This document shows, piece by piece, positions 1 through 64,000 of a DNA stretch of 64,000 bases. Positions within the stretch are counted from its first letter, which is position 1, and every line of letters begins with the position of its first letter. This stretch comes from Halalkalicoccus sp. CGA53 (GTDB lineage: Archaea; Halobacteriota; Halobacteria; Halobacteriales; Halalkalicoccaceae), in contig NZ_CP144125.1 of the NCBI RefSeq assembly GCF_036429475.1, positions 310,001 through 374,000 of the forward strand, in the 5' to 3' direction. The position numbers and the translations under genes were made by a program. The notes under the pieces were generated by a model. That model was not told where the DNA came from, ran no database searches, and saw nothing but the letters and a program-made list of their open reading frames with translations.

Positions 1-576
1 ACCGAAGTAGGGGAGTGGACGCTCAAGTACGAGGGCGGGGCGGTGCAGTACCTCCGCTTCGACCCTCGATCGGGCGAGTCCGTCTACGTCGTCTCGACGA
101 AACAGCCGCCGGAACCCGCCGCGCTCGCGAGGGCGCTCTCGGATTACGACGCGTTCGTCGCGGCGTACAACGAGTACGTCGACTCGCTGTCGGGACTGCT
201 CGACGAGATACGAGGGGAGTTTCCCGAGCCGGCCTCGACCGAGGCGGTCGCCGCCGAACGCGACCGGATCGTCGACGGGATCGAGGAGACGTCCGACGCG
301 ATCGCCGGACAGCTCCACCGTCTCGACGGGAGCGAGTACGAGACGTTCACCGTCCGGGTTTCGGGGACCCGCTGGGAGCTGAAACGCGAGGGCGACGTCA
401 CCGCCTACCTCCGGATCGGGGGCGACGGCGGGGCCTACCTCCTCTCACAGTACGGTCCGCCCTCGGTGGAGGTCGTCCGTGAGCACGCTGGGGAGTTCGC
501 CGGGTTCGTCGACGCGTACAACGAGTACGTCGCCGATCTCGACGTCTCGCTCTCGAAGATCGACCTCGGTACCTAG
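1..576 (+). CDS. Acidic protein with a duplicated domain (5' partial)
   Basis: The reading frame is open from the first base, so the gene begins upstream of the window; a GTG at 43 is only an internal valine. The visible 191 residues hold two copies of one unit. Copy one reads WTLKYEGGAVQYLRF and later YDAFVAAYNEYVDSL; copy two reads WELKREGDVTAYLRI and later FAGFVDAYNEYVADL. A helical, Asp/Glu-rich linker joins them. No enzyme motif, signal peptide or membrane segment is visible, and I do not recognise the family. The stop overlaps the convergent cupin gene by 4 bp. Confidence 0.75.
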   Translation, partial: TEVGEWTLKYEGGAVQYLRFDPRSGESVYVVSTKQPPEPAALARALSDYDAFVAAYNEYVDSLSGLLDEIRGEFPEPASTEAVAAERDRIVDGIEETSDAIAGQLHRLDGSEYETFTVRVSGTRWELKREGDVTAYLRIGGDGGAYLLSQYGPPSVEVVREHAGEFAGFVDAYNEYVADLDVSLSKIDLGT

Positions 577-953
577 CCCTGAAAGCCCGCGAGCGCCCAG
601 CTCATCTCGTTGTCGCCCGTGGCCTCGATCAGGTCGGGCGCGCTCACGAGGACGAACGTGCTCTCCTCGTCGCCGTTTCTGATCTGTCGGGTCGAGTCGT
701 GGTCGATCCAGACGGCGTCGCCGGGGGAGAGCGAGACCGGTTCGTCGTCGACGACGACGCTCGCCTCGCCGTCGATCAGCACGTAGACCTCCTCGTGGCA
801 GTTCTCCGCGTGGTCGTGTTTCTGGCCGATCCAGCCCGGTTCGCACTTCGCGATCGTCACGCCGACCTGTTCGCAGTCGAGCGGTTCGCGCAGGAAGTGC
901 ATCGCCCCCGAGACCCGCTCGACGTCGGCGTAGTTCACCTTCCTGTATGCCAT
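573..953 (-). CDS. Small single-domain cupin protein
   Basis: A 126-residue protein with one cupin barrel. Motif 1 is seen as Gly40, His46, His48, Glu54/Glu55 and Gly62; motif 2 as the Pro-Gly-Asp at 77-79 followed by His85. These His and Glu positions normally bind one metal ion. Small cupins of this type act as sugar or amino-acid isomerases, dioxygenases or ligand sensors, and the sequence does not say which. The protein is cytoplasmic, with no signal or membrane segment. It is transcribed towards the first gene with a 4-bp overlap of ends, and stands alone on its strand. Confidence 0.8.
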   Translation of the reverse strand: MAYRKVNYADVERVSGAMHFLREPLDCEQVGVTIAKCEPGWIGQKHDHAENCHEEVYVLIDGEASVVVDDEPVSLSPGDAVWIDHDSTRQIRNGDEESTFVLVSAPDLIEATGDNEMSWALAGFQG

Positions 954-1069
954 ACCCCTCCGTAGGACCGGGTGACCTCTTACCTCTTTGCCCCCGGTCG
1001 TCCGTTCGGGGCGGTTGTTGATCCGAAGTCTTCCGCGCGAACTTTGACCCCATCCCTCGAATCCGGCCC

Positions 1070-1399
1070 GTGAACGTCCACGGCCACCCGGTCGGGGGTG
1101 TCGACGTCGGGCCCGAGACCCGGTGTGAGCACCACCACACCGCCCGCGACGTGATCGCGATCCGCTTTCGATGTTGTCTCACCTACTACCCCTGTTTCGC
1201 GTGCCACGAGACGAGCGCGGACCACGAGGCCGAGCGCTGGTCACGCGAGCAGTGGGATCGGGAGGCGGTGCTCTGTGGGGTCTGTGGGACCGAACTCACG
1301 ATCCGAGAGTACCTCGACTCCCCCGCTCGCTGTCCGACCTGCGAGGCGACGTTCAACCCCGGGTGTGTCGCTCACCACGACCGCTACTTCGAGCCCTGA
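1070..1399 (+). CDS. CHY-type zinc finger protein
   Basis: A 109-residue protein, most of it Cys/His clusters: CEHHH near residue 19, CCLTYYPCFACH near 34-45, CGVCG near 69 and CPTC near 88, ending in a CVAHHDRYF stretch. The order and spacing fit the CHY zinc finger family, which binds several zinc ions; in eukaryotes relatives include Hot13 and RING-linked CHY proteins. The role of the short archaeal forms is not known to me. The start is a GTG at 1070; no in-frame ATG precedes the first Cys cluster. It is probably a soluble metal-binding protein. Confidence 0.8.
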   Translation: MNVHGHPVGGVDVGPETRCEHHHTARDVIAIRFRCCLTYYPCFACHETSADHEAERWSREQWDREAVLCGVCGTELTIREYLDSPARCPTCEATFNPGCVAHHDRYFEP

Positions 1400-1447
1400 C
1401 TCCCGGCGGACCGGTGAGCTTTCGCCGATGCCCACTCCAGTGCCCGC

Positions 1448-1996
1448 ATGGACGACCCGCTCGCCTGGGAGACGCTCGACCGACGGATCACCTACCGCTG
1501 TCCCGGCTTCGACGTCGTCACCGAGGACGTCAGACTACCCGACGGGGAAGAGACGGAGTTCGACTACCTCTCGGAGCCCGAGAGCGTCTGTATCCTGCCG
1601 TTCACGCCCGAGGGAGACGTGGTCTGCATCGAGGAGTGGCGACAGGCCGTCTCGCGGGTGAGCTACGGTCTCCCGGTCGGCGGGGTCGAACCCGGGGACA
1701 CGGACCTGGAGGCGGCTGCCGGTCGCGAGCTGGCCGAGGAGACGGGCCACGAAGCGGAGTCGCTCTCTCCCTTGCTCACCGTCGAGCCCGCCAACGGTAT
1801 CGCGGACTCGGTGATGCACTTCTTCGTCGCCCGGGGCTGTCGCGACCGCGCCGAACAGCGACTCGACTTCGACGAGAGCATCCGCGTCAGCACCACGACG
1901 TTTCCCGACCTCCGCGAGGCGGTCGCCGCGGGCGAAGTGAGAGATGGAAGAACGGTACTCGCGCTCTCGTACTACGAGGCGTTCGCCGGTCGATGA
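1448..1996 (+). CDS. Nudix hydrolase, ADP-ribose pyrophosphatase-like
   Basis: A 182-residue Nudix protein. The Nudix box lies at residues 79-100 and ends in RELAEETG (93-100), which supplies the metal-binding Glu residues. The first Glu of the consensus is Thr85 here (the box reads GGVEPGDTDLEAAAG before the RE), a mild departure. The hydrophobic N-terminal strands and the region after the box resemble ADP-ribose pyrophosphatases (NudF-like), which split ADP-ribose into AMP and ribose 5-phosphate. It starts at ATG 1448 and stands alone. Substrate is inferred from general resemblance only. Confidence 0.8.
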   Translation: MDDPLAWETLDRRITYRCPGFDVVTEDVRLPDGEETEFDYLSEPESVCILPFTPEGDVVCIEEWRQAVSRVSYGLPVGGVEPGDTDLEAAAGRELAEETGHEAESLSPLLTVEPANGIADSVMHFFVARGCRDRAEQRLDFDESIRVSTTTFPDLREAVAAGEVRDGRTVLALSYYEAFAGR

Positions 1997-2093
1997 GACG
2001 GGTCGATGGTGACGGGTCAGGAGCGCTCGGGAGCGCTATACAGGTCACGTAGCAGAGGTTATGCTCCGGGCGGGTGGAGTCCCGTCGAGAGAG

Positions 2094-2321
2094 ATGACGA
2101 CTCGTGCCCACGCCACCGATCCCGCGTCGTCCCGCCCCCGCGTCGAACCGGAGCCATCGTCGGACCACCCCGCGAGCGCCCTCAGGACGGACGTGGTTCG
2201 CTACAGCGGCGAGGCCGACCGGTGTACGATCTCCCCCCGGGACTGCGACGACGACGATCGACTGGTGACCTGGATCAGCGTCGACCTCGAGGCCGTCGTG
2301 GACCTCGGGGCCGTCCGGTAG
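2094..2321 (+). CDS. Small haloarchaeal protein, DUF7511-like
   Basis: A 75-residue acidic protein starting at the ATG in MTTRAHATD; an earlier in-frame ATG at 2061 would add 11 residues of non-acidic sequence and looks less likely. The C-terminal 45 residues (VVRYSGEADRCTI, then RLVTWISVDLEAVVDL) match my memory of a short halobacterial family listed as DUF7511, of unknown function. It has one Cys pair near the middle and no membrane segment. The N-terminal third is Pro/Ser-rich and probably disordered. Confidence 0.55.
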   Translation: MTTRAHATDPASSRPRVEPEPSSDHPASALRTDVVRYSGEADRCTISPRDCDDDDRLVTWISVDLEAVVDLGAVR

Positions 2322-2382
2322 ACCGAACGGCTGAGGTCTCGGGCCTGCGACCGTCGTCCGCGCGCGGTCGAAGAGGGTGGGC

Positions 2383-2565
2383 TCACCCGTTCGAGTCGGG
2401 TCCGATCCGTCTGCCGAGTCGGTACCCGAAGAACACCGCCGGCACGAGCAGGGCGACGAGGACCAGCGAGCCGAGCGGCGAGGCGTCCAGCACCGAGACC
2501 GCGATCGCGAACACGACGAGGAGACCCGCCAACCCCAGCATGAGCTTCCACGGTTCAACGGCCAT
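2383..2565 (-). CDS. Small two-helix membrane protein
   Basis: A 60-residue protein beginning MAVEPWKLMLG. Two hydrophobic segments, about residues 6-24 and 29-46, are joined by a short DASPLG turn and followed by an Arg-rich tail (GYRLGRRIGPDSNG), suggesting two transmembrane helices. I chose the ATG at 2565 because the upstream extension is Arg-rich and unlike haloarchaeal coding sequence. Function unknown; no partner gene on the same strand. Confidence 0.55.
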   Translation of the reverse strand: MAVEPWKLMLGLAGLLVVFAIAVSVLDASPLGSLVLVALLVPAVFFGYRLGRRIGPDSNG

Positions 2566-2813
2566 ACCGCGACATCGGGGGCGACGGGCGTAACCGTATC
2601 GACACGCCGGGGACCGATCCACACCTCCGATCGTAGGGTGATGCTGGCTACGGCGACGGTCGACCCGGGCAGCAGCCGGAACGAGACGCTTTCACGTCAG
2701 GGGTGACTGTGGGCGGTATGAACGGTATCGGAGCGGATCTGCCCGCGCGGACTCCATCGGGGTGCGACGGGACGCTCTCTCTCCGGAGGGGAAAAGAATC
2801 GCACACTCCCACC

Positions 2814-2818
2814 GGAGG
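2814..2818 (+). promoter_or_regulatory. Shine-Dalgarno site of tgtA
   Basis: GGAGG lies 11 nt before the ATG of tgtA. It supports that start and shows this transcript has a leader, unlike many genes in the window. Confidence 0.5.
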
Positions 2819-2829
2819 AGCGTAGACCG

Positions 2830-4341
2830 ATGCGCGATATCTTCGAGGTACGCGGACAGGACGCCGCCGGACGCCTCGGCACGCTCTCGGTGCCCCGAGC
2901 GGGGCTCACCGTCGAGACGCCCGCGCTGCTCCCCGTGGTGAACCCCCACCTCCAGACGGTCGCCCCGCGACGGCTCGCCGACGAGTTCGGCGCGGAGATC
3001 CTCATCACGAACTCCTACATCCTCCACGGCAGCGACGACCTGCGCGAGGAGGTTACGGAGAGAGGACTCCACGACCTGCTCGACTTCCCCGGCGCGATCA
3101 TGACCGACTCGGGTTCGTTCCAGCTCGCGGAGTACGGCGAGATCGACGTCACCTCGGAGGAGATCCTCGCCTTCCAGCGCGAGATCGGTTCGGACATCGG
3201 AACTCCGGTGGACATCCCGACGCCGCCGGACGTCGACCGCGAGCGGGCCGTAGAGGAGCTCCGGATCACACAGGACCGTCTTGAGCGGGCGGAGGGCTTC
3301 GACGCGGGTGATATGCTTCTCTCCGCGCCGATCCAGGGCTCGACACAGCTCGACCTCCGGACCGAGGCCGCCCGCCACGCCTACGGGACCGACCTCGACG
3401 TCTTCCCCGTCGGCGCGGTCGTCCCGCTGATGAACGCCTACCGGTTCGACGACGTGGTCGAGGTCGTCGCCGCCGCGAAAGGCGGACTCGGTGCGGACGC
3501 CCCGGTCCACCTCTTCGGGGCGGGCCACCCGATGCTGTTCGCGCTCGCGGTCGCCTGCGGCTGCGACCTCTTCGACTCGGCGGCCTACGCCCTCTACGCC
3601 CGCGACGGCCGTTATCTCACGGTCCGGGGTACCCGCCACTTGGACGAGCTAACGGAGTTTCCCTGTGCCTGTTCGGTCTGTACCGAACACACGCCGGAGT
3701 CGCTGCGCGAGCGGTCGAACCGCGACCGGGAACGGCTGCTCGCCGAGCACAACCTCCACGTCTCGTTCGCAGAGATCCGACGGATCAAGGCGGCGATCCG
3801 GTCCGGCACCCTGCTCGAACTCGTCGAGACGCGCGCCCGGGCGCACCCGACGATGCTCGACGGCTACCGCGCGCTGGTAGGGCACGCGGAGTGGCTCGAA
3901 GCGAGCGACCCGGCCTCGAAGGACGCCTTCTTCTACCTCTCGGACGAGAGCGCCCGTCGGCCCGAAGTGCTGAGACACCACGACCGTCTCTCGCGGCTCT
4001 CGGTCCCGGATCGGCTCCTCTTGGTCGCGGAGGATACCCCGGCGAGTACGGAAGGGTTCGACGAGGTCTGGACCCTGCGCCCACCGCTCGGTCCCGTCCC
4101 TCCCGAACTCACGGAGACCTATCCGTGCAACGCGGAGCTCCCCGCCCGACTCGACACGGATGCGTACGAGGCCGCCGCGGAGGGGATCACGGCGCTGTCC
4201 ACCGCGCATCCCGACCTTGAGATCACGCTCGTCCACGACGGCTGGCCGGCCTCGGCGCGTTCGCGGCTCCCCGAGGGTGTCGAGTGCGCTCGGGCGGAAC
4301 CGACGGATAGTTCCGCGACAGGGGCCGAGAAGGGGCAATGA
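2830..4341 (+). CDS. tgtA: tRNA-guanine(15) transglycosylase (archaeosine pathway)
   Basis: A 503-residue archaeal TGT that exchanges guanine-15 of tRNA for preQ0, the first tRNA-linked step to archaeosine. The catalytic domain shows the MTDSGSFQ motif with active-site Asp93, and the zinc site CACSVCTEH near residue 279. The remaining C-terminal part (about 340-503) corresponds to the extra domains of archaeal TGT, although the split protein leaves the final PUA domain to the next gene product or to a short tail. It overlaps arcS by ATGA (4338-4341), so the two are translationally coupled. Confidence 0.95.
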
Positions 4342-6089
4342 CCGAGTTCTTCGAGGTCCACGAGCGCGACGGCGCGGCGCGGCTGGGCGAACTCCGCCTC
4401 GCCGAGTCGCTCCCGACACCGGCGCTCGCCGATAACGTCCTCCGGGACGCGGGAAGCCTCTGGGAAGCAGAGCACGAGCACCCGGAGGGGAGCGAGGAGC
4501 ACGTCACGATGCTTCCCCACAGAGGGTTCCCGCCGGGGACCGACCCCGAGGTCGAGGCGGCGTTCGCCGTCGACTACCCAGAAACCGAGTTCGCGAGCGG
4601 CGCGGTCGTCTCGCCGGGCACCGCACGGGACCACGGCGCGGACGTCTACGCGCTCTCGACGGCCCAGGGCGTGGTCGGCCACGCGAGCGCGTTCGTCGAG
4701 ACGATACTCGAACTCAAGGAGGCGACCCCCGCCGACACCGCGCTCTACCTCTCGGGCGTCGCGACGCCCGCGAACGCCGCGCTGCTCGCCTACGCCGGGA
4801 TCGACCTGGTCGACGCCGTCCGCGCGGCCGTCCGCGGCACCGAAGGACGGTACCTGTCGACCGATGGAGCGCAGTTCCTCTCGGATCTTGAGGAACTCCC
4901 GTGCCCGTGTCCAGCCTGTGCCAGACCGATCTCGGAGTTCACCCGCGAGCACTGCGCGGAGCACAACGCGAACGCCCTACGTGCCGAACTCGCGAGGGTC
5001 CGGGCACGGATCAGGGAGGGAACTCTGAGGAACTACGTCGAGGGGCAGGTCAGACACAGCACGTGGCAGACGGCGGCCTTCCGGACGCTCGACACGCAGT
5101 GGGGCTACCTCGAGGAACGGACGCCGATCTACCGTCGCTCCGGACTGCTCGCGACGACCGAGGACGCCCTGCACAGGGTAGAGATCCAGCGCTTCGCCGA
5201 CCGGGTGACCGCTCGATACCGGAGCCGGTTCGACGCCCCCCTCGTCCTCGTTCCCTGCTCGGCGACGAAGCCCTACAGCGACTCCCAGAGCCACGGCCAG
5301 TTCCACGACGCGATCCGGTACAGAGGCCACGTCGTCTCGATGACCTCGCCGATCGGGGTCGTCCCACAGGAACTCGAGTGTACCTACCCCGCCCAGCACT
5401 ACGATTCTGCAGTAACTGGCCGGTGGTCCGAAGAGGAGATCGGCTTCGTCGCCGAGGTGCTCGAGCGATACCTCACGCGCAACGAGTACCCGAGAGTGAT
5501 CGCACACGTCCCGGAGGAGGGGTACAGAGAGATCGTCGAACGCGCGACGGGGGCGCTCGGGATCGATCCTGAGTTCACCGTCGAAGACCACCCGACGACC
5601 GACGAGTCGCTGACGAGCCTGAGCGTGGCGCTCTCCGGCGAGCCCCAGTACCGGAAGCGAGAGCGCCAGCACAACACTGTCAAAGCGCTCGCGGACGTCC
5701 AGTTCGGCGAGGGTGCTGGCGAGACGCTCTTTCCGGACATCGTGACCGAGAGCCGCTACCCGAAGCTGCGGGCGCACGACCGGGATGGAGACCAGCTGGC
5801 GGCGATGGTCCCGCAGTACGGGACGCTCTCACTCACGCTCGCCGGGGCTCGGCGGTGGGTCGAGAGCGAGGTGGCCGTGAAACGGGTGGCGATCGACGGC
5901 TTCGTCCCGCGCGGGACGGTGCTCGCGCCGGGGGTCCTCGACGCGGACCCCGAGATCAGGGTCGGGGACGAGGTCGTCGTCGAGGGTCCGCGCGCGTTCG
6001 CGATCGGGCGGGCGGAGATGTTCGGCAGGGAGATGGCCGAGAGCACGCGCGGCGTAGCGGTCGACGTCCGTCACGTCGAGGAGCGGTAG
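4338..6089 (+). CDS. arcS: Archaeosine synthase subunit ArcS (TgtA2)
   Basis: A 583-residue TGT paralogue. It keeps the TGT-like fold and a Cys cluster (CPCPAC near residue 191) but lacks the TGT DSGSFQ motif. The ArcS signature [14 protein letters not shown] is present at about residue 307, and a PUA RNA-binding domain fills about 505-583. ArcS adds lysine to preQ0 in tRNA; a radical SAM partner, RaSEA, then releases archaeosine. That partner is encoded at 18587-19663. It is coupled to tgtA by a 4-bp overlap. Confidence 0.95.
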
Positions 6090-6136
6090 CGCTCGGCGAG
6101 GGACGGATTCATACCCGCTCCGTCCCTCGTCGGGAC

Positions 6137-6652
6137 ATGATCGAGACGGGCGATTCGGTACCCGAGTTCACGCTGCCGATGGTCACACCCGAACTCGCAG
6201 CGCGCGCCGAACGTGGGTCGTACACCTCCGACGACGTCGAGACGTTCTCGGTGGCCGACGCACTCGACCACGGACCGGTGGTCGTCGCGACGTTCCCGGG
6301 GGTCTATTCGCGGACCTGCACGCGAGAGCTCTGCGAGCTTCGCGACTGGATCGACGACCTGACCGACCTCGACGCGGCCGTCTACGGGCTGAGCGTCGAC
6401 ACGCCGTGGTCACAGCTCGCCTTTATCGACGAGTACGACCTCTCCTATCCGTTGCTCTCGACGTTCTCCTCCGACCTCCCCGACGAGCTGGGGATCCGCC
6501 GAACGTCGGGTGTGCTCGCGGGGATCACCGGCCGGGTCGTGCTCGTGATCGCGCCGGATCGCACGGTCGTCTACGCCTGGGAGACCGAGGAGTCGCTCAC
6601 CTTTCCCGACCTGGAGGCGATCGAGGACGCGATCGCGTCGGCCGAGGGGTAG
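6137..6652 (+). CDS. Peroxiredoxin, PrxQ/BCP-like
   Basis: A 171-residue AhpC/TSA-fold protein. The peroxidatic motif is FPGVYSRTC with Cys61, followed four residues later by Cys66 (CTRELC), the spacing of PrxQ/BCP enzymes that form an intramolecular disulphide. It would reduce peroxides in the cytoplasm using a thioredoxin-like donor. The ATG at 6137 starts the protein at MIETGDSVPEFTLP, the usual beginning for the family. No redox partner is adjacent. Confidence 0.85.
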   Translation: MIETGDSVPEFTLPMVTPELAARAERGSYTSDDVETFSVADALDHGPVVVATFPGVYSRTCTRELCELRDWIDDLTDLDAAVYGLSVDTPWSQLAFIDEYDLSYPLLSTFSSDLPDELGIRRTSGVLAGITGRVVLVIAPDRTVVYAWETEESLTFPDLEAIEDAIASAEG

Positions 6653-6691
6653 GGCGGCCGGTTATTTGTCGTCGGCGTCCGTTGACCCGGT

Positions 6692-7072
6692 ATGGAGCCG
6701 ATCAGCCTCGTCGTGCCGGAGGAGCTCGTCTCGGCGCTCCCCGAGGGGAGCGAGGACGCGGTCGTGGCGATGGACCGCGAGATAACCCAGTACGAGACGT
6801 ACATCAACGACGCGATCGGATCGGACGAGGGGGAGGCGGCGGCCGCGGCGGCGGACGTGCTCGACCGCCTCACCGAGCGGTGGGAGGAGTACGACGGCTA
6901 CATCGTCGAACTGCGCGCGTGGGGCCAGTCCTCGATCTACGCGGAGGTCTGGTGTGACTTCCAGTACGCGCTGATCCAACAGCTCTACGACCACGAGGAG
7001 CTGGCGGACGCGCTCGACCGGGAGCGAAACGCCCGAATCGTCGACGACGGAATCCGCCTCGGCGACCGGTAG
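6692..7072 (+). CDS. Conserved-looking acidic protein of unknown function
   Basis: A 126-residue, strongly acidic, mainly helical protein. It begins with a strand-like segment (ISLVVPEELV) and then has an alanine-rich helix (about 51-60) and an aromatic stretch (WEEYDGYIVELRAWGQSSIYAEVWCDF). No catalytic motif, signal or membrane segment is seen. A TATA-like ttattt lies about 28 nt before the ATG, which suggests a leaderless transcript. The stop is 2 nt before the next gene, so both are probably one transcript. I do not recognise the family. Confidence 0.65.
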   Translation: MEPISLVVPEELVSALPEGSEDAVVAMDREITQYETYINDAIGSDEGEAAAAAADVLDRLTERWEEYDGYIVELRAWGQSSIYAEVWCDFQYALIQQLYDHEELADALDRERNARIVDDGIRLGDR

Positions 7073-7074
7073 CG

Positions 7075-7539
7075 ATGCGACGCGACACCCAGCTTCGCCG
7101 TTCGCTGCGGGCGAAAGGTGGGGAGCGAGAGCGCCGCTGGGTCGACGGCGGCGCGGTCGCGGTCGGGCTCTCGGTCGTGCTCGTCGCGGTCGGGCTCTCC
7201 GTGATCGGGCCGCTCACCCCCGAGACTGGCGTGGCCGTGACCGCGGGCTGTCTGCTCGCCGGAGTTGCGCTCTCGGGCTACTTCGCCGCACCTTCGGCGG
7301 GATCGGGGGCGCTCCACGGCGTGTTAGTCGTCGCCTGTTCTGGCGTCCTGATGGGTGTCGCCGCCGGGTCGACCGCACTCGGCGAGGGCTCGCCCGAGCG
7401 AGTGGTTCTCTACGGCCTCCTCGCGAGCGAGGGGCCGCTCGCGCTCGCGGTCGTATCGCTCGCGACGCTCGCCACGGGGGCGGTCGTCGCGGAGGTCGTC
7501 GCCAGGATCCGGTCGATGGCGCTCGCCGCCGACGCCTGA
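7075..7539 (+). CDS. Four-helix membrane protein of unknown function
   Basis: A 154-residue protein with a basic, Arg-rich N terminus (RRDTQLRRSLRAKGGERERRW) and four hydrophobic helices at about residues 24-43, 51-70, 77-98 and 115-147. The charge distribution suggests a cytoplasmic N terminus. It follows the previous acidic gene with only 2 nt between, which hints at a joint role, but no known family is evident. Confidence 0.65.
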   Translation: MRRDTQLRRSLRAKGGERERRWVDGGAVAVGLSVVLVAVGLSVIGPLTPETGVAVTAGCLLAGVALSGYFAAPSAGSGALHGVLVVACSGVLMGVAAGSTALGEGSPERVVLYGLLASEGPLALAVVSLATLATGAVVAEVVARIRSMALAADA

Positions 7540-7543
7540 GAAG

Positions 7544-7552
7544 GCTTTTTAC
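7544..7552 (+). promoter_or_regulatory. TATA-like promoter of the GH32 gene
   Basis: A pyrimidine-T run, gcttttta, is centred about 28 nt before the ATG at 7576, the spacing expected for a leaderless archaeal transcript. Confidence 0.5.
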
Positions 7553-7575
7553 TCCGACCCCGGTACCTACTCGGA

Positions 7576-9636
7576 ATGGATCGGTCCTCGCCCGCGGTCG
7601 GTTGCCCCTTCCTCGACGCGCTCTCGCCGGCCCAGCGGGCGGTCTACGCCGACGTCCCGTTCAAGACGACGCCGGTCACGTTCGACGCGCTCTCGACCGA
7701 CGACCACGACCTGCTCTGGTGGCACCAAGAGGAGCCCCTCGCGATCACCGACGAGCTCTACGCCCACCGCGAGCGGCTCCTCCCGTACCTGCGTGAGGGT
7801 GGTGGCCTCCTGCTGACCGGACGCGCGCTCTCGGCGGTGGCCGCGCTCGGCGTCGACCCGGTCCCGCCGGACGTGACTGGGGTGGACGAGGAACCGACCG
7901 GGCCGCTTCCGAAGGCCCGGTACACCGACCACCCGCTCTTCTCGGGGTTCGACGAACGGGCGTTCACCGCGGAACACGCCCCATTCGCCCGCTACGAAGG
8001 GATCCTCCCCGAGCGTGGCGAACCGCTCGCGGCGACCGCCCGCGGGAGCGGGGACGCCTACGGCCAGCTTCCGATTGTCGTCTGGCGGGTCGGCCGGGGA
8101 GCGGTCCTCGGGATCGGTTCGTTCGTCTCGGTCGGGGACGCCTTCAGCGAGCGACGAGATCTCCTGCTCTCGAACGCGATCGACTGTCTCGCACGACCGG
8201 AGGAGCTCCCGGAGCGGCCCCAGGACGTCCCCGCCCTCGGCGAACTGCGAGCCACGCTCGCGGGCGACCACCACCGTCCGAGCTACCACCTCACCGCGCC
8301 GGCGAACTGGCTCAACGACCCGAACGGTCTGATCCGCTGGAACGGCCAGTACCACGTCTTCTACCAGTACAACCCGGGCGGCCCACACCACGGGACGATC
8401 CACTGGGGTCACGCCTCCAGTACGGATCTCGTCCGCTGGCGGGACGAACCGGTCGCGCTCACGCCGTCGCCGAACGGCCCCGACCGCGACGGCTGCTGGT
8501 CGGGCTGTGCGGTCGACGACGACGGGACGCCGACGCTCGTCTACACCGGCGGGCGGGAGCGGAGACAGCTGCCCTGCCTCGCGACGAGCGACGATCCCGA
8601 GCTCCGGACGTGGGAGAAGTACGAGGCGAACCCGGTGATCGGACTCCCGCCGGAGGAGCCGCCCCTGCTCTCGACTGACCACTGGGAGACGGAGTTCCGC
8701 GACCACGCGCTCTGGCGCGAAGAGGGGATCTGGCACCACCTGATCGGTTCGGGCACCGACGCGGGCATCGGCGTCGTCCTCCACTACACGGGCACGGACC
8801 TCGACAGCTGGCAGTACCAGGGGCCGATCCTCGCCGGCGAGCCGGGCGAGGGCCACATGTGGGAGTGTCCGGAGCTGCTCGGGTTCGCCGACCGCGACCT
8901 GCTTCACGTCTCGAACTACGACGAGGTGCGCTACTTCATCGGCTCGTTCGACGCCGAGCGCGGCCGCTTCGACCGCGAGTCGACCGGACTGCTCGACCAC
9001 GGCGACTTCTACGCCCCGCAATCGCTCGCCGACGGGGATCGGTACCTCACCTGGGGGTGGCTCCCCGAGGCCCGCGGCGCGCGAGAGCAGTGGGAGGCCG
9101 GCTGGTCCGGCTGTCTCTCGCTCCCGCGCGAACTCTCGGTCGAGGGGGGCGAACTCCGCCAGCGTCCCGCCCCGGAACTGGAGGGCTTACGGGGCGAACG
9201 CCACGAGTTCGACCTCGCGGTCGAACCGGGTACCGAAACCGAACTCCCGATCCGCGGACGCTCGCTCGAGCTCACTGTTGATATCGATCTCGGTGACGCC
9301 GAATCGATCGAGATCGCCTGCTTCGCCTCGCCGGACGGCGACGAACGGGCGACGATCCGCTACACCGGCGAGGAGCTCCTGATCGACCGGAGCCGGGTAG
9401 GGGGACCGGGCACGGTCGAGGAGCCGGTCGTCGCCCCGGCGGAGGACCTGACCGATCCGCTCACGCTCAGGGCGTTCGTCGACTGCTCAGTCGTGGAGCT
9501 GTTCGCGAACGAGCGGCGCTGTCTCACCGGGCGGGTGTATCCGGAGCGCGAGGACGGTGATCGGCTCTCCGTCTCGGCCGAGGGTGGTTCGGCGCACGTG
9601 TCGATGGCGGTCTGGCCGCTCGATTCGATCTGGTGA
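7576..9636 (+). CDS. GH32 beta-fructosidase with an N-terminal amidotransferase-like domain
   Basis: A 686-residue protein. Residues about 1-225 form an extra alpha/beta domain with glutamine-amidotransferase or ThuA-like features (LLPYLREGGGLLLTG, GRGAVLGIGSFVSVGDAF). Residues about 235-530 are the GH32 five-bladed propeller: WLNDPNG with nucleophile Asp248, FRD with Asp376, and WECPELLG with acid/base Glu430. A beta-sandwich follows to the end. It should hydrolyse sucrose, inulin or levan. There is no Sec or Tat signal, so it probably acts in the cytoplasm. A GH68 enzyme lies nearby on the other strand. The function of the N-terminal domain is not evident. Confidence 0.9.
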   Translation: MDRSSPAVGCPFLDALSPAQRAVYADVPFKTTPVTFDALSTDDHDLLWWHQEEPLAITDELYAHRERLLPYLREGGGLLLTGRALSAVAALGVDPVPPDVTGVDEEPTGPLPKARYTDHPLFSGFDERAFTAEHAPFARYEGILPERGEPLAATARGSGDAYGQLPIVVWRVGRGAVLGIGSFVSVGDAFSERRDLLLSNAIDCLARPEELPERPQDVPALGELRATLAGDHHRPSYHLTAPANWLNDPNGLIRWNGQYHVFYQYNPGGPHHGTIHWGHASSTDLVRWRDEPVALTPSPNGPDRDGCWSGCAVDDDGTPTLVYTGGRERRQLPCLATSDDPELRTWEKYEANPVIGLPPEEPPLLSTDHWETEFRDHALWREEGIWHHLIGSGTDAGIGVVLHYTGTDLDSWQYQGPILAGEPGEGHMWECPELLGFADRDLLHVSNYDEVRYFIGSFDAERGRFDRESTGLLDHGDFYAPQSLADGDRYLTWGWLPEARGAREQWEAGWSGCLSLPRELSVEGGELRQRPAPELEGLRGERHEFDLAVEPGTETELPIRGRSLELTVDIDLGDAESIEIACFASPDGDERATIRYTGEELLIDRSRVGGPGTVEEPVVAPAEDLTDPLTLRAFVDCSVVELFANERRCLTGRVYPEREDGDRLSVSAEGGSAHVSMAVWPLDSIW

Positions 9637-9682
9637 GCCGGATCGGGTCGACTCCGTGATAACCGGGTTCGGGCCGGCTCAT

Positions 9683-9706
9683 CCTGCCAGCCATGTCGCT
9701 GGCAGG
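9683..9706. repeat. Perfect 9-bp inverted repeat
   Basis: CCTGCCAGC and GCTGGCAGG flank a 6-nt loop (catgtc), 46 bp after the GH32 stop and 30 bp before the DUF2270 start. It could be an RNA hairpin or a protein-binding operator; no T-run follows it on the plus strand. Confidence 0.6.
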
Positions 9707-9736
9707 TGCTATGGCCGCTGACGACGTGTACAGTCC

Positions 9737-10444
9737 ATGGAGGGAAACGACACGTTCGACCCCGAGACGGAGGAGGCCCGTGAGGTGGCCGCGGAGGCGG
9801 GACGGGAAACGGCCGACTTCCTCTCGCTGCTTCCGCACTATTACCGGGGAGAGGTGGGCCAGATGTCGACCCGCGTCAGCCGCCTCGACCTGACGATCGA
9901 CTGGGCTATCGGCGTGATCGCCGCCGTGCTCGCGCTCTCGTTCGCCTCCCCGGAGAGCCCACCGTACTTCCTGTTGATCGGCATGCTCGCGCTGACGATC
10001 TTCCTCGTGTTCGACGTCAGACGGTACCGCTCGTTCGACGCGACGCGTTCCCGGGTGCGGATGATCGAGGAGAACGTCTTCGCGAACGCGTTCAACCCCG
10101 AAGGCTCGGTTCACAAGGAGTGGCGAAGCGAGCTCGCCGACGACCTCCGAAAGCCGACCCTGAAGGTCTCGTCCCGGGAGGCGATGACCCGCCGACTGCG
10201 TCGGGTCTACTTCCCGCTCTTGAGCGTCCTGCTCGTGGCGTGGCTGTTTCGAATCACGCTTTTCGTTCCGGACGAACGGTGGTTCGAGACCGCGGCCGTC
10301 CCCGGGGTTCCGGGGGTGGTCGTCGTCGTCGCCGTCGTGGTCTACTACCTCCTCGCCCTGCTCGTGACGCTGTGGCCGACCTCCCGACAGGCGAAGGGCG
10401 AGTACCACGGCGTGGAACCGGGAACGTGGAAGGCCGAGGAGTGA
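9737..10444 (+). CDS. DUF2270 integral membrane protein
   Basis: A 235-residue protein matching the DUF2270 family. The N-terminal 45 residues are soluble (ETADFLSLLPHYYRGEV is typical), then two membrane helices at about 54-90, a basic cytoplasmic loop with FNPEGSVHKEWRSELADDL, and two more helices at about 155-172 and 187-215. The role of the family is unknown. It stands between the GH32 and GH68 genes but shares no obvious operon with them. Confidence 0.85.
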   Translation: MEGNDTFDPETEEAREVAAEAGRETADFLSLLPHYYRGEVGQMSTRVSRLDLTIDWAIGVIAAVLALSFASPESPPYFLLIGMLALTIFLVFDVRRYRSFDATRSRVRMIEENVFANAFNPEGSVHKEWRSELADDLRKPTLKVSSREAMTRRLRRVYFPLLSVLLVAWLFRITLFVPDERWFETAAVPGVPGVVVVVAVVVYYLLALLVTLWPTSRQAKGEYHGVEPGTWKAEE

Positions 10445-10521
10445 GTCTCGAACCGTCTCTCCTCAACGGTGATCCCTCGTCTCGCTCCATCGTAGCTCCG
10501 AAGACCCCGAATCCAGTCGTC

Positions 10522-11799
10522 TCAGAACGCGCCGTAGCCCTCCTCCGAGTGCTCTCCGAGCACGAGCTCCGGAAGGTCTTCGCTCGGCAACGGGAGGTGA
10601 CCGTGATCCAGCGCGCCCAGGATCTCCGTACTGTCGCCCTCCACGCCGATCCGGAGCGTCGGCGCGAGCGAGCCGCCGAACCGGCGTTTCTGTTCGTCCT
10701 CGGGGAGCCGCCCGACGTCGTCGATGCCGAGCGGACCGAGGTCGTAGTAGTTGAAGAAGCTCGTCGACAGTAGCTCCTCCCTGTGGGAGTAGACGAGCCA
10801 GGAGTACGCCTGGTACGGCGCGTTCTCGGGGTTCGTCGCCACCAGTCCGGAGCCGTTGAGCGGGCGGTACGGTCCCCGGAGGGACTCCCCGACGAAGCCG
10901 TAGAGCGCGTCGAACCCCGTGAGGCCGGGCGCGAACGTGTGGCGATGGCTCGAGACGAAGAGGTAGTAGGTGCCCCCGCGAACGATCACGTGCGGGCGTT
11001 CGAGCTCCTGGTTCGTACAGACCGCGTCGACGATCGGCTCCTCCAGCACCCAGTCGTTCAGATCGCCGGTCGGCGAGCGTGCGAGACCGATACTCCCGTT
11101 GAACTCCTCCTGTACCGGGTCGTCGCAGGCGCCCGTTCTGTCGGGAACCGGCGTGTTCGCCTCGAACAGCAGGTACGTCTCGTCGCCGTCCTCGAAGAAC
11201 CAGGGGTCGCGGAAGGTGTAGATCATCCCCCGGGTCTGGGCGTTCGTCTCGTAGCGCTCGCCGTCGGGTTCGAGGATCACCTCGTGGTCCCACGGCCCCT
11301 CGATCGAGGGCCCATCCTCGCCGGCTTCGATCCGCCCGCCGGTCGCCGCCGCGATCTGCTGGTCGTAGCTGAGGTCGTGCTCGCCGGCGGTGCCCGCGGC
11401 GGTGTAGAAGACGGTGAGATCGCCGCCGTCGTAGAGGGTGGAGCCGGCCCACTGGCGCGAGCCGAGCGCCCCGCCGTCGAAGACGGGGCCGACGTCGTAC
11501 CACTCGCGGCCGTCGCGCGAGGCGAACGCGCGGATCTCGGCGACGTCGTGGCGTTTGCCGGGCAGGAGGTCCGAGGGTGCCGTCAACGAGAGGATCACGC
11601 GCCAGCCGTCGATCGTGGCGATCGAGCCGTCGCGCTCCCGGAGCAGCCAGGTGTCCCAGATGTGGACGTGTGGGGCAGGGTCCCGCTCGGGCGGATAGAT
11701 GATCGGCGCGACCGTCTCGGGAGTGCGTTCGAGCCGGGCGGCCTGCTCGCGCGACCAGCCGGAGGGCGCGCCGAAGCCGGGGACGTACTCCTCGCTCAT
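10522..11799 (-). CDS. GH68 fructosyltransferase (levansucrase/inulosucrase family)
   Basis: A 425-residue GH68 enzyme. The nucleophile is Asp49 in HIWDTW, the transition-state stabiliser Asp198 in TFRDPWFFE, and the acid/base Glu267 in NQELERPH. GH68 enzymes split sucrose and transfer fructose to water or to a growing fructan. The start at ATG 11799 gives MSEEYVPGFGAP; there is no signal peptide, which is unusual for a polymer-making GH68 and suggests an intracellular sucrose hydrolase or non-classical export. It converges with DUF2270 and is divergent from the MoaD-like gene. Together with GH32 it forms a fructan/sucrose locus. Confidence 0.9.
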   Translation of the reverse strand: MSEEYVPGFGAPSGWSREQAARLERTPETVAPIIYPPERDPAPHVHIWDTWLLRERDGSIATIDGWRVILSLTAPSDLLPGKRHDVAEIRAFASRDGREWYDVGPVFDGGALGSRQWAGSTLYDGGDLTVFYTAAGTAGEHDLSYDQQIAAATGGRIEAGEDGPSIEGPWDHEVILEPDGERYETNAQTRGMIYTFRDPWFFEDGDETYLLFEANTPVPDRTGACDDPVQEEFNGSIGLARSPTGDLNDWVLEEPIVDAVCTNQELERPHVIVRGGTYYLFVSSHRHTFAPGLTGFDALYGFVGESLRGPYRPLNGSGLVATNPENAPYQAYSWLVYSHREELLSTSFFNYYDLGPLGIDDVGRLPEDEQKRRFGGSLAPTLRIGVEGDSTEILGALDHGHLPLPSEDLPELVLGEHSEEGYGAF

Positions 11800-11879
11800 A
11801 CCCGAACGACTCGGTCGGAGGTGTAAAGCGTCGCGTTCTCCGCCGACCGATTTTAGACCTCGCACACCCTCGTGTGCGT

Positions 11880-12164
11880 ATGAACCTCGAACTCCGGTTC
11901 TTCGCGACCTTCCGCGAGGCGGTCGGCCAGAAGACGATCGAGCGCGAGTACGCGGAGGACGCGACCGTCGGCGAGGTCCTCGCCGACCTCGAGGCGGAGT
12001 TCGACGGTCTGGAGGGACAGCTCCTCGAGGACGGAGCGATCCGACCCCAGCTCTCTATCCTCAAGAACGGTCGGGACGTGACCCACGCGGCCGGCGTCGA
12101 GACCGCACTGGGCGAAGATGACACCCTCTCGGTGTTCCCCCCGGTCGCCGGCGGTTGGATATGA
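11880..12164 (+). CDS. MoaD/SAMP-like ubiquitin-fold protein with a C-terminal extension
   Basis: A 94-residue beta-grasp protein (LELRFFATFREAVGQK at the start, TLSVFPPVAGG near the end), of the MoaD/ThiS/SAMP family. Such proteins carry sulphur for molybdopterin or are attached to other proteins through a C-terminal Gly-Gly. Here two residues, Trp-Ile, follow the Gly-Gly, so the active tail would have to be exposed by a protease. The ATG at 11880 is favoured over the GTG at 11874. It overlaps the next gene by ATGA. A molybdopterin-type oxidoreductase lies 4 kb downstream. Confidence 0.85.
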   Translation: MNLELRFFATFREAVGQKTIEREYAEDATVGEVLADLEAEFDGLEGQLLEDGAIRPQLSILKNGRDVTHAAGVETALGEDDTLSVFPPVAGGWI

Positions 12165-12421
12165 CCGAGACCAGAGAGCGATCGTTCCGGGGGATCAGTC
12201 AGCGTCTCGCACGCCACTACCTGGAGAACCTCGGCGGCGAGACCAGGGACGACGACCACGTCGTCGGCGAGTGCTGGGAGGCACGGCTCTCCTCGAAGAC
12301 GGCGTCGGTCGGCCCGTCGCTCACGCTCACGGAGGTGACGGTGGTCTTCGAGGGCGACTCCGAGACCCTCGACGACCTGATCGAGAACTTCGCCCAGAAG
12401 GCGATGCGCGCGGGTGGGTGA
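12161..12421 (+). CDS. Small protein coupled to the MoaD-like gene
   Basis: An 86-residue protein starting MTETRERSFRGISQRLA. It has an N-terminal helix, then three probable strands (VGECWEARLSSKTASVGPSLTLTEVTVVFEG) and a C-terminal helix. It ends in Ala-Gly-Gly, the kind of tail used by ubiquitin-like modifiers, though the protein does not look like a beta-grasp fold. It overlaps the previous gene by ATGA and the next by one base (TGATG), so it is made together with both. I do not recognise the family. Confidence 0.75.
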   Translation: MTETRERSFRGISQRLARHYLENLGGETRDDDHVVGECWEARLSSKTASVGPSLTLTEVTVVFEGDSETLDDLIENFAQKAMRAGG

Positions 12422-12786
12422 TGGGCGGTACCGACGTCGGTCCCATCGAGGGTCAAGTGCTCTTACTCGCCGCGGCGAAGGCGAGCGTCCCCGGCGAGCG
12501 CCTCCCACCGCTCGTCCGTCGGGCGAACGACCACCTCTCGGAGGAGCTCCCCGACTACCGTCGGCGGTACGAACTCGCCTGCGAGACCGACGACTCCGTC
12601 TGCTTCTTCGTCGAGACAGGTCACTGGGAGGCGCTCGGTGAGGTGCTCTCGTTCGACCGACGCGAGACCGACGCGGTGAGACGCGCCCACGCCGAACAGC
12701 TCCGCCGGATCGGCTCGCGTCGGGATCGTCGCGAGGAGTTCGATGCCGCCCTCGAGATCAGGGAGCCGCTCCTTATCGACCGGTAG
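12421..12786 (+). CDS. Third gene of the MoaD-like set, unknown function
   Basis: A 121-residue acidic, helical protein (MGGTDVGPIEGQVLLLAAAKASVPG at the start). It has no visible catalytic motif, membrane segment or signal. Its start overlaps the preceding stop, and its end overlaps by 14 bp the convergent aminotransferase. Co-translation with the MoaD-like protein suggests a role in sulphur transfer or cofactor biology, but nothing in the protein itself shows this. Confidence 0.65.
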   Translation: MGGTDVGPIEGQVLLLAAAKASVPGERLPPLVRRANDHLSEELPDYRRRYELACETDDSVCFFVETGHWEALGEVLSFDRRETDAVRRAHAEQLRRIGSRRDRREEFDAALEIREPLLIDR

Positions 12787-14179
12787 CCTCGATCGCCTCG
12801 CAGATCACGTCGAGGCCCGTCTCGGCCTGCTCGCGGGTCATCACGAGCGGGGGGAGGAGCCTGAGCACCTCGTCGTTACGTCCCGCGGTCCAGACGAGCA
12901 CGCCCCGCTCGTAGCAGTACCTCCGTACCCCCTTCACCGTCTCGGGATCGGGATCCCCACCCTCGGTCGCGAACTCCGCGCCGATCAGCAGGCCCTTCCC
13001 GCGCACCTCGATCAGTCCCGGGGTCGTCTCCCCCGTCTCGCGGAGACGCGAGCGGATGTACTCGCCGAGCTCCCGGGCGTGGGCGAGCAGGCCGTGTTCC
13101 TCGATGTACTCGATCGCCCGCACGCCGCCGACCATCGCCGGGACGTTCCCCCTGAACGTGCCGACGTGACCACCCGGCCCCCAGGTGTCGAGGTCCTCGT
13201 GGTACGCGAGCGCGCCGAGCGGGAGACCCGCACCCCCGATCCCTTTCGCGAGCGGCATCGCGTCGGGGGTCACGTCCCAGTGATCGGAGGCGAACCACTC
13301 GCCGGTGCGCCCGAAGCCGACCTGTATCTCGTCGGTGATCAGCGGGAGCCCGTTGTCGTCGGCGATCTCCCGCAGTCCGGGGAGGAACCCCTCCGGAGGA
13401 ACGACGACGCCGCCCTCGCCCTGGATCGGCTCGACCCAGATCCCCGCCGGGTTCGCGAGCCCGCTGTAGGGATCTTCGACGGCGGTACGAACCGCCTCGA
13501 GTGACCGGGCACAGCTCATCTCGCCACAGCAGTCCTCCCGGGGGCAGACCGCCCCCGCGTCGCCGCCGCCCTCCTCCCTGACGGGATACGGGTACGGCAC
13601 GTGGACCACGTCGGGCAGCAGCGGGGTGTAGTTCTCCTTGTACTTCACGCCGCCCGTGAGGCTCATCGCGCCGGAGGTGCCGCCGTGGTACGCCCCGTGG
13701 AAGGCGAGCAGTCCCCGTCCGCCGGTGTTCGCCTTCGCGAGTTTGATCGACGCCTCGATCGCGTCGCTCCCGCTCGGCCCGCCGAAGACCACGCGGTTCC
13801 GACCGCGCAGTCCCGACGGGAGGATCCGGTCGAGCGTCTCGATGAACTCGATCCTCGCCTCGGTCGGGAAGTCGATCGTGTGGACCAGTTTGTCGGTCTG
13901 CTCGCGGACCCCTTCCAGTACGTAGGGGTTCGAGTGGCCCACGTTGAGCACGCCGATGCCCGCGAAGAAGTCGAGGAAGACGTTGCCGTCGACGTCGCGG
14001 ACCGTCGCGCCCCGCGCTTCGTCCGGGACGAGCGGGACCGCCCGCGGGTAGGCGACGGCGTTCGAGTCGATCTCGCGCTGGCGGTCGAGCAGTTTCTGCG
14101 CCCTCGGCCCCGGGAACGGCGTCTCGACGTGCGGCGCCTCGTCGATGTGGAGTTCGTCTATCGGCGGCCCTGTAGCCAT
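12773..14179 (-). CDS. Class III aminotransferase, diaminobutyrate/GABA type
   Basis: A 468-residue PLP enzyme of fold type I. Seen are the glycine-rich phosphate-binding GPSGSDAIEASIK, the EPIQGEGG motif, ITDEIQVGFGRTG with the PLP-ring Asp, and the PLP lysine in MPLAKGIGG. The closest types by memory are diaminobutyrate and 4-aminobutyrate aminotransferases and archaeal amino acid racemases of this fold; the exact substrate is not settled. A Cys-rich insert (CPREDCCGEMSC) sits before the EPIQG motif. No ectoine biosynthesis genes are adjacent. Starts at ATG 14179. Confidence 0.85.
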   Translation of the reverse strand: MATGPPIDELHIDEAPHVETPFPGPRAQKLLDRQREIDSNAVAYPRAVPLVPDEARGATVRDVDGNVFLDFFAGIGVLNVGHSNPYVLEGVREQTDKLVHTIDFPTEARIEFIETLDRILPSGLRGRNRVVFGGPSGSDAIEASIKLAKANTGGRGLLAFHGAYHGGTSGAMSLTGGVKYKENYTPLLPDVVHVPYPYPVREEGGGDAGAVCPREDCCGEMSCARSLEAVRTAVEDPYSGLANPAGIWVEPIQGEGGVVVPPEGFLPGLREIADDNGLPLITDEIQVGFGRTGEWFASDHWDVTPDAMPLAKGIGGAGLPLGALAYHEDLDTWGPGGHVGTFRGNVPAMVGGVRAIEYIEEHGLLAHARELGEYIRSRLRETGETTPGLIEVRGKGLLIGAEFATEGGDPDPETVKGVRRYCYERGVLVWTAGRNDEVLRLLPPLVMTREQAETGLDVICEAIEATGR

Positions 14180-14261
14180 GTCTCACCTTCTCAGTCCACG
14201 GTATAGGCGTTTGCGTCGACCGAGTAGAAAGCCGTTTGTCGCTCAGACCGGTAGATGAGTC

Positions 14262-16067
14262 GTGACCGACGACCTCTCCGCCGACGACTTCCACGACGCC
14301 CTCCAGGCGCTCCGGACGCCCGTTGCGACCGCGAGCGAGGTGGCCCGCGCAGTCGGCTGCACCCAGGAGGAGGCCGACCGCGCGCTCTCGACGCTCGTCG
14401 AGGCGGGCCGGGTCGGCCGCCGCGCGGTCGAGACCGACCCGGTCGTCTTCTACCCCGCCGGCTGGGACTCGCAGGTCGAGCGCGAACGGGTCGTCGTCTT
14501 CCCCGAACGCCGGGAGGTGATCGTCTCCCACCCGACGCAGTTCACCCGTGCTCGGCTGGCCGGCTTCGCCTACCTCGTGGACACGAACCGCTCGGGTGAC
14601 TACCTCTACCGGATCCGCGAAGAGGACGTCTGGGGCGCGCCCCACGACGACTTCGACTCGCTGCGCTCGACCGTACGAGACGTCCTCGGCGAGCGTTCTC
14701 CTCACCTCGAGGAGTGGATCGAACGCCAGTACAAGCGCGCTCGCCAGTTCGCCCTTCGGACGCACGACGACGGCTACACGGTGCTCGAAGCCGACAGCGA
14801 GAGCCTGATGGGCAACGTCGCCCGCCGGGTGCTCGACGAGGACCAGCTCCACGCGCCGATCTCCGACACCGAGAGCTGGGTTCGCGAGGGCTCGGAGGCC
14901 GAGATCAAACGGATCCTCTACGAGGAGGGTTACCCCGTCCGCGACGACCGGGAGCTAGACCCCGGCGACGCGCTCTCGCTCTCGCTCTCGCTCCCGCTCC
15001 GGGAGTACCAGCGCGACTGGGTCGAGCGGTTCTCGGAGCAGGGATCGGGCGTGCTCGTCGGCCCGCCGGGCAGCGGGAAGACCGTCGCCGCGATGGGCGC
15101 GATGGAGGCCGTCGGGGGGGAAACGCTGATCCTCGTCCCGTCGCGCGAACTCGCGGGCCAGTGGCGGACGTCGCTGCTCTCGCACACCTCGCTGGGTGAG
15201 GACGAGATCGGCGAGTACCACGGCGGCGAGAAGGAGATCCGGCCAGTGACGGTCGCGACCTACCAGACGGCGGGGATGGACAGACATCGGGGACTGTTCG
15301 ACTCGCGGCGGTGGGGGCTGGTCGTCTACGACGAGGCCCACCACATCCCGGCGCCGATCTTCCGGACGAGCGCGCAGTTGCAGTCGAAACACCGGCTTGG
15401 GCTCACGGCGACACCCGTCAGGGAGTCCGAGGACGAACGCGAGATATTCACGCTGATCGGCCCGGCGATCGGCACCGACTGGTCGGCGCTGTTCGAGGCG
15501 GGGTTCGTCGCCGAGCCCGAGGTCGAGATCCGGTACGTCCCGTTCGACGAGGGGGCCGAGGAGGCGTACGCGCGGGCGGAGGGCTACGAGAAACGCAAAC
15601 TCGCCTCGGAGAACCCGGCGAAGCTGGCGGAGATCGAACGGATCCGGGCAGAACACGCAGAGGAGAAGGCGCTGATCTTCGTCGAGTGGCTGGATCAGGG
15701 CGAACGGTACGCCGAGGCGCTCTCCGTGCCGTTCGTGAGCGGCGAGACCCGACACGCAAAGCGCGAGCGCTACTTCTCCGAGTTCCGAACCGGGGTGAGA
15801 GACACGTTGATCGTCTCCCGGATAGGCGACGAGGGAATCGATCTCCCCGACGCGGAGGTCGCCATCGTCGCCTCCGGTCTCGGCGGCTCGCGCAGGCAGG
15901 GCGCCCAGCGCGCCGGCCGGACGATGCGTCCCGCGGGCACCGCCCGGATGTACGTCCTCGCGACGCGAGGCACCGGTGAGGAGACGTTCGCTCGCGATCA
16001 GCTCAGGCACCTGGAGGCGAAGGGCGTTCGCGTGCTCGAAGCGGACGCGGAAGCGATCGCGGAGTGA
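14262..16067 (+). CDS. XPB/Rad25-like superfamily 2 DNA helicase
   Basis: A 601-residue SF2 helicase. Residues 1-60 form a winged-helix-like region (ATASEVARAVGCTQEEADRALSTL), followed by a damage-recognition-like region. The motor shows LREYQRDWV (Q-type motif), GPPGSGKT at 267-274, DEAH at 357-360, LTATPVRE, and motif VI QRAGRTMRP. This order fits archaeal XPB-type helicases, which open DNA in repair or transcription. The usual Bax1-like nuclease partner is not adjacent. It starts with GTG at 14262; the preceding gene is divergent. Confidence 0.9.
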   Translation: MTDDLSADDFHDALQALRTPVATASEVARAVGCTQEEADRALSTLVEAGRVGRRAVETDPVVFYPAGWDSQVERERVVVFPERREVIVSHPTQFTRARLAGFAYLVDTNRSGDYLYRIREEDVWGAPHDDFDSLRSTVRDVLGERSPHLEEWIERQYKRARQFALRTHDDGYTVLEADSESLMGNVARRVLDEDQLHAPISDTESWVREGSEAEIKRILYEEGYPVRDDRELDPGDALSLSLSLPLREYQRDWVERFSEQGSGVLVGPPGSGKTVAAMGAMEAVGGETLILVPSRELAGQWRTSLLSHTSLGEDEIGEYHGGEKEIRPVTVATYQTAGMDRHRGLFDSRRWGLVVYDEAHHIPAPIFRTSAQLQSKHRLGLTATPVRESEDEREIFTLIGPAIGTDWSALFEAGFVAEPEVEIRYVPFDEGAEEAYARAEGYEKRKLASENPAKLAEIERIRAEHAEEKALIFVEWLDQGERYAEALSVPFVSGETRHAKRERYFSEFRTGVRDTLIVSRIGDEGIDLPDAEVAIVASGLGGSRRQGAQRAGRTMRPAGTARMYVLATRGTGEETFARDQLRHLEAKGVRVLEADAEAIAE

Positions 16068-16078
16068 GAGTTGCCGGT

Positions 16079-18004
16079 TCAGTCGTCGGCGGGAGCGGGC
16101 GAGTCGCCGGTGGAGACGCCCGTGCCCGGCCCGACATCGATCTCCAGTTCCTCGAGTTTCTCCTCGCTGACGACGCCGTCGACCCAGCCACGGTGGTCGT
16201 AGTACTCCTCTTTCATCTCCTCTAGCTCGCAGTACTCGCCTTCCGAGGCACCCTGACCGGGGATGCCGTCCTCGAGGAAGCGGGCGGGCAGCGAGTCGTC
16301 CGCGCCGTCGAAGCCCGCGAGGTTGTTGTAGTAGCGTTCGAGGTTGTAGACGCGCTCGCCGGCCGCCATCAGTTCGTCCTCCGAGACGTCGAGACCCGTC
16401 ATGCCGTTGTACTGCAGGACGTACTCCTCGATCCCCTCGGCGAACGCGTTGAACTTGCAGATGTCGAACGAGTCGCTGATCGCGTGGAGGTCCTGGAACA
16501 GCGCGGTCAGCTCGCCTTTGCCCTCCCACTCGTACGGATCGACCTTCTCCGGGATTCCGAGGATCTCCGCGGCGGGCGTGTACCCGCGCAGGTGACACGC
16601 CCCGCGGTTGCTGGTCGCGTAGGCGATGCCCATCCCCTTCATGCAGCGGGGATCGTAGGCGGGGATCGTCTGACCCTTCACCGCGAGCGAGTTCTCCTCG
16701 GCGTCGCGCATCTCCGCGACGCGGCTCGCGCCCTCGGCGAGGAGGTCCGCGAGCTCGCCCTCCCTGTGACCGATCTTCTCGATGAGCTCGATCATCGTCT
16801 CGGAGTCGCCCCACTCGAGTCCGTCGATGTCGTCGAGTTTGCCCTCCTCGGTCATCTCCATCGCCATCGCCATCATGTTGCCGACCTCGATCGTGTCGAC
16901 GCCGACGTCGTTACACCGGTCGATCATCAGCGCGATGTCGTCGCGCTCGGTGTGTCCGGAGTTCGGCCCCAGCGCGAAGGCGGACTCGTACTCGTAGGAC
17001 TCCATCCGGACGTTCATCTCCTCGCCCTTGTGCATCGTCTGCACCTCGACCTCCTTCTTGCAGGCGACCGGACAGGAGTGACAGGTCGGCTCGTCGACGA
17101 GGATGTTCTCACGGACGTTCTCCCCCGACACCTCCTCGGCGTCGATCGAGTCGTTCCAGCCGTCCTCGCGTGCGCTGCGCGTCGAGGTGTACTTGGCGTT
17201 CCTGGTGGGGAGGCCGTCCATCTCCTCGGTGATGTTCATCAGCACGTTCGTCCCGTACATCGAGAGCCCGCCCTCGTTCGGCGCGGTGACGTCCGACTCC
17301 TGAATCACCGACATCGCCTGCTGGTGGCCCTCCATGAACGTCTCCTGGTCGGCGGGTTTGGGCATCTTCGTCGTGGACTTGACGACGACCGCCTTCAGGT
17401 TCTTCGAGCCCATCACGCAGCCGGTGCCGCCGCGACCCGAGGCGCGGTCGTCCTCGTTCATGATGCAGGCGTAGCGCACGCCGTTCTCGCCGCCTGGGCC
17501 GATTGCCATGTGCGAGAGGTTCTTCCCGTAGGCGCCGTCGACCTCCTCCTCGATTATCTCGCGCGTCTCGTGGACGCCCTTCCCCCAGAGATGTGAGGCG
17601 TCGCGCAGTTCGAGTTCGCCGTCCTCGACGTAGGCGTAGACCGGGTCCTCGGACCTGCCCTCGAACAGCAGGCCGTCGAAGCCGGCCCACTTGAGCCGGG
17701 CGCCGGACCAGCCGCCGTGGTGGCTGTCGGTGACGGTGCCGGTGAGCGGCGACTTGGTGCAGACCGCGATCCGGCCGCTCATCACCACCTGCGTGCCCGT
17801 CAGTGGACCGTTCATGAACGCCAGTAGGTTCTCCTCGCCCATCGGGTCGACGTCGGGACCCTGGTCGAAGACGTACTTCACGCCGAGGCCGCGCGCGCCG
17901 ATGTACTTCTCCGCGTCCTCGTCGGGGATCGACTCGTACCCTACGTCGCCGTCGGTGAGGTTCACCCGGGCGACGTGGTCGTGAAAACCGCCTAAGTCTG
18001 TCAT
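16079..18004 (-). CDS. aor: Aldehyde:ferredoxin oxidoreductase
   Basis: A 641-residue AOR-family enzyme that oxidises aldehydes to acids with ferredoxin as acceptor, using a tungsten- or molybdenum-bispterin and one [4Fe-4S] cluster. Visible are the N-terminal pterin-binding part (GARGLGVKYVF, GRIAVCTKSPLTGT), GRGGTGCVMGSKNLKAVVV, the cluster motif CHSCPVAC near residue 315 and the distal SNRGACHLRGY. The length is normal for the family. It stands alone. The MoaD-like gene at 11880 could contribute sulphur for the pterin cofactor. Confidence 0.93.
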   Translation of the reverse strand: MTDLGGFHDHVARVNLTDGDVGYESIPDEDAEKYIGARGLGVKYVFDQGPDVDPMGEENLLAFMNGPLTGTQVVMSGRIAVCTKSPLTGTVTDSHHGGWSGARLKWAGFDGLLFEGRSEDPVYAYVEDGELELRDASHLWGKGVHETREIIEEEVDGAYGKNLSHMAIGPGGENGVRYACIMNEDDRASGRGGTGCVMGSKNLKAVVVKSTTKMPKPADQETFMEGHQQAMSVIQESDVTAPNEGGLSMYGTNVLMNITEEMDGLPTRNAKYTSTRSAREDGWNDSIDAEEVSGENVRENILVDEPTCHSCPVACKKEVEVQTMHKGEEMNVRMESYEYESAFALGPNSGHTERDDIALMIDRCNDVGVDTIEVGNMMAMAMEMTEEGKLDDIDGLEWGDSETMIELIEKIGHREGELADLLAEGASRVAEMRDAEENSLAVKGQTIPAYDPRCMKGMGIAYATSNRGACHLRGYTPAAEILGIPEKVDPYEWEGKGELTALFQDLHAISDSFDICKFNAFAEGIEEYVLQYNGMTGLDVSEDELMAAGERVYNLERYYNNLAGFDGADDSLPARFLEDGIPGQGASEGEYCELEEMKEEYYDHRGWVDGVVSEEKLEELEIDVGPGTGVSTGDSPAPADD

Positions 18005-18123
18005 GGTTAATGTACGCGTGTTACTTGGCTCCCGAGTGCGTTAGTTCTTGTCGACCGGGGGTAACCAGTATCGGTTTCGGAGTCGCGTCGAACCCGCCAC
18101 GGGCGGCACGTTCCTGCACTATC

Positions 18124-18131
18124 TTTAGTTA
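18124..18131 (+). promoter_or_regulatory. TATA-like box of the gene at 18155
   Basis: tttagtta is centred about 27 nt before the ATG at 18155, consistent with leaderless transcription. Confidence 0.45.
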
Positions 18132-18154
18132 CTTTCGCGTCCCACGAGAAACCG

Positions 18155-18505
18155 ATGCTCGTTCATCTCCACCAGTTCAAACGCGAGGAGGTCGACTTCG
18201 ACGACAACCGAACCGCGGGCGAGTCCCAGACCGAAGACGCCGTCGACAAGGAGACCGAGGAGTACTTCGGGAGCGACGCCAAGGGCTTCGAGGCCGAAAC
18301 CTGGGAGACCGTCGAGCACGACGGCGATCCGATCCAGCGGCGGAGCGTCTCGATCGGCGGCGTCAACGCGGTGTCGGTCCCGCAGGAACCGGCCGAGAGC
18401 GACGATCCGGATCTCCCCGGACGGACGCTCCAGATCCGGATGGGCGGCGAGCAGGAGTTCGTCGAGCAGGCCGAGATCGTCGAGGTACAGGACGAGAGCC
18501 CCTGA
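18155..18505 (+). CDS. Acidic protein of unknown function
   Basis: A 116-residue, very acidic protein. The first half is rich in Asp/Glu and probably flexible (KREEVDFDDNRTAGESQTED); the second half has strand-like segments (RRSVSIGGVNAVSV, GRTLQIRMGGEQEFVEQAEIVEV), suggesting a small beta domain. No known motif is seen. It has its own TATA-like box. RaSEA follows 80 nt later on the same strand, so co-transcription is possible but not shown. Confidence 0.65.
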   Translation: MLVHLHQFKREEVDFDDNRTAGESQTEDAVDKETEEYFGSDAKGFEAETWETVEHDGDPIQRRSVSIGGVNAVSVPQEPAESDDPDLPGRTLQIRMGGEQEFVEQAEIVEVQDESP

Positions 18506-18586
18506 TCGGCCCCGACGTTAGATCGTGTGTGTACGCCGACCGGACGAGACGAAGCCGCTTTAGCCCGCGGTCGGCTACCGCTCCCA

Positions 18587-19663
18587 ATGAGTGAGCCGAG
18601 TCCCGAGGTCTACGAGCAGGGACGCGGGATGGACGCGCACAACGCGGTGATGCGTGGGATCCGCGCGGAGAAAGACCGTACCTACGACCCGCACGAGCCG
18701 ACGCGGGTCTGGGTCGACGAGGACAACACGCCCGACGGCGTCCGCGAGAGCCTCACGATCATCCTCAACACCGGCGGCTGCCGGTGGGCGCGTGCGGGCG
18801 GCTGTACGATGTGCGGCTACGTCGCCGAGTCGGTCGAGGGCGGTAGCGTGAGCCACGAGGCGCTCGTGGACCAGATCGACGTCTGTCTCGATCACGAGGC
18901 GGAACAGGCGGACGGATCCTGCGACCTCGTGAAGATCTACACCTCCGGGAGCTTCCTCGACGAGCGGGAGGTGCCAGCGGAGACGCGAGCGGCGATCGCG
19001 GAGACGTTCGCAGAGCGCGAGCGAATCGTCGTCGAGAGCCTCCCCGACTTCGTCGAGCGCGACCGGCTCGCGGACTTCAGGGAGAGAGGACTGGAGACGG
19101 ACGTCGCGATCGGTCTCGAGACCGCGACCGACCGGGTCAGACGCGACTGCGTTAACAAGTACTTCGCGTTCGCCGACTTCGAGGCGGCCTGTGCCGAGGC
19201 GGCCGCCATCGGCGCGGGCGTGAAGGCGTATCTCCTGCTGAAGCCGCCGTTTCTCACCGAACCGGAGGCGGTCTCCGACATGATCTCCTCGGTCGAGCGG
19301 TGTGCCGCGGTCGAGGGCTGTCACACCGTCTCGATGAACCCGTGTAACGTCCAGCGCTACACGATGGTCGACGAACTCTTCTTCCACGGCGGCTATCGTC
19401 CGCCGTGGCTCTGGTCGGTCGCACACGTCCTCCGCGAGACGGCGGACATCGACGCGCTGGTGATCTCGGACCCGGTCGGCCACGGCTCCGAGCGCGGCCC
19501 GCACAACTGTGGGGAGTGTGACGACCGGGTGCAGCGAGCGATCAAGGACTTCGATCTGCGACAGGAGCCGAGGGTCTTCGAGCAGGTCTCCTGTGCGTGT
19601 GAGGCGACCTGGGAGACGGTGATGGCCCACGAGACTGCCTACAACGCACCGCTCGCGCGGTAG
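18587..19663 (+). CDS. Archaeosine biosynthesis radical SAM protein RaSEA
   Basis: A 358-residue radical SAM protein. The [4Fe-4S]/SAM site is Cys65, Cys73 and Cys76 (GGCRWARAGGCTMCGY), a C-x7-C-x2-C spacing instead of the common C-x3-C-x2-C, which is characteristic of this family. Further marks are IYTSGSFLD, ESLPDF and GLETATD. RaSEA acts with ArcS to cleave the lysine adduct of preQ0-tRNA and release archaeosine. The C terminus holds extra Cys residues (HNCGECDD and CACEATW) that may bind a metal. The start at ATG 18587 follows the acidic gene. ArcS and TgtA are 12-16 kb away. Confidence 0.92.
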   Translation: MSEPSPEVYEQGRGMDAHNAVMRGIRAEKDRTYDPHEPTRVWVDEDNTPDGVRESLTIILNTGGCRWARAGGCTMCGYVAESVEGGSVSHEALVDQIDVCLDHEAEQADGSCDLVKIYTSGSFLDEREVPAETRAAIAETFAERERIVVESLPDFVERDRLADFRERGLETDVAIGLETATDRVRRDCVNKYFAFADFEAACAEAAAIGAGVKAYLLLKPPFLTEPEAVSDMISSVERCAAVEGCHTVSMNPCNVQRYTMVDELFFHGGYRPPWLWSVAHVLRETADIDALVISDPVGHGSERGPHNCGECDDRVQRAIKDFDLRQEPRVFEQVSCACEATWETVMAHETAYNAPLAR

Positions 19664-19773
19664 GGCACTCACATCGGTAATCCGAGCGGATTAAGCGGCA
19701 CATACCCGGTTTACTACGGTCATTAACGAAGTACCCCCTGGCTGTAGAGTGAGTCGCCGATACCAGGCAGACA

Positions 19774-19902
19774 ATGCCAGACGAGTCATCGAACGCAACA
19801 GACGAACCCGTCGTCCGCTCGAACGGGTGGTTCCTCATCCGGAACACCGAGGACCACACGCAGTGGCTCGCGACCGACTCGCCCGTCGAGGTCCGCAGGT
19901 AG
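19774..19902 (+). CDS. 42-residue small protein
   Basis: A short frame from ATG 19774 to TAG 19902 encodes 42 residues. The first 14 are polar and acidic (MPDESSNATDEPVV); the rest is compact and aromatic (RSNGWFLIRNTEDHTQWLATD, then SPVEVRR). Amino-acid content and codon bias fit real haloarchaeal coding sequence. It lies alone between RaSEA and purQ, behind a stretch with AT-rich hexamers (gattaa, tttacta, cattaacg) that could hold a promoter. It resembles the tiny conserved proteins common in Halobacteria; no function is evident. Confidence 0.6.
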   Translation: MPDESSNATDEPVVRSNGWFLIRNTEDHTQWLATDSPVEVRR

Positions 19903-19972
19903 CTCGACCGGCGTCGTTCGCGCCCACGGACGGCGCCGTATCGCCCGCTCACGCGGCGTGAGTCGTAGCCGA

Positions 19973-20653
19973 CTAGCTCTCCGCGAAGCCCCGGAGGACG
20001 CCCGCGCCGTCGGTGCGTCCGAGCTCCGGGAGCGTCGCCCGCTCGGGATGTGGCATGAGCACCGCGACTCGCTCCGATTCGCCGACGACGCCCGCGACGT
20101 TCCCCGCCGACCCGTTCGGGTTCGCCGCGGGGGTCACCGCTCCATCCCGATCGCAGTACCGAAAGAGGATCCTCCCCTCGCGCTCGAGCGTCGCGAGCTC
20201 TCCGTCCGTGGCCTCGAACCGTCCCTCTCCGTGGGCGATCGGGAGCTCGATCACCTCCCCCTCCTCGTAGGCGCGCGTCCACGGCGTCTCCGCGTTCTCG
20301 ACGCGGAGGAAGACCGGTTCGCACTGAAAGCGCGCGCTCTCGTTGACGGTGAAGGTGCCCGGGGTGAGCCCGGACTCGCAGCCGATCTGTGCGCCGTTGC
20401 AGACGCCGAGCATCGGCACCCCGTCCGAGACCGCCTCGCGGACCTCGTCCATGATCGGGGTTCGGGCGGCCATCGCGCCCGCTCTGAGGTAGTCACCGTA
20501 GGAGAAGCCGCCCGGAAGCAGGACGCCCGTCGTGTCCCCGGGGAGGCCGTCCTCGTACCAGACGAGGTCGGCGTCGATCCCGAGGTGGGCGAGCGCCTGC
20601 GCCGCGTCCCGGTCGCAGTTCGACCCGCCGAAGCGGACGATGGCGACCGTCAT
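19973..20653 (-). CDS. purQ: Phosphoribosylformylglycinamidine synthase subunit PurQ
   Basis: A 226-residue class I glutamine amidotransferase subunit. The nucleophile Cys is in GVCNGAQIG, the oxyanion region in LPGGFSYGDYLRAG, and the catalytic His-x-Glu in MPHPERA. PurQ supplies ammonia to PurL for conversion of FGAR to FGAM in purine synthesis. It overlaps purS by 4 bp (20650-20653) and is the last gene of purC-purS-purQ; purL is not in the window. Confidence 0.95.
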   Translation of the reverse strand: MTVAIVRFGGSNCDRDAAQALAHLGIDADLVWYEDGLPGDTTGVLLPGGFSYGDYLRAGAMAARTPIMDEVREAVSDGVPMLGVCNGAQIGCESGLTPGTFTVNESARFQCEPVFLRVENAETPWTRAYEEGEVIELPIAHGEGRFEATDGELATLEREGRILFRYCDRDGAVTPAANPNGSAGNVAGVVGESERVAVLMPHPERATLPELGRTDGAGVLRGFAES

Positions 20654-20904
20654 CTCGACCGACTGACCTCGATATCGTAGTCGTGGATCGTCGGGTTCGC
20701 GAGCAGTCGCTCGGCCATCTCCCGGGCGCGGCGCTCGGCCGCCTCCCCCGAGTCGGCCTCGAGGTCGATCTCGAAGACGTCGGCAGCGCGCAGCGCTTCG
20801 AGGTCGAACTCCAGGCGTTCGAGCGCCCGTCTGGTGGTCTCGGCCTCCGGGTCGAGCACTCCCGACTTCAGCCGGACCGTCACGGTCGCGGTGTACGCCG
20901 TCAT
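20650..20904 (-). CDS. purS: Phosphoribosylformylglycinamidine synthase subunit PurS
   Basis: An 84-residue protein with the PurS start (YTATVTVRLKSGVLDPEAETTRRALERL) and the typical C-terminal ANPTIHDYDIEV. PurS bridges PurQ and PurL in the FGAM synthase complex. It starts at ATG 20904, overlaps purQ by ATGA, and lies 46 bp downstream of purC on the same strand. Confidence 0.93.
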   Translation of the reverse strand: MTAYTATVTVRLKSGVLDPEAETTRRALERLEFDLEALRAADVFEIDLEADSGEAAERRAREMAERLLANPTIHDYDIEVSRSR

Positions 20905-20950
20905 CGGTCGACAGAGAGGGATCGGTCGACAAAGCGCTTTTGGAACCCCT

Positions 20951-21964
20951 CTACAGGCCGTGTGCGCGCTCGACCGCACTGTCGATATCGGGCGCGTCGA
21001 ACCACTTCTCCCCGGTGTACGCGTTCGTCCCGGCGGCGTACAGCGCCGCCATCGCCCGAACGACCCCCTCGGGGAGGCTCTCGGGCTCGCGCTCACAGAG
21101 CGTCCGCCAGTCGGCGACGTCCTCGCGCTTCGCGCGGACCTTCGCGTCGTCGATCGCGGCGACCCACGCCTCCTGCTCGCGTTTGTGGTACTGCCTAATC
21201 ACCTCCTTAGAGATGCCCTTTCCCCGGTAGGAGAAGCGGTTCTCGTCGAACGTTCCGACCACGTCCGCGACGCGGACCTCCCCGTCGTAGTAGAGACACT
21301 CGATCTTCCCGTCCTCGTGGACGAGCCCCGCACGGTCGGCACGCTCGGTGACCACACGGTTGACCGACCGGGCGAGCTCGGAGAGTTCGTCGATATCGGC
21401 ACGCCCGGCGATCGCATCGGCCTCCTCCCGGTCGAGGTACCTGTCCGACTCCTCGTACTTCGTGGAGAACTCGACGATCGGTTCCTCCAGGTCGACCGCG
21501 TCCGCCGGCCACTCCTCGAACGAGAGGCCGTGATCGGCCGGCTCGCTCCGGCGTCTGAGGCTGGAGCCGACCGGGACGCGGTTGCGAAAGACGATCTCGA
21601 GCGGTACCAGGAAGTTCTCTCCCGCCGCCGCGTGGTACGCCTCGTAGTCGTACTCGCGGCCCTCGTGTGGGAGGTCGGGCACCTGCGTGAGGTCGATCGC
21701 CATCTCGGTCGGTGGTCCCCTCGCCCCGGCGAGCGCCCGTGCGCTCGCGCCGACGCCGCGGTAGTGTGTCGGGACGCCCTCGCTTTCGAGCCGTTCGAAG
21801 TTGAACGCGCCCATCGTACAGAGGCTCGCGCCCTTACCCGGGATCGGGTCGGGCATCGGTCCCCAGTCGAAGACGGAGTAGGCGTCGGTGAAGACGAACG
21901 CACCCCGACCCAGTTCCTCGGAGGTCGGCTCCCGGTCGACCCGGAACTCCTTGACGCTCGTCAC
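20951..21964 (-). CDS. purC: SAICAR synthase PurC
   Basis: A 337-residue PurC that joins aspartate to CAIR with ATP in purine synthesis. Visible are the N-terminal [24 protein letters not shown] segment, [33 protein letters not shown], the [13 protein letters not shown] segment and the [15 protein letters not shown] segment, all typical of the SAICAR synthase fold. I start it at GTG 21964, because upstream sequence in frame lacks an ATG and loses family resemblance. It is the first gene of purC-purS-purQ. Confidence 0.92.
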
Positions 21965-22117
21965 GCGCCCGTCTCCACGAGGGGGTCGTCCCTCCGGTCG
22001 ACCGATCCGCACCTCGTCTGCCAGCGGTTCATGTCCGTTCCTCCCTACCGCCGGGACAAGAAGGTTTCCGACCGCGGGCGAGGGAACTGTTATCACACGT
22101 CGCTCCGTGGAGCGACC

Positions 22118-22351
22118 ATGGCAGAAGCCTACGTACACGTGATCGTCGACCCCGGCGCGGTCTCGCGGGCCGCCTCGGCCATCTCCGAACTGGAGTCGGC
22201 CGCCTCCGTCCACGTCGTGACCGGCGAGTACGACGTCATCGCACGGCTCGAACTGGAGGACGTGAGTGACCTCCCGACGGTCGTCGCCGAGGAGATCCAC
22301 CCGATCACCGGCGTGATCGACACGGTGACGAGCCTCGCGTTCGAGCGCTGA
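22118..22351 (+). CDS. RAM-only Lrp/AsnC-type protein
   Basis: A 77-residue protein made only of the RAM ligand-binding domain of Lrp/AsnC regulators ([22 protein letters not shown], then [15 protein letters not shown]); there is no DNA-binding helix-turn-helix. Such stand-alone domains bind amino acids or other small effectors and assemble into dimers or rings. A ttatca element lies about 27 nt upstream. It may act with full-length Lrp proteins or with the nearby enzymes; two more such genes are at 32861 and 35777. Confidence 0.85.
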
Positions 22352-22395
22352 CGGGCAGACGCGGGACTTTTCGCCACCGCGACCCGGACTCTGGT

Positions 22396-23145
22396 ATGGA
22401 CGACCCTCTCGACCGGCTGGCGGACGCGATCCTCGACGGAAAGGAGACGGTCGTGCTCACCGGCGCCGGGGTGAGCACCGCCTCCGGCATCCCCGACTTC
22501 CGGGGCGAGGGCGGCATCTGGGGCCGGGAGTTCGATCCAGCCTCCTTCCACCGACGCCGCTTCGATCGCGATCCGGAGGGGTTCTGGGACGACCGCCTCA
22601 GACTCCACGAGCGTCTCTTTCCCGAGGAGGTCGCGCCGAACGCCGCGCACGAAGCGCTCGCGACCCTCGAATCGAACGGGCACCTCGACGCCGTGATCAC
22701 GCAGAACACCGACGGGCTGCACGCTGCGGCCGGGTCGGGCACCGTAATCGAACTCCACGGGAACGCCGCGCGGGTCGTCTGTGAGTCCTGTGGGGATCGC
22801 TCGTCCGCCGACGAGGCCTTCGAGTGCGTCCGAGCGGGCGGGTCGCCTCCCACCTGTCCCTGTGGCGGCGTCCACAAACCCGACGTGGTGCTCTTCGGGG
22901 AGTCCCTGCCGCGGGAGGCGATCGAACGGGCACGGGGATACGCGACCGACTGCGACGTCTTCCTCGCGATCGGCTCCTCGTTGACCGTCGAACCCGCGGC
23001 CTCGCTGCCCCGGATCGCCTCGCGGAACGGCGCGTTCTGTGCGGTCGTCAACCTCGAACGGACCCCGATGAGCGGCCGGGCCGACCTCGACCTCCGGGCG
23101 GACGTCACCGAGGTGCTCCCGGCGCTCTCCGCGGGGCTCCGGTGA
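22396..23145 (+). CDS. Sir2-family NAD-dependent protein deacylase
   Basis: A 249-residue sirtuin. NAD-binding motifs [15 protein letters not shown] (from residue 23) and QNTDGLH are intact, the catalytic His is 121 (ELHGN), and the zinc site is Cys129/Cys132 with Cys154/Cys156. It would remove acyl groups from lysines using NAD, for example from chromatin or metabolic proteins. It lies 44 bp after the RAM-only gene and 45 bp before cofH. Confidence 0.93.
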
Positions 23146-23158
23146 CCGGTACCGACCG

Positions 23159-23166
23159 CTTTTTAT
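23159..23166 (+). promoter_or_regulatory. TATA-like promoter of cofH
   Basis: ctttttat is centred about 28 nt before the ATG at 23191, as expected for a leaderless message. Confidence 0.5.
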
Positions 23167-23190
23167 CCGGGCGACGGGAACGGGCGGGCA

Positions 23191-24558
23191 ATGGCCCGAT
23201 CGGTCGTTCCCGTGGACGTTCCGCGCGAACGCTTTCGCTTCTCTCACCTCCCGGAGAGCGAGCAGTCCTTCGAGAACGCGCTCGCGAAGGCCCGGTCGGG
23301 CGAGCGGCTCGACGTCGAGGACGGGGTCGCGCTGCTCACCACGGGGACCGGGTTCGACGGGATCGACGTCGAGCGAAAGGAGGCGGTGCTCGAGGTCGCG
23401 GACACCCGACGCGCGGAGACGGTCGGCGACGAGGTCACGTTCGTCGCGAACCTGAACAACAACGTCACGACCGCCTGCGACACGGGCTGTCTCTTCTGTA
23501 ACTTCAAGGACACGGCGAGCTACTTCGAGACGGACTCGGAGACGGACCACGACGGCTTCACGAAGACGCCCGCGGAGTCGCGCGAGATCGTCGAGGACGC
23601 TCTCGATCTCGGGATCTACGAGGTCTGTTCGGTCTCGGGACTGCACCCCGCGCTCTCGCTCGACGGGGAACACAGGGAGCTGCTCGCCGCTCGCGGGCCG
23701 GATCCGACGATCCACTCCAAACCGCCAGAGCGGTACGCGACCGATCCGGGGACCTACTGCGAGCAGATCGAGGCGATGAGCGTCGACGAGGTGCACGTCC
23801 ACTCGATGACGCCCGAGGAGGCCGCCCACGCGAGGCGGGGCACGGAGTGGAGCTACGAGGAGGTCTTCCGACGGCTGAAACGCGCCGGGCTCGACTCCGT
23901 ACCGGGGACCGCCGCGGAGATCCTCGTCGACGAGGTACGCGAGGTGATCTGTCCGACGAAGATCAGCTCGCGAGAGTGGATCGAGGCGATGGAGGCGGCC
24001 GCGGCGGTCGGCCTCGACACCACGGCGACGATCATGTACGGCCACGTCGAGAACGAACGCCACCGGGTCGTACACCTCGACCGGATCAGGGAGCTCCAGG
24101 ACCGAACGGGCGCGATCACCGAGTTCGTCCCGCTCTCGTTCGTCCACGAGAACACACCACTCTACCGGCGAGGACTGGTCGACGGCGGGGCGAGCCACCA
24201 CGAGGACGAACTGCTGATCTCGGTCTCCCGGCTCTACCTCGACAACGTCGAGAACGTCCAGTCGAGCTGGGTGAAGTACGGCGACAACGGTGGGCTCAGG
24301 ATGCTCACCTGCGGCGCAAACGACTACATGGGGACGATCCTCTCCGAAGAGATCACGAAGCGCGCCGGCGGTGCCCACGGCGAGTTCCGCTCCTTTACCG
24401 ACTACGTCGAGGCGATCACGTCGATCGGGCGAACTCCGGTCGAGCGCTCGACGGACTACCGGACGAGGCGCCGGATCGACGTGGATAGCCCGCCGTTCGG
24501 ACCGACGCTCGGCCCGCGCGCCGACGGCACGCCGATGGTTCCCGATCCCCAGGTATAG
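23191..24558 (+). CDS. cofH: Fo synthase subunit CofH
   Basis: A 455-residue radical SAM enzyme. Cys96, Cys100 and Cys103 (CDTGCLFC) bind the [4Fe-4S] cluster. Family marks include YEVCSVSGLHP, HVHSMTPEEA, GTAAEILVDEVR and TATIMYGHVE. CofH joins tyrosine with the pyrimidine precursor, and CofG then closes the deazaflavin ring to give Fo, the chromophore of coenzyme F420. The protein is longer than many bacterial CofH, mainly at the N terminus (about 90 residues before the cluster). cofG and cofC lie 2-5 kb downstream. Confidence 0.94.
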   Translation: MARSVVPVDVPRERFRFSHLPESEQSFENALAKARSGERLDVEDGVALLTTGTGFDGIDVERKEAVLEVADTRRAETVGDEVTFVANLNNNVTTACDTGCLFCNFKDTASYFETDSETDHDGFTKTPAESREIVEDALDLGIYEVCSVSGLHPALSLDGEHRELLAARGPDPTIHSKPPERYATDPGTYCEQIEAMSVDEVHVHSMTPEEAAHARRGTEWSYEEVFRRLKRAGLDSVPGTAAEILVDEVREVICPTKISSREWIEAMEAAAAVGLDTTATIMYGHVENERHRVVHLDRIRELQDRTGAITEFVPLSFVHENTPLYRRGLVDGGASHHEDELLISVSRLYLDNVENVQSSWVKYGDNGGLRMLTCGANDYMGTILSEEITKRAGGAHGEFRSFTDYVEAITSIGRTPVERSTDYRTRRRIDVDSPPFGPTLGPRADGTPMVPDPQV

Positions 24559-24640
24559 ATTTTAGCTACGCTCGTTGCAGGTCTATGGAGGCGAACCGAT
24601 ATCACCGGTCCCTGGGTGCCGGTATCGGCAGAACGGACCG

Positions 24641-24656
24641 AATATATATTTTTTCA
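24641..24656 (+). promoter_or_regulatory. Strong AT-rich promoter of the Tat protein gene
   Basis: aatatatattttttca stands out in very GC-rich DNA. A start of transcription near 24670 would leave a leader of about 70 nt before the ATG at 24741. Confidence 0.5.
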
Positions 24657-24740
24657 GTTATTTATTGTATTGCAGGCAATCAGGATTTGTTCCTCTGTGC
24701 TGTCAGTGTCACCCGCACCGGTACGACGGTGTGATCCGTT

Positions 24741-25463
24741 ATGACACGAGACAACGAAGCAGACGACTCGACGCGACGAACCGTGCTGAAAACGCTCGCG
24801 GCCGCCGGGGTAGCCGGCACCGGTATCGCGGGGGCGAGCGGCTCGGCTGCAGCGCAGGGCCAGCGGAGCGGGAGTTACCGTAACCGGCTTCGGTTCGAGG
24901 GTCCAGTCGTTACGGACGAAGACGGGTTTGACGACGATCAACGTGGGGAGGTCCTCGACACGTGGACGGGCGAGTTCGTTGAGGACAATCCGCTCGGTGC
25001 GGACGAGGGTGCAGATGGAACGTTCGACGGCAGGCTGGACATCACCGGTCTCGATGTAGTCGGCGAGGACGAGATCGACTTCGACGAGGAAGTCATCGAT
25101 CCCGCCGACGATGATGACACGACCGGACTCTACCTGGTAGCGAGCGGTCGGCTGCAGGGTCGACTCTCGGAGAACCCCACGACCCAGATCAACGAGACCT
25201 TCGACATCGTCATCGGTCTGTTGGAGGAGGTCATCCAACTTCTGGAGGACCTCCTCGAAGGGCTCGTTGGGGATGACAACGGTCTCCTCGACCCGGAGGA
25301 AGGCGAGTGTCCGATCCTCACCCTCGATGTCGGTCCGATCTTCCTCGACCTCCTCGGACTGCAGGTCGACCTGTCGCGAATCGAACTCGACATCACGGCC
25401 GTCGCCGGCGAGGGGAACCTGCTGGGGAACCTGCTCTGTGCGGTCGCAAATCTCCTCAACTAA
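24741..25463 (+). CDS. Tat-exported acidic protein of unknown function
   Basis: A 240-residue protein with a twin-arginine signal (STRRTVLKTLAAAGVAGTGIAG, cleavage probably near ASGSAAAQG), so it is exported folded. There is no lipobox Cys. The mature part is very acidic (EEVIDPADDDDTTG). Its C-terminal 60 residues (CPILTLDVGPIFLDLLGL, then VDLSRIELDITAVAGEG and NLLGNLLCAVANLLN) form a hydrophobic, beta-rich module that I remember from many secreted bacterial and haloarchaeal proteins, with two Cys that may pair. Its AT-rich promoter and looser codon use suggest recent spread. Confidence 0.75.
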   Translation: MTRDNEADDSTRRTVLKTLAAAGVAGTGIAGASGSAAAQGQRSGSYRNRLRFEGPVVTDEDGFDDDQRGEVLDTWTGEFVEDNPLGADEGADGTFDGRLDITGLDVVGEDEIDFDEEVIDPADDDDTTGLYLVASGRLQGRLSENPTTQINETFDIVIGLLEEVIQLLEDLLEGLVGDDNGLLDPEEGECPILTLDVGPIFLDLLGLQVDLSRIELDITAVAGEGNLLGNLLCAVANLLN

Positions 25464-25550
25464 ACGGGCGTTTGACCCCCAATCTGCTTTTTCGTGTGCA
25501 TTGGACCGCCACAGAAGACCTATTCCCGATAGCGCCCCGCACTCCCACTG

Positions 25551-26108
25551 ATGATGAACACCACCCACGGGGCCGTCGGCGCGGCGATGGCGTCCGTGGT
25601 GGTCCTCCTCTCTCCCGCCTTCGCGACGGCTGCGGCGGTCGGCGCGATCGCGGGGAGCCTCCTCCCCGACGTCGACCTCTTCGTCGGCGAGCACCGCCGG
25701 ACGCTTCACTACCCCGTCCTCGGGTGGTCCGTCGCGCTCCCGGCACTCGGGTTGGCCGCGCTCGTCCCCTCCCCCGCGAGCGTTGTGATCGGGTTCTTCC
25801 TCCTCGGCCTCGCGGTGCACTCGACGATGGACGCCTTCGGCGCCGGAACCGAGGTCCGACCGTGGGAGGCGACCTCGGACCGAGGGGTCTACGCCCACGT
25901 GCCCGGGACCTGGCTCCGCGCGCGGCGGTGGGTCCGTTACGACGGCGCGCCCGAAGACCTCGCGCTCTGTGCGCTCGCCTCGCTCCCGGCCGTTCTGCTC
26001 TTCGACGGGGTGATCCGCTGGCTCGTCCTCGGCGGTCTCCTGCTCTCGGTCCCCTACACAGTGTTCAGGAAACGGATCCCGGAGATCGAAGCCCGGCTCC
26101 TGGAATGA
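25551..26108 (+). CDS. YdjM/DUF457-like membrane-bound metal-dependent hydrolase
   Basis: A 185-residue membrane protein with about four helices. The family's metal-type motif is visible as NTTHGAVGAAMAS, then GSLLPDVDLFVGEHRRTLHYP, and AVHSTMDAFGAGTE; these His and Asp residues are conserved in YdjM-type predicted hydrolases. The substrate is not known. It begins with ATG-ATG at 25551 and 25554; either may be used. It is not linked to its neighbours by overlap. Confidence 0.8.
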   Translation: MMNTTHGAVGAAMASVVVLLSPAFATAAAVGAIAGSLLPDVDLFVGEHRRTLHYPVLGWSVALPALGLAALVPSPASVVIGFFLLGLAVHSTMDAFGAGTEVRPWEATSDRGVYAHVPGTWLRARRWVRYDGAPEDLALCALASLPAVLLFDGVIRWLVLGGLLLSVPYTVFRKRIPEIEARLLE

Positions 26109-26144
26109 GCGTGCCTATACCTCGGCCGAACCCGAGTGTGACGT

Positions 26145-26417
26145 GTGAACCACCTCGTTCCCGCGGGCGAGGGACGCTGGCATCTCCCCCGGCACGCCCA
26201 GATCGTCGTCTACGACCGTCGGGAGCGCGAACTCCTCACGGTCTACGACTGCGCCGCCACCCAGAAGCCGCCCTCCGCACAGCTGCTGGGGTACCTCGTC
26301 CGGACCGACGCCGCAGCCGAGATGGAGCGGACTCCCACGGGCTACGTCGTCAAACTTCGTGAATCGGCGGTGCTCGAGTCCCAGGGTGCAGATCACTTTC
26401 GCATCACGGGACGGTGA
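26145..26417 (+). CDS. Small soluble protein of unknown function
   Basis: A 90-residue protein from GTG 26145. It has strand-like segments (AQIVVYDRRERELLTVYDC, GYVVKLRESAVLESQGADHFRI) and one central helix (SAQLLGYLVRTDAAAEM). There is no signal or membrane segment. It converges with cofG; the 61 bp between their stop codons are filled by a palindromic element. I do not recognise the family. Confidence 0.6.
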   Translation: MNHLVPAGEGRWHLPRHAQIVVYDRRERELLTVYDCAATQKPPSAQLLGYLVRTDAAAEMERTPTGYVVKLRESAVLESQGADHFRITGR

Positions 26418-26419
26418 CT

Positions 26420-26480
26420 CGTATGAACTGCTGTAGATCCGTACCGATCAGACCGGTAAAAAGTCACAGCAGTCCGTATC
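26420..26480. repeat. Palindromic element between convergent genes (copy 1)
   Basis: Arms CGTATGAACTGCTGT (26420-26434) and ACAGCAGTCCGTATC (26466-26480) are imperfect inverted copies around a 31-bp centre. It begins 3 bp after the stop of the upstream gene and runs into the stop codon of cofG. A 16-bp stretch (26466-26481, minus strand) is identical to the left arm of the element at 36008-36090. Confidence 0.7.
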
Positions 26481-27609
26481 AGGCGACGAGCGTCGCCTCG
26501 CCCGCGAGCACCCGGCGGTACCGTTCACCGCCGTCGTTCTCGGTACGAATAGCCCGTTCGATCCGACCGGAGAGCCAACGGTCGTCGGTCGCCGTTCCGC
26601 CGAGTTCCTCGGGAACGAACCGGTCGTAGACCGGCAGCCGCTCGCGCAGGGGGACGCCGGCCTCGTCGGCCAGCCGTTCGAGCTTCCGCAGCGCAGGCCA
26701 CCGGTACTCGGGGTTGATGTGGTCGTCGGTGATCGGCGAGACCCCGCCGAGGTCGTCGATCCCGCAGTCGAGGAGGTCCGCTACCGAGGCGAGGTTCGGC
26801 GGCGCCTGCACGGAGACCGACTCGGGGAGGACGTATCGTGCCATCGCGACCGCATCGCGGATCGTCTCGAGCTCCGGTGACCCGCCCCGCCAGCGGTCGT
26901 TCTCCACCACCGGCTGGACGATCACCTCCTGGATATGCCCGTACCGTTCGTTCAACTCTCGGATCGCGAGCAGGCTCTCGGCTCTGTCCCTCCGCCCCTC
27001 GCCGATCCCCACGAGGATCCCGGTGGTGAACGGCATCGCGAGTTCGCCCGCCGTGCGGATCGTCGCGAGGCGCTGTCCGGGGGTTTTCCTTCGTGGACCG
27101 GCGTGAGCTGCCACGTCGGCAGTCGTCTCGAGCATCACGCCCATGCTCGCGTTCACGTCGGCGACGAGCGCCATCTGCTCTCGGGTCTGGTCGCCCGGGT
27201 TCGAGTGCGGGAGTAGCCCCTCACTGAGCGCGATCTCGCACGCCTCGCGCAGATAGGAGTGGATCGAGTCGTGGCTCCACGTCGAGAGCCGTCGGTCGAT
27301 CTCCTCGTACCGGTCGTCGGGGTCGTCACCGAACGTAAAGAGCGCCTCCGTACAGCCGGTCTCCGCGCCCCGGCGACAGATCTCGCGGACCTCCTCCGGT
27401 GAGAGCAGGCTCGCCTCGCCCGGTGGGTCGAAGTACGTACAGTAGGTGCAGGTGTAGCGGCAGGCGGTCGTCAGCGGGACGAAGACGTTCTTCGCGACGG
27501 TGAGGCCGTCGGCGGGTTCGACGTCCTCCGGGGTGACCGAGAGCGCACGCCGGATCGCACGCTCGGAGAGCGAGAGGTCGACGCCGTACTCTGCGGCTCC
27601 GGGGATCAC
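26479..27609 (-). CDS. cofG: Fo synthase subunit CofG
   Basis: A 376-residue radical SAM enzyme. Cys50, Cys54 and Cys57 (CRYTCTYC) bind the cluster. TYFDPPGEASLLS, GDDPDDRYEEI, LPHSNPG and a GVSPITDDHINPEYRW motif identify CofG. It completes 8-hydroxy-5-deazaflavin (Fo) from the CofH product. Translation starts at GTG 27609; the long upstream extension in frame is antisense to the MFS gene and is not coding. It is divergent from the MFS gene. Confidence 0.94.
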   Translation of the reverse strand: MIPGAAEYGVDLSLSERAIRRALSVTPEDVEPADGLTVAKNVFVPLTTACRYTCTYCTYFDPPGEASLLSPEEVREICRRGAETGCTEALFTFGDDPDDRYEEIDRRLSTWSHDSIHSYLREACEIALSEGLLPHSNPGDQTREQMALVADVNASMGVMLETTADVAAHAGPRRKTPGQRLATIRTAGELAMPFTTGILVGIGEGRRDRAESLLAIRELNERYGHIQEVIVQPVVENDRWRGGSPELETIRDAVAMARYVLPESVSVQAPPNLASVADLLDCGIDDLGGVSPITDDHINPEYRWPALRKLERLADEAGVPLRERLPVYDRFVPEELGGTATDDRWLSGRIERAIRTENDGGERYRRVLAGEATLVA

Positions 27610-27705
27610 GGCTCGAGGTCGTCCGTCGGGGGGCAAAAGGGTATCCACTCCGGCGTGCGGTTCCCCCATCGCAAGACCGAGGGTGGCTCTCGGTCTCCCC
27701 ACGGT

Positions 27706-28929
27706 ATGACGCAGCGCGGGGTCGGAGACGGGGTCCGCGAGACGGTCGCGAGCCTGCGCGGCGACGGTCGCGGCCGGATCCTCGTAGTGATCGCCAGCGG
27801 CTGGTTCCTCGTCCTCGGTGTTCGGCTCGTCCTCCCCGCACTCTTGCCGTCCGTCTCCGAGGCGTTCTCGCTCGACCTCGCGAGCGCCGGGCTGCTCGTC
27901 ACCGTCCTCTACGCGGTCTACGCGCTCGGGCAGTTCCCGGGCGGACTGCTGGGCGATCGGATCGGCGAGCGAAACGTCCTCACGCTCGCCGCGGCGCTCG
28001 GTTTCCTCGCGGTACTCCTCCTCTCGCTCCCGGCCGCCTTTCCGGTCTTCGTCTGTGGAGTCGTTCTCTACGGTTTCGGCACTGCGCTCTACTCGCCGAC
28101 CCGCCTCACGGTACTCTCGGACGTCTACGACGAAAACGACGGCGCGGCGATCGGCCTCACGCTCGGCGCCGGAAACGCCGGCAACGCGCTCTTGCCCGCG
28201 TTCGCCGGACTGCTCGCGACCTACGCGAGCTGGCGTCTCGGCTTCGGCTTCGCGATCCCGCTCTTTCTCGCGCTCGCCGTCGCGCTCTGGATGACGATCC
28301 CGGAGAGCACCTCCCCGACGCCCGACGTCGAGACGCTCTCGCGGGCGATGGTCTCGCGGATCGGTGCTACCTTCCTCCGTCGTGAGGTGCTGCTCGCGAC
28401 GGCGCTCATGTTCGTCTCGAGCGTGCTCTGGCAGGCGGTGACGGGGCTCTACCCCACCTACCTCGTCGTTGAGAAGGGGCTCTCCGGGAGCGAGGCAGCG
28501 CTGCTGTTCGGGCTGCTGTTCGGTTTCGGGATGTTCTTCCAGCCGATCGCGGGCGCGGCCGGCGACCGGTTCGGCGCACGCCGGACCCTTACCGTGATAT
28601 TCGTCGTCGCAATCGGCGCGCTCGCCACACTCCCGTTCGCGGAGGGCACGCTCGCGCTCGTCGCCGTGACACTCGCGCTCACATCGCTGCTCAACTTCGC
28701 CGCCATCACCTTTCCGTACGTGAACGCCGCACTCCCCTCCGACGTTCAGGGCGGGGGTCTCGGCCTCGTCCGCACGGCGTACATGACGCTCGCCTCGGTC
28801 GGGCCGGCCGCCGTCGGCGCGCTCGGCGGTGCGGGCTACTTCGACGAGGCGTTCCTCGCGCTCGCGGGCGTCGGTCTCCTGGGACTGGCGCTCACCGCGA
28901 CGCTTCCACCGGCTCCCCGTCACGGCTGA
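27706..28929 (+). CDS. Major facilitator superfamily transporter
   Basis: A 407-residue protein with 12 probable membrane helices. The MFS loop motif is seen between helices 2 and 3 (GLLGDRIGERNVL) and again after helix 8 (GAAGDRFGARRTL). Motif-C-like glycines (GLTLGAGNAGNALLPAFAG) in helix 5 favour an antiporter of the drug/metabolite type. The substrate is unknown. It sits between cofG and cofC and overlaps the convergent cofC by 38 bp, so a link to F420 or its precursors is possible but only from position. Confidence 0.85.
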   Translation: MTQRGVGDGVRETVASLRGDGRGRILVVIASGWFLVLGVRLVLPALLPSVSEAFSLDLASAGLLVTVLYAVYALGQFPGGLLGDRIGERNVLTLAAALGFLAVLLLSLPAAFPVFVCGVVLYGFGTALYSPTRLTVLSDVYDENDGAAIGLTLGAGNAGNALLPAFAGLLATYASWRLGFGFAIPLFLALAVALWMTIPESTSPTPDVETLSRAMVSRIGATFLRREVLLATALMFVSSVLWQAVTGLYPTYLVVEKGLSGSEAALLFGLLFGFGMFFQPIAGAAGDRFGARRTLTVIFVVAIGALATLPFAEGTLALVAVTLALTSLLNFAAITFPYVNAALPSDVQGGGLGLVRTAYMTLASVGPAAVGALGGAGYFDEAFLALAGVGLLGLALTATLPPAPRHG

Positions 28930-29545
28930 GTCCGAGGTGTCCCCACCTCCCGCTGAGTTCGAATCCCGCCTCCCGGAGCCACTTTCGACCCCGCCCCTCG
29001 CCGTGGATCAACACCTCGACGAGGTCCCCGGGCTCGTCGATGTCGGTCGCGAGTCGGTGGGAGTCGACCACTCGACAGGAGATGCCGGAATCGTCGGCGA
29101 TCCGGCGGTGCTTGAGAAACGAGCCGTCGTGGTAGTCGACCCGGAACTCGGGGTGACGCGAGACGAGCGCGTTCGTCCCCCCGCCGCGGCCCGGTACGAG
29201 GACGACGTCACCTTCGGCCTCGAACAGCCGGGAGAGCGTTCCGGGAGTGGCGAGCGCCAGGTCGGCCATCACGACGGCAGTACCGGGCGAGAGGGCGTCG
29301 TTCACCGCGGGGGTGAGCGAGCGCTCGTCGACCGTTACCGGGGCGTCGACGTCGATCGGTGCCGTCGCGAGCAGTTCCGGGTCGTACCCGGCTGCACGGA
29401 CCGCGCCCAGCACGTCCGCGAGCATCGCTCTGGAGAAATCCCACCGCTCGTCCGGGTCGAGAACGGGGGAAAGCCTCGTACACGGCTCTCGGGCGTCGTA
29501 CGGGACGACCACCCGGCCGACCTTCGCTCTCTCGGGCGCAGGCAT
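28892..29545 (-). CDS. cofC: 2-phospho-L-lactate guanylyltransferase CofC
   Basis: A 217-residue nucleotidyltransferase. The N-terminal VVVPYDAREPCTRLSPVL and the central VMADLALATP and GRGGGTNALVSRHPEF are CofC marks. It activates phospholactate (or a similar 3-carbon acid) with GTP, giving the donor that CofD joins to Fo. Its 3' end overlaps the convergent MFS gene by 38 bp. cofD and cofE are not in the window. cetZ lies 54 bp upstream of its start on the same strand. Confidence 0.92.
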   Translation of the reverse strand: MPAPERAKVGRVVVPYDAREPCTRLSPVLDPDERWDFSRAMLADVLGAVRAAGYDPELLATAPIDVDAPVTVDERSLTPAVNDALSPGTAVVMADLALATPGTLSRLFEAEGDVVLVPGRGGGTNALVSRHPEFRVDYHDGSFLKHRRIADDSGISCRVVDSHRLATDIDEPGDLVEVLIHGEGRGRKWLREAGFELSGRWGHLGLSRDGEPVEASR

Positions 29546-29599
29546 CGGCGACGCTACTCGGGAAGCGGGGTTAAGCGGTGCGAAAACAGGTTAGAGTGT

Positions 29600-30778
29600 C
29601 TAGAAGAGGGGGTCGAGTTCCTCGCTTCCGTCGTCGACGAGCGCCTCGAGTTTCCCCTCGCTCTCGGCTCTGATCTCCTCGATGTTGTGCTGGGCTTCGA
29701 TCGCGACCTGCTGGAGTCCCTTGATCCGAGGGACGTCGGTCACGCCCGAGAGCAAGACGACGGCGGCGACCTCCTCGGCGTCGGCGACGGGGTAATCCCC
29801 ACCTCGGACCTCCATGCTCCCGGTCTGCTCCTCGGTCCACTTCCGGCCGCGTTCGATCCCCTTCCGGTTCAGGTACTCGGAGGGGCCGGCGAGCACGAGC
29901 AGGGCGCGTTCGGTCCCGCGGATCTCGCAGGGGAGCGTGAGCCGACCGAGCGCGGCCTTCCGGACGAGGCTGGTGATACGGTTGGTGGTGTGTGCGCTGT
30001 CGATCTCGGGTTCGTCGTCGCCGGTGAACCGCGAAAGTAGACCGCCGCCGGAGGCGATCGGGTCCACCGCCTCCGAGGCGTAGCCGATCGTCGAGACGCC
30101 ACCGCCGGCGAGCGTGTTGATGATCTCCGAGGAGTCGACGACGCTTTCAGCGACCTCATCGCCGGCTTCGATCTCACCCGCGCCGAAGAGGATGCCGAAC
30201 CGTCTGACGATCTCCTCGTTGATCGTCCCGTAGCCGCCCTCGACGGACTCGCCGGTCGAGCGCCACGAGTCGTTGTCGAAGACCATCAGGTTGTCCACCT
30301 CGCGGACGAACGTCTGGAACGAGCGGGCGGCGTTCAGCGTGTAGATGCCGCCCTCGTCCCGGCCGGGGAGCACGCCGAGGCCGTAGACCGGCTCGGTGTA
30401 GATGCGTTTGAGGTGTTTCGCGATCACCGGCGCGCCGCCGCTTCCCGTGCCGCCGCCCATCCCGGCGACGACGAGGAACGCGTCGACCTCGTGTACGGGA
30501 ACGGAGTCGATCGCACCCTGCACCTCGTCGATGTCCTCCTCGGCGACGCTCGCGCCGAGTTCGTTGTCCGCGCCGACGCCGTGGCCCTTCACCCGGGACT
30601 GGCCGATCAGCACCCGGCTCTCCTGGGGGATGTGTTCGAGTCCCATCAGGTCCGCCTTCGCGGTGTTCACCGCGACCGCCGCGCGGACGACGTTGCTGTC
30701 CGTCTCCATGTCGTGTTCGAGGAACCGGTCGACGATCTTGCCGCCCGCCTGACCGAATCCAATCATCGCGAGTTTCAT
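29600..30778 (-). CDS. cetZ1: CetZ tubulin-like protein (CetZ1 type)
   Basis: A 392-residue tubulin-superfamily GTPase. It begins MKLAMIGFGQAGGKIVDRF, has the nucleotide-binding GGGTGSGG near residue 110, VNTAKADLMGL, and a long C-terminal domain ending in an acidic tail (SEELDPLF). In Haloferax CetZ1 controls cell shape and motility and is not the division protein. This copy closely follows the CetZ1 pattern as I remember it, so the number is tentative. The gene has a clear TATA box and a leader of about 10 nt. Confidence 0.9.
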   Translation of the reverse strand: MKLAMIGFGQAGGKIVDRFLEHDMETDSNVVRAAVAVNTAKADLMGLEHIPQESRVLIGQSRVKGHGVGADNELGASVAEEDIDEVQGAIDSVPVHEVDAFLVVAGMGGGTGSGGAPVIAKHLKRIYTEPVYGLGVLPGRDEGGIYTLNAARSFQTFVREVDNLMVFDNDSWRSTGESVEGGYGTINEEIVRRFGILFGAGEIEAGDEVAESVVDSSEIINTLAGGGVSTIGYASEAVDPIASGGGLLSRFTGDDEPEIDSAHTTNRITSLVRKAALGRLTLPCEIRGTERALLVLAGPSEYLNRKGIERGRKWTEEQTGSMEVRGGDYPVADAEEVAAVVLLSGVTDVPRIKGLQQVAIEAQHNIEEIRAESEGKLEALVDDGSEELDPLF

Positions 30779-30808
30779 AAATGTCCCTTGGACGAACTCA
30801 GTGGGATC

Positions 30809-30820
30809 ATAAATATAAAC
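30809..30820 (-). promoter_or_regulatory. TATA box of cetZ
   Basis: On the minus strand gtttatatttat lies about 31-42 nt before the cetZ ATG, in otherwise GC-rich DNA. Transcription would start near 30788. Confidence 0.55.
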
Positions 30821-30888
30821 TTTTCGTCAATGTTTCTCTCGGACAGAAGAGGTGTTTACGGCCTGCGTATCAGCCGGGGCGGCCGGCG

Positions 30889-31794
30889 TTACGCCAGACC
30901 GAGGTACTCCTCGAACGTCGTCATCTCGTCTTCGGAGACGCCGAAGACGCCGACGTCATTGTCGGAGACCCGGTTGTCGGCCTTGAGTCCCCTGTACTGA
31001 TTGGGGCCCAGTCGGAGGCCAGGAACGACCCCCATCGCGGTCATGCCGACCTTCGAGAGCGCCATCGGGAGCGGGACGATCGTGATGTCCCGCCCCTTCG
31101 ACTCGAATACGAGTTCGGTCATTTCGCGCAGGCTGTACACCTTCGGGCCGCCGAGTTCGTACGTCTCGTTCGCGTGTTCGTCTCCCTCGACGCCGTCGGC
31201 GAGCATCGGCGCGAGGTCCCCGACGTAGATGAGCTGGAAGTACGTCCGCTCGCCGCCGCCGGGCAGCGGATAGAGGGGACCGACCGGGGCGAACATCTGC
31301 TTCAGCTTCGTCGTGAACCCGACGATTTCGTCGCCGTCACCGAAGACGATCGACGGACGGTAGATGACGTACTCGAGGTCGGACTCGCGGACGATCTCCT
31401 CGGCGCGGGCCTTCGCACGGTGGTACGACGTCAGGTCCTCGTCGCCCGTTATGAGACCGCTCTGCTGGACGAACCGGTCGACGCCGGCGTCCTCACAGAG
31501 GCGGACGAGGTTCTCGGTTCCCTGGCGGTGGATCCGGTCGTACATCTCGTTACCGCCCTCCGGCTCCCACAGCGGCGACGGCGACACGAGGTTCACGACG
31601 ACGTCCTGCCCGTCGATCGGTCCCTCGAGCGAGTCGGGATCGGTGACGTCGCCTTCGACCGTCTCGACTGCCTGGGAGACCGCGGACGGGTCCGGCGAGC
31701 GCGAGAGCGCCGTCACGCTGTGCCCGCGTTCTGCCAGTTCGTCGCACAGGTAGCTCCCGATGAACCCCGTCCCACCGGTCACGAGTACGTTCAT
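30889..31794 (-). CDS. NAD(P)-dependent epimerase, NDUFA9-like
   Basis: A 301-residue atypical short-chain dehydrogenase. The Rossmann motif is [10 protein letters not shown] at residues 7-16. A catalytic Tyr-x3-Lys is visible in [26 protein letters not shown] and the C-terminal part fit the NDUFA9/complex I-associated subfamily, whose members bind NADPH. No complex I genes are nearby. It starts at ATG 31794 and is divergent from tmk. Confidence 0.85.
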
Positions 31795-31926
31795 ATCTCC
31801 TCCCAGGGGCGCCGCGGGTGTAAAGATACTGAAACTGGTAGCCGGTGGCTCGATCTGACCGTCTACGACCTCCCCCATACGGGTGGCTTCAGGACGCTTA
31901 TGCCCGCGGCTCGCGGACGAGGCCGT

Positions 31927-32505
31927 ATGTTGCTCACCCTCGAAGGCATCGACGGGAGCGGGAAGACGACCGTCTGGGAGGCGCTCGGTCGGACCTACCC
32001 CGACGCCGTCTTCACCCGCGAACCGACCGGGAGCTGGTACGGCGAGGTCGTCTCGCGGTCGATCGCCGAGGAGGACGCGGACCCGATCGCCGAACTCTTC
32101 CTCTTCACCGCCGATCACGCGGACCACCTCTCCCGGGTGATCCGACCAGCGCTCGAGGAGGGAAAGCTGGTGATCTCCGCCCGCTATTCCGACTCCAGGT
32201 ACGCCTACCAGGGGGCGTCGCTCGCCGACCTGATCGACCGGCCGCTCGAGTACGTCCGTGGGGTACACTCCCCCTGGACGCGCCCGCCGGATCACACGAT
32301 CTACCTCGACGTCGATCCGGAGACGGGTGCTGCACGGAGCGGTGCGACGAACAAGTTAGAGCAGGTAGAGTACCTGCGGGCCGTGCGCGAGAACTACGAA
32401 CGGCTGCTCGCCGCGGAGCCCGGACGGTTCACCCGGATCGACGCGACCCGCTCGCCGGAAGAAGTGATCGACGGCGTCGAAAGGGTGCTCGACCGGGTCG
32501 TCTAG
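31927..32505 (+). CDS. tmk: Thymidylate kinase
   Basis: A 192-residue kinase phosphorylating dTMP to dTDP. The P-loop GIDGSGKTT lies at residues 7-15, the DR(Y/F)-like element is [13 protein letters not shown], and the FTREPTG motif follows the P-loop. The LID is short. It starts at ATG 31927, with a TATA-like ttatgc about 28 nt upstream. It overlaps the convergent membrane-protein gene by 4 bp. Confidence 0.92.
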
Positions 32506-32816
32506 CCCCGCTCCCTGCGGGCGAGTTCGACCTCCTCGGGGTGGGGCATCCAGAAGAGGTCGACGGCGAACCCGAGGGTGATCGGCAGGACGATCGCGAC
32601 GAGCAACAGCGTGTTCGGCTCCATCCGGCCCGGGATCGCCTGACCCAGGACGAGCAGCGAGAGGAAGAGCGCGACGGGGATGAGAAACAGCGAGAAGACG
32701 GCCGCGCCCCCCCGGGTGTCGAGACGGAGCCGGAAGAAGCGCGTCATCACCGTCGCCACCACCGTGTGCAGCGTGACGACGACGAGCAGGCCGACGATCG
32801 TCCCGATCGTGATCAT
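32502..32816 (-). CDS. Three-helix membrane protein of unknown function
   Basis: A 104-residue protein with three hydrophobic segments at about residues 3-24, 38-60 and 69-90 and a charged C-terminal tail ([13 protein letters not shown]). A basic turn ([12 protein letters not shown]) follows the first helix. No transporter or enzyme motif is visible, and the family is not known to me. Its end overlaps tmk. Confidence 0.65.
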
Positions 32817-32860
32817 AGCTCGAGTAGGGACTCGGTGGTCTTTTCGGTGTCGAAAACGGC

Positions 32861-33091
32861 CTACTCCAGCGAGATGTACGTCTTCGTGTCCGCGACGCCC
32901 TCGAGCGCCTGGATCGACGACGACGACGCCTGGAGAACGTCGTAGACCTCCTCGGCGTCGACCTCCGCGATCACGTCGAACTCGCCGGCGACGATATGCG
33001 CCTCGGAGACGTTCGTGACGTCCCTGACCTGGTCGACGACCGCCTCCGACTTCCCCGCCGCCGTCTTCACCATGACGAACGCGTGTACCAT
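32861..33091 (-). CDS. RAM-only Lrp/AsnC-type protein
   Basis: A 76-residue stand-alone RAM domain (HAFVMVKTAAGKSEAVVDQVRD, HIVAGEFDVIAEVDAEE, ALEGVADTKTYISLE). No DNA-binding part is present. It is divergent from the CPA1 antiporter with about 97 bp between starts, so the two share a promoter region. A sister gene at 35777 closes the same cation-transport block, which suggests that both sense a ligand linked to ion balance or amino acids. Confidence 0.85.
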   Translation of the reverse strand: MVHAFVMVKTAAGKSEAVVDQVRDVTNVSEAHIVAGEFDVIAEVDAEEVYDVLQASSSSIQALEGVADTKTYISLE

Positions 33092-33188
33092 CCCCTTGCG
33101 ATAGCATACCACGGAAGAAAGCCTTTCGGGTCACGCCCGGTCGTGCCGACGGGAGCGGGTTTACTACCTCGTGGTCCCGAGAGCTCAC

Positions 33189-35039
33189 GTGGTCGACGTC
33201 CTCCCCGTGATCGCAGCGATCCTGCTGCTGGGGATCGGCGCGCAGTTGCTCGCGCGCCGGCTCCGGGTGCCGAGCGTGCTCTTTCTGATCGCCGTCAGCG
33301 TCGCGCTCGGACCCGAGGCGCTGGGCGTCGTCACCTTCGAGACGTTCGGCGACGGCCTCCGGGTGATCGTCGGGCTGAGCGTGGCGATCATCGTCTTCGA
33401 CGGCGCGTTCGACCTGCGGATCGACCGGTTACGGGAGGCCTCACGGACGACGATCCGGCTCTCGACGATCGGGGCGGCACTCACCTTCCTCGGGACCGCC
33501 GGCGCGGTCCGGCTCTTCCTCGACGCCTCGTGGCCGCTCTCGCTCCTCGTCGGGGCGCTGCTCGTCGCGACGGGACCGACGGTAATCACGCCGATCCTGG
33601 AGGTCGTGCGGGTGCGAGAGCACGTCGCGGCGGCCCTCGAGAGCGAGGGGATCGTGAACGACGTCACGGCGGCGATCGCCGCCGTCGTGATCTACGAGAC
33701 GCTCGTCGTCGGCGAGGGTGGCGCGCTGGACACGCTCGGCGGCTTCTCGCTCCGGTTCGCCCTCGGCGTCGGCGTCGGCCTGGTCGTCGCCGGGACGGTC
33801 TACGTCCTGCTGACCCACGAGATCGCTCCGGGGAGCACACCACAGGTCGCTCGTTTTCTCACGCTCTCGGCCGCGATCGGTTCGTTCGCGATCGCGGACC
33901 TGCTCGCCGCCGAGGCGGGCATCGCTGCCGCCGCGACCGCGGGAGTCGTCCTCGGTAACCTCGACCTCCCACACAGGGAGACGATGGAAACGTTCGGCCG
34001 CGACCTCACGCTAGTGGTGCTCTCGTTCGTCTTCATCTCGCTGGCGGCGCTGATCGACGTCGAGGCGATCCTCACGCTCGGTCTCGGCGGGGTCGGCGTG
34101 GTGCTCGCGGTCGTGCTCGTGATCCGTCCGATCGTCATGTTCCTCTGTGCCCGCGACCGGCGGTTCACCGACAACGAGCGGCTCTTCCTCGCCGCGGTCG
34201 GTCCCAGGGGGATCGTCCCGGCGAGCGTCGCGACGCTGTTCGCGATCGAGCTCGCGGTCGACGGCGATCCGACCGCGGCGGGAACGCTCGTCGGCACGGT
34301 CTTTCTCATCATCTTCGTCACCGTCGTCCTCGAGGCCGGACTCGCCAGACAGATCGCCGACGCCCTCTCAGTCACACCCATGCGAACCATCATCGTCGGC
34401 GGCGGCCGGGTCGGCCGGGCGCTCGCCACACGGCTCGAACGGCGCGGGGAGTTCGTCGTCGTCGTCGATCGGGACGACGACGCGACCGGCGAGGCTCGCG
34501 AGGCGGGCTTTACGGTCCACACCGGCGACGGCACCGATCCGTCGGTACTGAACGCTGCCGGCGCGCCGGAGGCGAAGATCCTCGTCGCTGCGACCAGCAC
34601 CGACGACTCGAACCTGCTGATCTCCCAACTCGCACGGACCACCTTCGGGGTCGAACGGGTGTTCGCCCGGGTGAACGATCCCGAGAACGCCCCCGCCTTC
34701 GACACGCTCGGCGTGACGGCGATCGACGCCTCGATGGCGACCGCACGCGTCATCGACAACGAGATCGAGCGGCCGGCGCTCACCCACTGGATGGCCGAAC
34801 TCGGTGAGGGCCACGACGTCCAGGAGATCGAGATCACCGCCGACGACCTCGTCGGACGGACGATCCGCGAGGTGAACGCCGAGATCCCGGACGGCTGTAT
34901 CGTCGCCGTCATCGGTCGAGAGGGCGACACACACGTCCCCAGGGCCGACGAGCGCCTCGTACGCGGGGACCACGTCACGTTCGTCGGCGAGGCGGCCGCC
35001 GTCGACGAGGCGGCCGCCCGGTTCCACCCTCACGACTGA
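33189..35039 (+). CDS. CPA1 Na+(K+)/H+ antiporter with C-terminal TrkA domains
   Basis: A 616-residue protein. About 12 membrane helices fill residues 1-390. The Asn-Asp ion site typical of CPA1 is in SEGIVNDVTAAI. A TrkA-N Rossmann domain follows (IIVGGGRVGRALATRL at about residue 400), then a TrkA-C domain (about 535-616) that can bind a nucleotide such as c-di-AMP or ATP/NAD. It would exchange monovalent cations for protons across the cell membrane under cytoplasmic control. GTG 33189 is chosen as start; GTG 33171 is an alternative. A separate trkA gene follows. Confidence 0.88.
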   Translation: MVDVLPVIAAILLLGIGAQLLARRLRVPSVLFLIAVSVALGPEALGVVTFETFGDGLRVIVGLSVAIIVFDGAFDLRIDRLREASRTTIRLSTIGAALTFLGTAGAVRLFLDASWPLSLLVGALLVATGPTVITPILEVVRVREHVAAALESEGIVNDVTAAIAAVVIYETLVVGEGGALDTLGGFSLRFALGVGVGLVVAGTVYVLLTHEIAPGSTPQVARFLTLSAAIGSFAIADLLAAEAGIAAAATAGVVLGNLDLPHRETMETFGRDLTLVVLSFVFISLAALIDVEAILTLGLGGVGVVLAVVLVIRPIVMFLCARDRRFTDNERLFLAAVGPRGIVPASVATLFAIELAVDGDPTAAGTLVGTVFLIIFVTVVLEAGLARQIADALSVTPMRTIIVGGGRVGRALATRLERRGEFVVVVDRDDDATGEAREAGFTVHTGDGTDPSVLNAAGAPEAKILVAATSTDDSNLLISQLARTTFGVERVFARVNDPENAPAFDTLGVTAIDASMATARVIDNEIERPALTHWMAELGEGHDVQEIEITADDLVGRTIREVNAEIPDGCIVAVIGREGDTHVPRADERLVRGDHVTFVGEAAAVDEAAARFHPHD

Positions 35040-35091
35040 ATCCGTTACCGGCTGGGGTACAGTTAATGTCCCCCACGGTATATGGCAGAAC

Positions 35092-35775
35092 ATGCGGTTT
35101 GTTATCATTGGAGCGGGCAGAGTCGGGTCGCGGACCGCGCGGGTGCTCACCCGGGAGGGCCACGAGGTGACGCTCGTCGAGGCCGACGAGTCGGTGGCCG
35201 ACCGCGCTCGAAAAGAGGGCTACGAGGTGATCGTCGGCGACGGCGCTCGCGAGTCGGTCCTCGAGGAGGCGGGCATCGCGGATGCCGACGCGTTCGGCGC
35301 GCTCACGAGCGACCTGAACGCCAACTTCGCCGCTTGTATGATCGCGAAACACCACGGCTGTCGCACAGTACTGCGAATCGACGCCGACTATCGCGAGGGC
35401 ATCTACAGGAAGTACGCCGAGGAGGTCGACGAGATCATCTACCCCGAGCGCCTCGGCGCGCTCGGCGCGAAGAACGCGCTGCTCGGCGGGAACATCCGCG
35501 CGATCGCCGACATCGCCCAGAACCTCCAGGTGGTCGAACTCACCGTCCAGGACGGCTCTCCAATGCGCGGGTACACGATCAGCGAGCTCGAACTCCCGGC
35601 GGACGCGACGCTGCTCGCGTTCGGCAAGGAGGGCGAGCCGCTCGCGATTCCCTCGCCGGACGAGTCGCTCGAGGCGGGCGACCGGCTGGCGGTGCTCGCG
35701 GACTTCGACGTACTCGGCGACGTGCGACAGCTGATCGTCGGCGAGGCGGCCGCCCCTGCCGTGGGAGGGGCGTAG
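35092..35775 (+). CDS. trkA: TrkA-type potassium channel regulator
   Basis: A 227-residue protein with a TrkA-N domain (RFVIIGAGRVGSRTARVL, NAD/ATP-binding GxGxxG) and a TrkA-C domain from about residue 140. Such proteins form rings that gate TrkH/KtrB channels or antiporters. No channel subunit is in the window, so the partner is either the antiporter upstream or a distant TrkH. The stop is one base before the start of the RAM-only gene, implying co-translation. Confidence 0.9.
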   Translation: MRFVIIGAGRVGSRTARVLTREGHEVTLVEADESVADRARKEGYEVIVGDGARESVLEEAGIADADAFGALTSDLNANFAACMIAKHHGCRTVLRIDADYREGIYRKYAEEVDEIIYPERLGALGAKNALLGGNIRAIADIAQNLQVVELTVQDGSPMRGYTISELELPADATLLAFGKEGEPLAIPSPDESLEAGDRLAVLADFDVLGDVRQLIVGEAAAPAVGGA

Positions 35776-35776
35776 A

Positions 35777-36010
35777 ATGTCCGTCGTCGCCTACATCATG
35801 GTGAAGGCCAACACGGGCGAGGCCGACCGGCTCAGGGACGACGTCCTCTCCCTCGACGGCGTCGACGACGCCCACATCGTCGCCGGCGACGTCGACATCA
35901 TCGCGAAGATCACCGTCGACTCGCCCGCCCACGTGAAGGAGATCGCCGCCGATGGCATCCAGGGCATCTCCGGCGTCGAGGACACCCAGACCTACATCGC
36001 GATGGACTGA
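35777..36010 (+). CDS. RAM-only Lrp/AsnC-type protein
   Basis: A 77-residue RAM domain (VVAYIMVKANTGEADRLRDDV, HIVAGDVDIIAKITVDS, VEDTQTYIAMD), closely similar to the product at 32861. It begins one base after trkA stops, so it is part of the trkA operon. The two copies flanking the antiporter and trkA probably arose by duplication and may form mixed oligomers. Confidence 0.85.
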   Translation: MSVVAYIMVKANTGEADRLRDDVLSLDGVDDAHIVAGDVDIIAKITVDSPAHVKEIAADGIQGISGVEDTQTYIAMD

Positions 36011-36090
36011 TACGGACTGCTGTAACCGTCTACCGCTCGGACCGTACCTACTTCTCGCTCCCAGCGATACGGACGCACAGCGGTTCGTAC
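36008..36090. repeat. Palindromic element between convergent genes (copy 2)
   Basis: It starts with the stop codon of the RAM-only gene: TGATACGGACTGCTGT (36008-36023) is identical to the minus strand of 26466-26481. The distal arm ACAGCGGTTCGTAC (36077-36090) is an imperfect inverted copy. It ends 12 bp before the stop of the convergent gene at 36102. The centre is not similar to that of copy 1. Confidence 0.65.
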
Positions 36091-36101
36091 GATCCTCCGG
36101 C

Positions 36102-36605
36102 TTACCGCTCGACGCCCCCGCCGCCGCCGTAGGTCTGCTGTGCCCGCCCGAGCAGCGACGCGGCGGGTTCGCCGTACTCGTAGCCCGGAACGATCCCCTC
36201 GACCCAGGTCCCCTCGACGTACTCGACGAGCGCCTTCGCCTCCTCCGGGCCGCGTTCTGCGGACTCCTCGAACGCGAAGGCCACCCTGACCTCCTCGCCG
36301 TCGCGTTCGACCTCCGGATCGAGCGCCTCCAGCCGCCTCGTCGCCTGGTGGGCGTCTGCCAGCCGGAGTTCGAACGTCTCGAGCCAGCCCTCCTCGATCA
36401 CGTCGGGAACCGATTCCCCTTCGACGACCGCGTCGAGCGTCGGGACCTGGACCTCAACGCCGAACCCGGTCGCCCCCTCGCCCTCGCTCGCGGTGACGCG
36501 TCCCTCGAACGGCGTCGTCGTCACCCGATGCTCCGCACCCACTCGTTCGAACGCATCGTGGTCGTCCATCGCGTTCCGCGCTCGCTCGGCACCCGTCTCT
36601 CGCAT
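36102..36605 (-). CDS. Haloarchaeal protein, DUF5813-like
   Basis: A 167-residue acidic protein. An N-terminal helix is followed by alternating strands (RVTTTPFEGRVTASEG, GFGVEVQVPTLDAVVEG) and a helical C-terminal half that ends in a glycine run (YGGGGGVER). As I remember it, this fits a halobacterial family listed as DUF5813, function unknown. No catalytic motif or signal is visible. Confidence 0.6.
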   Translation of the reverse strand: MRETGAERARNAMDDHDAFERVGAEHRVTTTPFEGRVTASEGEGATGFGVEVQVPTLDAVVEGESVPDVIEEGWLETFELRLADAHQATRRLEALDPEVERDGEEVRVAFAFEESAERGPEEAKALVEYVEGTWVEGIVPGYEYGEPAASLLGRAQQTYGGGGGVER

Positions 36606-36798
36606 ACGGGACGGGACGGGCGCGAACGTGATGGCGGTTGCGCTCTCGTCTGCCCAGCGGTACCGATTCTCGCAGTAGAGTTATTACCCCGGCCCGTATT
36701 GCCAGCGAGTGCACATGCCGACCATCGGATTTACCGACACGAATCGACGGTAGGTCCACGCCGTATCGCGGTTTACTTCTAACCCGACGGCCGGACCG
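36606..36798. other. Intergenic stretch with two promoter-like boxes
   Basis: No supported gene. A ttatta box near 36679 precedes a 12-codon frame (36715-36753, MPTIGFTDTNRR), probably chance. A tttact box at 36772-36777 lies about 25 nt before the ATG at 36799 and may be the promoter of the next gene. Confidence 0.4.
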
Positions 36799-37233
36799 AT
36801 GCGTCGATCCGACGCACCGCCCCGGCCGTCAGTTCTCCGAACTGACACGGTAGCGTCCGCCTCGCGGCCGGGAGACGAACGCACCCCGATCCGTAGCGGT
36901 AGCGCTGCGGCTCACGTCACACAGATGTATCCAGACACGATCCGAACGAGGTATCGACACCCGACCCCCGGCCCGAGCGGCCCGCCGACCGGGCGGGAAC
37001 GAGCGGTAGCTGTCGCGCTCGTCGCCGTGGCGGTCGCGTACGTCGTCTCCCACCCCACGGTCGCACTGGCGGCAGCGACCGTGCTCGTCGTGGCGGCGGT
37101 CGTCCCGGTCGCGACGTTCGTCGCCGTCGTGGCCGTCCTGCGGCTGGTTGCGGCCATGAAGCGCCACGACCGCCCGAGGCCGGTTCGTCGCGCCCGCACG
37201 GTCGCGACCACGATCGTCGACCGCTTCGCGTGA
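36799..37233 (+). CDS. Small membrane protein, start uncertain
   Basis: The frame gives 144 residues from ATG 36799, which has a TATA-like box at leaderless distance. An internal ATG at 36925 would give 102 residues and skips a low-complexity N-terminal part. The core has two hydrophobic helices (about 72-90 and 92-118) rich in Val and Ala, then a basic tail (RHDRPRPVRRARTV). It contains no known motif. Its poor acidity and simple composition leave some doubt that it is real. Confidence 0.4.
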   Translation: MRRSDAPPRPSVLRTDTVASASRPGDERTPIRSGSAAAHVTQMYPDTIRTRYRHPTPGPSGPPTGRERAVAVALVAVAVAYVVSHPTVALAAATVLVVAAVVPVATFVAVVAVLRLVAAMKRHDRPRPVRRARTVATTIVDRFA

Positions 37234-37268
37234 GTACGTTCTTTTCCGTAGACCTCGAACCGCTCTCG

Positions 37269-38102
37269 ATGACCGACCCGCTCCCGGATCTCCCGATCGA
37301 CGCCGAGATACGGTCGGTAGAACCGCTCTCGGGCGGGCAGATCGGCCGCGTATCTCGGGTCGAACTCGCCGACGGCCGGACCGTCGTCGCGAAGACCGGT
37401 CCGACCGACCTCACGCTCGAAGGCCGCATGCTCCGCTACCTCGAAGAACGCGGACTCCCGGTACCGGAGCTACTCGGTGTCAGTACCGAAGTGCTCGTCC
37501 TCTCGCACGTCGAGGGCGAGAGTCGGTTCACCCCGGCAGCCGAGCGCCACGCCGCACGCCTGCTCGCGGACCTCCACACCAGCTCGGCCCCGAGGTTCGG
37601 CTTCCCGTACGACACGCTCACCGGGCAACTCCCGCTCCCCAATCCGTGGACCGACTCCTGGGCCGAGTTCTACGTGGAGCATCGGCTTCGCTACGCCGCC
37701 CGACGAGCACACGAGGACGGCCCGCTCCCCACCCCGCTCGCGGGGGAGATAGAAGCGATCGCCGCCGAGTGCGACCGCTGGCTGGCCGAGCCCGACGCCC
37801 CCGCCCTGCTCCACGGCGACGTCTGGACCGAGAACGTGCTCGCTGCCGGGGATCGGATCACCGGCTTCCTCGACCCGGCGATCTCCTACGGCCACCCGGA
37901 GATCGAACTCGCGTACGTCGACTGGACGGGGACGTTCGGGGAGGCCTTCTTCGAGACCTACGACGGGATTCGGGGGATCGAGGCGGGATTCTGGGAGACG
38001 CGACGGTATCTGTATCGGCTGTTCCCCTTGCTGGTCCACGTCTGGCACTTCGGGGAGGGGTACGTGCGGTCGATCGAGCGGGTGGTCGAACGACTCTCCT
38101 GA
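37269..38102 (+). CDS. Fructosamine/ketosamine-3-kinase family protein
   Basis: A 277-residue aminoglycoside-phosphotransferase-fold kinase. It shows LSGGQIGRVSRVELADGRTVVAKTG (nucleotide loop and Lys), the catalytic LLHGDVWTENVL and the metal-binding GFLDPAISYGHPEIELAYVD. Family members phosphorylate sugar-amine adducts and help repair glycated proteins; the substrate here is not proven. ATG 37269 matches the usual N terminus. Its stop directly abuts the stop of the convergent vapC. Confidence 0.88.
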   Translation: MTDPLPDLPIDAEIRSVEPLSGGQIGRVSRVELADGRTVVAKTGPTDLTLEGRMLRYLEERGLPVPELLGVSTEVLVLSHVEGESRFTPAAERHAARLLADLHTSSAPRFGFPYDTLTGQLPLPNPWTDSWAEFYVEHRLRYAARRAHEDGPLPTPLAGEIEAIAAECDRWLAEPDAPALLHGDVWTENVLAAGDRITGFLDPAISYGHPEIELAYVDWTGTFGEAFFETYDGIRGIEAGFWETRRYLYRLFPLLVHVWHFGEGYVRSIERVVERLS

Positions 38103-38495
38103 TCAGTAGGTTTCGACCTCGACTCCGGGGATCCGTTCGAAGTCGGTGACGTTCCTCGTGAGTACGGGTTCGTCGCGAACGAGCGCGGTCGCGCCGACGA
38201 TCAGGTCGGACTGACCGGTCTTCGTGCCCTCGCGTTCGAGCGCTCCGTCGATTCGCCCTGCCCGCCGCATGACGACGCCGTCGGCGTGGGCGATCGGAAG
38301 CGAGCCGATCACGTTTTCGACTTTCCGTCGCTCTTCGTCGGGCTGGTCGGTGTATCCAACGCCGTAGTACAGTTCGTACACCGACATCGCGGAGAGGCGA
38401 ATCGACTGGCCCGTCGCCTCGATCCGCTCTGCGGTCTCGACCGCGTCCGTGTCACTGTACATCAGGTCGTGCAGGAACGTCGTATCGAGGATCAT
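38103..38495 (-). CDS. vapC: PIN-domain toxin VapC
   Basis: A 130-residue PIN nuclease. The acidic metal-binding residues are Asp4 (MILDTTFLHD), Glu41 (SVYELYYG), Asp97 (SDLIVGATAL) and Asp118 or nearby. VapC toxins cut RNA, often tRNA, and are held inactive by VapB. It overlaps vapB by ATGA (38492-38495), the usual toxin-antitoxin coupling. Confidence 0.88.
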   Translation of the reverse strand: MILDTTFLHDLMYSDTDAVETAERIEATGQSIRLSAMSVYELYYGVGYTDQPDEERRKVENVIGSLPIAHADGVVMRRAGRIDGALEREGTKTGQSDLIVGATALVRDEPVLTRNVTDFERIPGVEVETY

Positions 38496-38725
38496 GCGGA
38501 TCGGTCGAACGACTCACGTCGTCTCGCGGCGTCCCGCCGTTCTTTCTCCACGAGTGCCGACTCGACCTCCTCTACTTCTTCCTCGGAGTAGATCCCGACC
38601 AGGTCGAGAAGCGAGTGCTCGCCGAGCAGCCGATCGACCGCCTCCGAGAACGTCTCGTCGTCGCGTTTGTGCGCTCGGAGCCGTTCGTAGACGTCGTCGT
38701 CGAGACGGACCGTCTTCGAGCCCAT
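38492..38725 (-). CDS. vapB: Antitoxin VapB
   Basis: A 77-residue protein. The N-terminal SKTVRLDDDVYERLRAHKRDDETFSEAVDRLL looks like a DNA-binding ribbon-helix-helix; the C-terminal part is a charged, flexible helix (EEEVEEVESALVEKERRDAARRR) that would wrap VapC. A near-perfect palindrome starts 4 bp upstream of its ATG and is the likely autoregulatory operator. Confidence 0.82.
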   Translation of the reverse strand: MGSKTVRLDDDVYERLRAHKRDDETFSEAVDRLLGEHSLLDLVGIYSEEEVEEVESALVEKERRDAARRRESFDRSA

Positions 38726-38728
38726 GCT

Positions 38729-38743
38729 GTATACAGTGTATAC
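38729..38743. promoter_or_regulatory. Palindromic operator of vapBC
   Basis: GTATAC-AGT-GTATAC, a 15-bp palindrome whose only break is the central base, lies 4 bp before the vapB ATG. It would cover the transcription start, a suitable place for VapBC autorepression. Confidence 0.6.
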
Positions 38744-38812
38744 GAACTCGTTGAATCTTTCGGCGATTGGGCTTTCGACGGCCGAGGTATTCGAACTGGA
38801 ACGAGGGGGATA

Positions 38813-38870
38813 GGATTTGAACCACGGTCGTTCCGCTCGCTCCGCTCGCTCCACTCCCTGATTCAAATCC
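38813..38870. repeat. Inverted T-arm-like element downstream of tRNA-Leu
   Basis: ggatttgaa (38813-38821) and ttcaaatcc (38862-38870) form a perfect 9-bp inverted repeat around a ctcgctccgctcgct-rich centre. The left arm with its flank (acgagggggatag) resembles the 3' end of the tRNA-Leu gene 47 bp away. A similar unit lies next to tRNA-Val. Confidence 0.6.
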
Positions 38871-38916
38871 ATCTGTTCGATTTTCACGGCTCTCACGTCC
38901 GTTCGAGCCGGAAAAA

Positions 38917-39001
38917 TGCGAGGGATGGGATTTGAACCCATGAACCCCTACGGGAACGGGTCTTAAGCCCGTCGCCTTTGGCCAAGCTCAGCCACCCTCG
39001 C
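38917..39001 (-). tRNA. tRNA-Leu (anticodon UAA)
   Basis: An 85-nt class II tRNA. The acceptor stem GCGAGGG pairs with CCCTCGC, the anticodon loop in GGGCTTAAGACCC gives UAA, the long variable arm is CGTTCCCGTAGGGG, and the T arm is GGGTTCAAATCCC; the discriminator is A. CCA is not encoded. No intron is seen. A short T-run follows the 3' end. Confidence 0.95.
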
Positions 39002-39092
39002 GCGCTCTCCGCTACTCGGGTCGTCGGGATGTGGGTTTCGATCCCACCACGTCGAGAGATACCTATACCCACGATCGGAGCGAAGAGGGGCC

Positions 39093-39692
39093 ATGGGAAT
39101 CGACACGATACTGGTCGCGGTCGCGGAGGAGGACCAGGACCGGGGTGACGTGATCGCGAGTACGGTGATCGACGTCGCGAAGCCGACGGGAGCGACGGTC
39201 GTGATCGCACACGTGATCGCCGAGGAGACCTACAGGGAGGTCGTCGAGCGAGCGGGCGCGGTGGTAGACGGGGACGACGACGACGTCCCGGAGTGGGCAC
39301 GTCAGTGGGCACGGCTCGACGTGGGGATCGAGGGCGAGGTCCCGGAGTGGGTCGAACGGTGGGCGGTGTCGGAGGTGAGCGAGGAGCCGCGTGAGATATC
39401 CGGACCGGAGGCGCTAGAGGTGGTCCTCGAGCAGCGGGCGCTGCTCCGGGAGCTGGCGGGGGCGTTCGAGGAGGCGGGCGTCGAGTACGAGATCCGGATC
39501 GCGGTCGGCGATCCGGCAGAAGAGGTCCCCGCGATGGCCGAGGAGTCCGACGCCGACTTCGTCGTGGTCGGCGGTCGGAACCGCTCGCCGGCGCGACAGG
39601 CGGTGTTCGGAAGCGTCTCGCAGACGATCGTCCGGTCGGTCGGGTGTCCCGTCATCTCCATCCGCGAGGGCGTCCGCACGACCGATCCGTAA
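39093..39692 (+). CDS. Universal stress protein with a duplicated insert
   Basis: A 199-residue UspA-fold protein, about 50 residues longer than usual. The ATP-type motif is seen near the end (VVVGGRNRSPARQAVFGSVSQTIV). The extra length is an insert after the second strand with two similar units, VPEWARQWARLDV (65-77) and VPEWVERWAVSEV (83-95). It is cytoplasmic. The role is stress-related by family only. Confidence 0.88.
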   Translation: MGIDTILVAVAEEDQDRGDVIASTVIDVAKPTGATVVIAHVIAEETYREVVERAGAVVDGDDDDVPEWARQWARLDVGIEGEVPEWVERWAVSEVSEEPREISGPEALEVVLEQRALLRELAGAFEEAGVEYEIRIAVGDPAEEVPAMAEESDADFVVVGGRNRSPARQAVFGSVSQTIVRSVGCPVISIREGVRTTDP

Positions 39693-39735
39693 CCGACCAG
39701 CAACGCTGACCGGTCACGGTCGTAGTGGCGGTCAG

Positions 39736-41961
39736 CTACTGGAAACCGATCCGACTCTCGTGACGTCCGCGGCCCGGTTCGGCGGTTCCGCCGGCGAACT
39801 GGTCCTCGATCTCCTCGTAGTAGCTGAGGATGTCGTCGGTGATCGTCGGCCGAACCGAGTCCATCGCCTGCCGGAAGTGACGCATCTCGACGATGTCGGT
39901 GTCGGCGTCCTCTCGGAGCGCGGTCATCGCCGCCTCGCGGGCGATCGACTCGAGGTCGGAGCCGACGAAGCCGTCGGTGATCTCGCCGAGCTCTTTCAGG
40001 CTCACGTCCGCGGCCAGCGGCATGTCTCGGGTGTGGATCTCGAGGATCTCGCGGCGGCCCTCCTCGGAGGGCTGGCCGATCATCACCAGCCGGTCGAACC
40101 GACCCGAGCGGATCAGCGCCGGGTCGATCATGTCCGGCCTGTTCGTCGCGGCGATCACCATCACGTTCTCCATCTCCTCCAGCCCGTCGAGCTCGGTGAG
40201 CAGCTGGTTGACCACCCGCTCGGAGACGTTGCTGCCGGCGTCCTGACCCCGGTTGGGCGCCAGCGAGTCGAGTTCGTCGAAGAAGATCACCGTCGGGCTG
40301 ACCTGCCTCGCCTTGCGGAACGTCTGGCGGATCGCCTTCTCCGACTCGCCCACCCACTTCGAGAGGAGCTGTGGCCCGCGAACCGAGATGAAGTTGGCGT
40401 TCGTTTCGTTCGCTACCGCCTTGGCCATCAGCGTCTTTCCGGTGCCGGGCGGTCCGTAGAGCAACACGCCCGCGGGCGGTTGGATACCCATCCGAACGAA
40501 CCGCTCGGGGTCGGTGAGCGGCCACTCGACGCTCTCTCTGACGTCCATCATCGCCTCCTCCAGCCCGCCGATGTCCTCCCAGCTCACCTTCGGGAGCTCG
40601 ACGAGCACCTCGCGCATCGCGCTCGGTTCGACCTCGCCGAGCGCGCCGCGGAAGTCAGAGCGCTTGACGATCATCCGGTCGATCAGGCTCGGCGGGATCT
40701 CCTCTTCATCCAAATCGATCTCGGGGAGGTACCTCCGGAGCGCCTTCATCGCCGCCTCTTTCGTCAGCGACTCGATGTCCGCGCCGACGAAGCCGTGGGT
40801 GTCCTCCGCGAGCTCGTCCAGACAGACGTCGTCGGACAGCGGCATCCCGCGGGTGTGGATCTGGATGACCTCCTTTCGTCCGGATTCGTCCGGCACGTCG
40901 ATCGAGATCTCGCGGTCGAACCGGCCCGGCCTCCGAAGGGCCGGGTCGACGCTGTCGACGCGGTTGGTCGCCGCGATGACGATCACCTGACCGCGGGACT
41001 CGAGGCCGTCCATCATCGTCAGCAGTTGCGCGACGACCCGGCGTTCGACCTCGCCGGTGACGTCCTCGCGCTTGGGCGCGATCGAGTCGAGTTCGTCGAT
41101 GAAGATGATCGCGGGCGACTCCTCGGCGGCGTCCTCGAAGATCTCTCGAAGCTGTTGTTCGCTCTCCCCGTAGTACTTCGAGATGATCTCCGGACCCGCG
41201 ATGGAGAAGAAACTCGCACTCGTCTCGTTCGCGACGGCCTTCGCGAGCAGCGTCTTTCCGGTACCGGGCGGTCCGTGCAGGAGAACTCCCTGTGGCGGCT
41301 CGATCCCCAGCTTCTTGAAGATCTGGGGGTGTTTCATCGGCAGTTCGACCATCTCGCGCACGCGCTGGATCTCGTTCTGGAGGCCGCCGATGTCCTCGTA
41401 GGTGATGCCGGTGCGCTGGCTGTCGAAGCCGGAGATCGGCTCCTCTCTGAGTTCGACCTCGGTGTCCTCGGTGATGAGACAGACGCCCTCCGGGTCGGTC
41501 TCGACGGCGATGAGGGGGATCGCCTGGCCGGGCGAGCGCATGAACGGGTGGTTCGTGCTGCTCATCACCGGGACGATGTCGCGTTCGACGACCGGCCGTT
41601 TGAGGATCTGACGTTTGACCATCCCGGCGGCGTCGGAGCCGAACTGGACCGACGCCTCCTCGGGCGGGGCGAGGACGAGCGTGTTCGCCTTCGCGGCCTC
41701 GGCCTTCCGAATCGTCACCCGTTCGCCGATGCCGATGTCGGCGTTCTGTCGGGTGAAGCCGTCGATCCGCACCGTATCGGTGTTCCAGTCCTGGCGGTCG
41801 GCGCGCCAGACCTTCGCGGCGGTCGTCTCGCCGCCCTCGATCTCGATGATGTCGCCGGGGCTCAGCTTCAGGTGCAGTAGCGTATCCGGGTCGAGGCGTG
41901 CGATGCCCCTGCCCGAGTCGTTGGGATAGGCCTTCGTGACCTCGAGTTGGACTTCGTTCAT
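39736..41961 (-). CDS. cdc48: Cdc48/VAT-type AAA ATPase
   Basis: A 741-residue protein with the full p97/VAT layout. The N-terminal substrate domain begins [20 protein letters not shown]. Two AAA modules follow, each with GPPGTGKT and a Walker B ([12 protein letters not shown] and [12 protein letters not shown]); the Arg fingers in the [12 protein letters not shown] and [12 protein letters not shown] motifs are intact. It unfolds proteins, probably for the proteasome. It ends with a short polar tail. It starts at ATG 41961 and is divergent from larC. Confidence 0.96.
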
Positions 41962-42133
41962 GATTGGGCCGTCGCGGGGATGTCCGTCACTCGGCGAGCG
42001 GTGCCGATAGGTCTTTTGTTGGACCGCCTCGCGCTAGGTTTGGTACTCTGTATCAAGGTACGACTATCGGGTACAAAACCCTACCGGCCACGCCCACCGC
42101 GTCCTTTTTCCCGGTGACGCGCCCGATGTCGGT

Positions 42134-43444
42134 ATGCGAACGCTCGCCTTCGACGGGCGGATGGGCGCGAGCGGCGACATGCTGCTCGCGACGCTCTGTG
42201 ACCTCGGCGCGGACCCGGCCGTCCTCGACGTGGTCGAAGACCACCTCGACGTCCGATACGAGATCCGAGAGGTCGTAAAGAACGGGATCGCCGCGACGAG
42301 CGTCGACGTCGTCCTCGACGATGGAGGGGAATCGACCCGGCCCGAGAACCACTCGGACTCCGACGGGGACGGTGACGGCCACGACGCCGATCGCGAGCAC
42401 ACCCACTCCTCCGGCCACGACCATCACGGAGACGACCACGGCCACGTCCACGCCGAGGGTCACGGCCCACACCGCTCGTACACGGAGGTCGTCGAGGCCG
42501 TCGAGGCGATGGATCTGGGTACGGGGATCGGGGACGAGGCGGTCGCGATCTTCACGCTCCTGGGCGAGGCCGAGGCGAGCGTCCACGGCGGGTCACTCGA
42601 GAGGATCCACTTCCACGAGGTCGGCGCTGACGACGCCATCGCGGACGTGATCGGGACGCTCCTCCTGCTCGACGACCTGGAGGTGGACCGAGTCGTCACG
42701 ACGCCGCTGTCGGTCGGTGGCGGCTCCGTCTCGATGAGCCACGGGGTCTACCCGGTCCCCGGTCCGGCGACCGTCGAGATAGCCGAACGTGCCGACTGGT
42801 CGCTCCGAGGCGGGCCGATCGAGCGCGAACTGCTCACGCCGACCGGCGCCGCGATCCTCGCTCACCTCGCGGATGGTGTCGAGCACCTTCCCTCGCTCCG
42901 GGTCGAGCGATCGGGCTACGGTTCTGGGACCCTCGACCTCCCCGAACACGCGAACGTCCTCCGCGGGATCGTCGGCGAGGAACGTTCGTTGGTGCGGGAG
43001 GAGATCACGGTGCTGGAGACGAACCTCGACGACACGACGCCCGAGGTCCTCGGTGGCCTCCAGGAGACGCTCGCCGAGATCGGTGCCCGCGACGTCTCGA
43101 TCCTCCCCGCGACGATGAAGAAGTCCCGGCCCGGGCACCTCGTGAAGGTGATCGCCAGATCCGAGGACGCCGAACGGGTCGCTCGCCGGCTCGCCGAGGA
43201 GACCGGTACCCTCGGCGTGCGCACGACGCCCGGTACGCACCGCTGGATCGCCCGCCGGCAGATCGAGTCGGTGACGATCAAGGTCGACGACGAGCGTTAC
43301 GAGGTGGACGTCAAGGTCGCGAGCGACGACTCCGGTACCGTCTACGACGTGAGCGCGGAGTACGACGACGCGGCGGCCATCGCGCGCGAAACTGGATTGC
43401 CGATCCGGGAGATACTGCGCCGGGTGGAGACTGCGTACCGATAG
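42134..43444 (+). CDS. larC: Nickel insertion protein LarC
   Basis: A 436-residue LarC (DUF111). It begins RTLAFDGRMGASGDMLLATL, and the core HFHEVGADDAIADVIG and GSGTLDLPEHANVLR are typical. Residues 72-113 form a His-rich linker (17 or so His) able to hold nickel. LarC inserts nickel into the pincer cofactor of lactate racemase and related enzymes. Neither larB/larE nor larA is in the window, so their genes must lie elsewhere. Confidence 0.93.
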   Translation: MRTLAFDGRMGASGDMLLATLCDLGADPAVLDVVEDHLDVRYEIREVVKNGIAATSVDVVLDDGGESTRPENHSDSDGDGDGHDADREHTHSSGHDHHGDDHGHVHAEGHGPHRSYTEVVEAVEAMDLGTGIGDEAVAIFTLLGEAEASVHGGSLERIHFHEVGADDAIADVIGTLLLLDDLEVDRVVTTPLSVGGGSVSMSHGVYPVPGPATVEIAERADWSLRGGPIERELLTPTGAAILAHLADGVEHLPSLRVERSGYGSGTLDLPEHANVLRGIVGEERSLVREEITVLETNLDDTTPEVLGGLQETLAEIGARDVSILPATMKKSRPGHLVKVIARSEDAERVARRLAEETGTLGVRTTPGTHRWIARRQIESVTIKVDDERYEVDVKVASDDSGTVYDVSAEYDDAAAIARETGLPIREILRRVETAYR

Positions 43445-43458
43445 CCCGTCGGTCCGGC

Positions 43459-44196
43459 CTACCGCTCTCGGTGCTCTTCGATGGCCTCGTCCAGCGTGAG
43501 TTCGCCGAGCGCGACCCGGCGGGCGAGCGGGGCGTCGATCTCGCGGTTCTCGTCCGATCGTTCGCGCGACCTGTCCTGGATCACGCGGATCTCCCCGTCG
43601 CTCGGCTCGATCTCCCGGGAGTCGATCGGTTCGCCCTTCCGTCGTGCGATGTTCACCGCCGCGAGCACGTCGCCCATCCCCCGGGTACCGGTACCGAGTG
43701 AGGGCGTCGTCCCCGTCTCGTCGACGAGTTCGACCCGCACGCCGTCGATCGCCTCGACGATCCGCGCGCCCTGGAGCCGTGCGCCGTCGCCGATCCGCAC
43801 GATCGCCTCGGGATCGTCCTCGACCTCCCGTCGAACCACCTCCGCTGCGTCGGCCAGCGGGACGTGGAACGCGGCGACGACCGTCTCCCCCTGTACGACC
43901 GCGACTCCCGGACGGGCTCCAGGATCGACTCCGATTACCGTTCGGTCGCCCTCCTCCCGAAGCGTCGAGAGCGCCGTCTCGACCGCCCAGCGTGGATCGC
44001 CCGGCTCGGCTCTCACCTGCTCGATTGCGGGAGCTGCGTACCGGTCGGGGTCGTCGCTCGCACCCGTGACGAGGACGGACGTCCCCTCGGGGAGCGACTC
44101 CCCCCACTCGATCGTTGTGAAGGCCACGTCGCGGTCTTTCAGCTCACCGACCACGTCGTGGTACACCTCGAAGTCGGCGGTCGCGACGACGATCAC
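43459..44196 (-). CDS. RuvC/RNase H-like predicted nuclease
   Basis: A 245-residue protein. Residues 1-60 form a small alpha/beta part. From residue 85 the pattern resembles RuvC/YqgF resolvases: VIGVDPGARPGVAVV with Asp91, VELVDETGTTPS with Asp159/Glu160, and MGDVLAAVNIARR with Asp176, three acidic positions in the order needed for two-metal catalysis. The C-terminal part is charged. GTG 44196 is the start. It is divergent from radB with 79 bp between, which supports a role in recombination. The nuclease assignment is my inference. Confidence 0.6.
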   Translation of the reverse strand: MIVVATADFEVYHDVVGELKDRDVAFTTIEWGESLPEGTSVLVTGASDDPDRYAAPAIEQVRAEPGDPRWAVETALSTLREEGDRTVIGVDPGARPGVAVVQGETVVAAFHVPLADAAEVVRREVEDDPEAIVRIGDGARLQGARIVEAIDGVRVELVDETGTTPSLGTGTRGMGDVLAAVNIARRKGEPIDSREIEPSDGEIRVIQDRSRERSDENREIDAPLARRVALGELTLDEAIEEHRER

Positions 44197-44275
44197 GGTC
44201 GAGATAGGCGGTCGGGGGGTAAACGCCTTCCCCGGGAGCCGGGGGGCTTTAGTCCGACCGCGGCAAACCCCGGGC

Positions 44276-44983
44276 GTGAACGACGAGGGACGGCTGCCGA
44301 CTGGCTGTGGGGCGCTCGACGAACTCGTCTGCGGCGGGCTCGAACGCGGGACCGTCACGCAGGTCTACGGTCCACCCGCGGCGGGGAAGACGAACGTCGC
44401 GCTCTGTGCTGCCGTCGCGGCGGCCGCCCGCGGCGAGCGCTCGGTCGTCATCGATACGGAAGGGATCTCGATCGACCGGTTCGGACAGCTCCTCGAGGCC
44501 TCCGCGGCGGATACCGAGGAGTCGATCGAGACCATATCGGGACGGGTCGTCCTGCAGGAGGTCTACGACTTCGAGGGCCAGGAGGAGGCGGTGCGAGACG
44601 CGGCCGAGCTCGCGGAGAACGTCGACCTGATCGTCCTCGACAGCGCGACCGGTTTCTACCGGCTCGAACGCGACGACGACGACGGCGGCGAGACGCTCCG
44701 ACGGGTCGGGCGACAGGTCACACACCTGCTCTCGCTCGCCCGCAGACACGACCTCGCGGTGCTCATTACCAACCAGGTGTTCACCGACCCCGATGCCGAC
44801 CGGATCCGAGCGCTCGGCGGGCACACCCTCGGTCACCTCACGGGGACGGTCGTCAGACTCGACCGGTTTCGAGGTGGCAACCGCCGGGCGACGCTCGAGA
44901 AACACCGGGCGAAAGCCGTCGGCGAGAACGTCACCTTCCGGATCACCGGTGACGGGATGGAGAGCGTCGAAGACATCATCTGA
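44276..44983 (+). CDS. radB: DNA repair protein RadB
   Basis: A 235-residue RecA-family ATPase without the N-terminal domain of RadA, as is normal for RadB. The Walker A is GPPAAGKTN near residue 32, Walker B is VDLIVLDSATGFY, and ITNQVFTDPD follows. RadB is a recombination mediator that assists RadA and interacts with Hjc in some archaea. Start is GTG 44276. The next gene on the plus strand is far away, and the 3' end faces the CBS-HPF gene. Confidence 0.93.
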   Translation: MNDEGRLPTGCGALDELVCGGLERGTVTQVYGPPAAGKTNVALCAAVAAAARGERSVVIDTEGISIDRFGQLLEASAADTEESIETISGRVVLQEVYDFEGQEEAVRDAAELAENVDLIVLDSATGFYRLERDDDDGGETLRRVGRQVTHLLSLARRHDLAVLITNQVFTDPDADRIRALGGHTLGHLTGTVVRLDRFRGGNRRATLEKHRAKAVGENVTFRITGDGMESVEDII

Positions 44984-45133
44984 GACGAGATTGAGAGTCC
45001 GGGATCGGGAGCTAACGGTGGCGACACAGAGCTGTACGAGTATGGGGCGGTGCGGTATGGTGGCGGTCGCGGTCCAGCGCTGCACCCGCGAGCGAGGAAC
45101 GGAGCGACGAGCGGGCGGCCTTTTTGGAACAGA

Positions 45134-45194
45134 TTTTTGCTCGGAGCGGTTCCCGCAGCGACCAGCGCGAGCGAGGAAACCCGACGAGCAAAAA
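45134..45194. terminator. Bidirectional terminator-like repeat
   Basis: TTTTTGCTCG (45134-45143) and CGAGCAAAAA (45185-45194) are a perfect 10-bp inverted repeat between the converging radB and CBS-HPF genes. T-runs at 45119-45125 and 45134-45138 serve the plus strand, and the A-run at 45190-45194 gives a T-run on the minus strand just after the CBS-HPF stop. Confidence 0.6.
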
Positions 45195-45198
45195 GGTG

Positions 45199-46341
45199 TT
45201 AGAGCTCGTTCAGCTTTCTCAACAGCTGGCCCTCGTAGAACTCGTCGCTCTCGATGCCTTTCATCTCGATCACGTTCCGTTCGAGCTTGTCGAGGGCGAC
45301 GTGGAAGGCGTTGTCCGCACCGTAGCCCTCGCCGGAGCCGGCGACCTGCCCCCGGTTCGTGCGGAGCCGGATCGCACACTGGATCAGCGGCGTGCCCCTG
45401 AGTTTCTCCTTGTGCTTCTGGAAGCGGACGTGGGCGTGGTGGACGTCCATCCGCCTGTACTTATCGCAGACGGCCTCGATGTCCCGGCGGATGTCCTGGC
45501 GCTCGATCGTGTCCAGCAGGTCGATGTTCGTGATCTGGACGTCGAGGTGGTCCTCCTCGGTGAAGGTGAGCGCGCGGAGCACGTCGCTCTTCGTGACGAC
45601 ACCGGCGACGAGGCCGTCGTCGTAGTCGGGGGTGACGATCAGCCCGGAGTAGTCGTTGTCGAGCATTCGCGAGACGGTTTCGTCGACGGTCTCGCCGATC
45701 GTGGCGGTGATCACCGGACTGTTCATCACGTCCCTGACCGGGATGTCGAGTACTCGCTCTAAGTCGCCGCCGCGGTCGCCGACGGTCGCCTTGTCCATCC
45801 GCCTGACGACGACGTCACGGAGGTCGTGGATCGTGACGACACCGGTGAGCCGACCGTCCTCCTCGACGACCGGCAGCCGGGAGATACCGTGTTCGCGCAG
45901 CAGGTTGATCGCGCGGCCGACGCCCGTGTCCGTTCGAACCGAGACGACCTCCTCGGTGTAGATCTGGTCGACGGTGATCGCGTCGAGGTTCTCGAGGACC
46001 GCCTCGAGCAGGGCGTCGGCGTGGATGAAGCCGTAGAGCTCCTCGCCGTCGAACACTGGCGCGACCATCGTCCCACCCTCGACGAGCATCCGTGCGACCT
46101 CGCGGACGTCGGTGTCGATGTCGATCTGTGGAGCCGAGCGCATGAACGCCGCGGCCTTGGTACTGTCCTCGACGTGGGACTGGAGCAACTGACGTTCGGT
46201 GATGATCCCCGCGTACTCGTCGTCGCGGGTGACGATGATCCCCTTCGGGTTCTCCGACCCGAACCGGGCGCGGACCTTCCCGAAGCGTTCCTCGGCGTCG
46301 ACCTGCACGAACTCCGTGGTCGCGATGTCTACGATATCCAT
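45199..46341 (-). CDS. Four-CBS protein fused to a ribosome-hibernation (HPF/S30AE-like) domain
   Basis: A 380-residue protein. Residues 1-265 hold four CBS motifs in two Bateman modules (for example GIIVTRDDEYAGIITERQLL, ISRLPVVEEDGRLTGVVTIHDL), which bind adenine nucleotides. Residues about 267-365 (LDVQITNIDLLDTIERQDI to AGSGEGYGADNAFHVALDKLERNVIE) follow the beta-alpha-beta3-alpha pattern of HPF/S30AE proteins, which bind the decoding site of idle ribosomes. The likely role is energy-sensed ribosome silencing. ATG 46341 is the start. It has no operon partner. Confidence 0.8.
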   Translation of the reverse strand: MDIVDIATTEFVQVDAEERFGKVRARFGSENPKGIIVTRDDEYAGIITERQLLQSHVEDSTKAAAFMRSAPQIDIDTDVREVARMLVEGGTMVAPVFDGEELYGFIHADALLEAVLENLDAITVDQIYTEEVVSVRTDTGVGRAINLLREHGISRLPVVEEDGRLTGVVTIHDLRDVVVRRMDKATVGDRGGDLERVLDIPVRDVMNSPVITATIGETVDETVSRMLDNDYSGLIVTPDYDDGLVAGVVTKSDVLRALTFTEEDHLDVQITNIDLLDTIERQDIRRDIEAVCDKYRRMDVHHAHVRFQKHKEKLRGTPLIQCAIRLRTNRGQVAGSGEGYGADNAFHVALDKLERNVIEMKGIESDEFYEGQLLRKLNEL

Positions 46342-46429
46342 ACCAACAGCGAGGGTTCGCCGTCCAGGGTTAAAACCGTTGGTCCGGACGATCATCAGCG
46401 TTTAGACAGCTCCCGCCCTCGCTCCGCTC

Positions 46430-46747
46430 GTGAAGCCGAACATCGCCGTCTTCGGGAAGTACACCTACCTCGCGACGATCGTCCTCTGGGGGGCGATCAC
46501 GGTCGCGCTGCTCCGGCGCGCGGGGGCGCTCCGCAAGGCCACCGTCTCCGTGCTCGCGATCTATCCGGTCGCCTACATCTGGGACTGGTACACCCTCGAC
46601 GTAGGGATCTTCGAGATAAAGCTCAGAACGGGGATCGAGGTCGCAGGGATCCCGCTCGAAGAACACCTCTTCGCCGTCGTCGTCCCCGCGCTCGTCATCG
46701 CGATCCACGAGAACGTCCACGGCACTCGGGCGGACGACAGTGGCTGA
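46430..46747 (+). CDS. Single lycopene-cyclase-domain membrane protein
   Basis: A 105-residue protein with three hydrophobic segments. The motif GIEVAGIPLEEHLFAVVVP is the conserved core of lycopene cyclase domains of the CrtYc/CrtYd type, and YIWDWYTLDVGIF fits the region before it. Full archaeal cyclases carry two such domains; this has one. It may form dimers, act with a partner, or do something else. It starts with GTG 46430 and stands alone; no carotenoid gene is nearby. Confidence 0.75.
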   Translation: MKPNIAVFGKYTYLATIVLWGAITVALLRRAGALRKATVSVLAIYPVAYIWDWYTLDVGIFEIKLRTGIEVAGIPLEEHLFAVVVPALVIAIHENVHGTRADDSG

Positions 46748-46805
46748 TTCCCGGTGATCGCCCGTCTGGATCGGCGATCACGGGAAGAGACGCCGACCGT
46801 CCGTC

Positions 46806-47108
46806 TCACGACTCGTCGGAGCGGCAGTAGTGACAGCCACCGCTCGGGAGCGTCGGGTTGCCACAGTTCCGACACCGCGTCAGTCGGCCCTCGGCGGGCA
46901 CCGACCGCCCGCCGGTCAGCCGGGCGATGTAGTCCTCGGCTGTCGGTGGTCGGTACTCCTCGTCGTCGAGCAGACGGTTCACGAGGTCGTCGTCGCGCAT
47001 CCGTTCGAGCAGCCGGTAGAACGCGAGGAACGCGAGCGTCGGCGTGACGATGACGAAAACGGCGACCGCGAGGCGGAAGGCGATCTGGGCGCTCCCCAGG
47101 TCGGTCAT
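46806..47108 (-). CDS. Membrane-anchored zinc-ribbon protein
   Basis: A 100-residue protein. An N-terminal membrane helix (about residues 11-31) is followed by a charged linker (LLERMRDDDLVNRLLDDEEY) and a C-terminal zinc ribbon, CRNCGNPTLPSGGCHYC. This build matches halobacterial proteins I remember as DUF7577; function unknown. Start ATG 47108. Confidence 0.65.
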   Translation of the reverse strand: MTDLGSAQIAFRLAVAVFVIVTPTLAFLAFYRLLERMRDDDLVNRLLDDEEYRPPTAEDYIARLTGGRSVPAEGRLTRCRNCGNPTLPSGGCHYCRSDES

Positions 47109-47669
47109 GAACGTCCCTGGGTCGGAGCGAGTATAGCCCTTCTGTCGAGAGAGGGGCCGTCGACCGACGACGGATCGGCGAACCCACGGTGTCGGCGATG
47201 GAAGCGCTCTCGCTTTTACCGTTCGACCCCCAAGGATAGCCCGCCTGGGGACATACACCCCACGAAGTCGATCGCTCTCCCCAGGCACTCTTCATCGAAC
47301 CGCCTCACATGGATACGGATGGTGCCCGCATATGCAGGGCTACATAGTTATACGGCCACCGCTGAGACGCTCGATTCCCGGGCCCCGTCTCCGATAGCCA
47401 ACCCGCCGTCGGTCGAGTCCACGAGAGGACGTCGTCCTCCGTCGAGCGAAACGACGAATCCCCGTTCGATTCGATCGTCCGGACGGGAGCCCACCGAAAC
47501 CGGCGGCACTGTCGCTGGACTCGGTTTCCACCGATCGTCCTTCTCGGAGTCAGACCGCCCATCGAGTACGGCCGATAGTGACGCCGACACCCTCTGTCGG
47601 CCCTTCGTTCCCGCCGGCTCACCCCACCGACGTGACGACCGTCCCGCTCGGCGGACATCCTGCACCGGC
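47109..47669. other. Intergenic stretch without a supported gene
   Basis: About 560 bp. A minus-strand frame (47348-47665, 105 codons) begins 5 bp after the STT3-like stop, but its product is rich in Arg and Ser and resembles nothing known. An atagttata box near 47346 could be a promoter. The stretch may be an eroded gene. Confidence 0.4.
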
Positions 47670-49784
47670 TCACGGGTCGTCTTCGTGGGGGAATCGATCG
47701 GCGTGGATGGTCTCCCCGTTCGTGACGTTCGATTCGCTGACCCGGACGGCTTCGGACCCGACGGTATAACGACCGGGATACGGCACCGTCACCTCGTACC
47801 TGCCGTCGGAGGGCACCCGCACGATTCGCTGGTAGGTGAACGTGGTGTCGCCGACCTCGACGTCGGATTCGACCTGAAGGGTCGTGTTCGGGGTCGCGTT
47901 GCCGGCGATCGTCCCACCCGGGACGAGGGTGAAGACTTTCGTCGTTTCGTCGTCACTGACGTACAGTAACCGATAGTGAGCGAGCCCATCGACACCGCCG
48001 CCCGCACTGCCGTATCGATCGTTGAGACGGACCTGCATCGACTCGGGCGGGTAGGCGAACCGGGTGTCCTCGACGACGACGAACCCGGCTCTCCCCTCCA
48101 GGTCGTCGTGCCATCGCTCCGGATCGGACGAGGAGACGAACGTCCGATAGTTCTGCTGGGCGTACCGGTACGACTCGGCCTCTCCGCTGACGACGTGGTT
48201 GTACACCCGGTTGGTCCCCCACGCACTGAAGACGTAGTTCTCGGGGAACTCCCACCCCCGATCGGCGGAGTACTCGCCCATCCACGTCGCCGTCTCGTGC
48301 GTCGTGTCGTCTACGGTGAGCTGGCCCATCGTCCCCGGGATCTGGGCGACGCCGATCCCCGTCACGAGCACGACGAGTACGAGAACGATACCCGCCATCC
48401 GGACACCATCCACCACGTCGAACCCCTGCGTATCCCGGGACACCTCGGCTCGGTCGACGCCCAGCGACAGTCCCCAGGAGGGCTCTCTCTCACCGACGAC
48501 GTACAGGATCCCGACCGCGGCGAAGGCGGCGACGAACACCGAGAACACCCCCGTGAACCGGAGTTGGACGATCGAGAGCGCGAGGAACGTCCAGGCGTAC
48601 GCCGAGACCGCGAGCCACTCCGGCCGATGCGCGGATCGGAGTTCGAACACAACCAGCACCATCACCGGAACCGCGACGAAGAGAAGCAGACCGAACAGCA
48701 CCACCGGCGTCTGCAGGTCCGCAACCAGCGAGACGGTCTCCCCGATCCGGTACTCCGGTTCCCGCGGGAACTGGCGGAAGTACGCGACGAACCGATGCAT
48801 CGGCGCGGCGAACGCCCCGATCCCGGTCCAGATGGCAGCGAACCACACGCCGATCACGCCGAGCGCACCGCTCAGAACCACCGGCCACGGGAGTTCCATC
48901 CGACCCGCGAGTTCACCGACCACGAGGATCCCGACGACGAGCACGAACAGCAGCACAGGTGCGAACCCTCGATACGGCTCCGCCCAGTTCAGCCCCCGGT
49001 GGAGAGCGAGGGAGAGTACCGACGCCACGAGGAGCGCGGCGAGTAGCCCTCCGTTCTCCAGAACTGGAGACCGACCGTGCCGGACGCACGACACCGCGGT
49101 ACCGAGTGCGAACACGGCGATGGGCACGAGCAGGATCGGTCCCCCGAGCCAGGCGAAGCTCAGCGCGGCAACCCCGACACCGAGCGTCCCGACGGTGATC
49201 CAGTACCCGGTCCGTCTCCACGGTCGGTCCCCTGTCCCGGCCCTCGTCAATCGGACGAGTGCTGCGGCCGTCACGACGACCCAGAGTGCGTGGAACGCGT
49301 CGTGATCACCGAAACCGAGCATCGTCCGGTAGGCGTGGGCGGGCGTCAGCCCGAGGAGGACGACCGCGATTAGCCCGATCCGTCGATCCCCGGTCACGTC
49401 GACGACGAGCACGTACAACAGGACGGCCATCACGACCGCCGCCCCCACCGGATACCAGGCGAGCATTACCCCCGCCGTATGGGCGCTCCCACCGAGAGTT
49501 TCCGTCGCCGCCCACACGCTCACGATGAACAGCACGTTCCTGTGCGTCCGGATCTCCTCGGAGAGGCCCGCGAGATCCCCCATGTCGAACGGACTGGCGT
49601 CGGTCGCGAGCAGTCCCTCGACCCAGTAGCGGAAGAAATACGGATCGTTTGCGGCCAGGACGACGTCCCCGTTCCGGAACACGTCGTCGTAGGGAACCCA
49701 CACGCGAACGAGGACCACGAGGGCGAGTCCCGTGACGAGGGCGAGCGAGGTGGCGAGATCCTCGGACGAGATTCGACCGATCAC
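47670..49784 (-). CDS. STT3/AglB-like membrane protein lacking WWDYG
   Basis: A 704-residue protein with about 12 membrane helices (residues 10-465) and an extracytoplasmic C-terminal part. Catalytic-loop motifs of oligosaccharyltransferases are present: NDPYFFRYWVEG near residue 46 and GFGDHDAFHAL near residue 155. The WWDYG acceptor-binding motif is missing; the matching place reads NYVFSAWGTNRVYNHVVSG near residue 515. It may be a divergent glycosyltransferase or a paralogue with another acceptor. The GTG start overlaps the stop of a 35-codon ORF. Confidence 0.8.
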   Translation of the reverse strand: MIGRISSEDLATSLALVTGLALVVLVRVWVPYDDVFRNGDVVLAANDPYFFRYWVEGLLATDASPFDMGDLAGLSEEIRTHRNVLFIVSVWAATETLGGSAHTAGVMLAWYPVGAAVVMAVLLYVLVVDVTGDRRIGLIAVVLLGLTPAHAYRTMLGFGDHDAFHALWVVVTAAALVRLTRAGTGDRPWRRTGYWITVGTLGVGVAALSFAWLGGPILLVPIAVFALGTAVSCVRHGRSPVLENGGLLAALLVASVLSLALHRGLNWAEPYRGFAPVLLFVLVVGILVVGELAGRMELPWPVVLSGALGVIGVWFAAIWTGIGAFAAPMHRFVAYFRQFPREPEYRIGETVSLVADLQTPVVLFGLLLFVAVPVMVLVVFELRSAHRPEWLAVSAYAWTFLALSIVQLRFTGVFSVFVAAFAAVGILYVVGEREPSWGLSLGVDRAEVSRDTQGFDVVDGVRMAGIVLVLVVLVTGIGVAQIPGTMGQLTVDDTTHETATWMGEYSADRGWEFPENYVFSAWGTNRVYNHVVSGEAESYRYAQQNYRTFVSSSDPERWHDDLEGRAGFVVVEDTRFAYPPESMQVRLNDRYGSAGGGVDGLAHYRLLYVSDDETTKVFTLVPGGTIAGNATPNTTLQVESDVEVGDTTFTYQRIVRVPSDGRYEVTVPYPGRYTVGSEAVRVSESNVTNGETIHADRFPHEDDP

Positions 49785-49888
49785 CGGACGATCACGCTCG
49801 CGTCCGTTTGAGACAGTTCCTCCCGGTCCGTTTCACGGCGACGTCCGGCGTACATCGACGGGGAAGTCACCGTGATTCCGGGCTTCAT
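49781..49888 (-). CDS. 35-residue leader ORF coupled to the STT3-like gene
   Basis: ATG 49888 to TGA 49781 encodes 35 residues (MKPGITVTSPSMYAGRRRET, then DREELSQTDASVIVR). A TATA box on the minus strand (atttaaat, 49912-49919) lies 27 nt upstream, so the message should begin at this ATG without a leader. Its stop overlaps the GTG start of the STT3-like gene as GTGA. It is either a small protein or a device that delivers ribosomes to the next gene. Confidence 0.5.
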   Translation of the reverse strand: MKPGITVTSPSMYAGRRRETDREELSQTDASVIVR

Positions 49889-49911
49889 ACGCTGACTGTT
49901 TCGAATATGCG

Positions 49912-49919
49912 ATTTAAAT
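49912..49919 (-). promoter_or_regulatory. TATA box of the STT3-like transcript
   Basis: atttaaat, 27 nt before the ATG at 49888 on the minus strand. Confidence 0.55.
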
Positions 49920-49933
49920 CTTTCTACAGAAAC

Positions 49934-49940
49934 ATTTAAG
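49934..49940 (+). promoter_or_regulatory. TATA box of the proline-rich protein gene
   Basis: atttaag is centred about 29 nt before the ATG at 49966; it supports that start over the earlier ATG at 49948, which would lie upstream of the transcription start. Confidence 0.5.
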
Positions 49941-49965
49941 TTAGTATATGATAGATTACGACCCG

Positions 49966-50295
49966 ATGTCAATGACACTTCGACTCGTGGGCGCTCTCGT
50001 CGCCCTCAACATCGTCGTCGCTGGAGTGGTGGTTGGTTTCCCAGGCTCCGCAGACGCGTTCGGAGCGAGCTCGTCGGCAGGTGAAAACCCGGTGAACGCT
50101 CCGCCCGTGGATGCGCCACCTGCAAACGGTCCTCCTGACCACGCTCCACCTGTGAACGCACCCCCGGTTGACGCTCCACCCGTGAACGCACCCCCGGTTG
50201 ACGCTCCACCCGTGAACGCACCCCCGGTTGACGCTCCACCCGTGGATGCGCCACCCGCGAACGGCCCGCCTGACCACGCTCAGCCCAACCGCTGA
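49966..50295 (+). CDS. Secreted proline-rich repeat protein
   Basis: A 109-residue protein. Residues about 3-30 are a Sec-type signal or anchor (TLRLVGALVALNIVVAGVVVGF) with a likely cut after SADAFGA. The rest is nearly all five-residue units of the form (N/D)APPV, with two outlying ANGPPDHAP units. There are no N-x-S/T sequons and no Cys. Three 30-bp units are identical in DNA (50152-50241). It should be an extended, surface-exposed or cell-wall-spanning chain. It is divergent from the STT3-like gene with a shared AT-rich region. Confidence 0.65.
   Translation: MSMTLRLVGALVALNIVVAGVVVGFPGSADAFGASSSAGENPVNAPPVDAPPANGPPDHAPPVNAPPVDAPPVNAPPVDAPPVNAPPVDAPPVDAPPANGPPDHAQPNR
50152..50241 (+). 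repeat. Three perfect 30-bp tandem repeats
   Basis: The unit begins gtgaacgcacccccggttga and is repeated three times without a mismatch at 50152, 50182 and 50212; each encodes two (N/D)APPV units. Identity at silent sites points to recent expansion. Confidence 0.9.
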
Positions 50296-50410
50296 TCCTC
50301 GGACGACCCACGGTCCGATCTCGTTCCGCTCGCTGATGCTCGCTACTCTCTCTGGTTCTAACCCGTTCGGGTCCAAATTCGCCGCCCGCTGAATTGTTCG
50401 CGGCGAGAAG

Positions 50411-50471
50411 TGGGTCGGGGCGGATTGTGAACCACGAGAACTCGCTCCGCTCGTTTACTGGGCTCAAATCC
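50411..50471. repeat. Partial tRNA-Val 3'-end copy with inverted T-arm
   Basis: tgggtcggggcggattgtga (50411-50430) copies the 3' end of the tRNA-Val gene (50535 onwards, minus strand) with one inserted base. It continues into ctcgctccgctcg and ends with tcaaatcc (50464-50471), the inverse of the T-arm. Confidence 0.65.
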
Positions 50472-50485
50472 TACGTGACCACTTC

Positions 50486-50528
50486 ACCGGCGCAGGCGAC
50501 TCGCTCACGCTCGTCGCGTTGCGCCGGT
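50486..50528. repeat. Hairpin directly downstream of tRNA-Val
   Basis: ACCGGCGCA (50486-50494) and TGCGCCGGT (50520-50528) form a perfect 9-bp stem with a 25-nt loop, 6 bp from the tRNA 3' end. It may aid 3' processing or termination. Confidence 0.5.
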
Positions 50529-50534
50529 AGGAAA

Positions 50535-50609
50535 TGGGTCGGGGCGGATTTGAACCGCCGGTCTCCTCCATGTCAAGGAGGTGTCATAGCCTGACTAGAC
50601 CACCGACCC
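50535..50609 (-). tRNA. tRNA-Val (anticodon GAC)
   Basis: A 75-nt tRNA. The acceptor stem GGGTCGG pairs with CCGACCC, the anticodon arm is CCTCC-TTGACAT-GGAGG giving GAC, the T arm is GGCGGTTCAAATCCGCC, and the discriminator is A. CCA is not encoded and there is no intron. Confidence 0.95.
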
Positions 50610-50751
50610 TCGCGTTCTTCGCACTCTCGCTACCCCGGCCGCGTAATTGAAGCTTTCGAATCGGGGAATGGGACCGCGTCGCCGGACGACACGCTTAAGG
50701 CTATGTACGGATTTGTACATTCCAAGACGAAATAGTACATTGGTGTTCACT

Positions 50752-51765
50752 ATGCAGGCACTCATCGAGCGCGTGACGGAGGGCGAGGACCTCTCGCAGG
50801 CGGAGGCGAGGGAGGCCGCAACGGCGGTCTTCGAGGAGGCGACCGAGGCACAGATCGGGGCGCTGCTCGCTGCACTCCGGGCGAAGGGCGAGACCGAAGC
50901 GGAGATCGCGGGCTTCGCCGAGGGGATGCGCGCGGCCGCACGGACGATCGACCCGGACAGGGAGCCGCTCGTGGACACCTGTGGAACGGGTGGGGACGAC
51001 TACGACACGATCAACGTCTCCACGACCAGCGCGATCGTGGCGGCCGGCACCGGGGTCCCGATCGCGAAACACGGAAACTACTCGGTCTCGTCGTCGTCGG
51101 GCAGCGCCGACGTCCTCGCCGAACTCGGTGTCGAGATCGACGCCGAACCGCCGGCGGTCGAGCGAGCGATCGAAGAGAGAGGGATCGGCTTCATGCTCGC
51201 GCCGGTGTTCCACCCCGCGATGAAGGCCGTCATCGGCCCGCGCAAGGAGCTCGGCATGCGGACGGTGTTCAACGTCCTCGGGCCGCTCACGAACCCCGCC
51301 GGCGCGGAGGCCCAGCTCGTCGGCGTCTACGACCCCGATCTGGTACCCGTCCTCGCCCGCGCGCTCTCGCGCATGGACGTCGATCGGGCGCTCGTCGTCC
51401 ACGGGGAAGGGATGGACGAGATCGGCCTCCACGGCGAGACGGCCGTCGCCGAACTCTCGGGCGGCGAGGTGGAGGAGTACACGCTCACGCCCTCGGAGCT
51501 CGGGCTCTCCGCGCATCCGGTCGCCTCGGTGGCGGGCGGGAGCCCGACCGAGAACGCCGCCGCAACGCGCGGGATCGTCGAGGGCGAGATCACCGACGCC
51601 CGCCGCGAGATCGTCCTCGCGAACGCAGGGGCGACCGTCTACCTCGCGGGCGAAGCGTGCTCGCTGGAGGAAGGAGTCGAGGTAGTCTCGAACGCGATCG
51701 ACGAGGGACGGGCGGCCGAGATCCTCGAGGAGATGTGTCGACCGCTCGCGACGGAGGGACGATGA
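50752..51765 (+). CDS. trpD: Anthranilate phosphoribosyltransferase
   Basis: A 337-residue enzyme that joins anthranilate to PRPP in tryptophan synthesis. It shows DTCGTGGDDYDTINVST (PRPP loop), KHGNYSVSSSSGSADVL and NVLGPLTNPA, all intact. The start ATG 50752 lies just after an upstream region with two gtacatt copies (50715 and 50735 areas), a candidate control site. It is first in trpDFEG and overlaps trpF by ATGA. Confidence 0.95.
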   Translation: MQALIERVTEGEDLSQAEAREAATAVFEEATEAQIGALLAALRAKGETEAEIAGFAEGMRAAARTIDPDREPLVDTCGTGGDDYDTINVSTTSAIVAAGTGVPIAKHGNYSVSSSSGSADVLAELGVEIDAEPPAVERAIEERGIGFMLAPVFHPAMKAVIGPRKELGMRTVFNVLGPLTNPAGAEAQLVGVYDPDLVPVLARALSRMDVDRALVVHGEGMDEIGLHGETAVAELSGGEVEEYTLTPSELGLSAHPVASVAGGSPTENAAATRGIVEGEITDARREIVLANAGATVYLAGEACSLEEGVEVVSNAIDEGRAAEILEEMCRPLATEGR

Positions 51766-52409
51766 GCCACCCGAGGGTGAAGATCTGCGGGCACACCCAC
51801 GAGGAGGACGTCGACGTCTCGGTCGCCGCCGGTGCGGACGCCGTCGGCGTCATCACCGAGGTGCCGGTCGATACTCACCGGGAGGTCTCGCCCGGGCGAG
51901 CGAAGGCGTTGCTCGACCGCGTTCCACCGCTGGTCACGGGCGTACTCGTGACGATGCCGGAGTCAGTAGAGGACGCGCTCGACCTCGTCGAGCGGACCCG
52001 ACCCGACGTCCTCCAGATCCACGGGCCGTTCGCGCCCGGGGCCGTCGAAGAAGTGCGAGGACACGTTCCCGTCGTGAAGTCGGTCGACGCGACAGAGCCC
52101 GAAAGTGCCCGGAGGTTCGACGCGGTCGCCAACGCCCTGCTCGTCGACTCGGTCGATCCGAGCGGCGCGGGCGGCACCGGCGAGACCCACGACTGGACCG
52201 CCACCGGATCGCTCGTCGAGACGCTCGACTCCCCCGCCGTACTCGCGGGTGGACTCACCCCGGAGAACGTGCGCGAGGCGGTCGAGACGGTCTCGCCGTT
52301 CGGCGTCGACGTCGCTGGCGGGGTCGAAACCGAGAGCGGGGAGAAGGATCACGACGCGGTCGCGCGGTTCGTCGCGAACGCGACCCGACGGAGGGTGAGC
52401 GCGGAATGA
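51762..52409 (+). CDS. trpF: Phosphoribosylanthranilate isomerase
   Basis: A 215-residue TIM barrel. The catalytic Cys is in VKICGHTHEED and the catalytic Asp in LLVDSVDPSGAGGTG; AGGLTPENVREAV and GVDVAGGVETESGEKD form the phosphate site. It isomerises PRA to CdRP. ATGA overlaps join it to trpD and trpE. Confidence 0.94.
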   Translation: MSHPRVKICGHTHEEDVDVSVAAGADAVGVITEVPVDTHREVSPGRAKALLDRVPPLVTGVLVTMPESVEDALDLVERTRPDVLQIHGPFAPGAVEEVRGHVPVVKSVDATEPESARRFDAVANALLVDSVDPSGAGGTGETHDWTATGSLVETLDSPAVLAGGLTPENVREAVETVSPFGVDVAGGVETESGEKDHDAVARFVANATRRRVSAE

Positions 52410-54010
52410 GGGCCCACGAGAGCCGGGAGGCGTTCGTCGAGCGGTTCGACGAGGTGGGAGACGAGCCGGTCGTCGCCTACCTCGAGGTCGCCCTCGACGT
52501 CGAGACGACGCCGCTGTCGGCGTACGCGGCGCTCACCGGTCGATCGTCCGATCTCGACGAGCCGGCGTACGCCTTCCTGCTGGAGAGCGCCGAGAAGGTG
52601 GCCTCTTCCGACCCGGACGGGGCGTTCCGACCCTCGACGGAGTCCGCGGATCGCCACGCCCGGTACTCGTTCGTCGGCTACGATCCGGACGCGGTCGTGA
52701 CCGCCGACCCCGATACCGTGACCGTCGAGAGCCTCTCCGACCCACGCCTGTCGGAGCTGCTGCGGGCGGACGCGGGGGGCGACGTCCTCGACGCGCTCTC
52801 GACGGCGCTGCCCGACCTCCCGCTCGTCGGTTTCCCCGAGACGGAGCGCCAGCTCCTCACCGGCGGCCTCGTGGGGTTTCTCGCCTACGACGCCGTCTAC
52901 GACCTCTTCCTCTCGGAGGTCGGCGTCGAGCGACCCCAGGACCTCCCACTGCCCGACGCGCGGTTCGTCCTCACGACGGCGACGCTCGTCTTCGACGAGG
53001 TCGCAGAGGAGGTCTCGCTCGTGTTCACCCCGGTGGTCTTCCCGGGAGACGACCCCGGAGCGATCTACGACGGTCTCCGCGAGGAGGTAGACCGCGTCAC
53101 CGAGGTCCTCTCGAACGCCGACGAGCCGCAGACCGGCGGGTTCACGAAGGAGCAAGAGCGCGCCGATCCGCGCGAGGCGTACGAAGACGCCGTCCGTGCG
53201 GCGAAAGAGCACGTCCTCGCGGGCGACATCTACCAGGGCGTGATCTCGCGCAAGCGCGAACTCGTCGGCGAGGTCGACCCGCTCGGGCTCTACGAGGCGT
53301 TGCGCGAGGTGAACCCCTCGCCGTACATGTACGTCCTCGACTTCGACGACCTCTCGATCGTCGGCGCGAGCCCCGAGACGCTCGTCTCCGTCCGGGGGGA
53401 CCTCGTGACGAGCAACCCGATCGCGGGCACCTGTTCCCGTGGGGCGAGCCCCGTCGAGGACCGCCGGCTGGCCGGCGAGATGCTCGCGGACGGCAAGGAA
53501 CGCGCCGAACACACGATGCTCGTCGACCTCGCACGAAACGACGTCCGGCGGGTTTCCGTACCTGGATCGGTCCGCGTCGACGAGTTCATGAACGTGCTCA
53601 AGTACAGCCACGTCCAGCACATCGAGTCGACCGTGACGGGTCGACTGCGCGAGGCGTGCGACGCCTTCGACGCGACGCGGGCGACCTTCCCTGCAGGAAC
53701 GCTCTCGGGCGCGCCGAAGGTCCGGGCGATGGAGATCATCGACGCGCTCGAGCGCGGACCGCGAGGGGTGTACGGCGGCGGTGTCGGGTACTACTCCTGG
53801 ACCGGCGACGCGGACGTGGCGATCGTGATCCGGACCGCGACGGTCGATCACGATGTCGAGGGCTCGGACCGGATCACCGTTCAGGCGGGGGCGGGGCTGG
53901 TCGCCGACAGCGATCCCGGTAGCGAGTACGAGGAGACCGAGAAGAAGATGGACGGCGTGCTCGCAGCGCTGCGGGCGATCGAGGCGGACGCCCCGGAGGT
54001 GCTCCGATGA
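52406..54010 (+). CDS. trpE: Anthranilate synthase component I
   Basis: A 534-residue chorismate-binding enzyme. The C-terminal half has GDIYQGVISRKRE, NPSPYMYVLDF, SNPIAGTCSRG, EHTMLVDLARND, the YSHVQHIESTVTG segment and FPAGTLSGAPKVRAMEII. It makes anthranilate from chorismate and glutamine-derived ammonia with TrpG. The first 100 residues carry the usual Trp-binding region for feedback inhibition (LLESAEK is present). It overlaps both neighbours by ATGA. Confidence 0.95.
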   Translation: MRAHESREAFVERFDEVGDEPVVAYLEVALDVETTPLSAYAALTGRSSDLDEPAYAFLLESAEKVASSDPDGAFRPSTESADRHARYSFVGYDPDAVVTADPDTVTVESLSDPRLSELLRADAGGDVLDALSTALPDLPLVGFPETERQLLTGGLVGFLAYDAVYDLFLSEVGVERPQDLPLPDARFVLTTATLVFDEVAEEVSLVFTPVVFPGDDPGAIYDGLREEVDRVTEVLSNADEPQTGGFTKEQERADPREAYEDAVRAAKEHVLAGDIYQGVISRKRELVGEVDPLGLYEALREVNPSPYMYVLDFDDLSIVGASPETLVSVRGDLVTSNPIAGTCSRGASPVEDRRLAGEMLADGKERAEHTMLVDLARNDVRRVSVPGSVRVDEFMNVLKYSHVQHIESTVTGRLREACDAFDATRATFPAGTLSGAPKVRAMEIIDALERGPRGVYGGGVGYYSWTGDADVAIVIRTATVDHDVEGSDRITVQAGAGLVADSDPGSEYEETEKKMDGVLAALRAIEADAPEVLR

Positions 54011-54603
54011 GCGTCCAGCGGGGAAAGCGGGTGCTCTTCGTCGACAACTTCGACTCCTTTACCTACAACCTCGTGGAGTACGTCTCCGAACACGGTGCGG
54101 AGACCGAGGTGCTCAGGAACACCGCGACGCTCTCGGACGTGCGAGACCGCGATCCGGATGCCATCGTGATCAGTCCGGGACCGGGCCACCCGGAGAACGA
54201 CCGCGACGTCGGCGTCACGGTCCCGGTGCTGCGCGAGGTGAGTCCCGAGATTCCCACTCTCGGGGTATGTCTCGGGCTCGAAGCGGCGGTCTACGCCTAC
54301 GGCGGGACGATCGGTCGCGCGCCGGAGCCGATCCACGGCAAGGCCTTCTCGATAGAACACGACGGGAAGGGGGTGTTCGCCGGGCTCGAACAGGGCTTTC
54401 AGGCCGGGCGGTATCACTCGCTGATCGCGACCGAAGTACCGGAGTGTTTCGAGGTGAGCGCGACGACCGACCACGGGGGGAGCGAACTCGTGATGGGGGT
54501 GCGCCACCGCGAGTACCCGATCGAGTGCGTGCAGTTCCACCCCGAGAGCGTGCTCACGGCGGTCGGCCACGACGTGATCGCGAACTTCCTTCGACGTGTC
54601 TGA
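54007..54603 (+). CDS. trpG: Anthranilate synthase component II (glutamine amidotransferase)
   Basis: A 198-residue amidotransferase. DNFDSFTYNLVEY, SPGPGHPEN, the nucleophile in GVCLGLEAAVYAYGG and the His-x-Glu of QFHPESV are intact. It supplies ammonia to TrpE. It is last in trpDFEG. No trpC, trpA or trpB is in the window. Confidence 0.95.
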   Translation: MSVQRGKRVLFVDNFDSFTYNLVEYVSEHGAETEVLRNTATLSDVRDRDPDAIVISPGPGHPENDRDVGVTVPVLREVSPEIPTLGVCLGLEAAVYAYGGTIGRAPEPIHGKAFSIEHDGKGVFAGLEQGFQAGRYHSLIATEVPECFEVSATTDHGGSELVMGVRHREYPIECVQFHPESVLTAVGHDVIANFLRRV

Positions 54604-54606
54604 TAT

Positions 54607-54789
54607 CTAGAAAGCGAGCGTCCCGGCGGCGACGGCCGCCCCGACGACGACGCTCGCGACCAGCGCAAGTTTCCAAGCGAGGTTCAGTACCATCCGGGTG
54701 ACCGCGATTGCCACCGCGGCGGCCAGCAGACCGCCTAACAGCAGCAACGGGTCGACTCCCAGGACCAGCGGGGACGAACTGTCGAACAT
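54607..54789 (-). CDS. Small two-helix membrane protein
   Basis: A 60-residue protein with two hydrophobic segments (about 8-30 and 36-58) and little else. The ATG at 54787-54789 is chosen because upstream sequence is not coding-like. It ends 4 bp after the convergent trpG. Function unknown. Confidence 0.5.
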   Translation of the reverse strand: MFDSSSPLVLGVDPLLLLGGLLAAAVAIAVTRMVLNLAWKLALVASVVVGAAVAAGTLAF

Positions 54790-55132
54790 ACTCGCGAATA
54801 AACATCGGAAATAATAAGCTTGTTCCCTAGAGCGAGCGGTCCGTCTCCAGATATGAGTGGTCGAGAGTATACACGTCTTAGACCCCCAGTTTTCGGAATT
54901 CAGCACTTCCATGGACGCCCTGCCACACATCCATCGACGTACTCGTTCCACGATACGAATCCTTCCCGATCTCCTTCACTTTCACCCCGCTCTGAGCAGA
55001 CTTATTACCTCCCCGCCAGTACCTACGGTCAGACGAAGCCACGGCCATCTGGCCGGTCACTGACCGACCAGAGGGATCACAGACAAGCACACTTGCATTA
55101 GAGAAAACAAAGTTTATGAGAGGCCCATCAGT
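54790..55132. other. Intergenic stretch upstream of ribonucleotide reductase
   Basis: No supported gene. The DNA is richer in A+T than the surroundings. It holds aaataataagctt (minus-strand promoter for the small membrane protein) and gaaaacaaagtttatga near 55102-55118, the likely promoter of the downstream transcript. Confidence 0.45.
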
Positions 55133-55231
55133 ATGCATTCGGCGTCACAGATGATTCGGACCCACCAGTACGCCGGTCGCAGGATCGCCCGACTGCACCG
55201 CCTACACACGACGACGGAGGTGTGCGCGTGA
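55133..55231 (+). CDS. Possible 32-residue leader ORF of the reductase gene
   Basis: ATG 55133 to TGA 55231 encodes MHSASQMIRTHQYAGRRIAR and 12 more residues, a basic peptide unlike haloarchaeal proteins. Its stop overlaps the reductase GTG start as GTGA. It may couple translation rather than make a functional protein. Confidence 0.3.
   Translation: MHSASQMIRTHQYAGRRIARLHRLHTTTEVCA
55216..55220 (+). promoter_or_regulatory. Shine-Dalgarno site of the reductase gene
   Basis: GGAGG lies 7 nt before GTG 55228 and favours that start over GTG 55222. Confidence 0.55.
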
Positions 55232-58200
55232 GTCGCGCGGACCCCTCGGCCGAGGAGATAACCCTGCCGATCAAGCGCACCGACGGGGAGACGCTGGAAG
55301 AGCGGATGACCGCCACCGCCTACGAGAACATCCTCCCCGCGCGCTACCTCCGGAAGGACGCGGAGGGCAATCTGACGGAGACCCAGGAGGAGCTCTTCGA
55401 GCGCGTCGCGAAGAACGTCGCGCTCGCGGAGGCGGTCTTCGAGGCCGAGCGACTCGGCCGCGAGGTCGTGGTTCGACCCGACCAGGTGAAGCCGGGCCAC
55501 CCGCGCCGTGACGAACTCGCCGCGGAGGTCTTCGGGATGGGCGTCACGGTCGACTCCGACGCGGAGACCGCGCTCACCGATCGGAACGTCTCGAAGTTCG
55601 CCTACGAGACGGTCGTCCCCGAACTCCCCGAGGAGATCAGAGCGCACGTCGAGGGCGTCGCCGCCCGGTTCCAGGAGCAGATGGAACAGCTCTCGTTCGT
55701 CCCGAACTCGCCGACGTTAATGAACGCGGGCGACGAACTCCAGCAGCTCTCTGCGTGTTTCGTCGACTCCCCGGGCGACGACCTCACCGACATCCACCAG
55801 ACGGCGAAGGAGGCCGCGGAGGTCTTCCAGTCGGGCGGCGGGATGGGCTACGCCTTCTGGCAGCTTCGACCCTACGGCGACGCGGTCGGCAGTACGGGAG
55901 GGATCGCGAGCGGTCCGATCACGTTCATGCGCACCTTCGACCAGATGTGCGAGACGATCGCGCAGGGCGGTACGCGGCGGGGGGCACAGATGGGCGTCAT
56001 GCGGGTTTCGCACCCGGACGTCATCGAGTTCATCCACGCGAAGAACAAGGACGTCTCGCTGGCGCACACCCTCCGCCTGAACGACCCCGACGACTACACC
56101 TACACCACCTTCGGCGAGGCGTTAGAGGAGGCGCGCGAGCTGATCGACGAGGACGGTCGCGTTCCGAAACACCTCAGAAACGCCGTCGAGGGTCACCTGT
56201 CCAACTTCAACATCTCCGTCGGAGTCACCGACGACTTCATGGAGGCGCTTTACGCCGACGAGGAGTTCACGTTCACGAATCCCCGTACGGAGAAACCGCA
56301 CGTCGCGACGGCCGAGACGAAGGAGATGTACGACCGCTACGGTCTCGGGGGCTACGTCGAGGTCGGCGAGGAGTTCTCGATTCCCGCGCGCGAGATCTGG
56401 GACCGGATCGTCTCGGGAGCCTACGAGAACGGCGAGCCGGGCGTGATCTACCTCGAACGGGTGAACAAACAGCACTCCTTCGACGTCGAGGAGCACCCCG
56501 ACCACCGGATCCTCGCGACGAATCCCTGTGGCGAACAGCCGTTGGAGGAGTACGAGGCGTGTAACCTCGGGCACATCAACCTCTCGACGCTCGCGGCGCT
56601 CGACGCGCCGGACTGGCGGGTCTGGTCCGCCGAGCACGGCGAGGAGTACGACACACACGAGGAGGCCGTCGACGCGTTCCTCGCCGAGGCGATGGACTGG
56701 GAGACCTTCGACGAGCGGATCGACCTCGGAACCCGGTTCCTGGAGGACGTCGTGACGATGAGCGACTTCCCGATCCCGGAGATCGAGGAGAAGGTACGCG
56801 AGATGCGCAAGATCGGGCTGGGGATCATGGGGCTGGCCCAGCTCTACATCCAGCTCGGGGTGCGCTACGGGTCGGACGCCGGAAACGAGATCGCCCGCCA
56901 GCTGATGACACACATCAACCACGAGTCGAAACGGACGAGCCACGAACTCGCCGAGGAGCGCGGGAGCTTCGCCGACTGGGCCGACTCGAAGTACGCCGAT
57001 CCGACTCGGTACCGGGAGTGGTTCGAACACCACACGGGCGAGAGCGCCGACGACTGGGCGGAGGGCTACCCGATCCGCAACCACAACACGACGACGATCG
57101 CCCCCACCGGAACGACGAGCATGGTCGGCAACACGACCGGTGGCTGCGAGCCGATCTACAACGTCGCCTACTACAAGAACGTCTCGGACGACGTCCAGGG
57201 CGACGAGATGCTCGTCGAGTTCGACGACTACTTCCTCAGGGTACTCGAAGCGAACGGGATCGACGTCGACGAGGTCAAACGAGAGGCCCAGGAACAGATG
57301 GCGGCCAACGAGTTCGACGGCGTCGCCTCGCTCTCGACGGTACCGGACGCCATCTCGGAGCTGTTCGTGGTGACTGCCGATCTCACGGGCAAGGACCACG
57401 CGGCGGTCCAGTGTGCGTGTCAGGCCGGCGTCGACAGCGCCATCTCGAAGACCTGTAACTTCCCGAACAGCGCGAGCAAGGAGGACATGGACGAGGTGTA
57501 CCGCTACATCTACGACAACGACGGGAAGGGCGTCACCGTCTACCGCGACGGCACGCGCTCGAAGCAGGTGCTGACCACGCGCGCGGACAACGCCGAGTTC
57601 GCCGACGAGGAGGAGGCCGCGGAGACCCTCGTCGCGGGGATCGAGGAGGTCTTCGGCGGGCTGGAGGGCTTCCTCTCGAACGAGGAGGTCCGGGCGGTCC
57701 TCGGCGACGAGCTCGAGGGCCTCGGCGAGCCCCGGACGTACGCGGAGAAGAAGACCCGACCGGACCAGCTCCACGGCGTCACCCAGCGGATCGACACCGG
57801 CTACGGGAAGGTGTACGTGACGATAAACGAGGATCCGGGTACGGGCGAGCCGTTCGAGCTGTTCGCGAACACCGGCCACTCCGGCGGGTTCACCAACTCC
57901 TTCACCGACGCGCTCGCGAAGACCATCTCGGTGGCGCTTCGCTCGGGCGTGGACCCGTACGAGATCGTCGACAAGCTCCAGGGGATCAGAAGTCCCAAGG
58001 TCGCCTGGGACAAGGGCGAGCAGATCAACTCGATCCCCGACGCGTTCGGGACCGCGCTCCGGCGGTACCTCGACGACGAGATCGACCGGACGTTCCCCCA
58101 GCAGCGAACGCTCGAGGAGACGACCGAGAAGAGTCCAGCGGTCGAACCGGAGGAGACGGAGACCGACGGCGGCGCGACGGCGGCCGACGAGAACCGCGAC

Positions 58201-58320
58201 GTCACCCAGGACCTGATCGACGCGGGCGAGAGCCCCGAGTGTCCCGACTGCGGGTCGATGACGCTCTACTACTCCGAGGGCTGTAAGACGTGCGAGTCCT
58301 GCGGCTGGTCGGAGTGCTGA
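55228..58320 (+). CDS. nrdJ: Adenosylcobalamin-dependent (class II) ribonucleotide reductase
   Basis: A 1030-residue class II reductase. Substrate-site and catalytic elements are visible: NSPTLMNAG, LSACFVDSP, the active-site NPCGEQPLEEYEACNLGHINLS, and PTGTTSMVGNTTGGCEPIYNV. The C-terminal 35 residues carry a Cys-rich tail (CPDCG and CKTCESCGWSEC) that likely shuttles electrons. It makes deoxyribonucleotides without oxygen. It is preceded by an SD site and an overlapping short ORF. No cobalamin riboswitch is recognised. Confidence 0.95.
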   Translation: MSRADPSAEEITLPIKRTDGETLEERMTATAYENILPARYLRKDAEGNLTETQEELFERVAKNVALAEAVFEAERLGREVVVRPDQVKPGHPRRDELAAEVFGMGVTVDSDAETALTDRNVSKFAYETVVPELPEEIRAHVEGVAARFQEQMEQLSFVPNSPTLMNAGDELQQLSACFVDSPGDDLTDIHQTAKEAAEVFQSGGGMGYAFWQLRPYGDAVGSTGGIASGPITFMRTFDQMCETIAQGGTRRGAQMGVMRVSHPDVIEFIHAKNKDVSLAHTLRLNDPDDYTYTTFGEALEEARELIDEDGRVPKHLRNAVEGHLSNFNISVGVTDDFMEALYADEEFTFTNPRTEKPHVATAETKEMYDRYGLGGYVEVGEEFSIPAREIWDRIVSGAYENGEPGVIYLERVNKQHSFDVEEHPDHRILATNPCGEQPLEEYEACNLGHINLSTLAALDAPDWRVWSAEHGEEYDTHEEAVDAFLAEAMDWETFDERIDLGTRFLEDVVTMSDFPIPEIEEKVREMRKIGLGIMGLAQLYIQLGVRYGSDAGNEIARQLMTHINHESKRTSHELAEERGSFADWADSKYADPTRYREWFEHHTGESADDWAEGYPIRNHNTTTIAPTGTTSMVGNTTGGCEPIYNVAYYKNVSDDVQGDEMLVEFDDYFLRVLEANGIDVDEVKREAQEQMAANEFDGVASLSTVPDAISELFVVTADLTGKDHAAVQCACQAGVDSAISKTCNFPNSASKEDMDEVYRYIYDNDGKGVTVYRDGTRSKQVLTTRADNAEFADEEEAAETLVAGIEEVFGGLEGFLSNEEVRAVLGDELEGLGEPRTYAEKKTRPDQLHGVTQRIDTGYGKVYVTINEDPGTGEPFELFANTGHSGGFTNSFTDALAKTISVALRSGVDPYEIVDKLQGIRSPKVAWDKGEQINSIPDAFGTALRRYLDDEIDRTFPQQRTLEETTEKSPAVEPEETETDGGATAADENRDVTQDLIDAGESPECPDCGSMTLYYSEGCKTCESCGWSEC

Positions 58321-58400
58321 GCGGGCGCTGAGCCAGGGGAGCCGTCGACCGACCCCCGGTCGATATCAACGTTTACTACCGGCCCCTGCGGATCGGAGCC

Positions 58401-59741
58401 ATGGACCGCGATCGCGTCGAACCGTCGGTTTCCGCGCTCTCCGGGGAGAACAGCGAGGCCTGGATCGAGTACCACCACCGTCACGCCGCGCCGAGCGAGT
58501 ACTCCCACGAGTTCGTCTGGGACGTCACCGCCGACGCGGAGGGCCCGTTCTGCACCGACGTCGACGGGAACGTCTTCCTCGATTTCACCTGTCACATCGG
58601 AGCCGCTCCGCTGGGCTACAACAACCAGAAAGTGCTCGACCCGCTGTCGGAGTTCGACCTCGTCGATCCGCTGAAGATCGCCGGCCAGGACTTCTACCTC
58701 GGGTCGGGACCGACGCCCGACGAGGGAGCGATCCCGGGGCCGAGCCACCTGATGGAACGACTCTGTGAGCTGAGCAGCGAGTACGGGATGGACACGGTGT
58801 TCCTCTCGAACTCGGGCGCGGAGGCGATCGAGAACGCGGTGAAGATCTGTCAGGCGAACACGCGCGGGAAGTACGGCGTGACCTTTCTCGGTGGGTTCCA
58901 CGGCCGTACCCTCGCGACGCTCTCGCTCACGCGGACGAAGTCGGTCTACACGCGCAGTTACGCGGAGGTCTCGGGGACGCGGACGCTGCCGTTCTGCGAG
59001 GACCGGACCTGCTCGCGCGAGACGTGTTCGTGTGGCTTCTTCGCGGGCGACCGCTCGGCGTTCGAACGCCTGCTCGAACCCGAGGGCGGCTATATCGATC
59101 CCTCCGAAGTCGCCTACGCGATCGTCGAGCCGATCCAGGGCGTCGGAGGGTACAACTTCCCGAGCGAGCCGTTCATGGACGAACTCGCGCGGGTCTGTTC
59201 GGAGCACGGGATTCACCTGATCGTCGACGAGATCCAGACCGGCGTGGGGAGGACCGGAAAGATGTGGGCCTCGGATCACTACGCGATCGAACCGGACGTG
59301 ATCTGTAGCGCGAAGGCGCTTCGCTCGGCGGCGACGATCTCCCGCGAGGAGCTCTTCCCGAAGGCGAAAAACCGCATCGGCTCGACCTGGGGCGGCGGCG
59401 ACGTCCTCGCGGCCGCACAGGGCGTGCTCACGCTCGACGCGATCGAGGAGTACGACCTGATGGGTAACGCCACCGAACGAGGGCGGCAGGCGACGGAGCT
59501 GCTGGAGGAGGCGGATCTGCCCGGGGTCGTGGACCTCCGGGGGCTCGGGCTGTTGCTCGCCGTCGAGTTCGACACGCCGGATCGACGCGGTGCCGTGGTC
59601 GAGGCGGCGCTCGAACGCGGCCTGCTCACCCTCGGCTGCGGGAAGAAGACGATCCGGCTACTGCCGCCGCTCGACGTCACCGAACGCGAGATCGAGCTCG
59701 GGATCTCGATCCTCGTCGACGCGATCGAGGCGACGGCCTGA
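58401..59741 (+). CDS. Class III aminotransferase, probable diaminobutyrate transaminase (DoeD-like)
   Basis: A 446-residue PLP enzyme. LSNSGAEAIENAVKI binds phosphate, IVEPIQGVGG and IVDEIQTGVGRTGK bracket the PLP-ring Asp, and the PLP lysine is in ICSAKALRSA. A Cys-rich insert (CEDRTCSRETCSC) precedes the EPIQG motif, as in the aminotransferase at 12773. Followed directly by a DoeA-type gene on the same strand, it may transaminate 2,4-diaminobutyrate in ectoine breakdown. Other omega-amino acids are possible. Confidence 0.75.
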   Translation: MDRDRVEPSVSALSGENSEAWIEYHHRHAAPSEYSHEFVWDVTADAEGPFCTDVDGNVFLDFTCHIGAAPLGYNNQKVLDPLSEFDLVDPLKIAGQDFYLGSGPTPDEGAIPGPSHLMERLCELSSEYGMDTVFLSNSGAEAIENAVKICQANTRGKYGVTFLGGFHGRTLATLSLTRTKSVYTRSYAEVSGTRTLPFCEDRTCSRETCSCGFFAGDRSAFERLLEPEGGYIDPSEVAYAIVEPIQGVGGYNFPSEPFMDELARVCSEHGIHLIVDEIQTGVGRTGKMWASDHYAIEPDVICSAKALRSAATISREELFPKAKNRIGSTWGGGDVLAAAQGVLTLDAIEEYDLMGNATERGRQATELLEEADLPGVVDLRGLGLLLAVEFDTPDRRGAVVEAALERGLLTLGCGKKTIRLLPPLDVTEREIELGISILVDAIEATA

Positions 59742-59803
59742 ACCCCGGTGTAGTTCGATCGCCGGTGAGCACAGTATAAGTGGTCGGATCGTGAGAGGTT
59801 CGC

Positions 59804-60976
59804 ATGAACCCGTTCGAACGATCCGAGTACGAGCGCCGCGTCGAGGTGACGAAAGAACGGATGCGAGAGGAGGGTGTCGAGACGCTCTTTCTCTCGGATC
59901 CGGCGAACATGAACTACCTCGCCGGCTACGACGGCTGGTCCTTCTACGTCCACCAGGGCGTGATCGTTTCCCTCGAACTCGACCAGCCGGTCTGGATCGG
60001 CCGCGAGATGGACAGAAACGGCGCGCGGGCGACCGTCTGGATCGACGAGGAGAACGTCCACTCCTACAGCGACGACCACGTCCACTCGCCGGTCGGGAAA
60101 CACCCGATGGACGCCGTCGCCACCCTCCTCTCGGATCTCGGCCTCGACGCGACGACCATCGGCGTCGAGATGGACGCCTCGTACTACACCGCCCGCTCGC
60201 ACGAACGACTGCGCGAGCACCTCCCGAACGCGACGTTCACCGACGCGACACTGCTCGTCGGCTGGGTTCGCATCGTGAAGTCGGAGGCCGAACTCGCGCT
60301 GATGGAGCAGGCGGCCGAGCTCTCCGAGCGGGCGATGCGCGCCGGGATCGAGGCGATCGGCGCGGGCGTTCCGGAATCGGAGGTCGCGGCGGAGATCTAC
60401 CACACGCTGATCGCCGGCACCGACGAGTTCGGCGGCGACTACCCCTCGATCGTCCCGCTTATGCCCTCCGGCGAGCACACCGGGACGCCACATCTCACCT
60501 GGTCGGACGAGCCCTTTTCGGAGGGCGATCCCGTCATCATCGAGCTCTCGGGATGTCGCCACCGGTACCACTCGCCGCTCGCCCGGACGGCCGTGATCGG
60601 CGAGCCAGGAGAGGAGATGCGACACGTCGCGGACGTCGTCGTCGAGGGGCTGGAAGCGGCGATCGGCGAGGCGAAACCGGGGGTCACCTGCGAGGCGGTC
60701 GAGCGGGCCTGGCGCGAGACGATCGCCGAACACGGCATCGAGAAGGAGTCGCGGATCGGCTACTCGATGGGACTGGGCTACCCGCCGGACTGGGGCGAAC
60801 ACACGGCGAGCCTGCGCCCGCAGGACGAGACGGTGTTGGAGGAGAACATGACGTTCCACGTCATCCCCGGGATCTGGTTCGACGAGTTCGGCGTCGAGAT
60901 CAGCGAGACGATCCGCGTGACCGAAACCGGTGCGGAGGCGCTCGCGTCGTTCCCGAGAGAGCTGTTCTCGGTCTGA
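59804..60976 (+). CDS. doeA: Ectoine hydrolase DoeA/EutD-like (M24 fold)
   Basis: A 390-residue M24 (creatinase-fold) protein. DPANMNYLAGYDGWSFYVHQG, GGDYPSIVPLMPSGEHTGTP, PHLTW, GYPPDWGEHTASLRP and MTFHVIPGIW match what I remember of bacterial DoeA/EutD. The metal ligands of M24 peptidases are replaced (ELSGCRHRYHSPLART where peptidases have two Asp), as in DoeA, which does not need metal. DoeA opens the ectoine ring to N-acetyl-diaminobutyrate. It lies 62 bp after the aminotransferase. Confidence 0.85.
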   Translation: MNPFERSEYERRVEVTKERMREEGVETLFLSDPANMNYLAGYDGWSFYVHQGVIVSLELDQPVWIGREMDRNGARATVWIDEENVHSYSDDHVHSPVGKHPMDAVATLLSDLGLDATTIGVEMDASYYTARSHERLREHLPNATFTDATLLVGWVRIVKSEAELALMEQAAELSERAMRAGIEAIGAGVPESEVAAEIYHTLIAGTDEFGGDYPSIVPLMPSGEHTGTPHLTWSDEPFSEGDPVIIELSGCRHRYHSPLARTAVIGEPGEEMRHVADVVVEGLEAAIGEAKPGVTCEAVERAWRETIAEHGIEKESRIGYSMGLGYPPDWGEHTASLRPQDETVLEENMTFHVIPGIWFDEFGVEISETIRVTETGAEALASFPRELFSV

Positions 60977-60986
60977 TCGCGGGGTC

Positions 60987-61973
60987 CTACCGTCCAGGCG
61001 CGGAGACGACGTTCTCCAGCCCCTCGAACGACCCCGTCTCCTCCAGTCGCCGGACGTTCCCCGCGACGATCTCCGCCAGCCGCTCCCAGTGACTGGGGGT
61101 ATGGCCGCCCGTGTGTGGCGTGATGAGCACGTTCTCGAAGCGCCAGAGCGGGTGCTCCGGGGGAAGCGGTTCGGGATCGGTGACGTCGAGGGCCGCCCCC
61201 CGGATCGCGTTCACCTGAATCGCGCTCACGAGCGCGTCGGTGTCGACGATCGGTCCACGGGCGGTGTTGATCACGACCGCCTCCGGGGGGAGGGTGGCGA
61301 ACTCCGCCTCACCGATCAGCCCTCTGGTCTCCTCCGTGAGCGGGCAGGCGATCACGAGGTACCCGGTGCGCGAGAGCGCCTCGTGCAGGTGGTCCTGGTC
61401 GAAGCCGATCACCTCGTCGGTCGGTCCGCCCTTCTCAGGCGTGTACCTGACGCCCACCGTCTCGACCTCGAACCCCTCCAGTCGAGCCGCGACCGCCCGG
61501 CCGATCGAGCCGAGTCCGACGATCGTCACGGTCGAGCCGCAGAGTTCGTGCGACCGGAAGTGTCGCCACTCGTGGTTCTGCTTCCTGCGCCAGCCCTCGT
61601 GGAGTCGCCGGGCGAAGACGAGCATGTTGCCGACCGTCGCCTCGGCGATCCCCGGCGCGTGGATCCCGCCCGCGTTCGTCACCGCGATACCCCGCCGCTC
61701 GATCTCGTCCATCGGGAGGTGCTCGGTGCCGGCGAACGCACACGCGAACAGCTCGAGTTGCTCCGCCCGTTCGAGCAGCGTCTCGTCGATCCCGACGCCG
61801 GTGACGATCCTCGCACCGGCGACCAGTTCTCGCTCCTCGCGCGGTGTCCGTGCCAGTGCGAGCTCGTGGCCCGGCAGTCGTTCGCGTAGCTCCTCGGCGT
61901 ACGGCTCCATCGCGAGTCCCTCGGTTCCCTCGCGCAACACGACGATATCCGGTTCTCTCCCTTCGGCGGTCAT
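60987..61973 (-). CDS. D-2-hydroxyacid dehydrogenase
   Basis: A 328-residue enzyme. NAD-binding GLGSIGRAV and the catalytic set NTARGPIVD (Arg), ALDVTDPEPLP (Glu) and ITPHTGGHT (His) are intact. It would reduce a 2-keto acid or oxidise a D-2-hydroxy acid. Lying inside the ectoine island on the opposite strand, it may act on a side product; nothing in the sequence fixes the substrate. Start ATG 61973; an upstream ATG would add 16 residues. Confidence 0.88.
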   Translation of the reverse strand: MTAEGREPDIVVLREGTEGLAMEPYAEELRERLPGHELALARTPREERELVAGARIVTGVGIDETLLERAEQLELFACAFAGTEHLPMDEIERRGIAVTNAGGIHAPGIAEATVGNMLVFARRLHEGWRRKQNHEWRHFRSHELCGSTVTIVGLGSIGRAVAARLEGFEVETVGVRYTPEKGGPTDEVIGFDQDHLHEALSRTGYLVIACPLTEETRGLIGEAEFATLPPEAVVINTARGPIVDTDALVSAIQVNAIRGAALDVTDPEPLPPEHPLWRFENVLITPHTGGHTPSHWERLAEIVAGNVRRLEETGSFEGLENVVSAPGR

Positions 61974-62065
61974 CGCCCTCGGGTTCACACCCGGCCGACC
62001 AAAACGTTCGCCTCCCGGCACGCTCTCGCGACGAGTTATAGGGACCTGGAACGAAGCCTCGACCG

Positions 62066-63352
62066 ATGACCGACACGGACCCGCTGTTCTCGCTCAGACG
62101 TCGGCTGCATCGCTACCCCGAGCCCGCCTGGTGCGAGGTCCACACGACCGGGCTTCTGGTCGAGGAACTCTCCCGGACCGGGGTCGACGAGATAGCGGTC
62201 GGCCGGGAGACGATGGACCCCGATCACCGGATGGCGGTCCCAGGGAGCGAAGTCCTGGAGGAGTGGCACGACCGGGCCCGCGAGCGTGGTACCCGAGAGG
62301 ACGTCCTGGCGGCGACCGAGGGCGGCTACACGGGGGTCGTCGGGGTGCTCGACCGGGGACCAGGACCGACGATCGGCCTGCGGGTGGACATCGACGGGCT
62401 CTACGTCGCCGAGTCCGAGGAGGAGAGCCACCGTCCTGCGTCCGAGGGGTTTCGTTCCGAGAACGAGGGCGTGATGCACGCCTGCGGCCACGACGCGCAC
62501 ATGGCGATCGGGCTGGGAGTGATAGAACGCGTGGCAGAGAGTGCGTTCGAGGGCCGTCTGGTCGTCTTCTTCCAGCCCGCGGAGGAGGTCGCCGGCGGGG
62601 GCAAACCGATGGCGTTCGGGCCGTACGCGGAGGATCTGGAGTACTTCTTCGCCGTCCACGTCGGGCTGGACCACCCCACGGGCGAGGTCGTCGCGGGTAT
62701 CGTCGAACCGCTCGCGATGTGTCACCTCCGGACCGTGTTTTGGGGGACGTCGGCCCACGCGGGACAGGCTCCGCAGGAGGGGAGAGACGCCATCGCGGCG
62801 ACCGCGACGGCGGTCTCGAACGTCAACGGGATCCCCAGACACTCCGGGGGTGCGACACGCCTGAACGTCGGGCGGATCGACGCCGGGAGCGCGAGCAACG
62901 TCGTCGCGGATCGTGCGAAGATGATCGGGGAGGTACGCGGCGAGACGACCGACCTGATGGAGTACATGAAGGGGGAGTACGACCGGATCGTCGCAGCTGC
63001 CGCCGAGATGCACGGCTGTTCGGTCTCACAGGCCGTCGAGGGCGAGTGTCCCCGATCCGACAGCGACCCCGCACTCGCGGAGATCGTCGCCGGAGTCGCT
63101 GCCGAGCACGAGGCGGTCGACTCGGTGGTCGACTCGGCGCCGTTCGGCGCGAGCGAGGACGCGACGTTCTTCATGGACGAGGTACAGAAACGGGGGGGCC
63201 TCGCGACCTACGCGATCGTCGGCACCGACCACCCGGCGGGCCATCACTCGCCAGGCTTCGACGTGGACGAACGGTCGATCCCGATCGGTGTGGACGTGCT
63301 GGCGGAGGCGATCGAACGGACGGCAGAAACGCGGCCGACTCTCGACGCCTAG
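62066..63352 (+). CDS. M20 amidohydrolase, probable N-acetyl-diaminobutyrate deacetylase (DoeB2-like)
   Basis: A 428-residue M20-fold amidohydrolase. Metal-site motifs are VMHACGHDAHMAIGLG, FFQPAEEVAGGGKP, and TDHPAGHHSPGFD near the end; the dimerisation domain lies about 220-340. M20 enzymes remove acyl groups from amino acids. Position between doeA and a BCCT transporter suggests it deacetylates the DoeA product, replacing the AspA-fold DoeB. It is divergent from the 2-hydroxyacid dehydrogenase and overlaps the BCCT end by 4 bp. Confidence 0.8.
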   Translation: MTDTDPLFSLRRRLHRYPEPAWCEVHTTGLLVEELSRTGVDEIAVGRETMDPDHRMAVPGSEVLEEWHDRARERGTREDVLAATEGGYTGVVGVLDRGPGPTIGLRVDIDGLYVAESEEESHRPASEGFRSENEGVMHACGHDAHMAIGLGVIERVAESAFEGRLVVFFQPAEEVAGGGKPMAFGPYAEDLEYFFAVHVGLDHPTGEVVAGIVEPLAMCHLRTVFWGTSAHAGQAPQEGRDAIAATATAVSNVNGIPRHSGGATRLNVGRIDAGSASNVVADRAKMIGEVRGETTDLMEYMKGEYDRIVAAAAEMHGCSVSQAVEGECPRSDSDPALAEIVAGVAAEHEAVDSVVDSAPFGASEDATFFMDEVQKRGGLATYAIVGTDHPAGHHSPGFDVDERSIPIGVDVLAEAIERTAETRPTLDA

Positions 63353-64000
63353 TCGTCGTCGCCCGGGAGCGTGTCGGTCGGCGCGCGCTCCCTGCTCTTT
63401 CCGATGAGTACCGTCTCGTCCTGCAGGAGGACCCGTCCGTAGCTCGACCCGAACTCCTTGATCAGCCCGAGCATCGCGAGGAAACAGACGAACGCGAACG
63501 GTCCGCCGGTGATGATCGCCGCCGACTGGAGCGCGTCGACCCCGCCGAGGATCATGAGAATCGCGGCGGTCATCCCGAGCACTACGCCCCAGAAGATCCG
63601 GTTCAAGTTCGAGGGTTTCGCCTTCCCGCCGGTGGTCATCATCGAGACGGCGAGCGTCGAGGAGTCCGCGGAAGTGATGAAGAACGTGGTGACGAGGATC
63701 ATGAACGCGACCATGAAGACCGTCCCGAGCGGGAACGCCTCAAACATGATGAAGCCGGTCGCCTCCGCGCCGACGTCGCCGGCCATCACGGCCGTGAAGT
63801 CGGCGACGTCGTTGTGCTGGGCCCAGACCGCGGTGCCGCCGAGCGAGACGAACCACGGGATCGTCGCCGCCGAGGTCGCGACGATGCCCGTGAACGCGAC
63901 CTCGCGCACCGTCCGTCCGCGGGAGATCCGAGCGATGAACAGCCCCGCGAACGGCGACCACGAGAGCGCCCACGCCCAGTAGAACACGGTCCAGGCGTTC
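63349..64000 (-). CDS. BCCT-family compatible-solute transporter (5' part beyond the window)
   Basis: The C-terminal 216 residues or so of a BCCT carrier. The family signature is present: WTVFYWAWALSWSPFAGLF and IARISRGRTVREV, then FITSADSSTLAVSMMTTGG. Five helices are visible. BCCT proteins take up betaine, carnitine, choline or ectoine with Na+ or H+. It converges with the M20 gene, with stop codons overlapping by 4 bp. The neighbours make ectoine a good guess. The frame is open to the right edge, so the N-terminal part lies outside. Confidence 0.9.
   Translation of the reverse strand, partial: NAWTVFYWAWALSWSPFAGLFIARISRGRTVREVAFTGIVATSAATIPWFVSLGGTAVWAQHNDVADFTAVMAGDVGAEATGFIMFEAFPLGTVFMVAFMILVTTFFITSADSSTLAVSMMTTGGKAKPSNLNRIFWGVVLGMTAAILMILGGVDALQSAAIITGGPFAFVCFLAMLGLIKEFGSSYGRVLLQDETVLIGKSRERAPTDTLPGDDD

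Follow-up and report, generated by a model that had tools for sequence, protein, structure and literature searches.

A conserved YqgF/Tex-like protein of the RNase H-like superfamily encoded divergently from radB: a candidate archaeal repair nuclease

Introduction

The archaeal junction resolvase Hjc (PF01870) has a restriction-endonuclease-like fold, and RuvC (PF02075) carries the second acid of its active site on strand 4. According to the parts of the survey by Majorek and co-workers consulted here (PMC3985635), this second acid is shifted from strand 4 to strand 5 in YqgF and Tex and stays on strand 4 in DUF460 (COG2433; PF04312), while the third carboxylate is kept in YqgF and missing from Tex. 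From the same source, the YqgF acid is bent away in the structure, and by 2014 activity was unproven for both YqgF and Tex. The title of PDB entry 7ess (2021) reports that RuvX cleaves branched substrates, so that, as far as this title goes, activity is possible for a site of the YqgF type.

RadB is a studied recombination mediator of euryarchaea. In Halalkalicoccus sp. CGA53, its divergently encoded neighbor—here called NUC—has neither name nor function in the libraries and papers that we searched, and among the open-licence papers covered we found none describing the NUC family or a radB-linked nuclease. We analyzed NUC within a stretch of 64,000 nucleotides (the window, to which all plain coordinates refer) and compared it with known RNase H-like families and across genomes of the phylum.

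A predicted RNase H-like core with two additional parts

NUC lies on the minus strand (43459..44196) and radB, a RecA-family recombination mediator gene, on the plus strand (44276..44983; GTG start; Pfam Rad51 match, 5e-22), with 79 bp between them (44197..44275), just as a preliminary description of this DNA had placed a 245-residue protein relative to radB. The GTG start of NUC (44196-44194) is backed by an AT peak at −29 to −25 (0.84–1.00 across 64 haloarchaeal loci), and a search of the own genome with NUC returned a single match.

The AF2 model of the 245-residue protein (mean pLDDT 89.7, pTM 0.64) comprises a flavodoxin-like N-terminal domain, an RNase H-like core and a helical tail. The N-terminal domain (residues 1–82; 43951..44196, minus) is a small flavodoxin/receiver-like alpha-beta unit in which T6, D8, F9, F26, and T28 are conserved. 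The core (residues 83–191, approximately; 43624..43950, minus), delimited by structure prediction together with fold and profile comparison, has the strand and helix order b1-b2-b3-a-b4-a-b5-a, which assigns it to the RNase H-like superfamily. The tail (residues 192–245; 43462..43623, minus) has conserved E202, R211, I220, and A225. The relationship to RuvC and YqgF that the preliminary description had proposed to examine by structure prediction is seen in the predicted core, both in the AF2 model and by structure comparison.

Among known structures, VIA-align ranked Tex first (3bzk; Z 11.7, 104 aligned, rmsd 3.5), followed by D. radiodurans YqgF (7w89; Z 11.0), the IS621 recombinase (Z 10.9), RuvC (6s16; Z 10.8), and Spt6 (7oop; Z 10.5), all five scores lying within 1.2. 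The first Foldseek matches in the PDB were likewise Tex structures (2.1e-5 and 1.6e-4), which puts Tex at the head of both PDB comparisons, and a viral library returned generic RuvC-like and terminase folds. When folded alone, the N-terminal domain reached a pLDDT of 94.6; its matches were sugar-phosphotransferase IIB, PurE, and receiver domains (best Z 9.2, tied), with none by Foldseek at E ≤ 0.001, and these matches show only a common flavodoxin-like arrangement.

An acid layout of the YqgF/Tex type

The acidic residues that the preliminary description had seen in RuvC-like motif order are all at the positions it gave: D91 (codon 43924..43926, minus) at the end of strand 1 in the motif GVDPG, D159 and E160 (43717..43722, minus) directly after strand 5 in the motif VDETGTT, and D176 (43669..43671, minus) within the opening turn of the last core helix, in the motif GMGDVLAAVNIAR. 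With positions assigned by DSSP, they fall where the acids of RNase H-like proteins are located (end of b1, b4 or b5, last core helix), so that the three acids, which had been expected to cluster, would do so, as judged by topology from the predicted secondary structure. The RuvC-like reading stood in part: the fold is indeed that of the RuvC/YqgF group, but the second acid comes after strand 5, a YqgF/Tex layout rather than that of RuvC.

None of the 138 distinct sequences of the NUC family departs from D91, E160, or D176, and T163 of VDETGTT is as invariant as E160; taken over the alignment, this conservation of the acids is beyond chance. D159 is kept in 136 of the 138 sequences and replaced by N in two, and because of these two exceptions E160 would be the likelier metal ligand of the pair. 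By comparison, position 137 after strand 4 varies between D, H, N, S, and R, with D in just 105 of 138. Unlike Tex, NUC retains D176 as its putative third carboxylate.

Relation to known families

No Pfam model exceeded its cut-off for the window protein and no NCBIfam model matched it. Matches to NCBIfam among 30 NUC members were scattered over unrelated families (best E 0.00075), no sequence relative turned up among PDB chains (best E 0.35 and 0.42), and PADLOC gave one weak match, in one of four NUC proteins tested; PHROG 1770, labeled 'Holliday junction resolvase', matched four out of four tested (E 3e-4 to 3e-3). We also compared a 30-row NUC profile (A1) by HHalign with small self-built alignments of DUF460 (20 sequences), YqgF (9), and Tex (7). 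The single-pair E values are rough, and the best-scoring family aligns least of the core: DUF460 (9.5e-6) was convincing at motif I only, the alignment with YqgF (5e-5) ends on the DE..[ST]T motif, and that with Tex (4e-4) runs across the whole core.

With YqgF/RuvX (PF03652), NUC has in common the RNase H-like core, the second acid placed behind strand 5 within a D-E-x-x-[ST]-T motif (VDETGTT aligning to DER.ST of YqgF), and the third carboxylate, the latter for YqgF as given in the portion of PMC3985635 cited above. However, the 138 residues of E. coli YqgF form a single domain, to which NUC adds the flavodoxin-like domain and the helical tail, and PF03652 matched none of 30 NUC members up to E 1, in a search where weak matches can be lost to the HMMER filters.

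The RNase H domain of Tex and Spt6 (PF16921), the best structural match, likewise has an IGNG-type motif after strand 4 and a glutamate after strand 5, and motifs common to NUC and Tex include IGNG/IGDG, E-G-[AT]-[ST], and an AV[SN]IAR-like stretch. Yet E. coli Tex has 773 residues and lacks the third carboxylate, whereas NUC is a stand-alone protein rather than a multi-domain Tex protein, and PF16921 (Tex_YqgF) gave a weak match in one of the 30 members (E 0.014).

RuvC resembles NUC in fold, but NUC has no invariant acid at strand 4, and PF02075 matched no member among the 30 up to E 1; acid layout and the lack of a model match together rule RuvC out as the family of NUC. In the own genome, PF02075 had 0 matches at E ≤ 0.001.

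Among the weak Pfam matches, the best was to DUF460, an RNase H-like protein of archaea whose motif I resembles that of NUC; 25 of the 30 members matched it, with E 0.001 as the best value. Here, the window protein scored 13.6 bits against a gathering cut-off of 28, again at motif I only, and the N-terminal extension of the alignment joins unlike parts and was distrusted; DUF460 was rejected as the family of NUC. It differs further in its acid, which stays on strand 4 in the cited part of PMC3985635, and in that the own genome encodes a true DUF460 besides NUC. This separate DUF460/COG2433 protein, a member of another uncharacterised archaeal RNase H-like family, is encoded at C2:781578-781973.

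A conserved neighborhood around radB

On its other side, NUC is flanked by a gene for a LarC-type nickel-insertion protein (42134..43444, plus), beyond which lies that of a Cdc48-type AAA ATPase (39736..41961, minus), both conserved neighbors in the block. A gene for a CBS-domain protein (45199..46395, minus) stands on the far side of radB and is frequent there in haloarchaea. We surveyed 80 haloarchaeal loci, the best 80 of 278 related stretches and hence a close, related sample. The divergent radB–NUC pair is present in 73 of them, the two genes being no more than 300 bp apart in 55, 301–1000 bp in nine, and more than 1000 bp in nine. In two further loci radB is otherwise oriented, and in five it was not found in the fetched stretch, one of which (L032) begins at a contig end.

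Outside the haloarchaea, all 15 genomes examined in four other families have the divergent pair (six of seven in f9, one in f14, four in f16, four in f22; the radB match of one, L029, being partial), frequently accompanied by LarC and Cdc48 in unchanged order. The divergent link to radB on which the preliminary description had built is thus conserved well beyond the window. The parts of PMC10470531 seen by us name HVO_2382 as an uncharacterised protein of interest; its location between Cdc48a (HVO_2380) and RadB (HVO_2383) makes it a possible NUC homologue.

In three more families (f19, f31, and f36), radB was not found in the fetched stretch at 12 of 12 loci, some of them short contigs. The neighbors read in f31 and f36 (seven loci) were DUF373, nucleoside phosphorylase, and amidohydrolase genes. 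In f19, a FEN1-type flap nuclease gene directly precedes NUC in the same orientation in three of three loci read (one checked with Pfam). A protein-isoaspartate methyltransferase gene converges on NUC in the f19 loci L146, L154, and L156 (Pfam check for L154 only).

Distribution and likely loss of NUC

Profile A1 found matches in 132 of 392 genomes of the phylum at E ≤ 1e-3. Defined by a best match of E ≤ 1e-50, NUC orthologues were present in 89 of the 132, and the 43 genomes with weak rows alone were dropped; all nine proteins tested from such rows (E 1e-5 to 1e-3; frames of 290–828 aa) were true DUF460. NUC is carried by 61 of 81 Halobacteriales, counting the own genome, and by 28 of the 311 other genomes, distributed over seven families (f9, 7; f14, 1; f16, 4; f19, 5; f22, 4; f31, 4; f36, 3). 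Two expectations of the preliminary description need narrowing in this light. Co-occurrence with radB across Halobacteria applies in one direction, as 20 of 81 Halobacteriales have radB without NUC. Likewise, the view of NUC as an element of haloarchaeal recombination gains from the conserved radB link, but its carriers extend beyond haloarchaea.

We inspected the radB regions of seven of these 20 NUC-less Halobacteriales (L211–L217), and all seven have at least one of Cdc48, LarC, and CBS near radB. Because they keep these neighbors, the regions suggest an older gene block from which NUC was lost in some Halobacteriales.

In Natronorubrum bangense, a NUC relative beside radB and the CBS gene is annotated as 'hypothetical protein'. 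This NUC–radB–CBS group resides on an 827-kb replicon deposited as a plasmid (NZ_CP031306.1), which gave the only NUC match among 72,556 plasmid records.

Possible functions of NUC

NUC is most likely a metal-dependent nuclease of the RNase H-like superfamily, in its YqgF/Tex/RuvC part, that serves recombination or repair; we assign this reading as a whole a probability of roughly 0.5. D91, E160, and D176, with D159 adjacent, would hold metal ions and cut the phosphodiester backbone, the flavodoxin-like domain and the helical tail might select substrate or partner, and the protein would act on branched or hybrid nucleic acid arising from RadA/RadB-dependent recombination or replication repair. 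Catalysis, a nucleic-acid substrate, and a role in recombination are what we infer here, with differing confidence. Because of the predicted fold and the conservation of the active site, NUC is likely a working nuclease, while for the link to recombination, drawn from gene order only, the odds are about even.

Several observations weigh against a recombination nuclease. Firstly, radB is near-universal (over cut-off in 371 of 392 genomes), whereas NUC is found in 89 of 392, and among the Halobacteriales with radB but without NUC some preserve remnants of the NUC gene block. Secondly, the seven f31 and f36 loci had no radB in the fetched stretch, and in the part of PMC5480776 consulted, radB of Pyrococcales sits in an operon with polD1 instead. 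Thirdly, synteny alone need not mean a joint function of NUC and radB, because Cdc48 and LarC are in the block, too. The unproven activity of YqgF and Tex by 2014, as the cited part of PMC3985635 has it, counts on the same side.

The main rival—doubtful in our view, but to be taken seriously—is that NUC is a nuclease for RNA processing, the role put forward for bacterial YqgF, and that its adjacency to radB is inherited synteny. The YqgF-type acid layout with its DE..TT motif would fit such a role, as would the naming of YqgF entries in the PDB ('Putative pre-16S rRNA nuclease'), the three families that keep NUC apart from radB, and the presence of Cdc48 and LarC in the block without an obvious common role. 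An ORF resembling ribosomal protein L21e (by eye) lies about 4.5 kb from NUC in one f36 locus (L150). However, no rRNA-processing or ribosomal gene was recognised directly beside NUC in the 15 loci read for ORFs (by eye, with Pfam on five neighbors), NUC is missing from 20 of 81 Halobacteriales and from most of the other genomes sampled, and all 15 genomes examined in four other families retain radB beside it.

NUC might alternatively be a Holliday-junction resolvase that works with or replaces Hjc, the archaeal enzyme with which it could overlap in function and which the own genome encodes as a separate gene (C2:983689-983964). While the fold group common to RuvC and YqgF speaks for it, the acid layout differs from that of RuvC. 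We took a census of resolvases in 196 genomes (33 haloarchaea and 163 others, one weak NUC row dropped), calling Hjc strong at E ≤ 1e-20 (PF01870) and RuvC when over cut-off (PF02075). NUC orthologues were found in 21 of the 33 haloarchaea and 22 of the 163 others, RuvC in 0 and 54, and strong Hjc in 33 and 36, respectively, the last being patchy in the phylum by a Pfam model that divergent Hjc could escape. No genome among the 196 had strong Hjc together with RuvC, and 73 of the 163 non-haloarchaeal genomes had neither.

In haloarchaea, NUC coexists with Hjc and does not replace it: all 33 have Hjc, 21 of them NUC as well. Of the 22 non-haloarchaeal carriers, by contrast, none has strong Hjc and five have RuvC, so that both are missing from 17 of 22 carriers, which favors a resolvase. 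Yet this also applies to 56 of 141 non-carriers, arguing that something else can resolve junctions, and Hef is an alternative in H. volcanii according to the part of PMC7776575 that we drew on. Moreover, all four f16 genomes and the single f31 genome in the sample have both NUC and true RuvC, and weak Hjc matches above the cut-off occur in two f19 carriers. Since genomes within a family are not independent, we draw no significance from the census; over its 196 genomes, a replacement of Hjc by NUC was not clearly supported. Overall, we regard Holliday-junction resolution by NUC as unlikely.

In a more specific and still more speculative version, NUC would be neither Hjc/Hje nor RuvC but a third archaeal type of nuclease for junctions or branched DNA; working with RadB, it would serve as the main resolving enzyme where neither strong Hjc nor RuvC is detected (f9, f14, f22, and f19). 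That NUC is instead a non-catalytic nucleic-acid-binding protein, akin to the RNase H domain of Tex or Spt6, is very unlikely, since Tex—albeit first in both PDB structure comparisons and similar in its IGNG/IGDG, E-G-[AT]-[ST], and AV[SN]IAR-like motifs—lacks the third carboxylate (PMC3985635, part consulted), the counterpart of which, D176, is present in 138 of 138 NUC sequences.

Returning to a nuclease in recombination or repair, NUC represents a real, conserved, and unnamed family of a known superfamily beside a key recombination gene, and as such a candidate for an overlooked repair enzyme. Its rearranged site of the YqgF/Tex type, with three invariant carboxylates, could show when such a site is catalytic and on which substrate. 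The question is directly testable, as a NUC deletion can be made in Haloferax and the protein can be obtained in pure form from non-halophilic relatives.

Putative promoter elements of the divergent pair

The 79-bp intergenic region contains two back-to-back TATA-like elements with putative promoter roles, TTTA for NUC (44220-44223, minus) and CCGGGGGGCTTTAG for radB (44239-44252, plus). An AT peak is found before radB at the same place as before NUC (0.91–1.00 across 35 loci). The NUC element is of the ordinary TTTATT type and radB commonly has a distinct TTCCGGGGnnTTTTTGCG element or a variant thereof; because the elements differ, the pair seems to have two promoters rather than one common element, a further point against a recombination nuclease.

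The radB promoter element of the TTCCGGGGnnTTTTTGCG type is unusually conserved in many haloarchaea (upstream regions L033–L111). A regulon defined by this element was not seen in six f4 genomes: at up to one mismatch, the element was absent in one and occurred once in each of the other five, just upstream of NUC.

Follow-up and report, generated by a model that had tools for sequence, protein, structure and literature searches.

The closest described relative of the gene discussed here is HibA of Pyrococcus abyssi, published by Madru et al. in Nature Communications in April 2026, which joins four tandem CBS domains to an HPF/RaiA domain and whose family was detected in 47% of archaeal genomes (PMC13324472). 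Its presence on ribosomes has been proven by cryo-EM and in vitro translation, with structures deposited as PDB 9SR9-9SRF and 9T7H (Q9UYR4); on the 70S it adopts three conformations, in which the HPF domain occupies the channel of the 30S while the CBS module is positioned above the PTC, uL5 or the L1 stalk, and the loop that reaches the PTC (residues 190-207) is located between CBS3 and CBS4 (PMC13324472). Deletion of HibA in Thermococcus barophilus results in smaller 70S pools and delayed regrowth (PMC13324472). Adenine nucleotides bind at the CBS3/CBS4 interface of the P. abyssi protein, with Kd values of about 12 uM for AMP, 65 uM for ADP and 113 uM for ATP, but native complexes showed no nucleotide, and neither AMP nor ATP clearly altered the main conformations, their distribution or ribosome binding (PMC13324472). 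In Haloferax volcanii, a protein of the same layout, HVO_2384, was named and described in mBio in 2025, where it co-purified with the inactive acetyltransferase variant Pat2 Y154A and was found to be acetylated in vivo at two lysines (PMC12607858). P. abyssi HibA (Pab0961) had earlier been co-purified with RadB and GINS proteins (PMC3820547).

The window analysed here, 64,000 nucleotides of Halalkalicoccus sp. CGA53 (contig NZ_CP144125.1, positions 310,001 to 374,000), carries on its minus strand (46341-45199) an open reading frame of 380 amino acids plus stop, whose product, HibA1, is very probably an orthologue-grade, haloarchaeal representative of HibA, an archaeal family of ribosome hibernation factors. 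Its domain build, fold, homology and conserved sites, as well as its near-universality in Halobacteria, were established in the present analysis. The preliminary description of this locus had proposed a CBS-HPF fusion, and this architecture was borne out by four Pfam CBS matches and by AlphaFold2 and Foldseek analyses of residues 262-380; the fusion itself, however, is not new, since the family has already been named and characterised, and the gene of the window is an ordinary orthologue within it. The question raised by that description is thus already answered at the family level, because P. abyssi HibA and HVO_2384 have both been published. New in detail are the occurrence of the family in 243 of 244 haloarchaeal genomes and the existence of a second, distinct clade, HibA2. 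The coordinates of all features are collected in Table 1.

Table 1. Features of the hibA locus in the window, and the second HibA-type gene of the same genome
Feature	Position	Strand	Basis or description
hibA-type gene (HibA1)	45199..46341	-	ORF, Pfam, full-length homology, conserved start codon
Start codon ATG	46341	-	
Stop codon	45201-45199	-	
TATA-like TTTTAA	46370..46375	-	-34 to -29 from the hibA ATG
CBS1	46171..46341	-	Residues about 1-57; canonical Thr-x-x-Asp absent (TERQ)
CBS2	45988..46170	-	Residues about 58-118; motif degenerate (HADA)
CBS3	45808..45972	-	Residues 124-178; TIHD motif; best stretch in Pfam
PTC-loop equivalent MDKATVGDRGGDLERVLD	45745..45798	-	Residues 182-199, aligned to P. 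abyssi HibA 190-207
CBS4	45559..45744	-	Residues about 200-261; TKSD motif
HPF/RaiA (S30AE-like) C-terminal domain	45202..45558	-	Residues 262-380; AlphaFold2, Foldseek, profile search
HKEKLRG motif	45394..45414	-	Residues 310-316; conserved in the HPF domain
SGEGYGADNAFHVALDKLE	45280..45336	-	Residues 336-354; HPF domain
radB (Rad51/RecA-like)	44249..44983	+	Pfam Rad51 E=6.2e-22; synteny; convergent downstream neighbour of hibA
Second HibA-type gene, HibA2 clade	C2:3186361-3187578 (G000); L002:1432-2649	-	Same genome

The start of the gene could be fixed with confidence: an upstream in-frame ATG at 46395 was ruled out because M1 is identical in all 46 aligned homologues. The TATA-like box, 29-34 nucleotides upstream of the retained ATG and with similar boxes at comparable positions in relatives, suggests that the transcript is leaderless or carries a very short leader.

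Among solved structures, 9l96_a is the nearest chain by sequence (E=3.2e-70, phmmer against the PDB), followed by 9sr9_H, the chain of P. abyssi HibA (E=7.5e-44), which matches end to end, over residues 3-377 of 380, at about 31% identity. HibA1 and P. abyssi HibA share four tandem CBS domains followed by a C-terminal HPF/RaiA domain, the nucleotide motif of CBS3/CBS4, a loop at the PTC-loop position and the conserved residues of the HPF domain; they differ in the acidic, halophilic composition of HibA1, in the sequence of its PTC loop and in that its binding to the ribosome would be deduced from the P. abyssi protein. HVO_2384 has the same layout and is probably an orthologue. Dri of Pyrobaculum and Sri of Methanosarcina are likewise ribosome-bound archaeal CBS modules that resemble the CBS part of HibA1 in structure, Dri consisting of paired CBS modules, but neither has been reported with an HPF domain, and Foldseek matches to both span the CBS part only. 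Membership of the Dri group, defined by two fused CBS modules without an HPF domain, was therefore ruled out for a protein with one CBS module and an HPF domain. A plain CBS regulator of the IMPDH, MgtE or AMPK-gamma kind was also rejected, as those matches cover nothing beyond the CBS part. Bacterial HPF/RaiA/YfiA proteins have the fold of residues 262-380, at 11-23% identity, and lack a CBS module.

In the N-terminal part, the four CBS stretches (PF00571, E=1.6e-37) form a unit that, in the full-length model, matches the four-CBS discs of AMPK-gamma, Dri and Sri (Foldseek). The T/S-x-x-D residues of CBS3 and CBS4 in P. abyssi HibA are kept, with D173 (CBS3) and D253 (CBS4) invariant in 46 homologues, while the motifs of CBS1 and CBS2 have degenerated; each chain would accordingly be expected to have one adenylate site. 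The PTC-loop equivalent is equal in length to its P. abyssi counterpart and is modelled with low pLDDT, and its G188, R190 and G192 are invariant in the haloarchaeal copies aligned.

The C-terminal domain required a structural approach, since Pfam alone would miss or doubt it: the S30AE profile (PF02482) matches residues 283-361 with 17.6 bits over the full-length protein and 20.1 bits for the domain alone, below the curated cut-off of 23.7 bits, even though the fold matches. Thirteen of 23 homologous C-terminal domains match S30AE at E<=0.01, the best at 1.3e-5. Comparison of a predicted structure with HPF had been set beforehand as the test of the proposed domain. The AlphaFold2 model of residues 262-380, generated with 23 homologous sequences (pLDDT 80, pTM 0.71), displays an E-H-E-E-E-H topology, and in a Foldseek search of the PDB all matches ranked 1-28 are HPF/YfiA/pY/RaiA/RafH-type chains (best E=1.6e-5; TM reaching 0.67 relative to the query length and 0.81 relative to the target length); 9L96 and 9SR9 are both absent among the 50 matches listed for either HibA1 model. 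A PDB search with a profile of the domain recognizes 9l96_a (E=8.7e-28), 9sr9_H (E=5.9e-26) and, weakly, B. subtilis HPF (E=0.14). The proposed role in ribosome hibernation is thus supported by the predicted fold and by full-length homology to HibA.

Within this domain, the HKExLRG and GEGYG motifs of P. abyssi HibA are kept, and H310, E312, R315, G341, R355 and K361 are, like the two CBS aspartates, invariant or nearly so. The stretch SGEGYGADNAFHVALDKLE, in which G341 is invariant and E338 present in 45 of 46 homologues, had been read as matching the second helix of HPF; this holds approximately, as in the full-length model (strand at 331-340, helix at 342-379) it covers the beginning of the last helix but also the end of the last strand. 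The domain has no net basic charge (19 K/R versus 22 D/E), unlike typical RNA-binding domains, as would be expected of a halophile.

The match to the family in 243 of the 244 sampled halobacterial genomes was counted at E<=1e-20, and all copies from haloarchaea group in a single clade (99 SH-aLRT), within which the maximum-likelihood tree separates HibA1 (support 100/99) from HibA2 (100/100). As a separate S30AE protein of the canonical type was not detected in the genome of the window, the HibA family provides its candidate HPF. The second copy in this genome is 40% identical to HibA1 in the genome search and carries a Gly-rich PTC-loop region that is 17 residues longer (SQGG...GGFGAREGE), as well as a C-terminal WWL tail. 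A search with this copy reveals a clear score gap, from 275 to 234 bits, that marks HibA2 as a separate class of 90 copies in 75 of the 244 genomes, 11 of which have two or three. The CBS3-CBS4 loops of this class measure 48-56 residues versus 31 in HibA1, and the PTC-loop insert, of 17-25 residues, is rich in Gly and Ser and has an invariant QGG and a GG(F/Y)GxR core. In three haloarchaeal genomes (G138, G030, G224) the matches to HibA1 are weak but the scores are those of the HibA2 class, and HibA1 may have been lost or replaced there.

The chain of PDB 9L96, which is also present in 9L98, 9L9C and 9L9V, is of the same haloarchaeal build as HibA1, with four CBS domains and an HPF domain, but differs from it by its long PTC-loop insert; it groups with HibA2 in the tree, is closer to the second copy of this genome than to HibA1 (334 versus 240 bits), and finds its best genome match in Haloferax profundi (77%). 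Haloarchaeal uL2 is common to these four entries, while searches with uS7 and uS12 returned no haloarchaeal chains from the 9L94-9L9V series; as far as entry codes can tell, this suggests that HibA2 has been seen on large subunits. The series comprises haloarchaeal large-subunit entries, four of which contain a HibA2-type CBS-HPF chain, and no publication for it was found in the literature searched.

By analogy with P. abyssi HibA, HibA1 itself would be expected to bind ribosomes, to inhibit them and to bind nucleotides. Its four-CBS disc would extend to the 50S, with the loop at the peptidyl-transferase centre or the disc over the P/E sites, a placement that would block tRNA and mRNA and could thereby shield assembled but idle 70S until the cells grow again. 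AMP would probably bind between CBS3 and CBS4, as would ADP and ATP with lower affinity. Weighing against this role are the identity of only 31% to the characterised HibA and the lack of net basic charge in the C-terminal domain; moreover, direct ribosome evidence for the haloarchaeal HibA1 clade was not found, and the haloarchaeal CBS-HPF chain solved with a ribosomal protein (9l96) falls in the other clade. The assignment of a near-universal haloarchaeal gene to the HibA family makes hibernation testable in the genetically tractable Haloferax, and draws attention to an accessory clade of paralogues whose PTC loop is altered.

The part of the preliminary description that concerned energy sensing fares less clearly. 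That the CBS module could be a true energy switch, by which AMP promotes, or ATP relieves, ribosome silencing, is in keeping with the retained CBS3/CBS4 residues, with the resemblance of the CBS part to AMPK gamma and with the micromolar affinities of the P. abyssi module (PMC13324472); but native complexes in which nucleotide was not seen, and conformations and ribosome occupancy left largely unchanged by AMP or ATP (PMC13324472), render such a switch possible yet rather unlikely, and a link between energy charge and silencing is unproven even for P. abyssi HibA, the best-studied member. A second role of HibA could be envisaged because Pab0961 was found with RadB and GINS proteins (PMC3820547), and radB is the neighbour of hibA in the window, at a convergent distance of 215 bp; HibA1 might then work with RadB, or be sequestered by a DNA-repair complex. 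Among 20 haloarchaeal genomes sampled, radB lies next to hibA in convergent orientation in 8 and no more than 8 kb away in 13, yet many haloarchaea have lost this adjacency, among them the other genus of the family, the two genes do not form an operon, and the HPF fold is already explained directly by the ribosome. Such moonlighting in recombination seems improbable, and the proximity of radB, together with the P. abyssi pull-down, is a lead rather than evidence for a shared function.

The two well-separated clades also evoke a division of labour in which HibA1 silences the 70S and HibA2 targets 50S subunits that are free or still maturing, an idea that draws on the Gly/Ser-rich insert of HibA2 and on the uL2-containing entries for which no matching uS7 or uS12 was found. 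These entries may, however, simply model the 50S part, and HibA2 retains the HPF domain, which targets the 30S, so that this arrangement is at best a tentative proposition. A more elaborate version, rather doubtful at present, would posit two haloarchaeal HibA systems: a near-universal core HibA1 for 70S hibernation and a patchy, accessory HibA2, sometimes on secondary replicons, whose Gly/Ser-rich loop with its invariant QGG would probe the PTC or the exit tunnel of the free 50S.

The sister genus within the same family carries a third copy type (L019, L020, L021, L022), 51-54% identical to the protein of the window, that arose within the HibA1 lineage and groups as a clade by itself. On its other side, hibA is flanked by a divergent gene for a lycopene-cyclase-domain-like membrane protein of 105 residues (46430-46747, plus strand), a neighbour that recurs in most haloarchaea examined.
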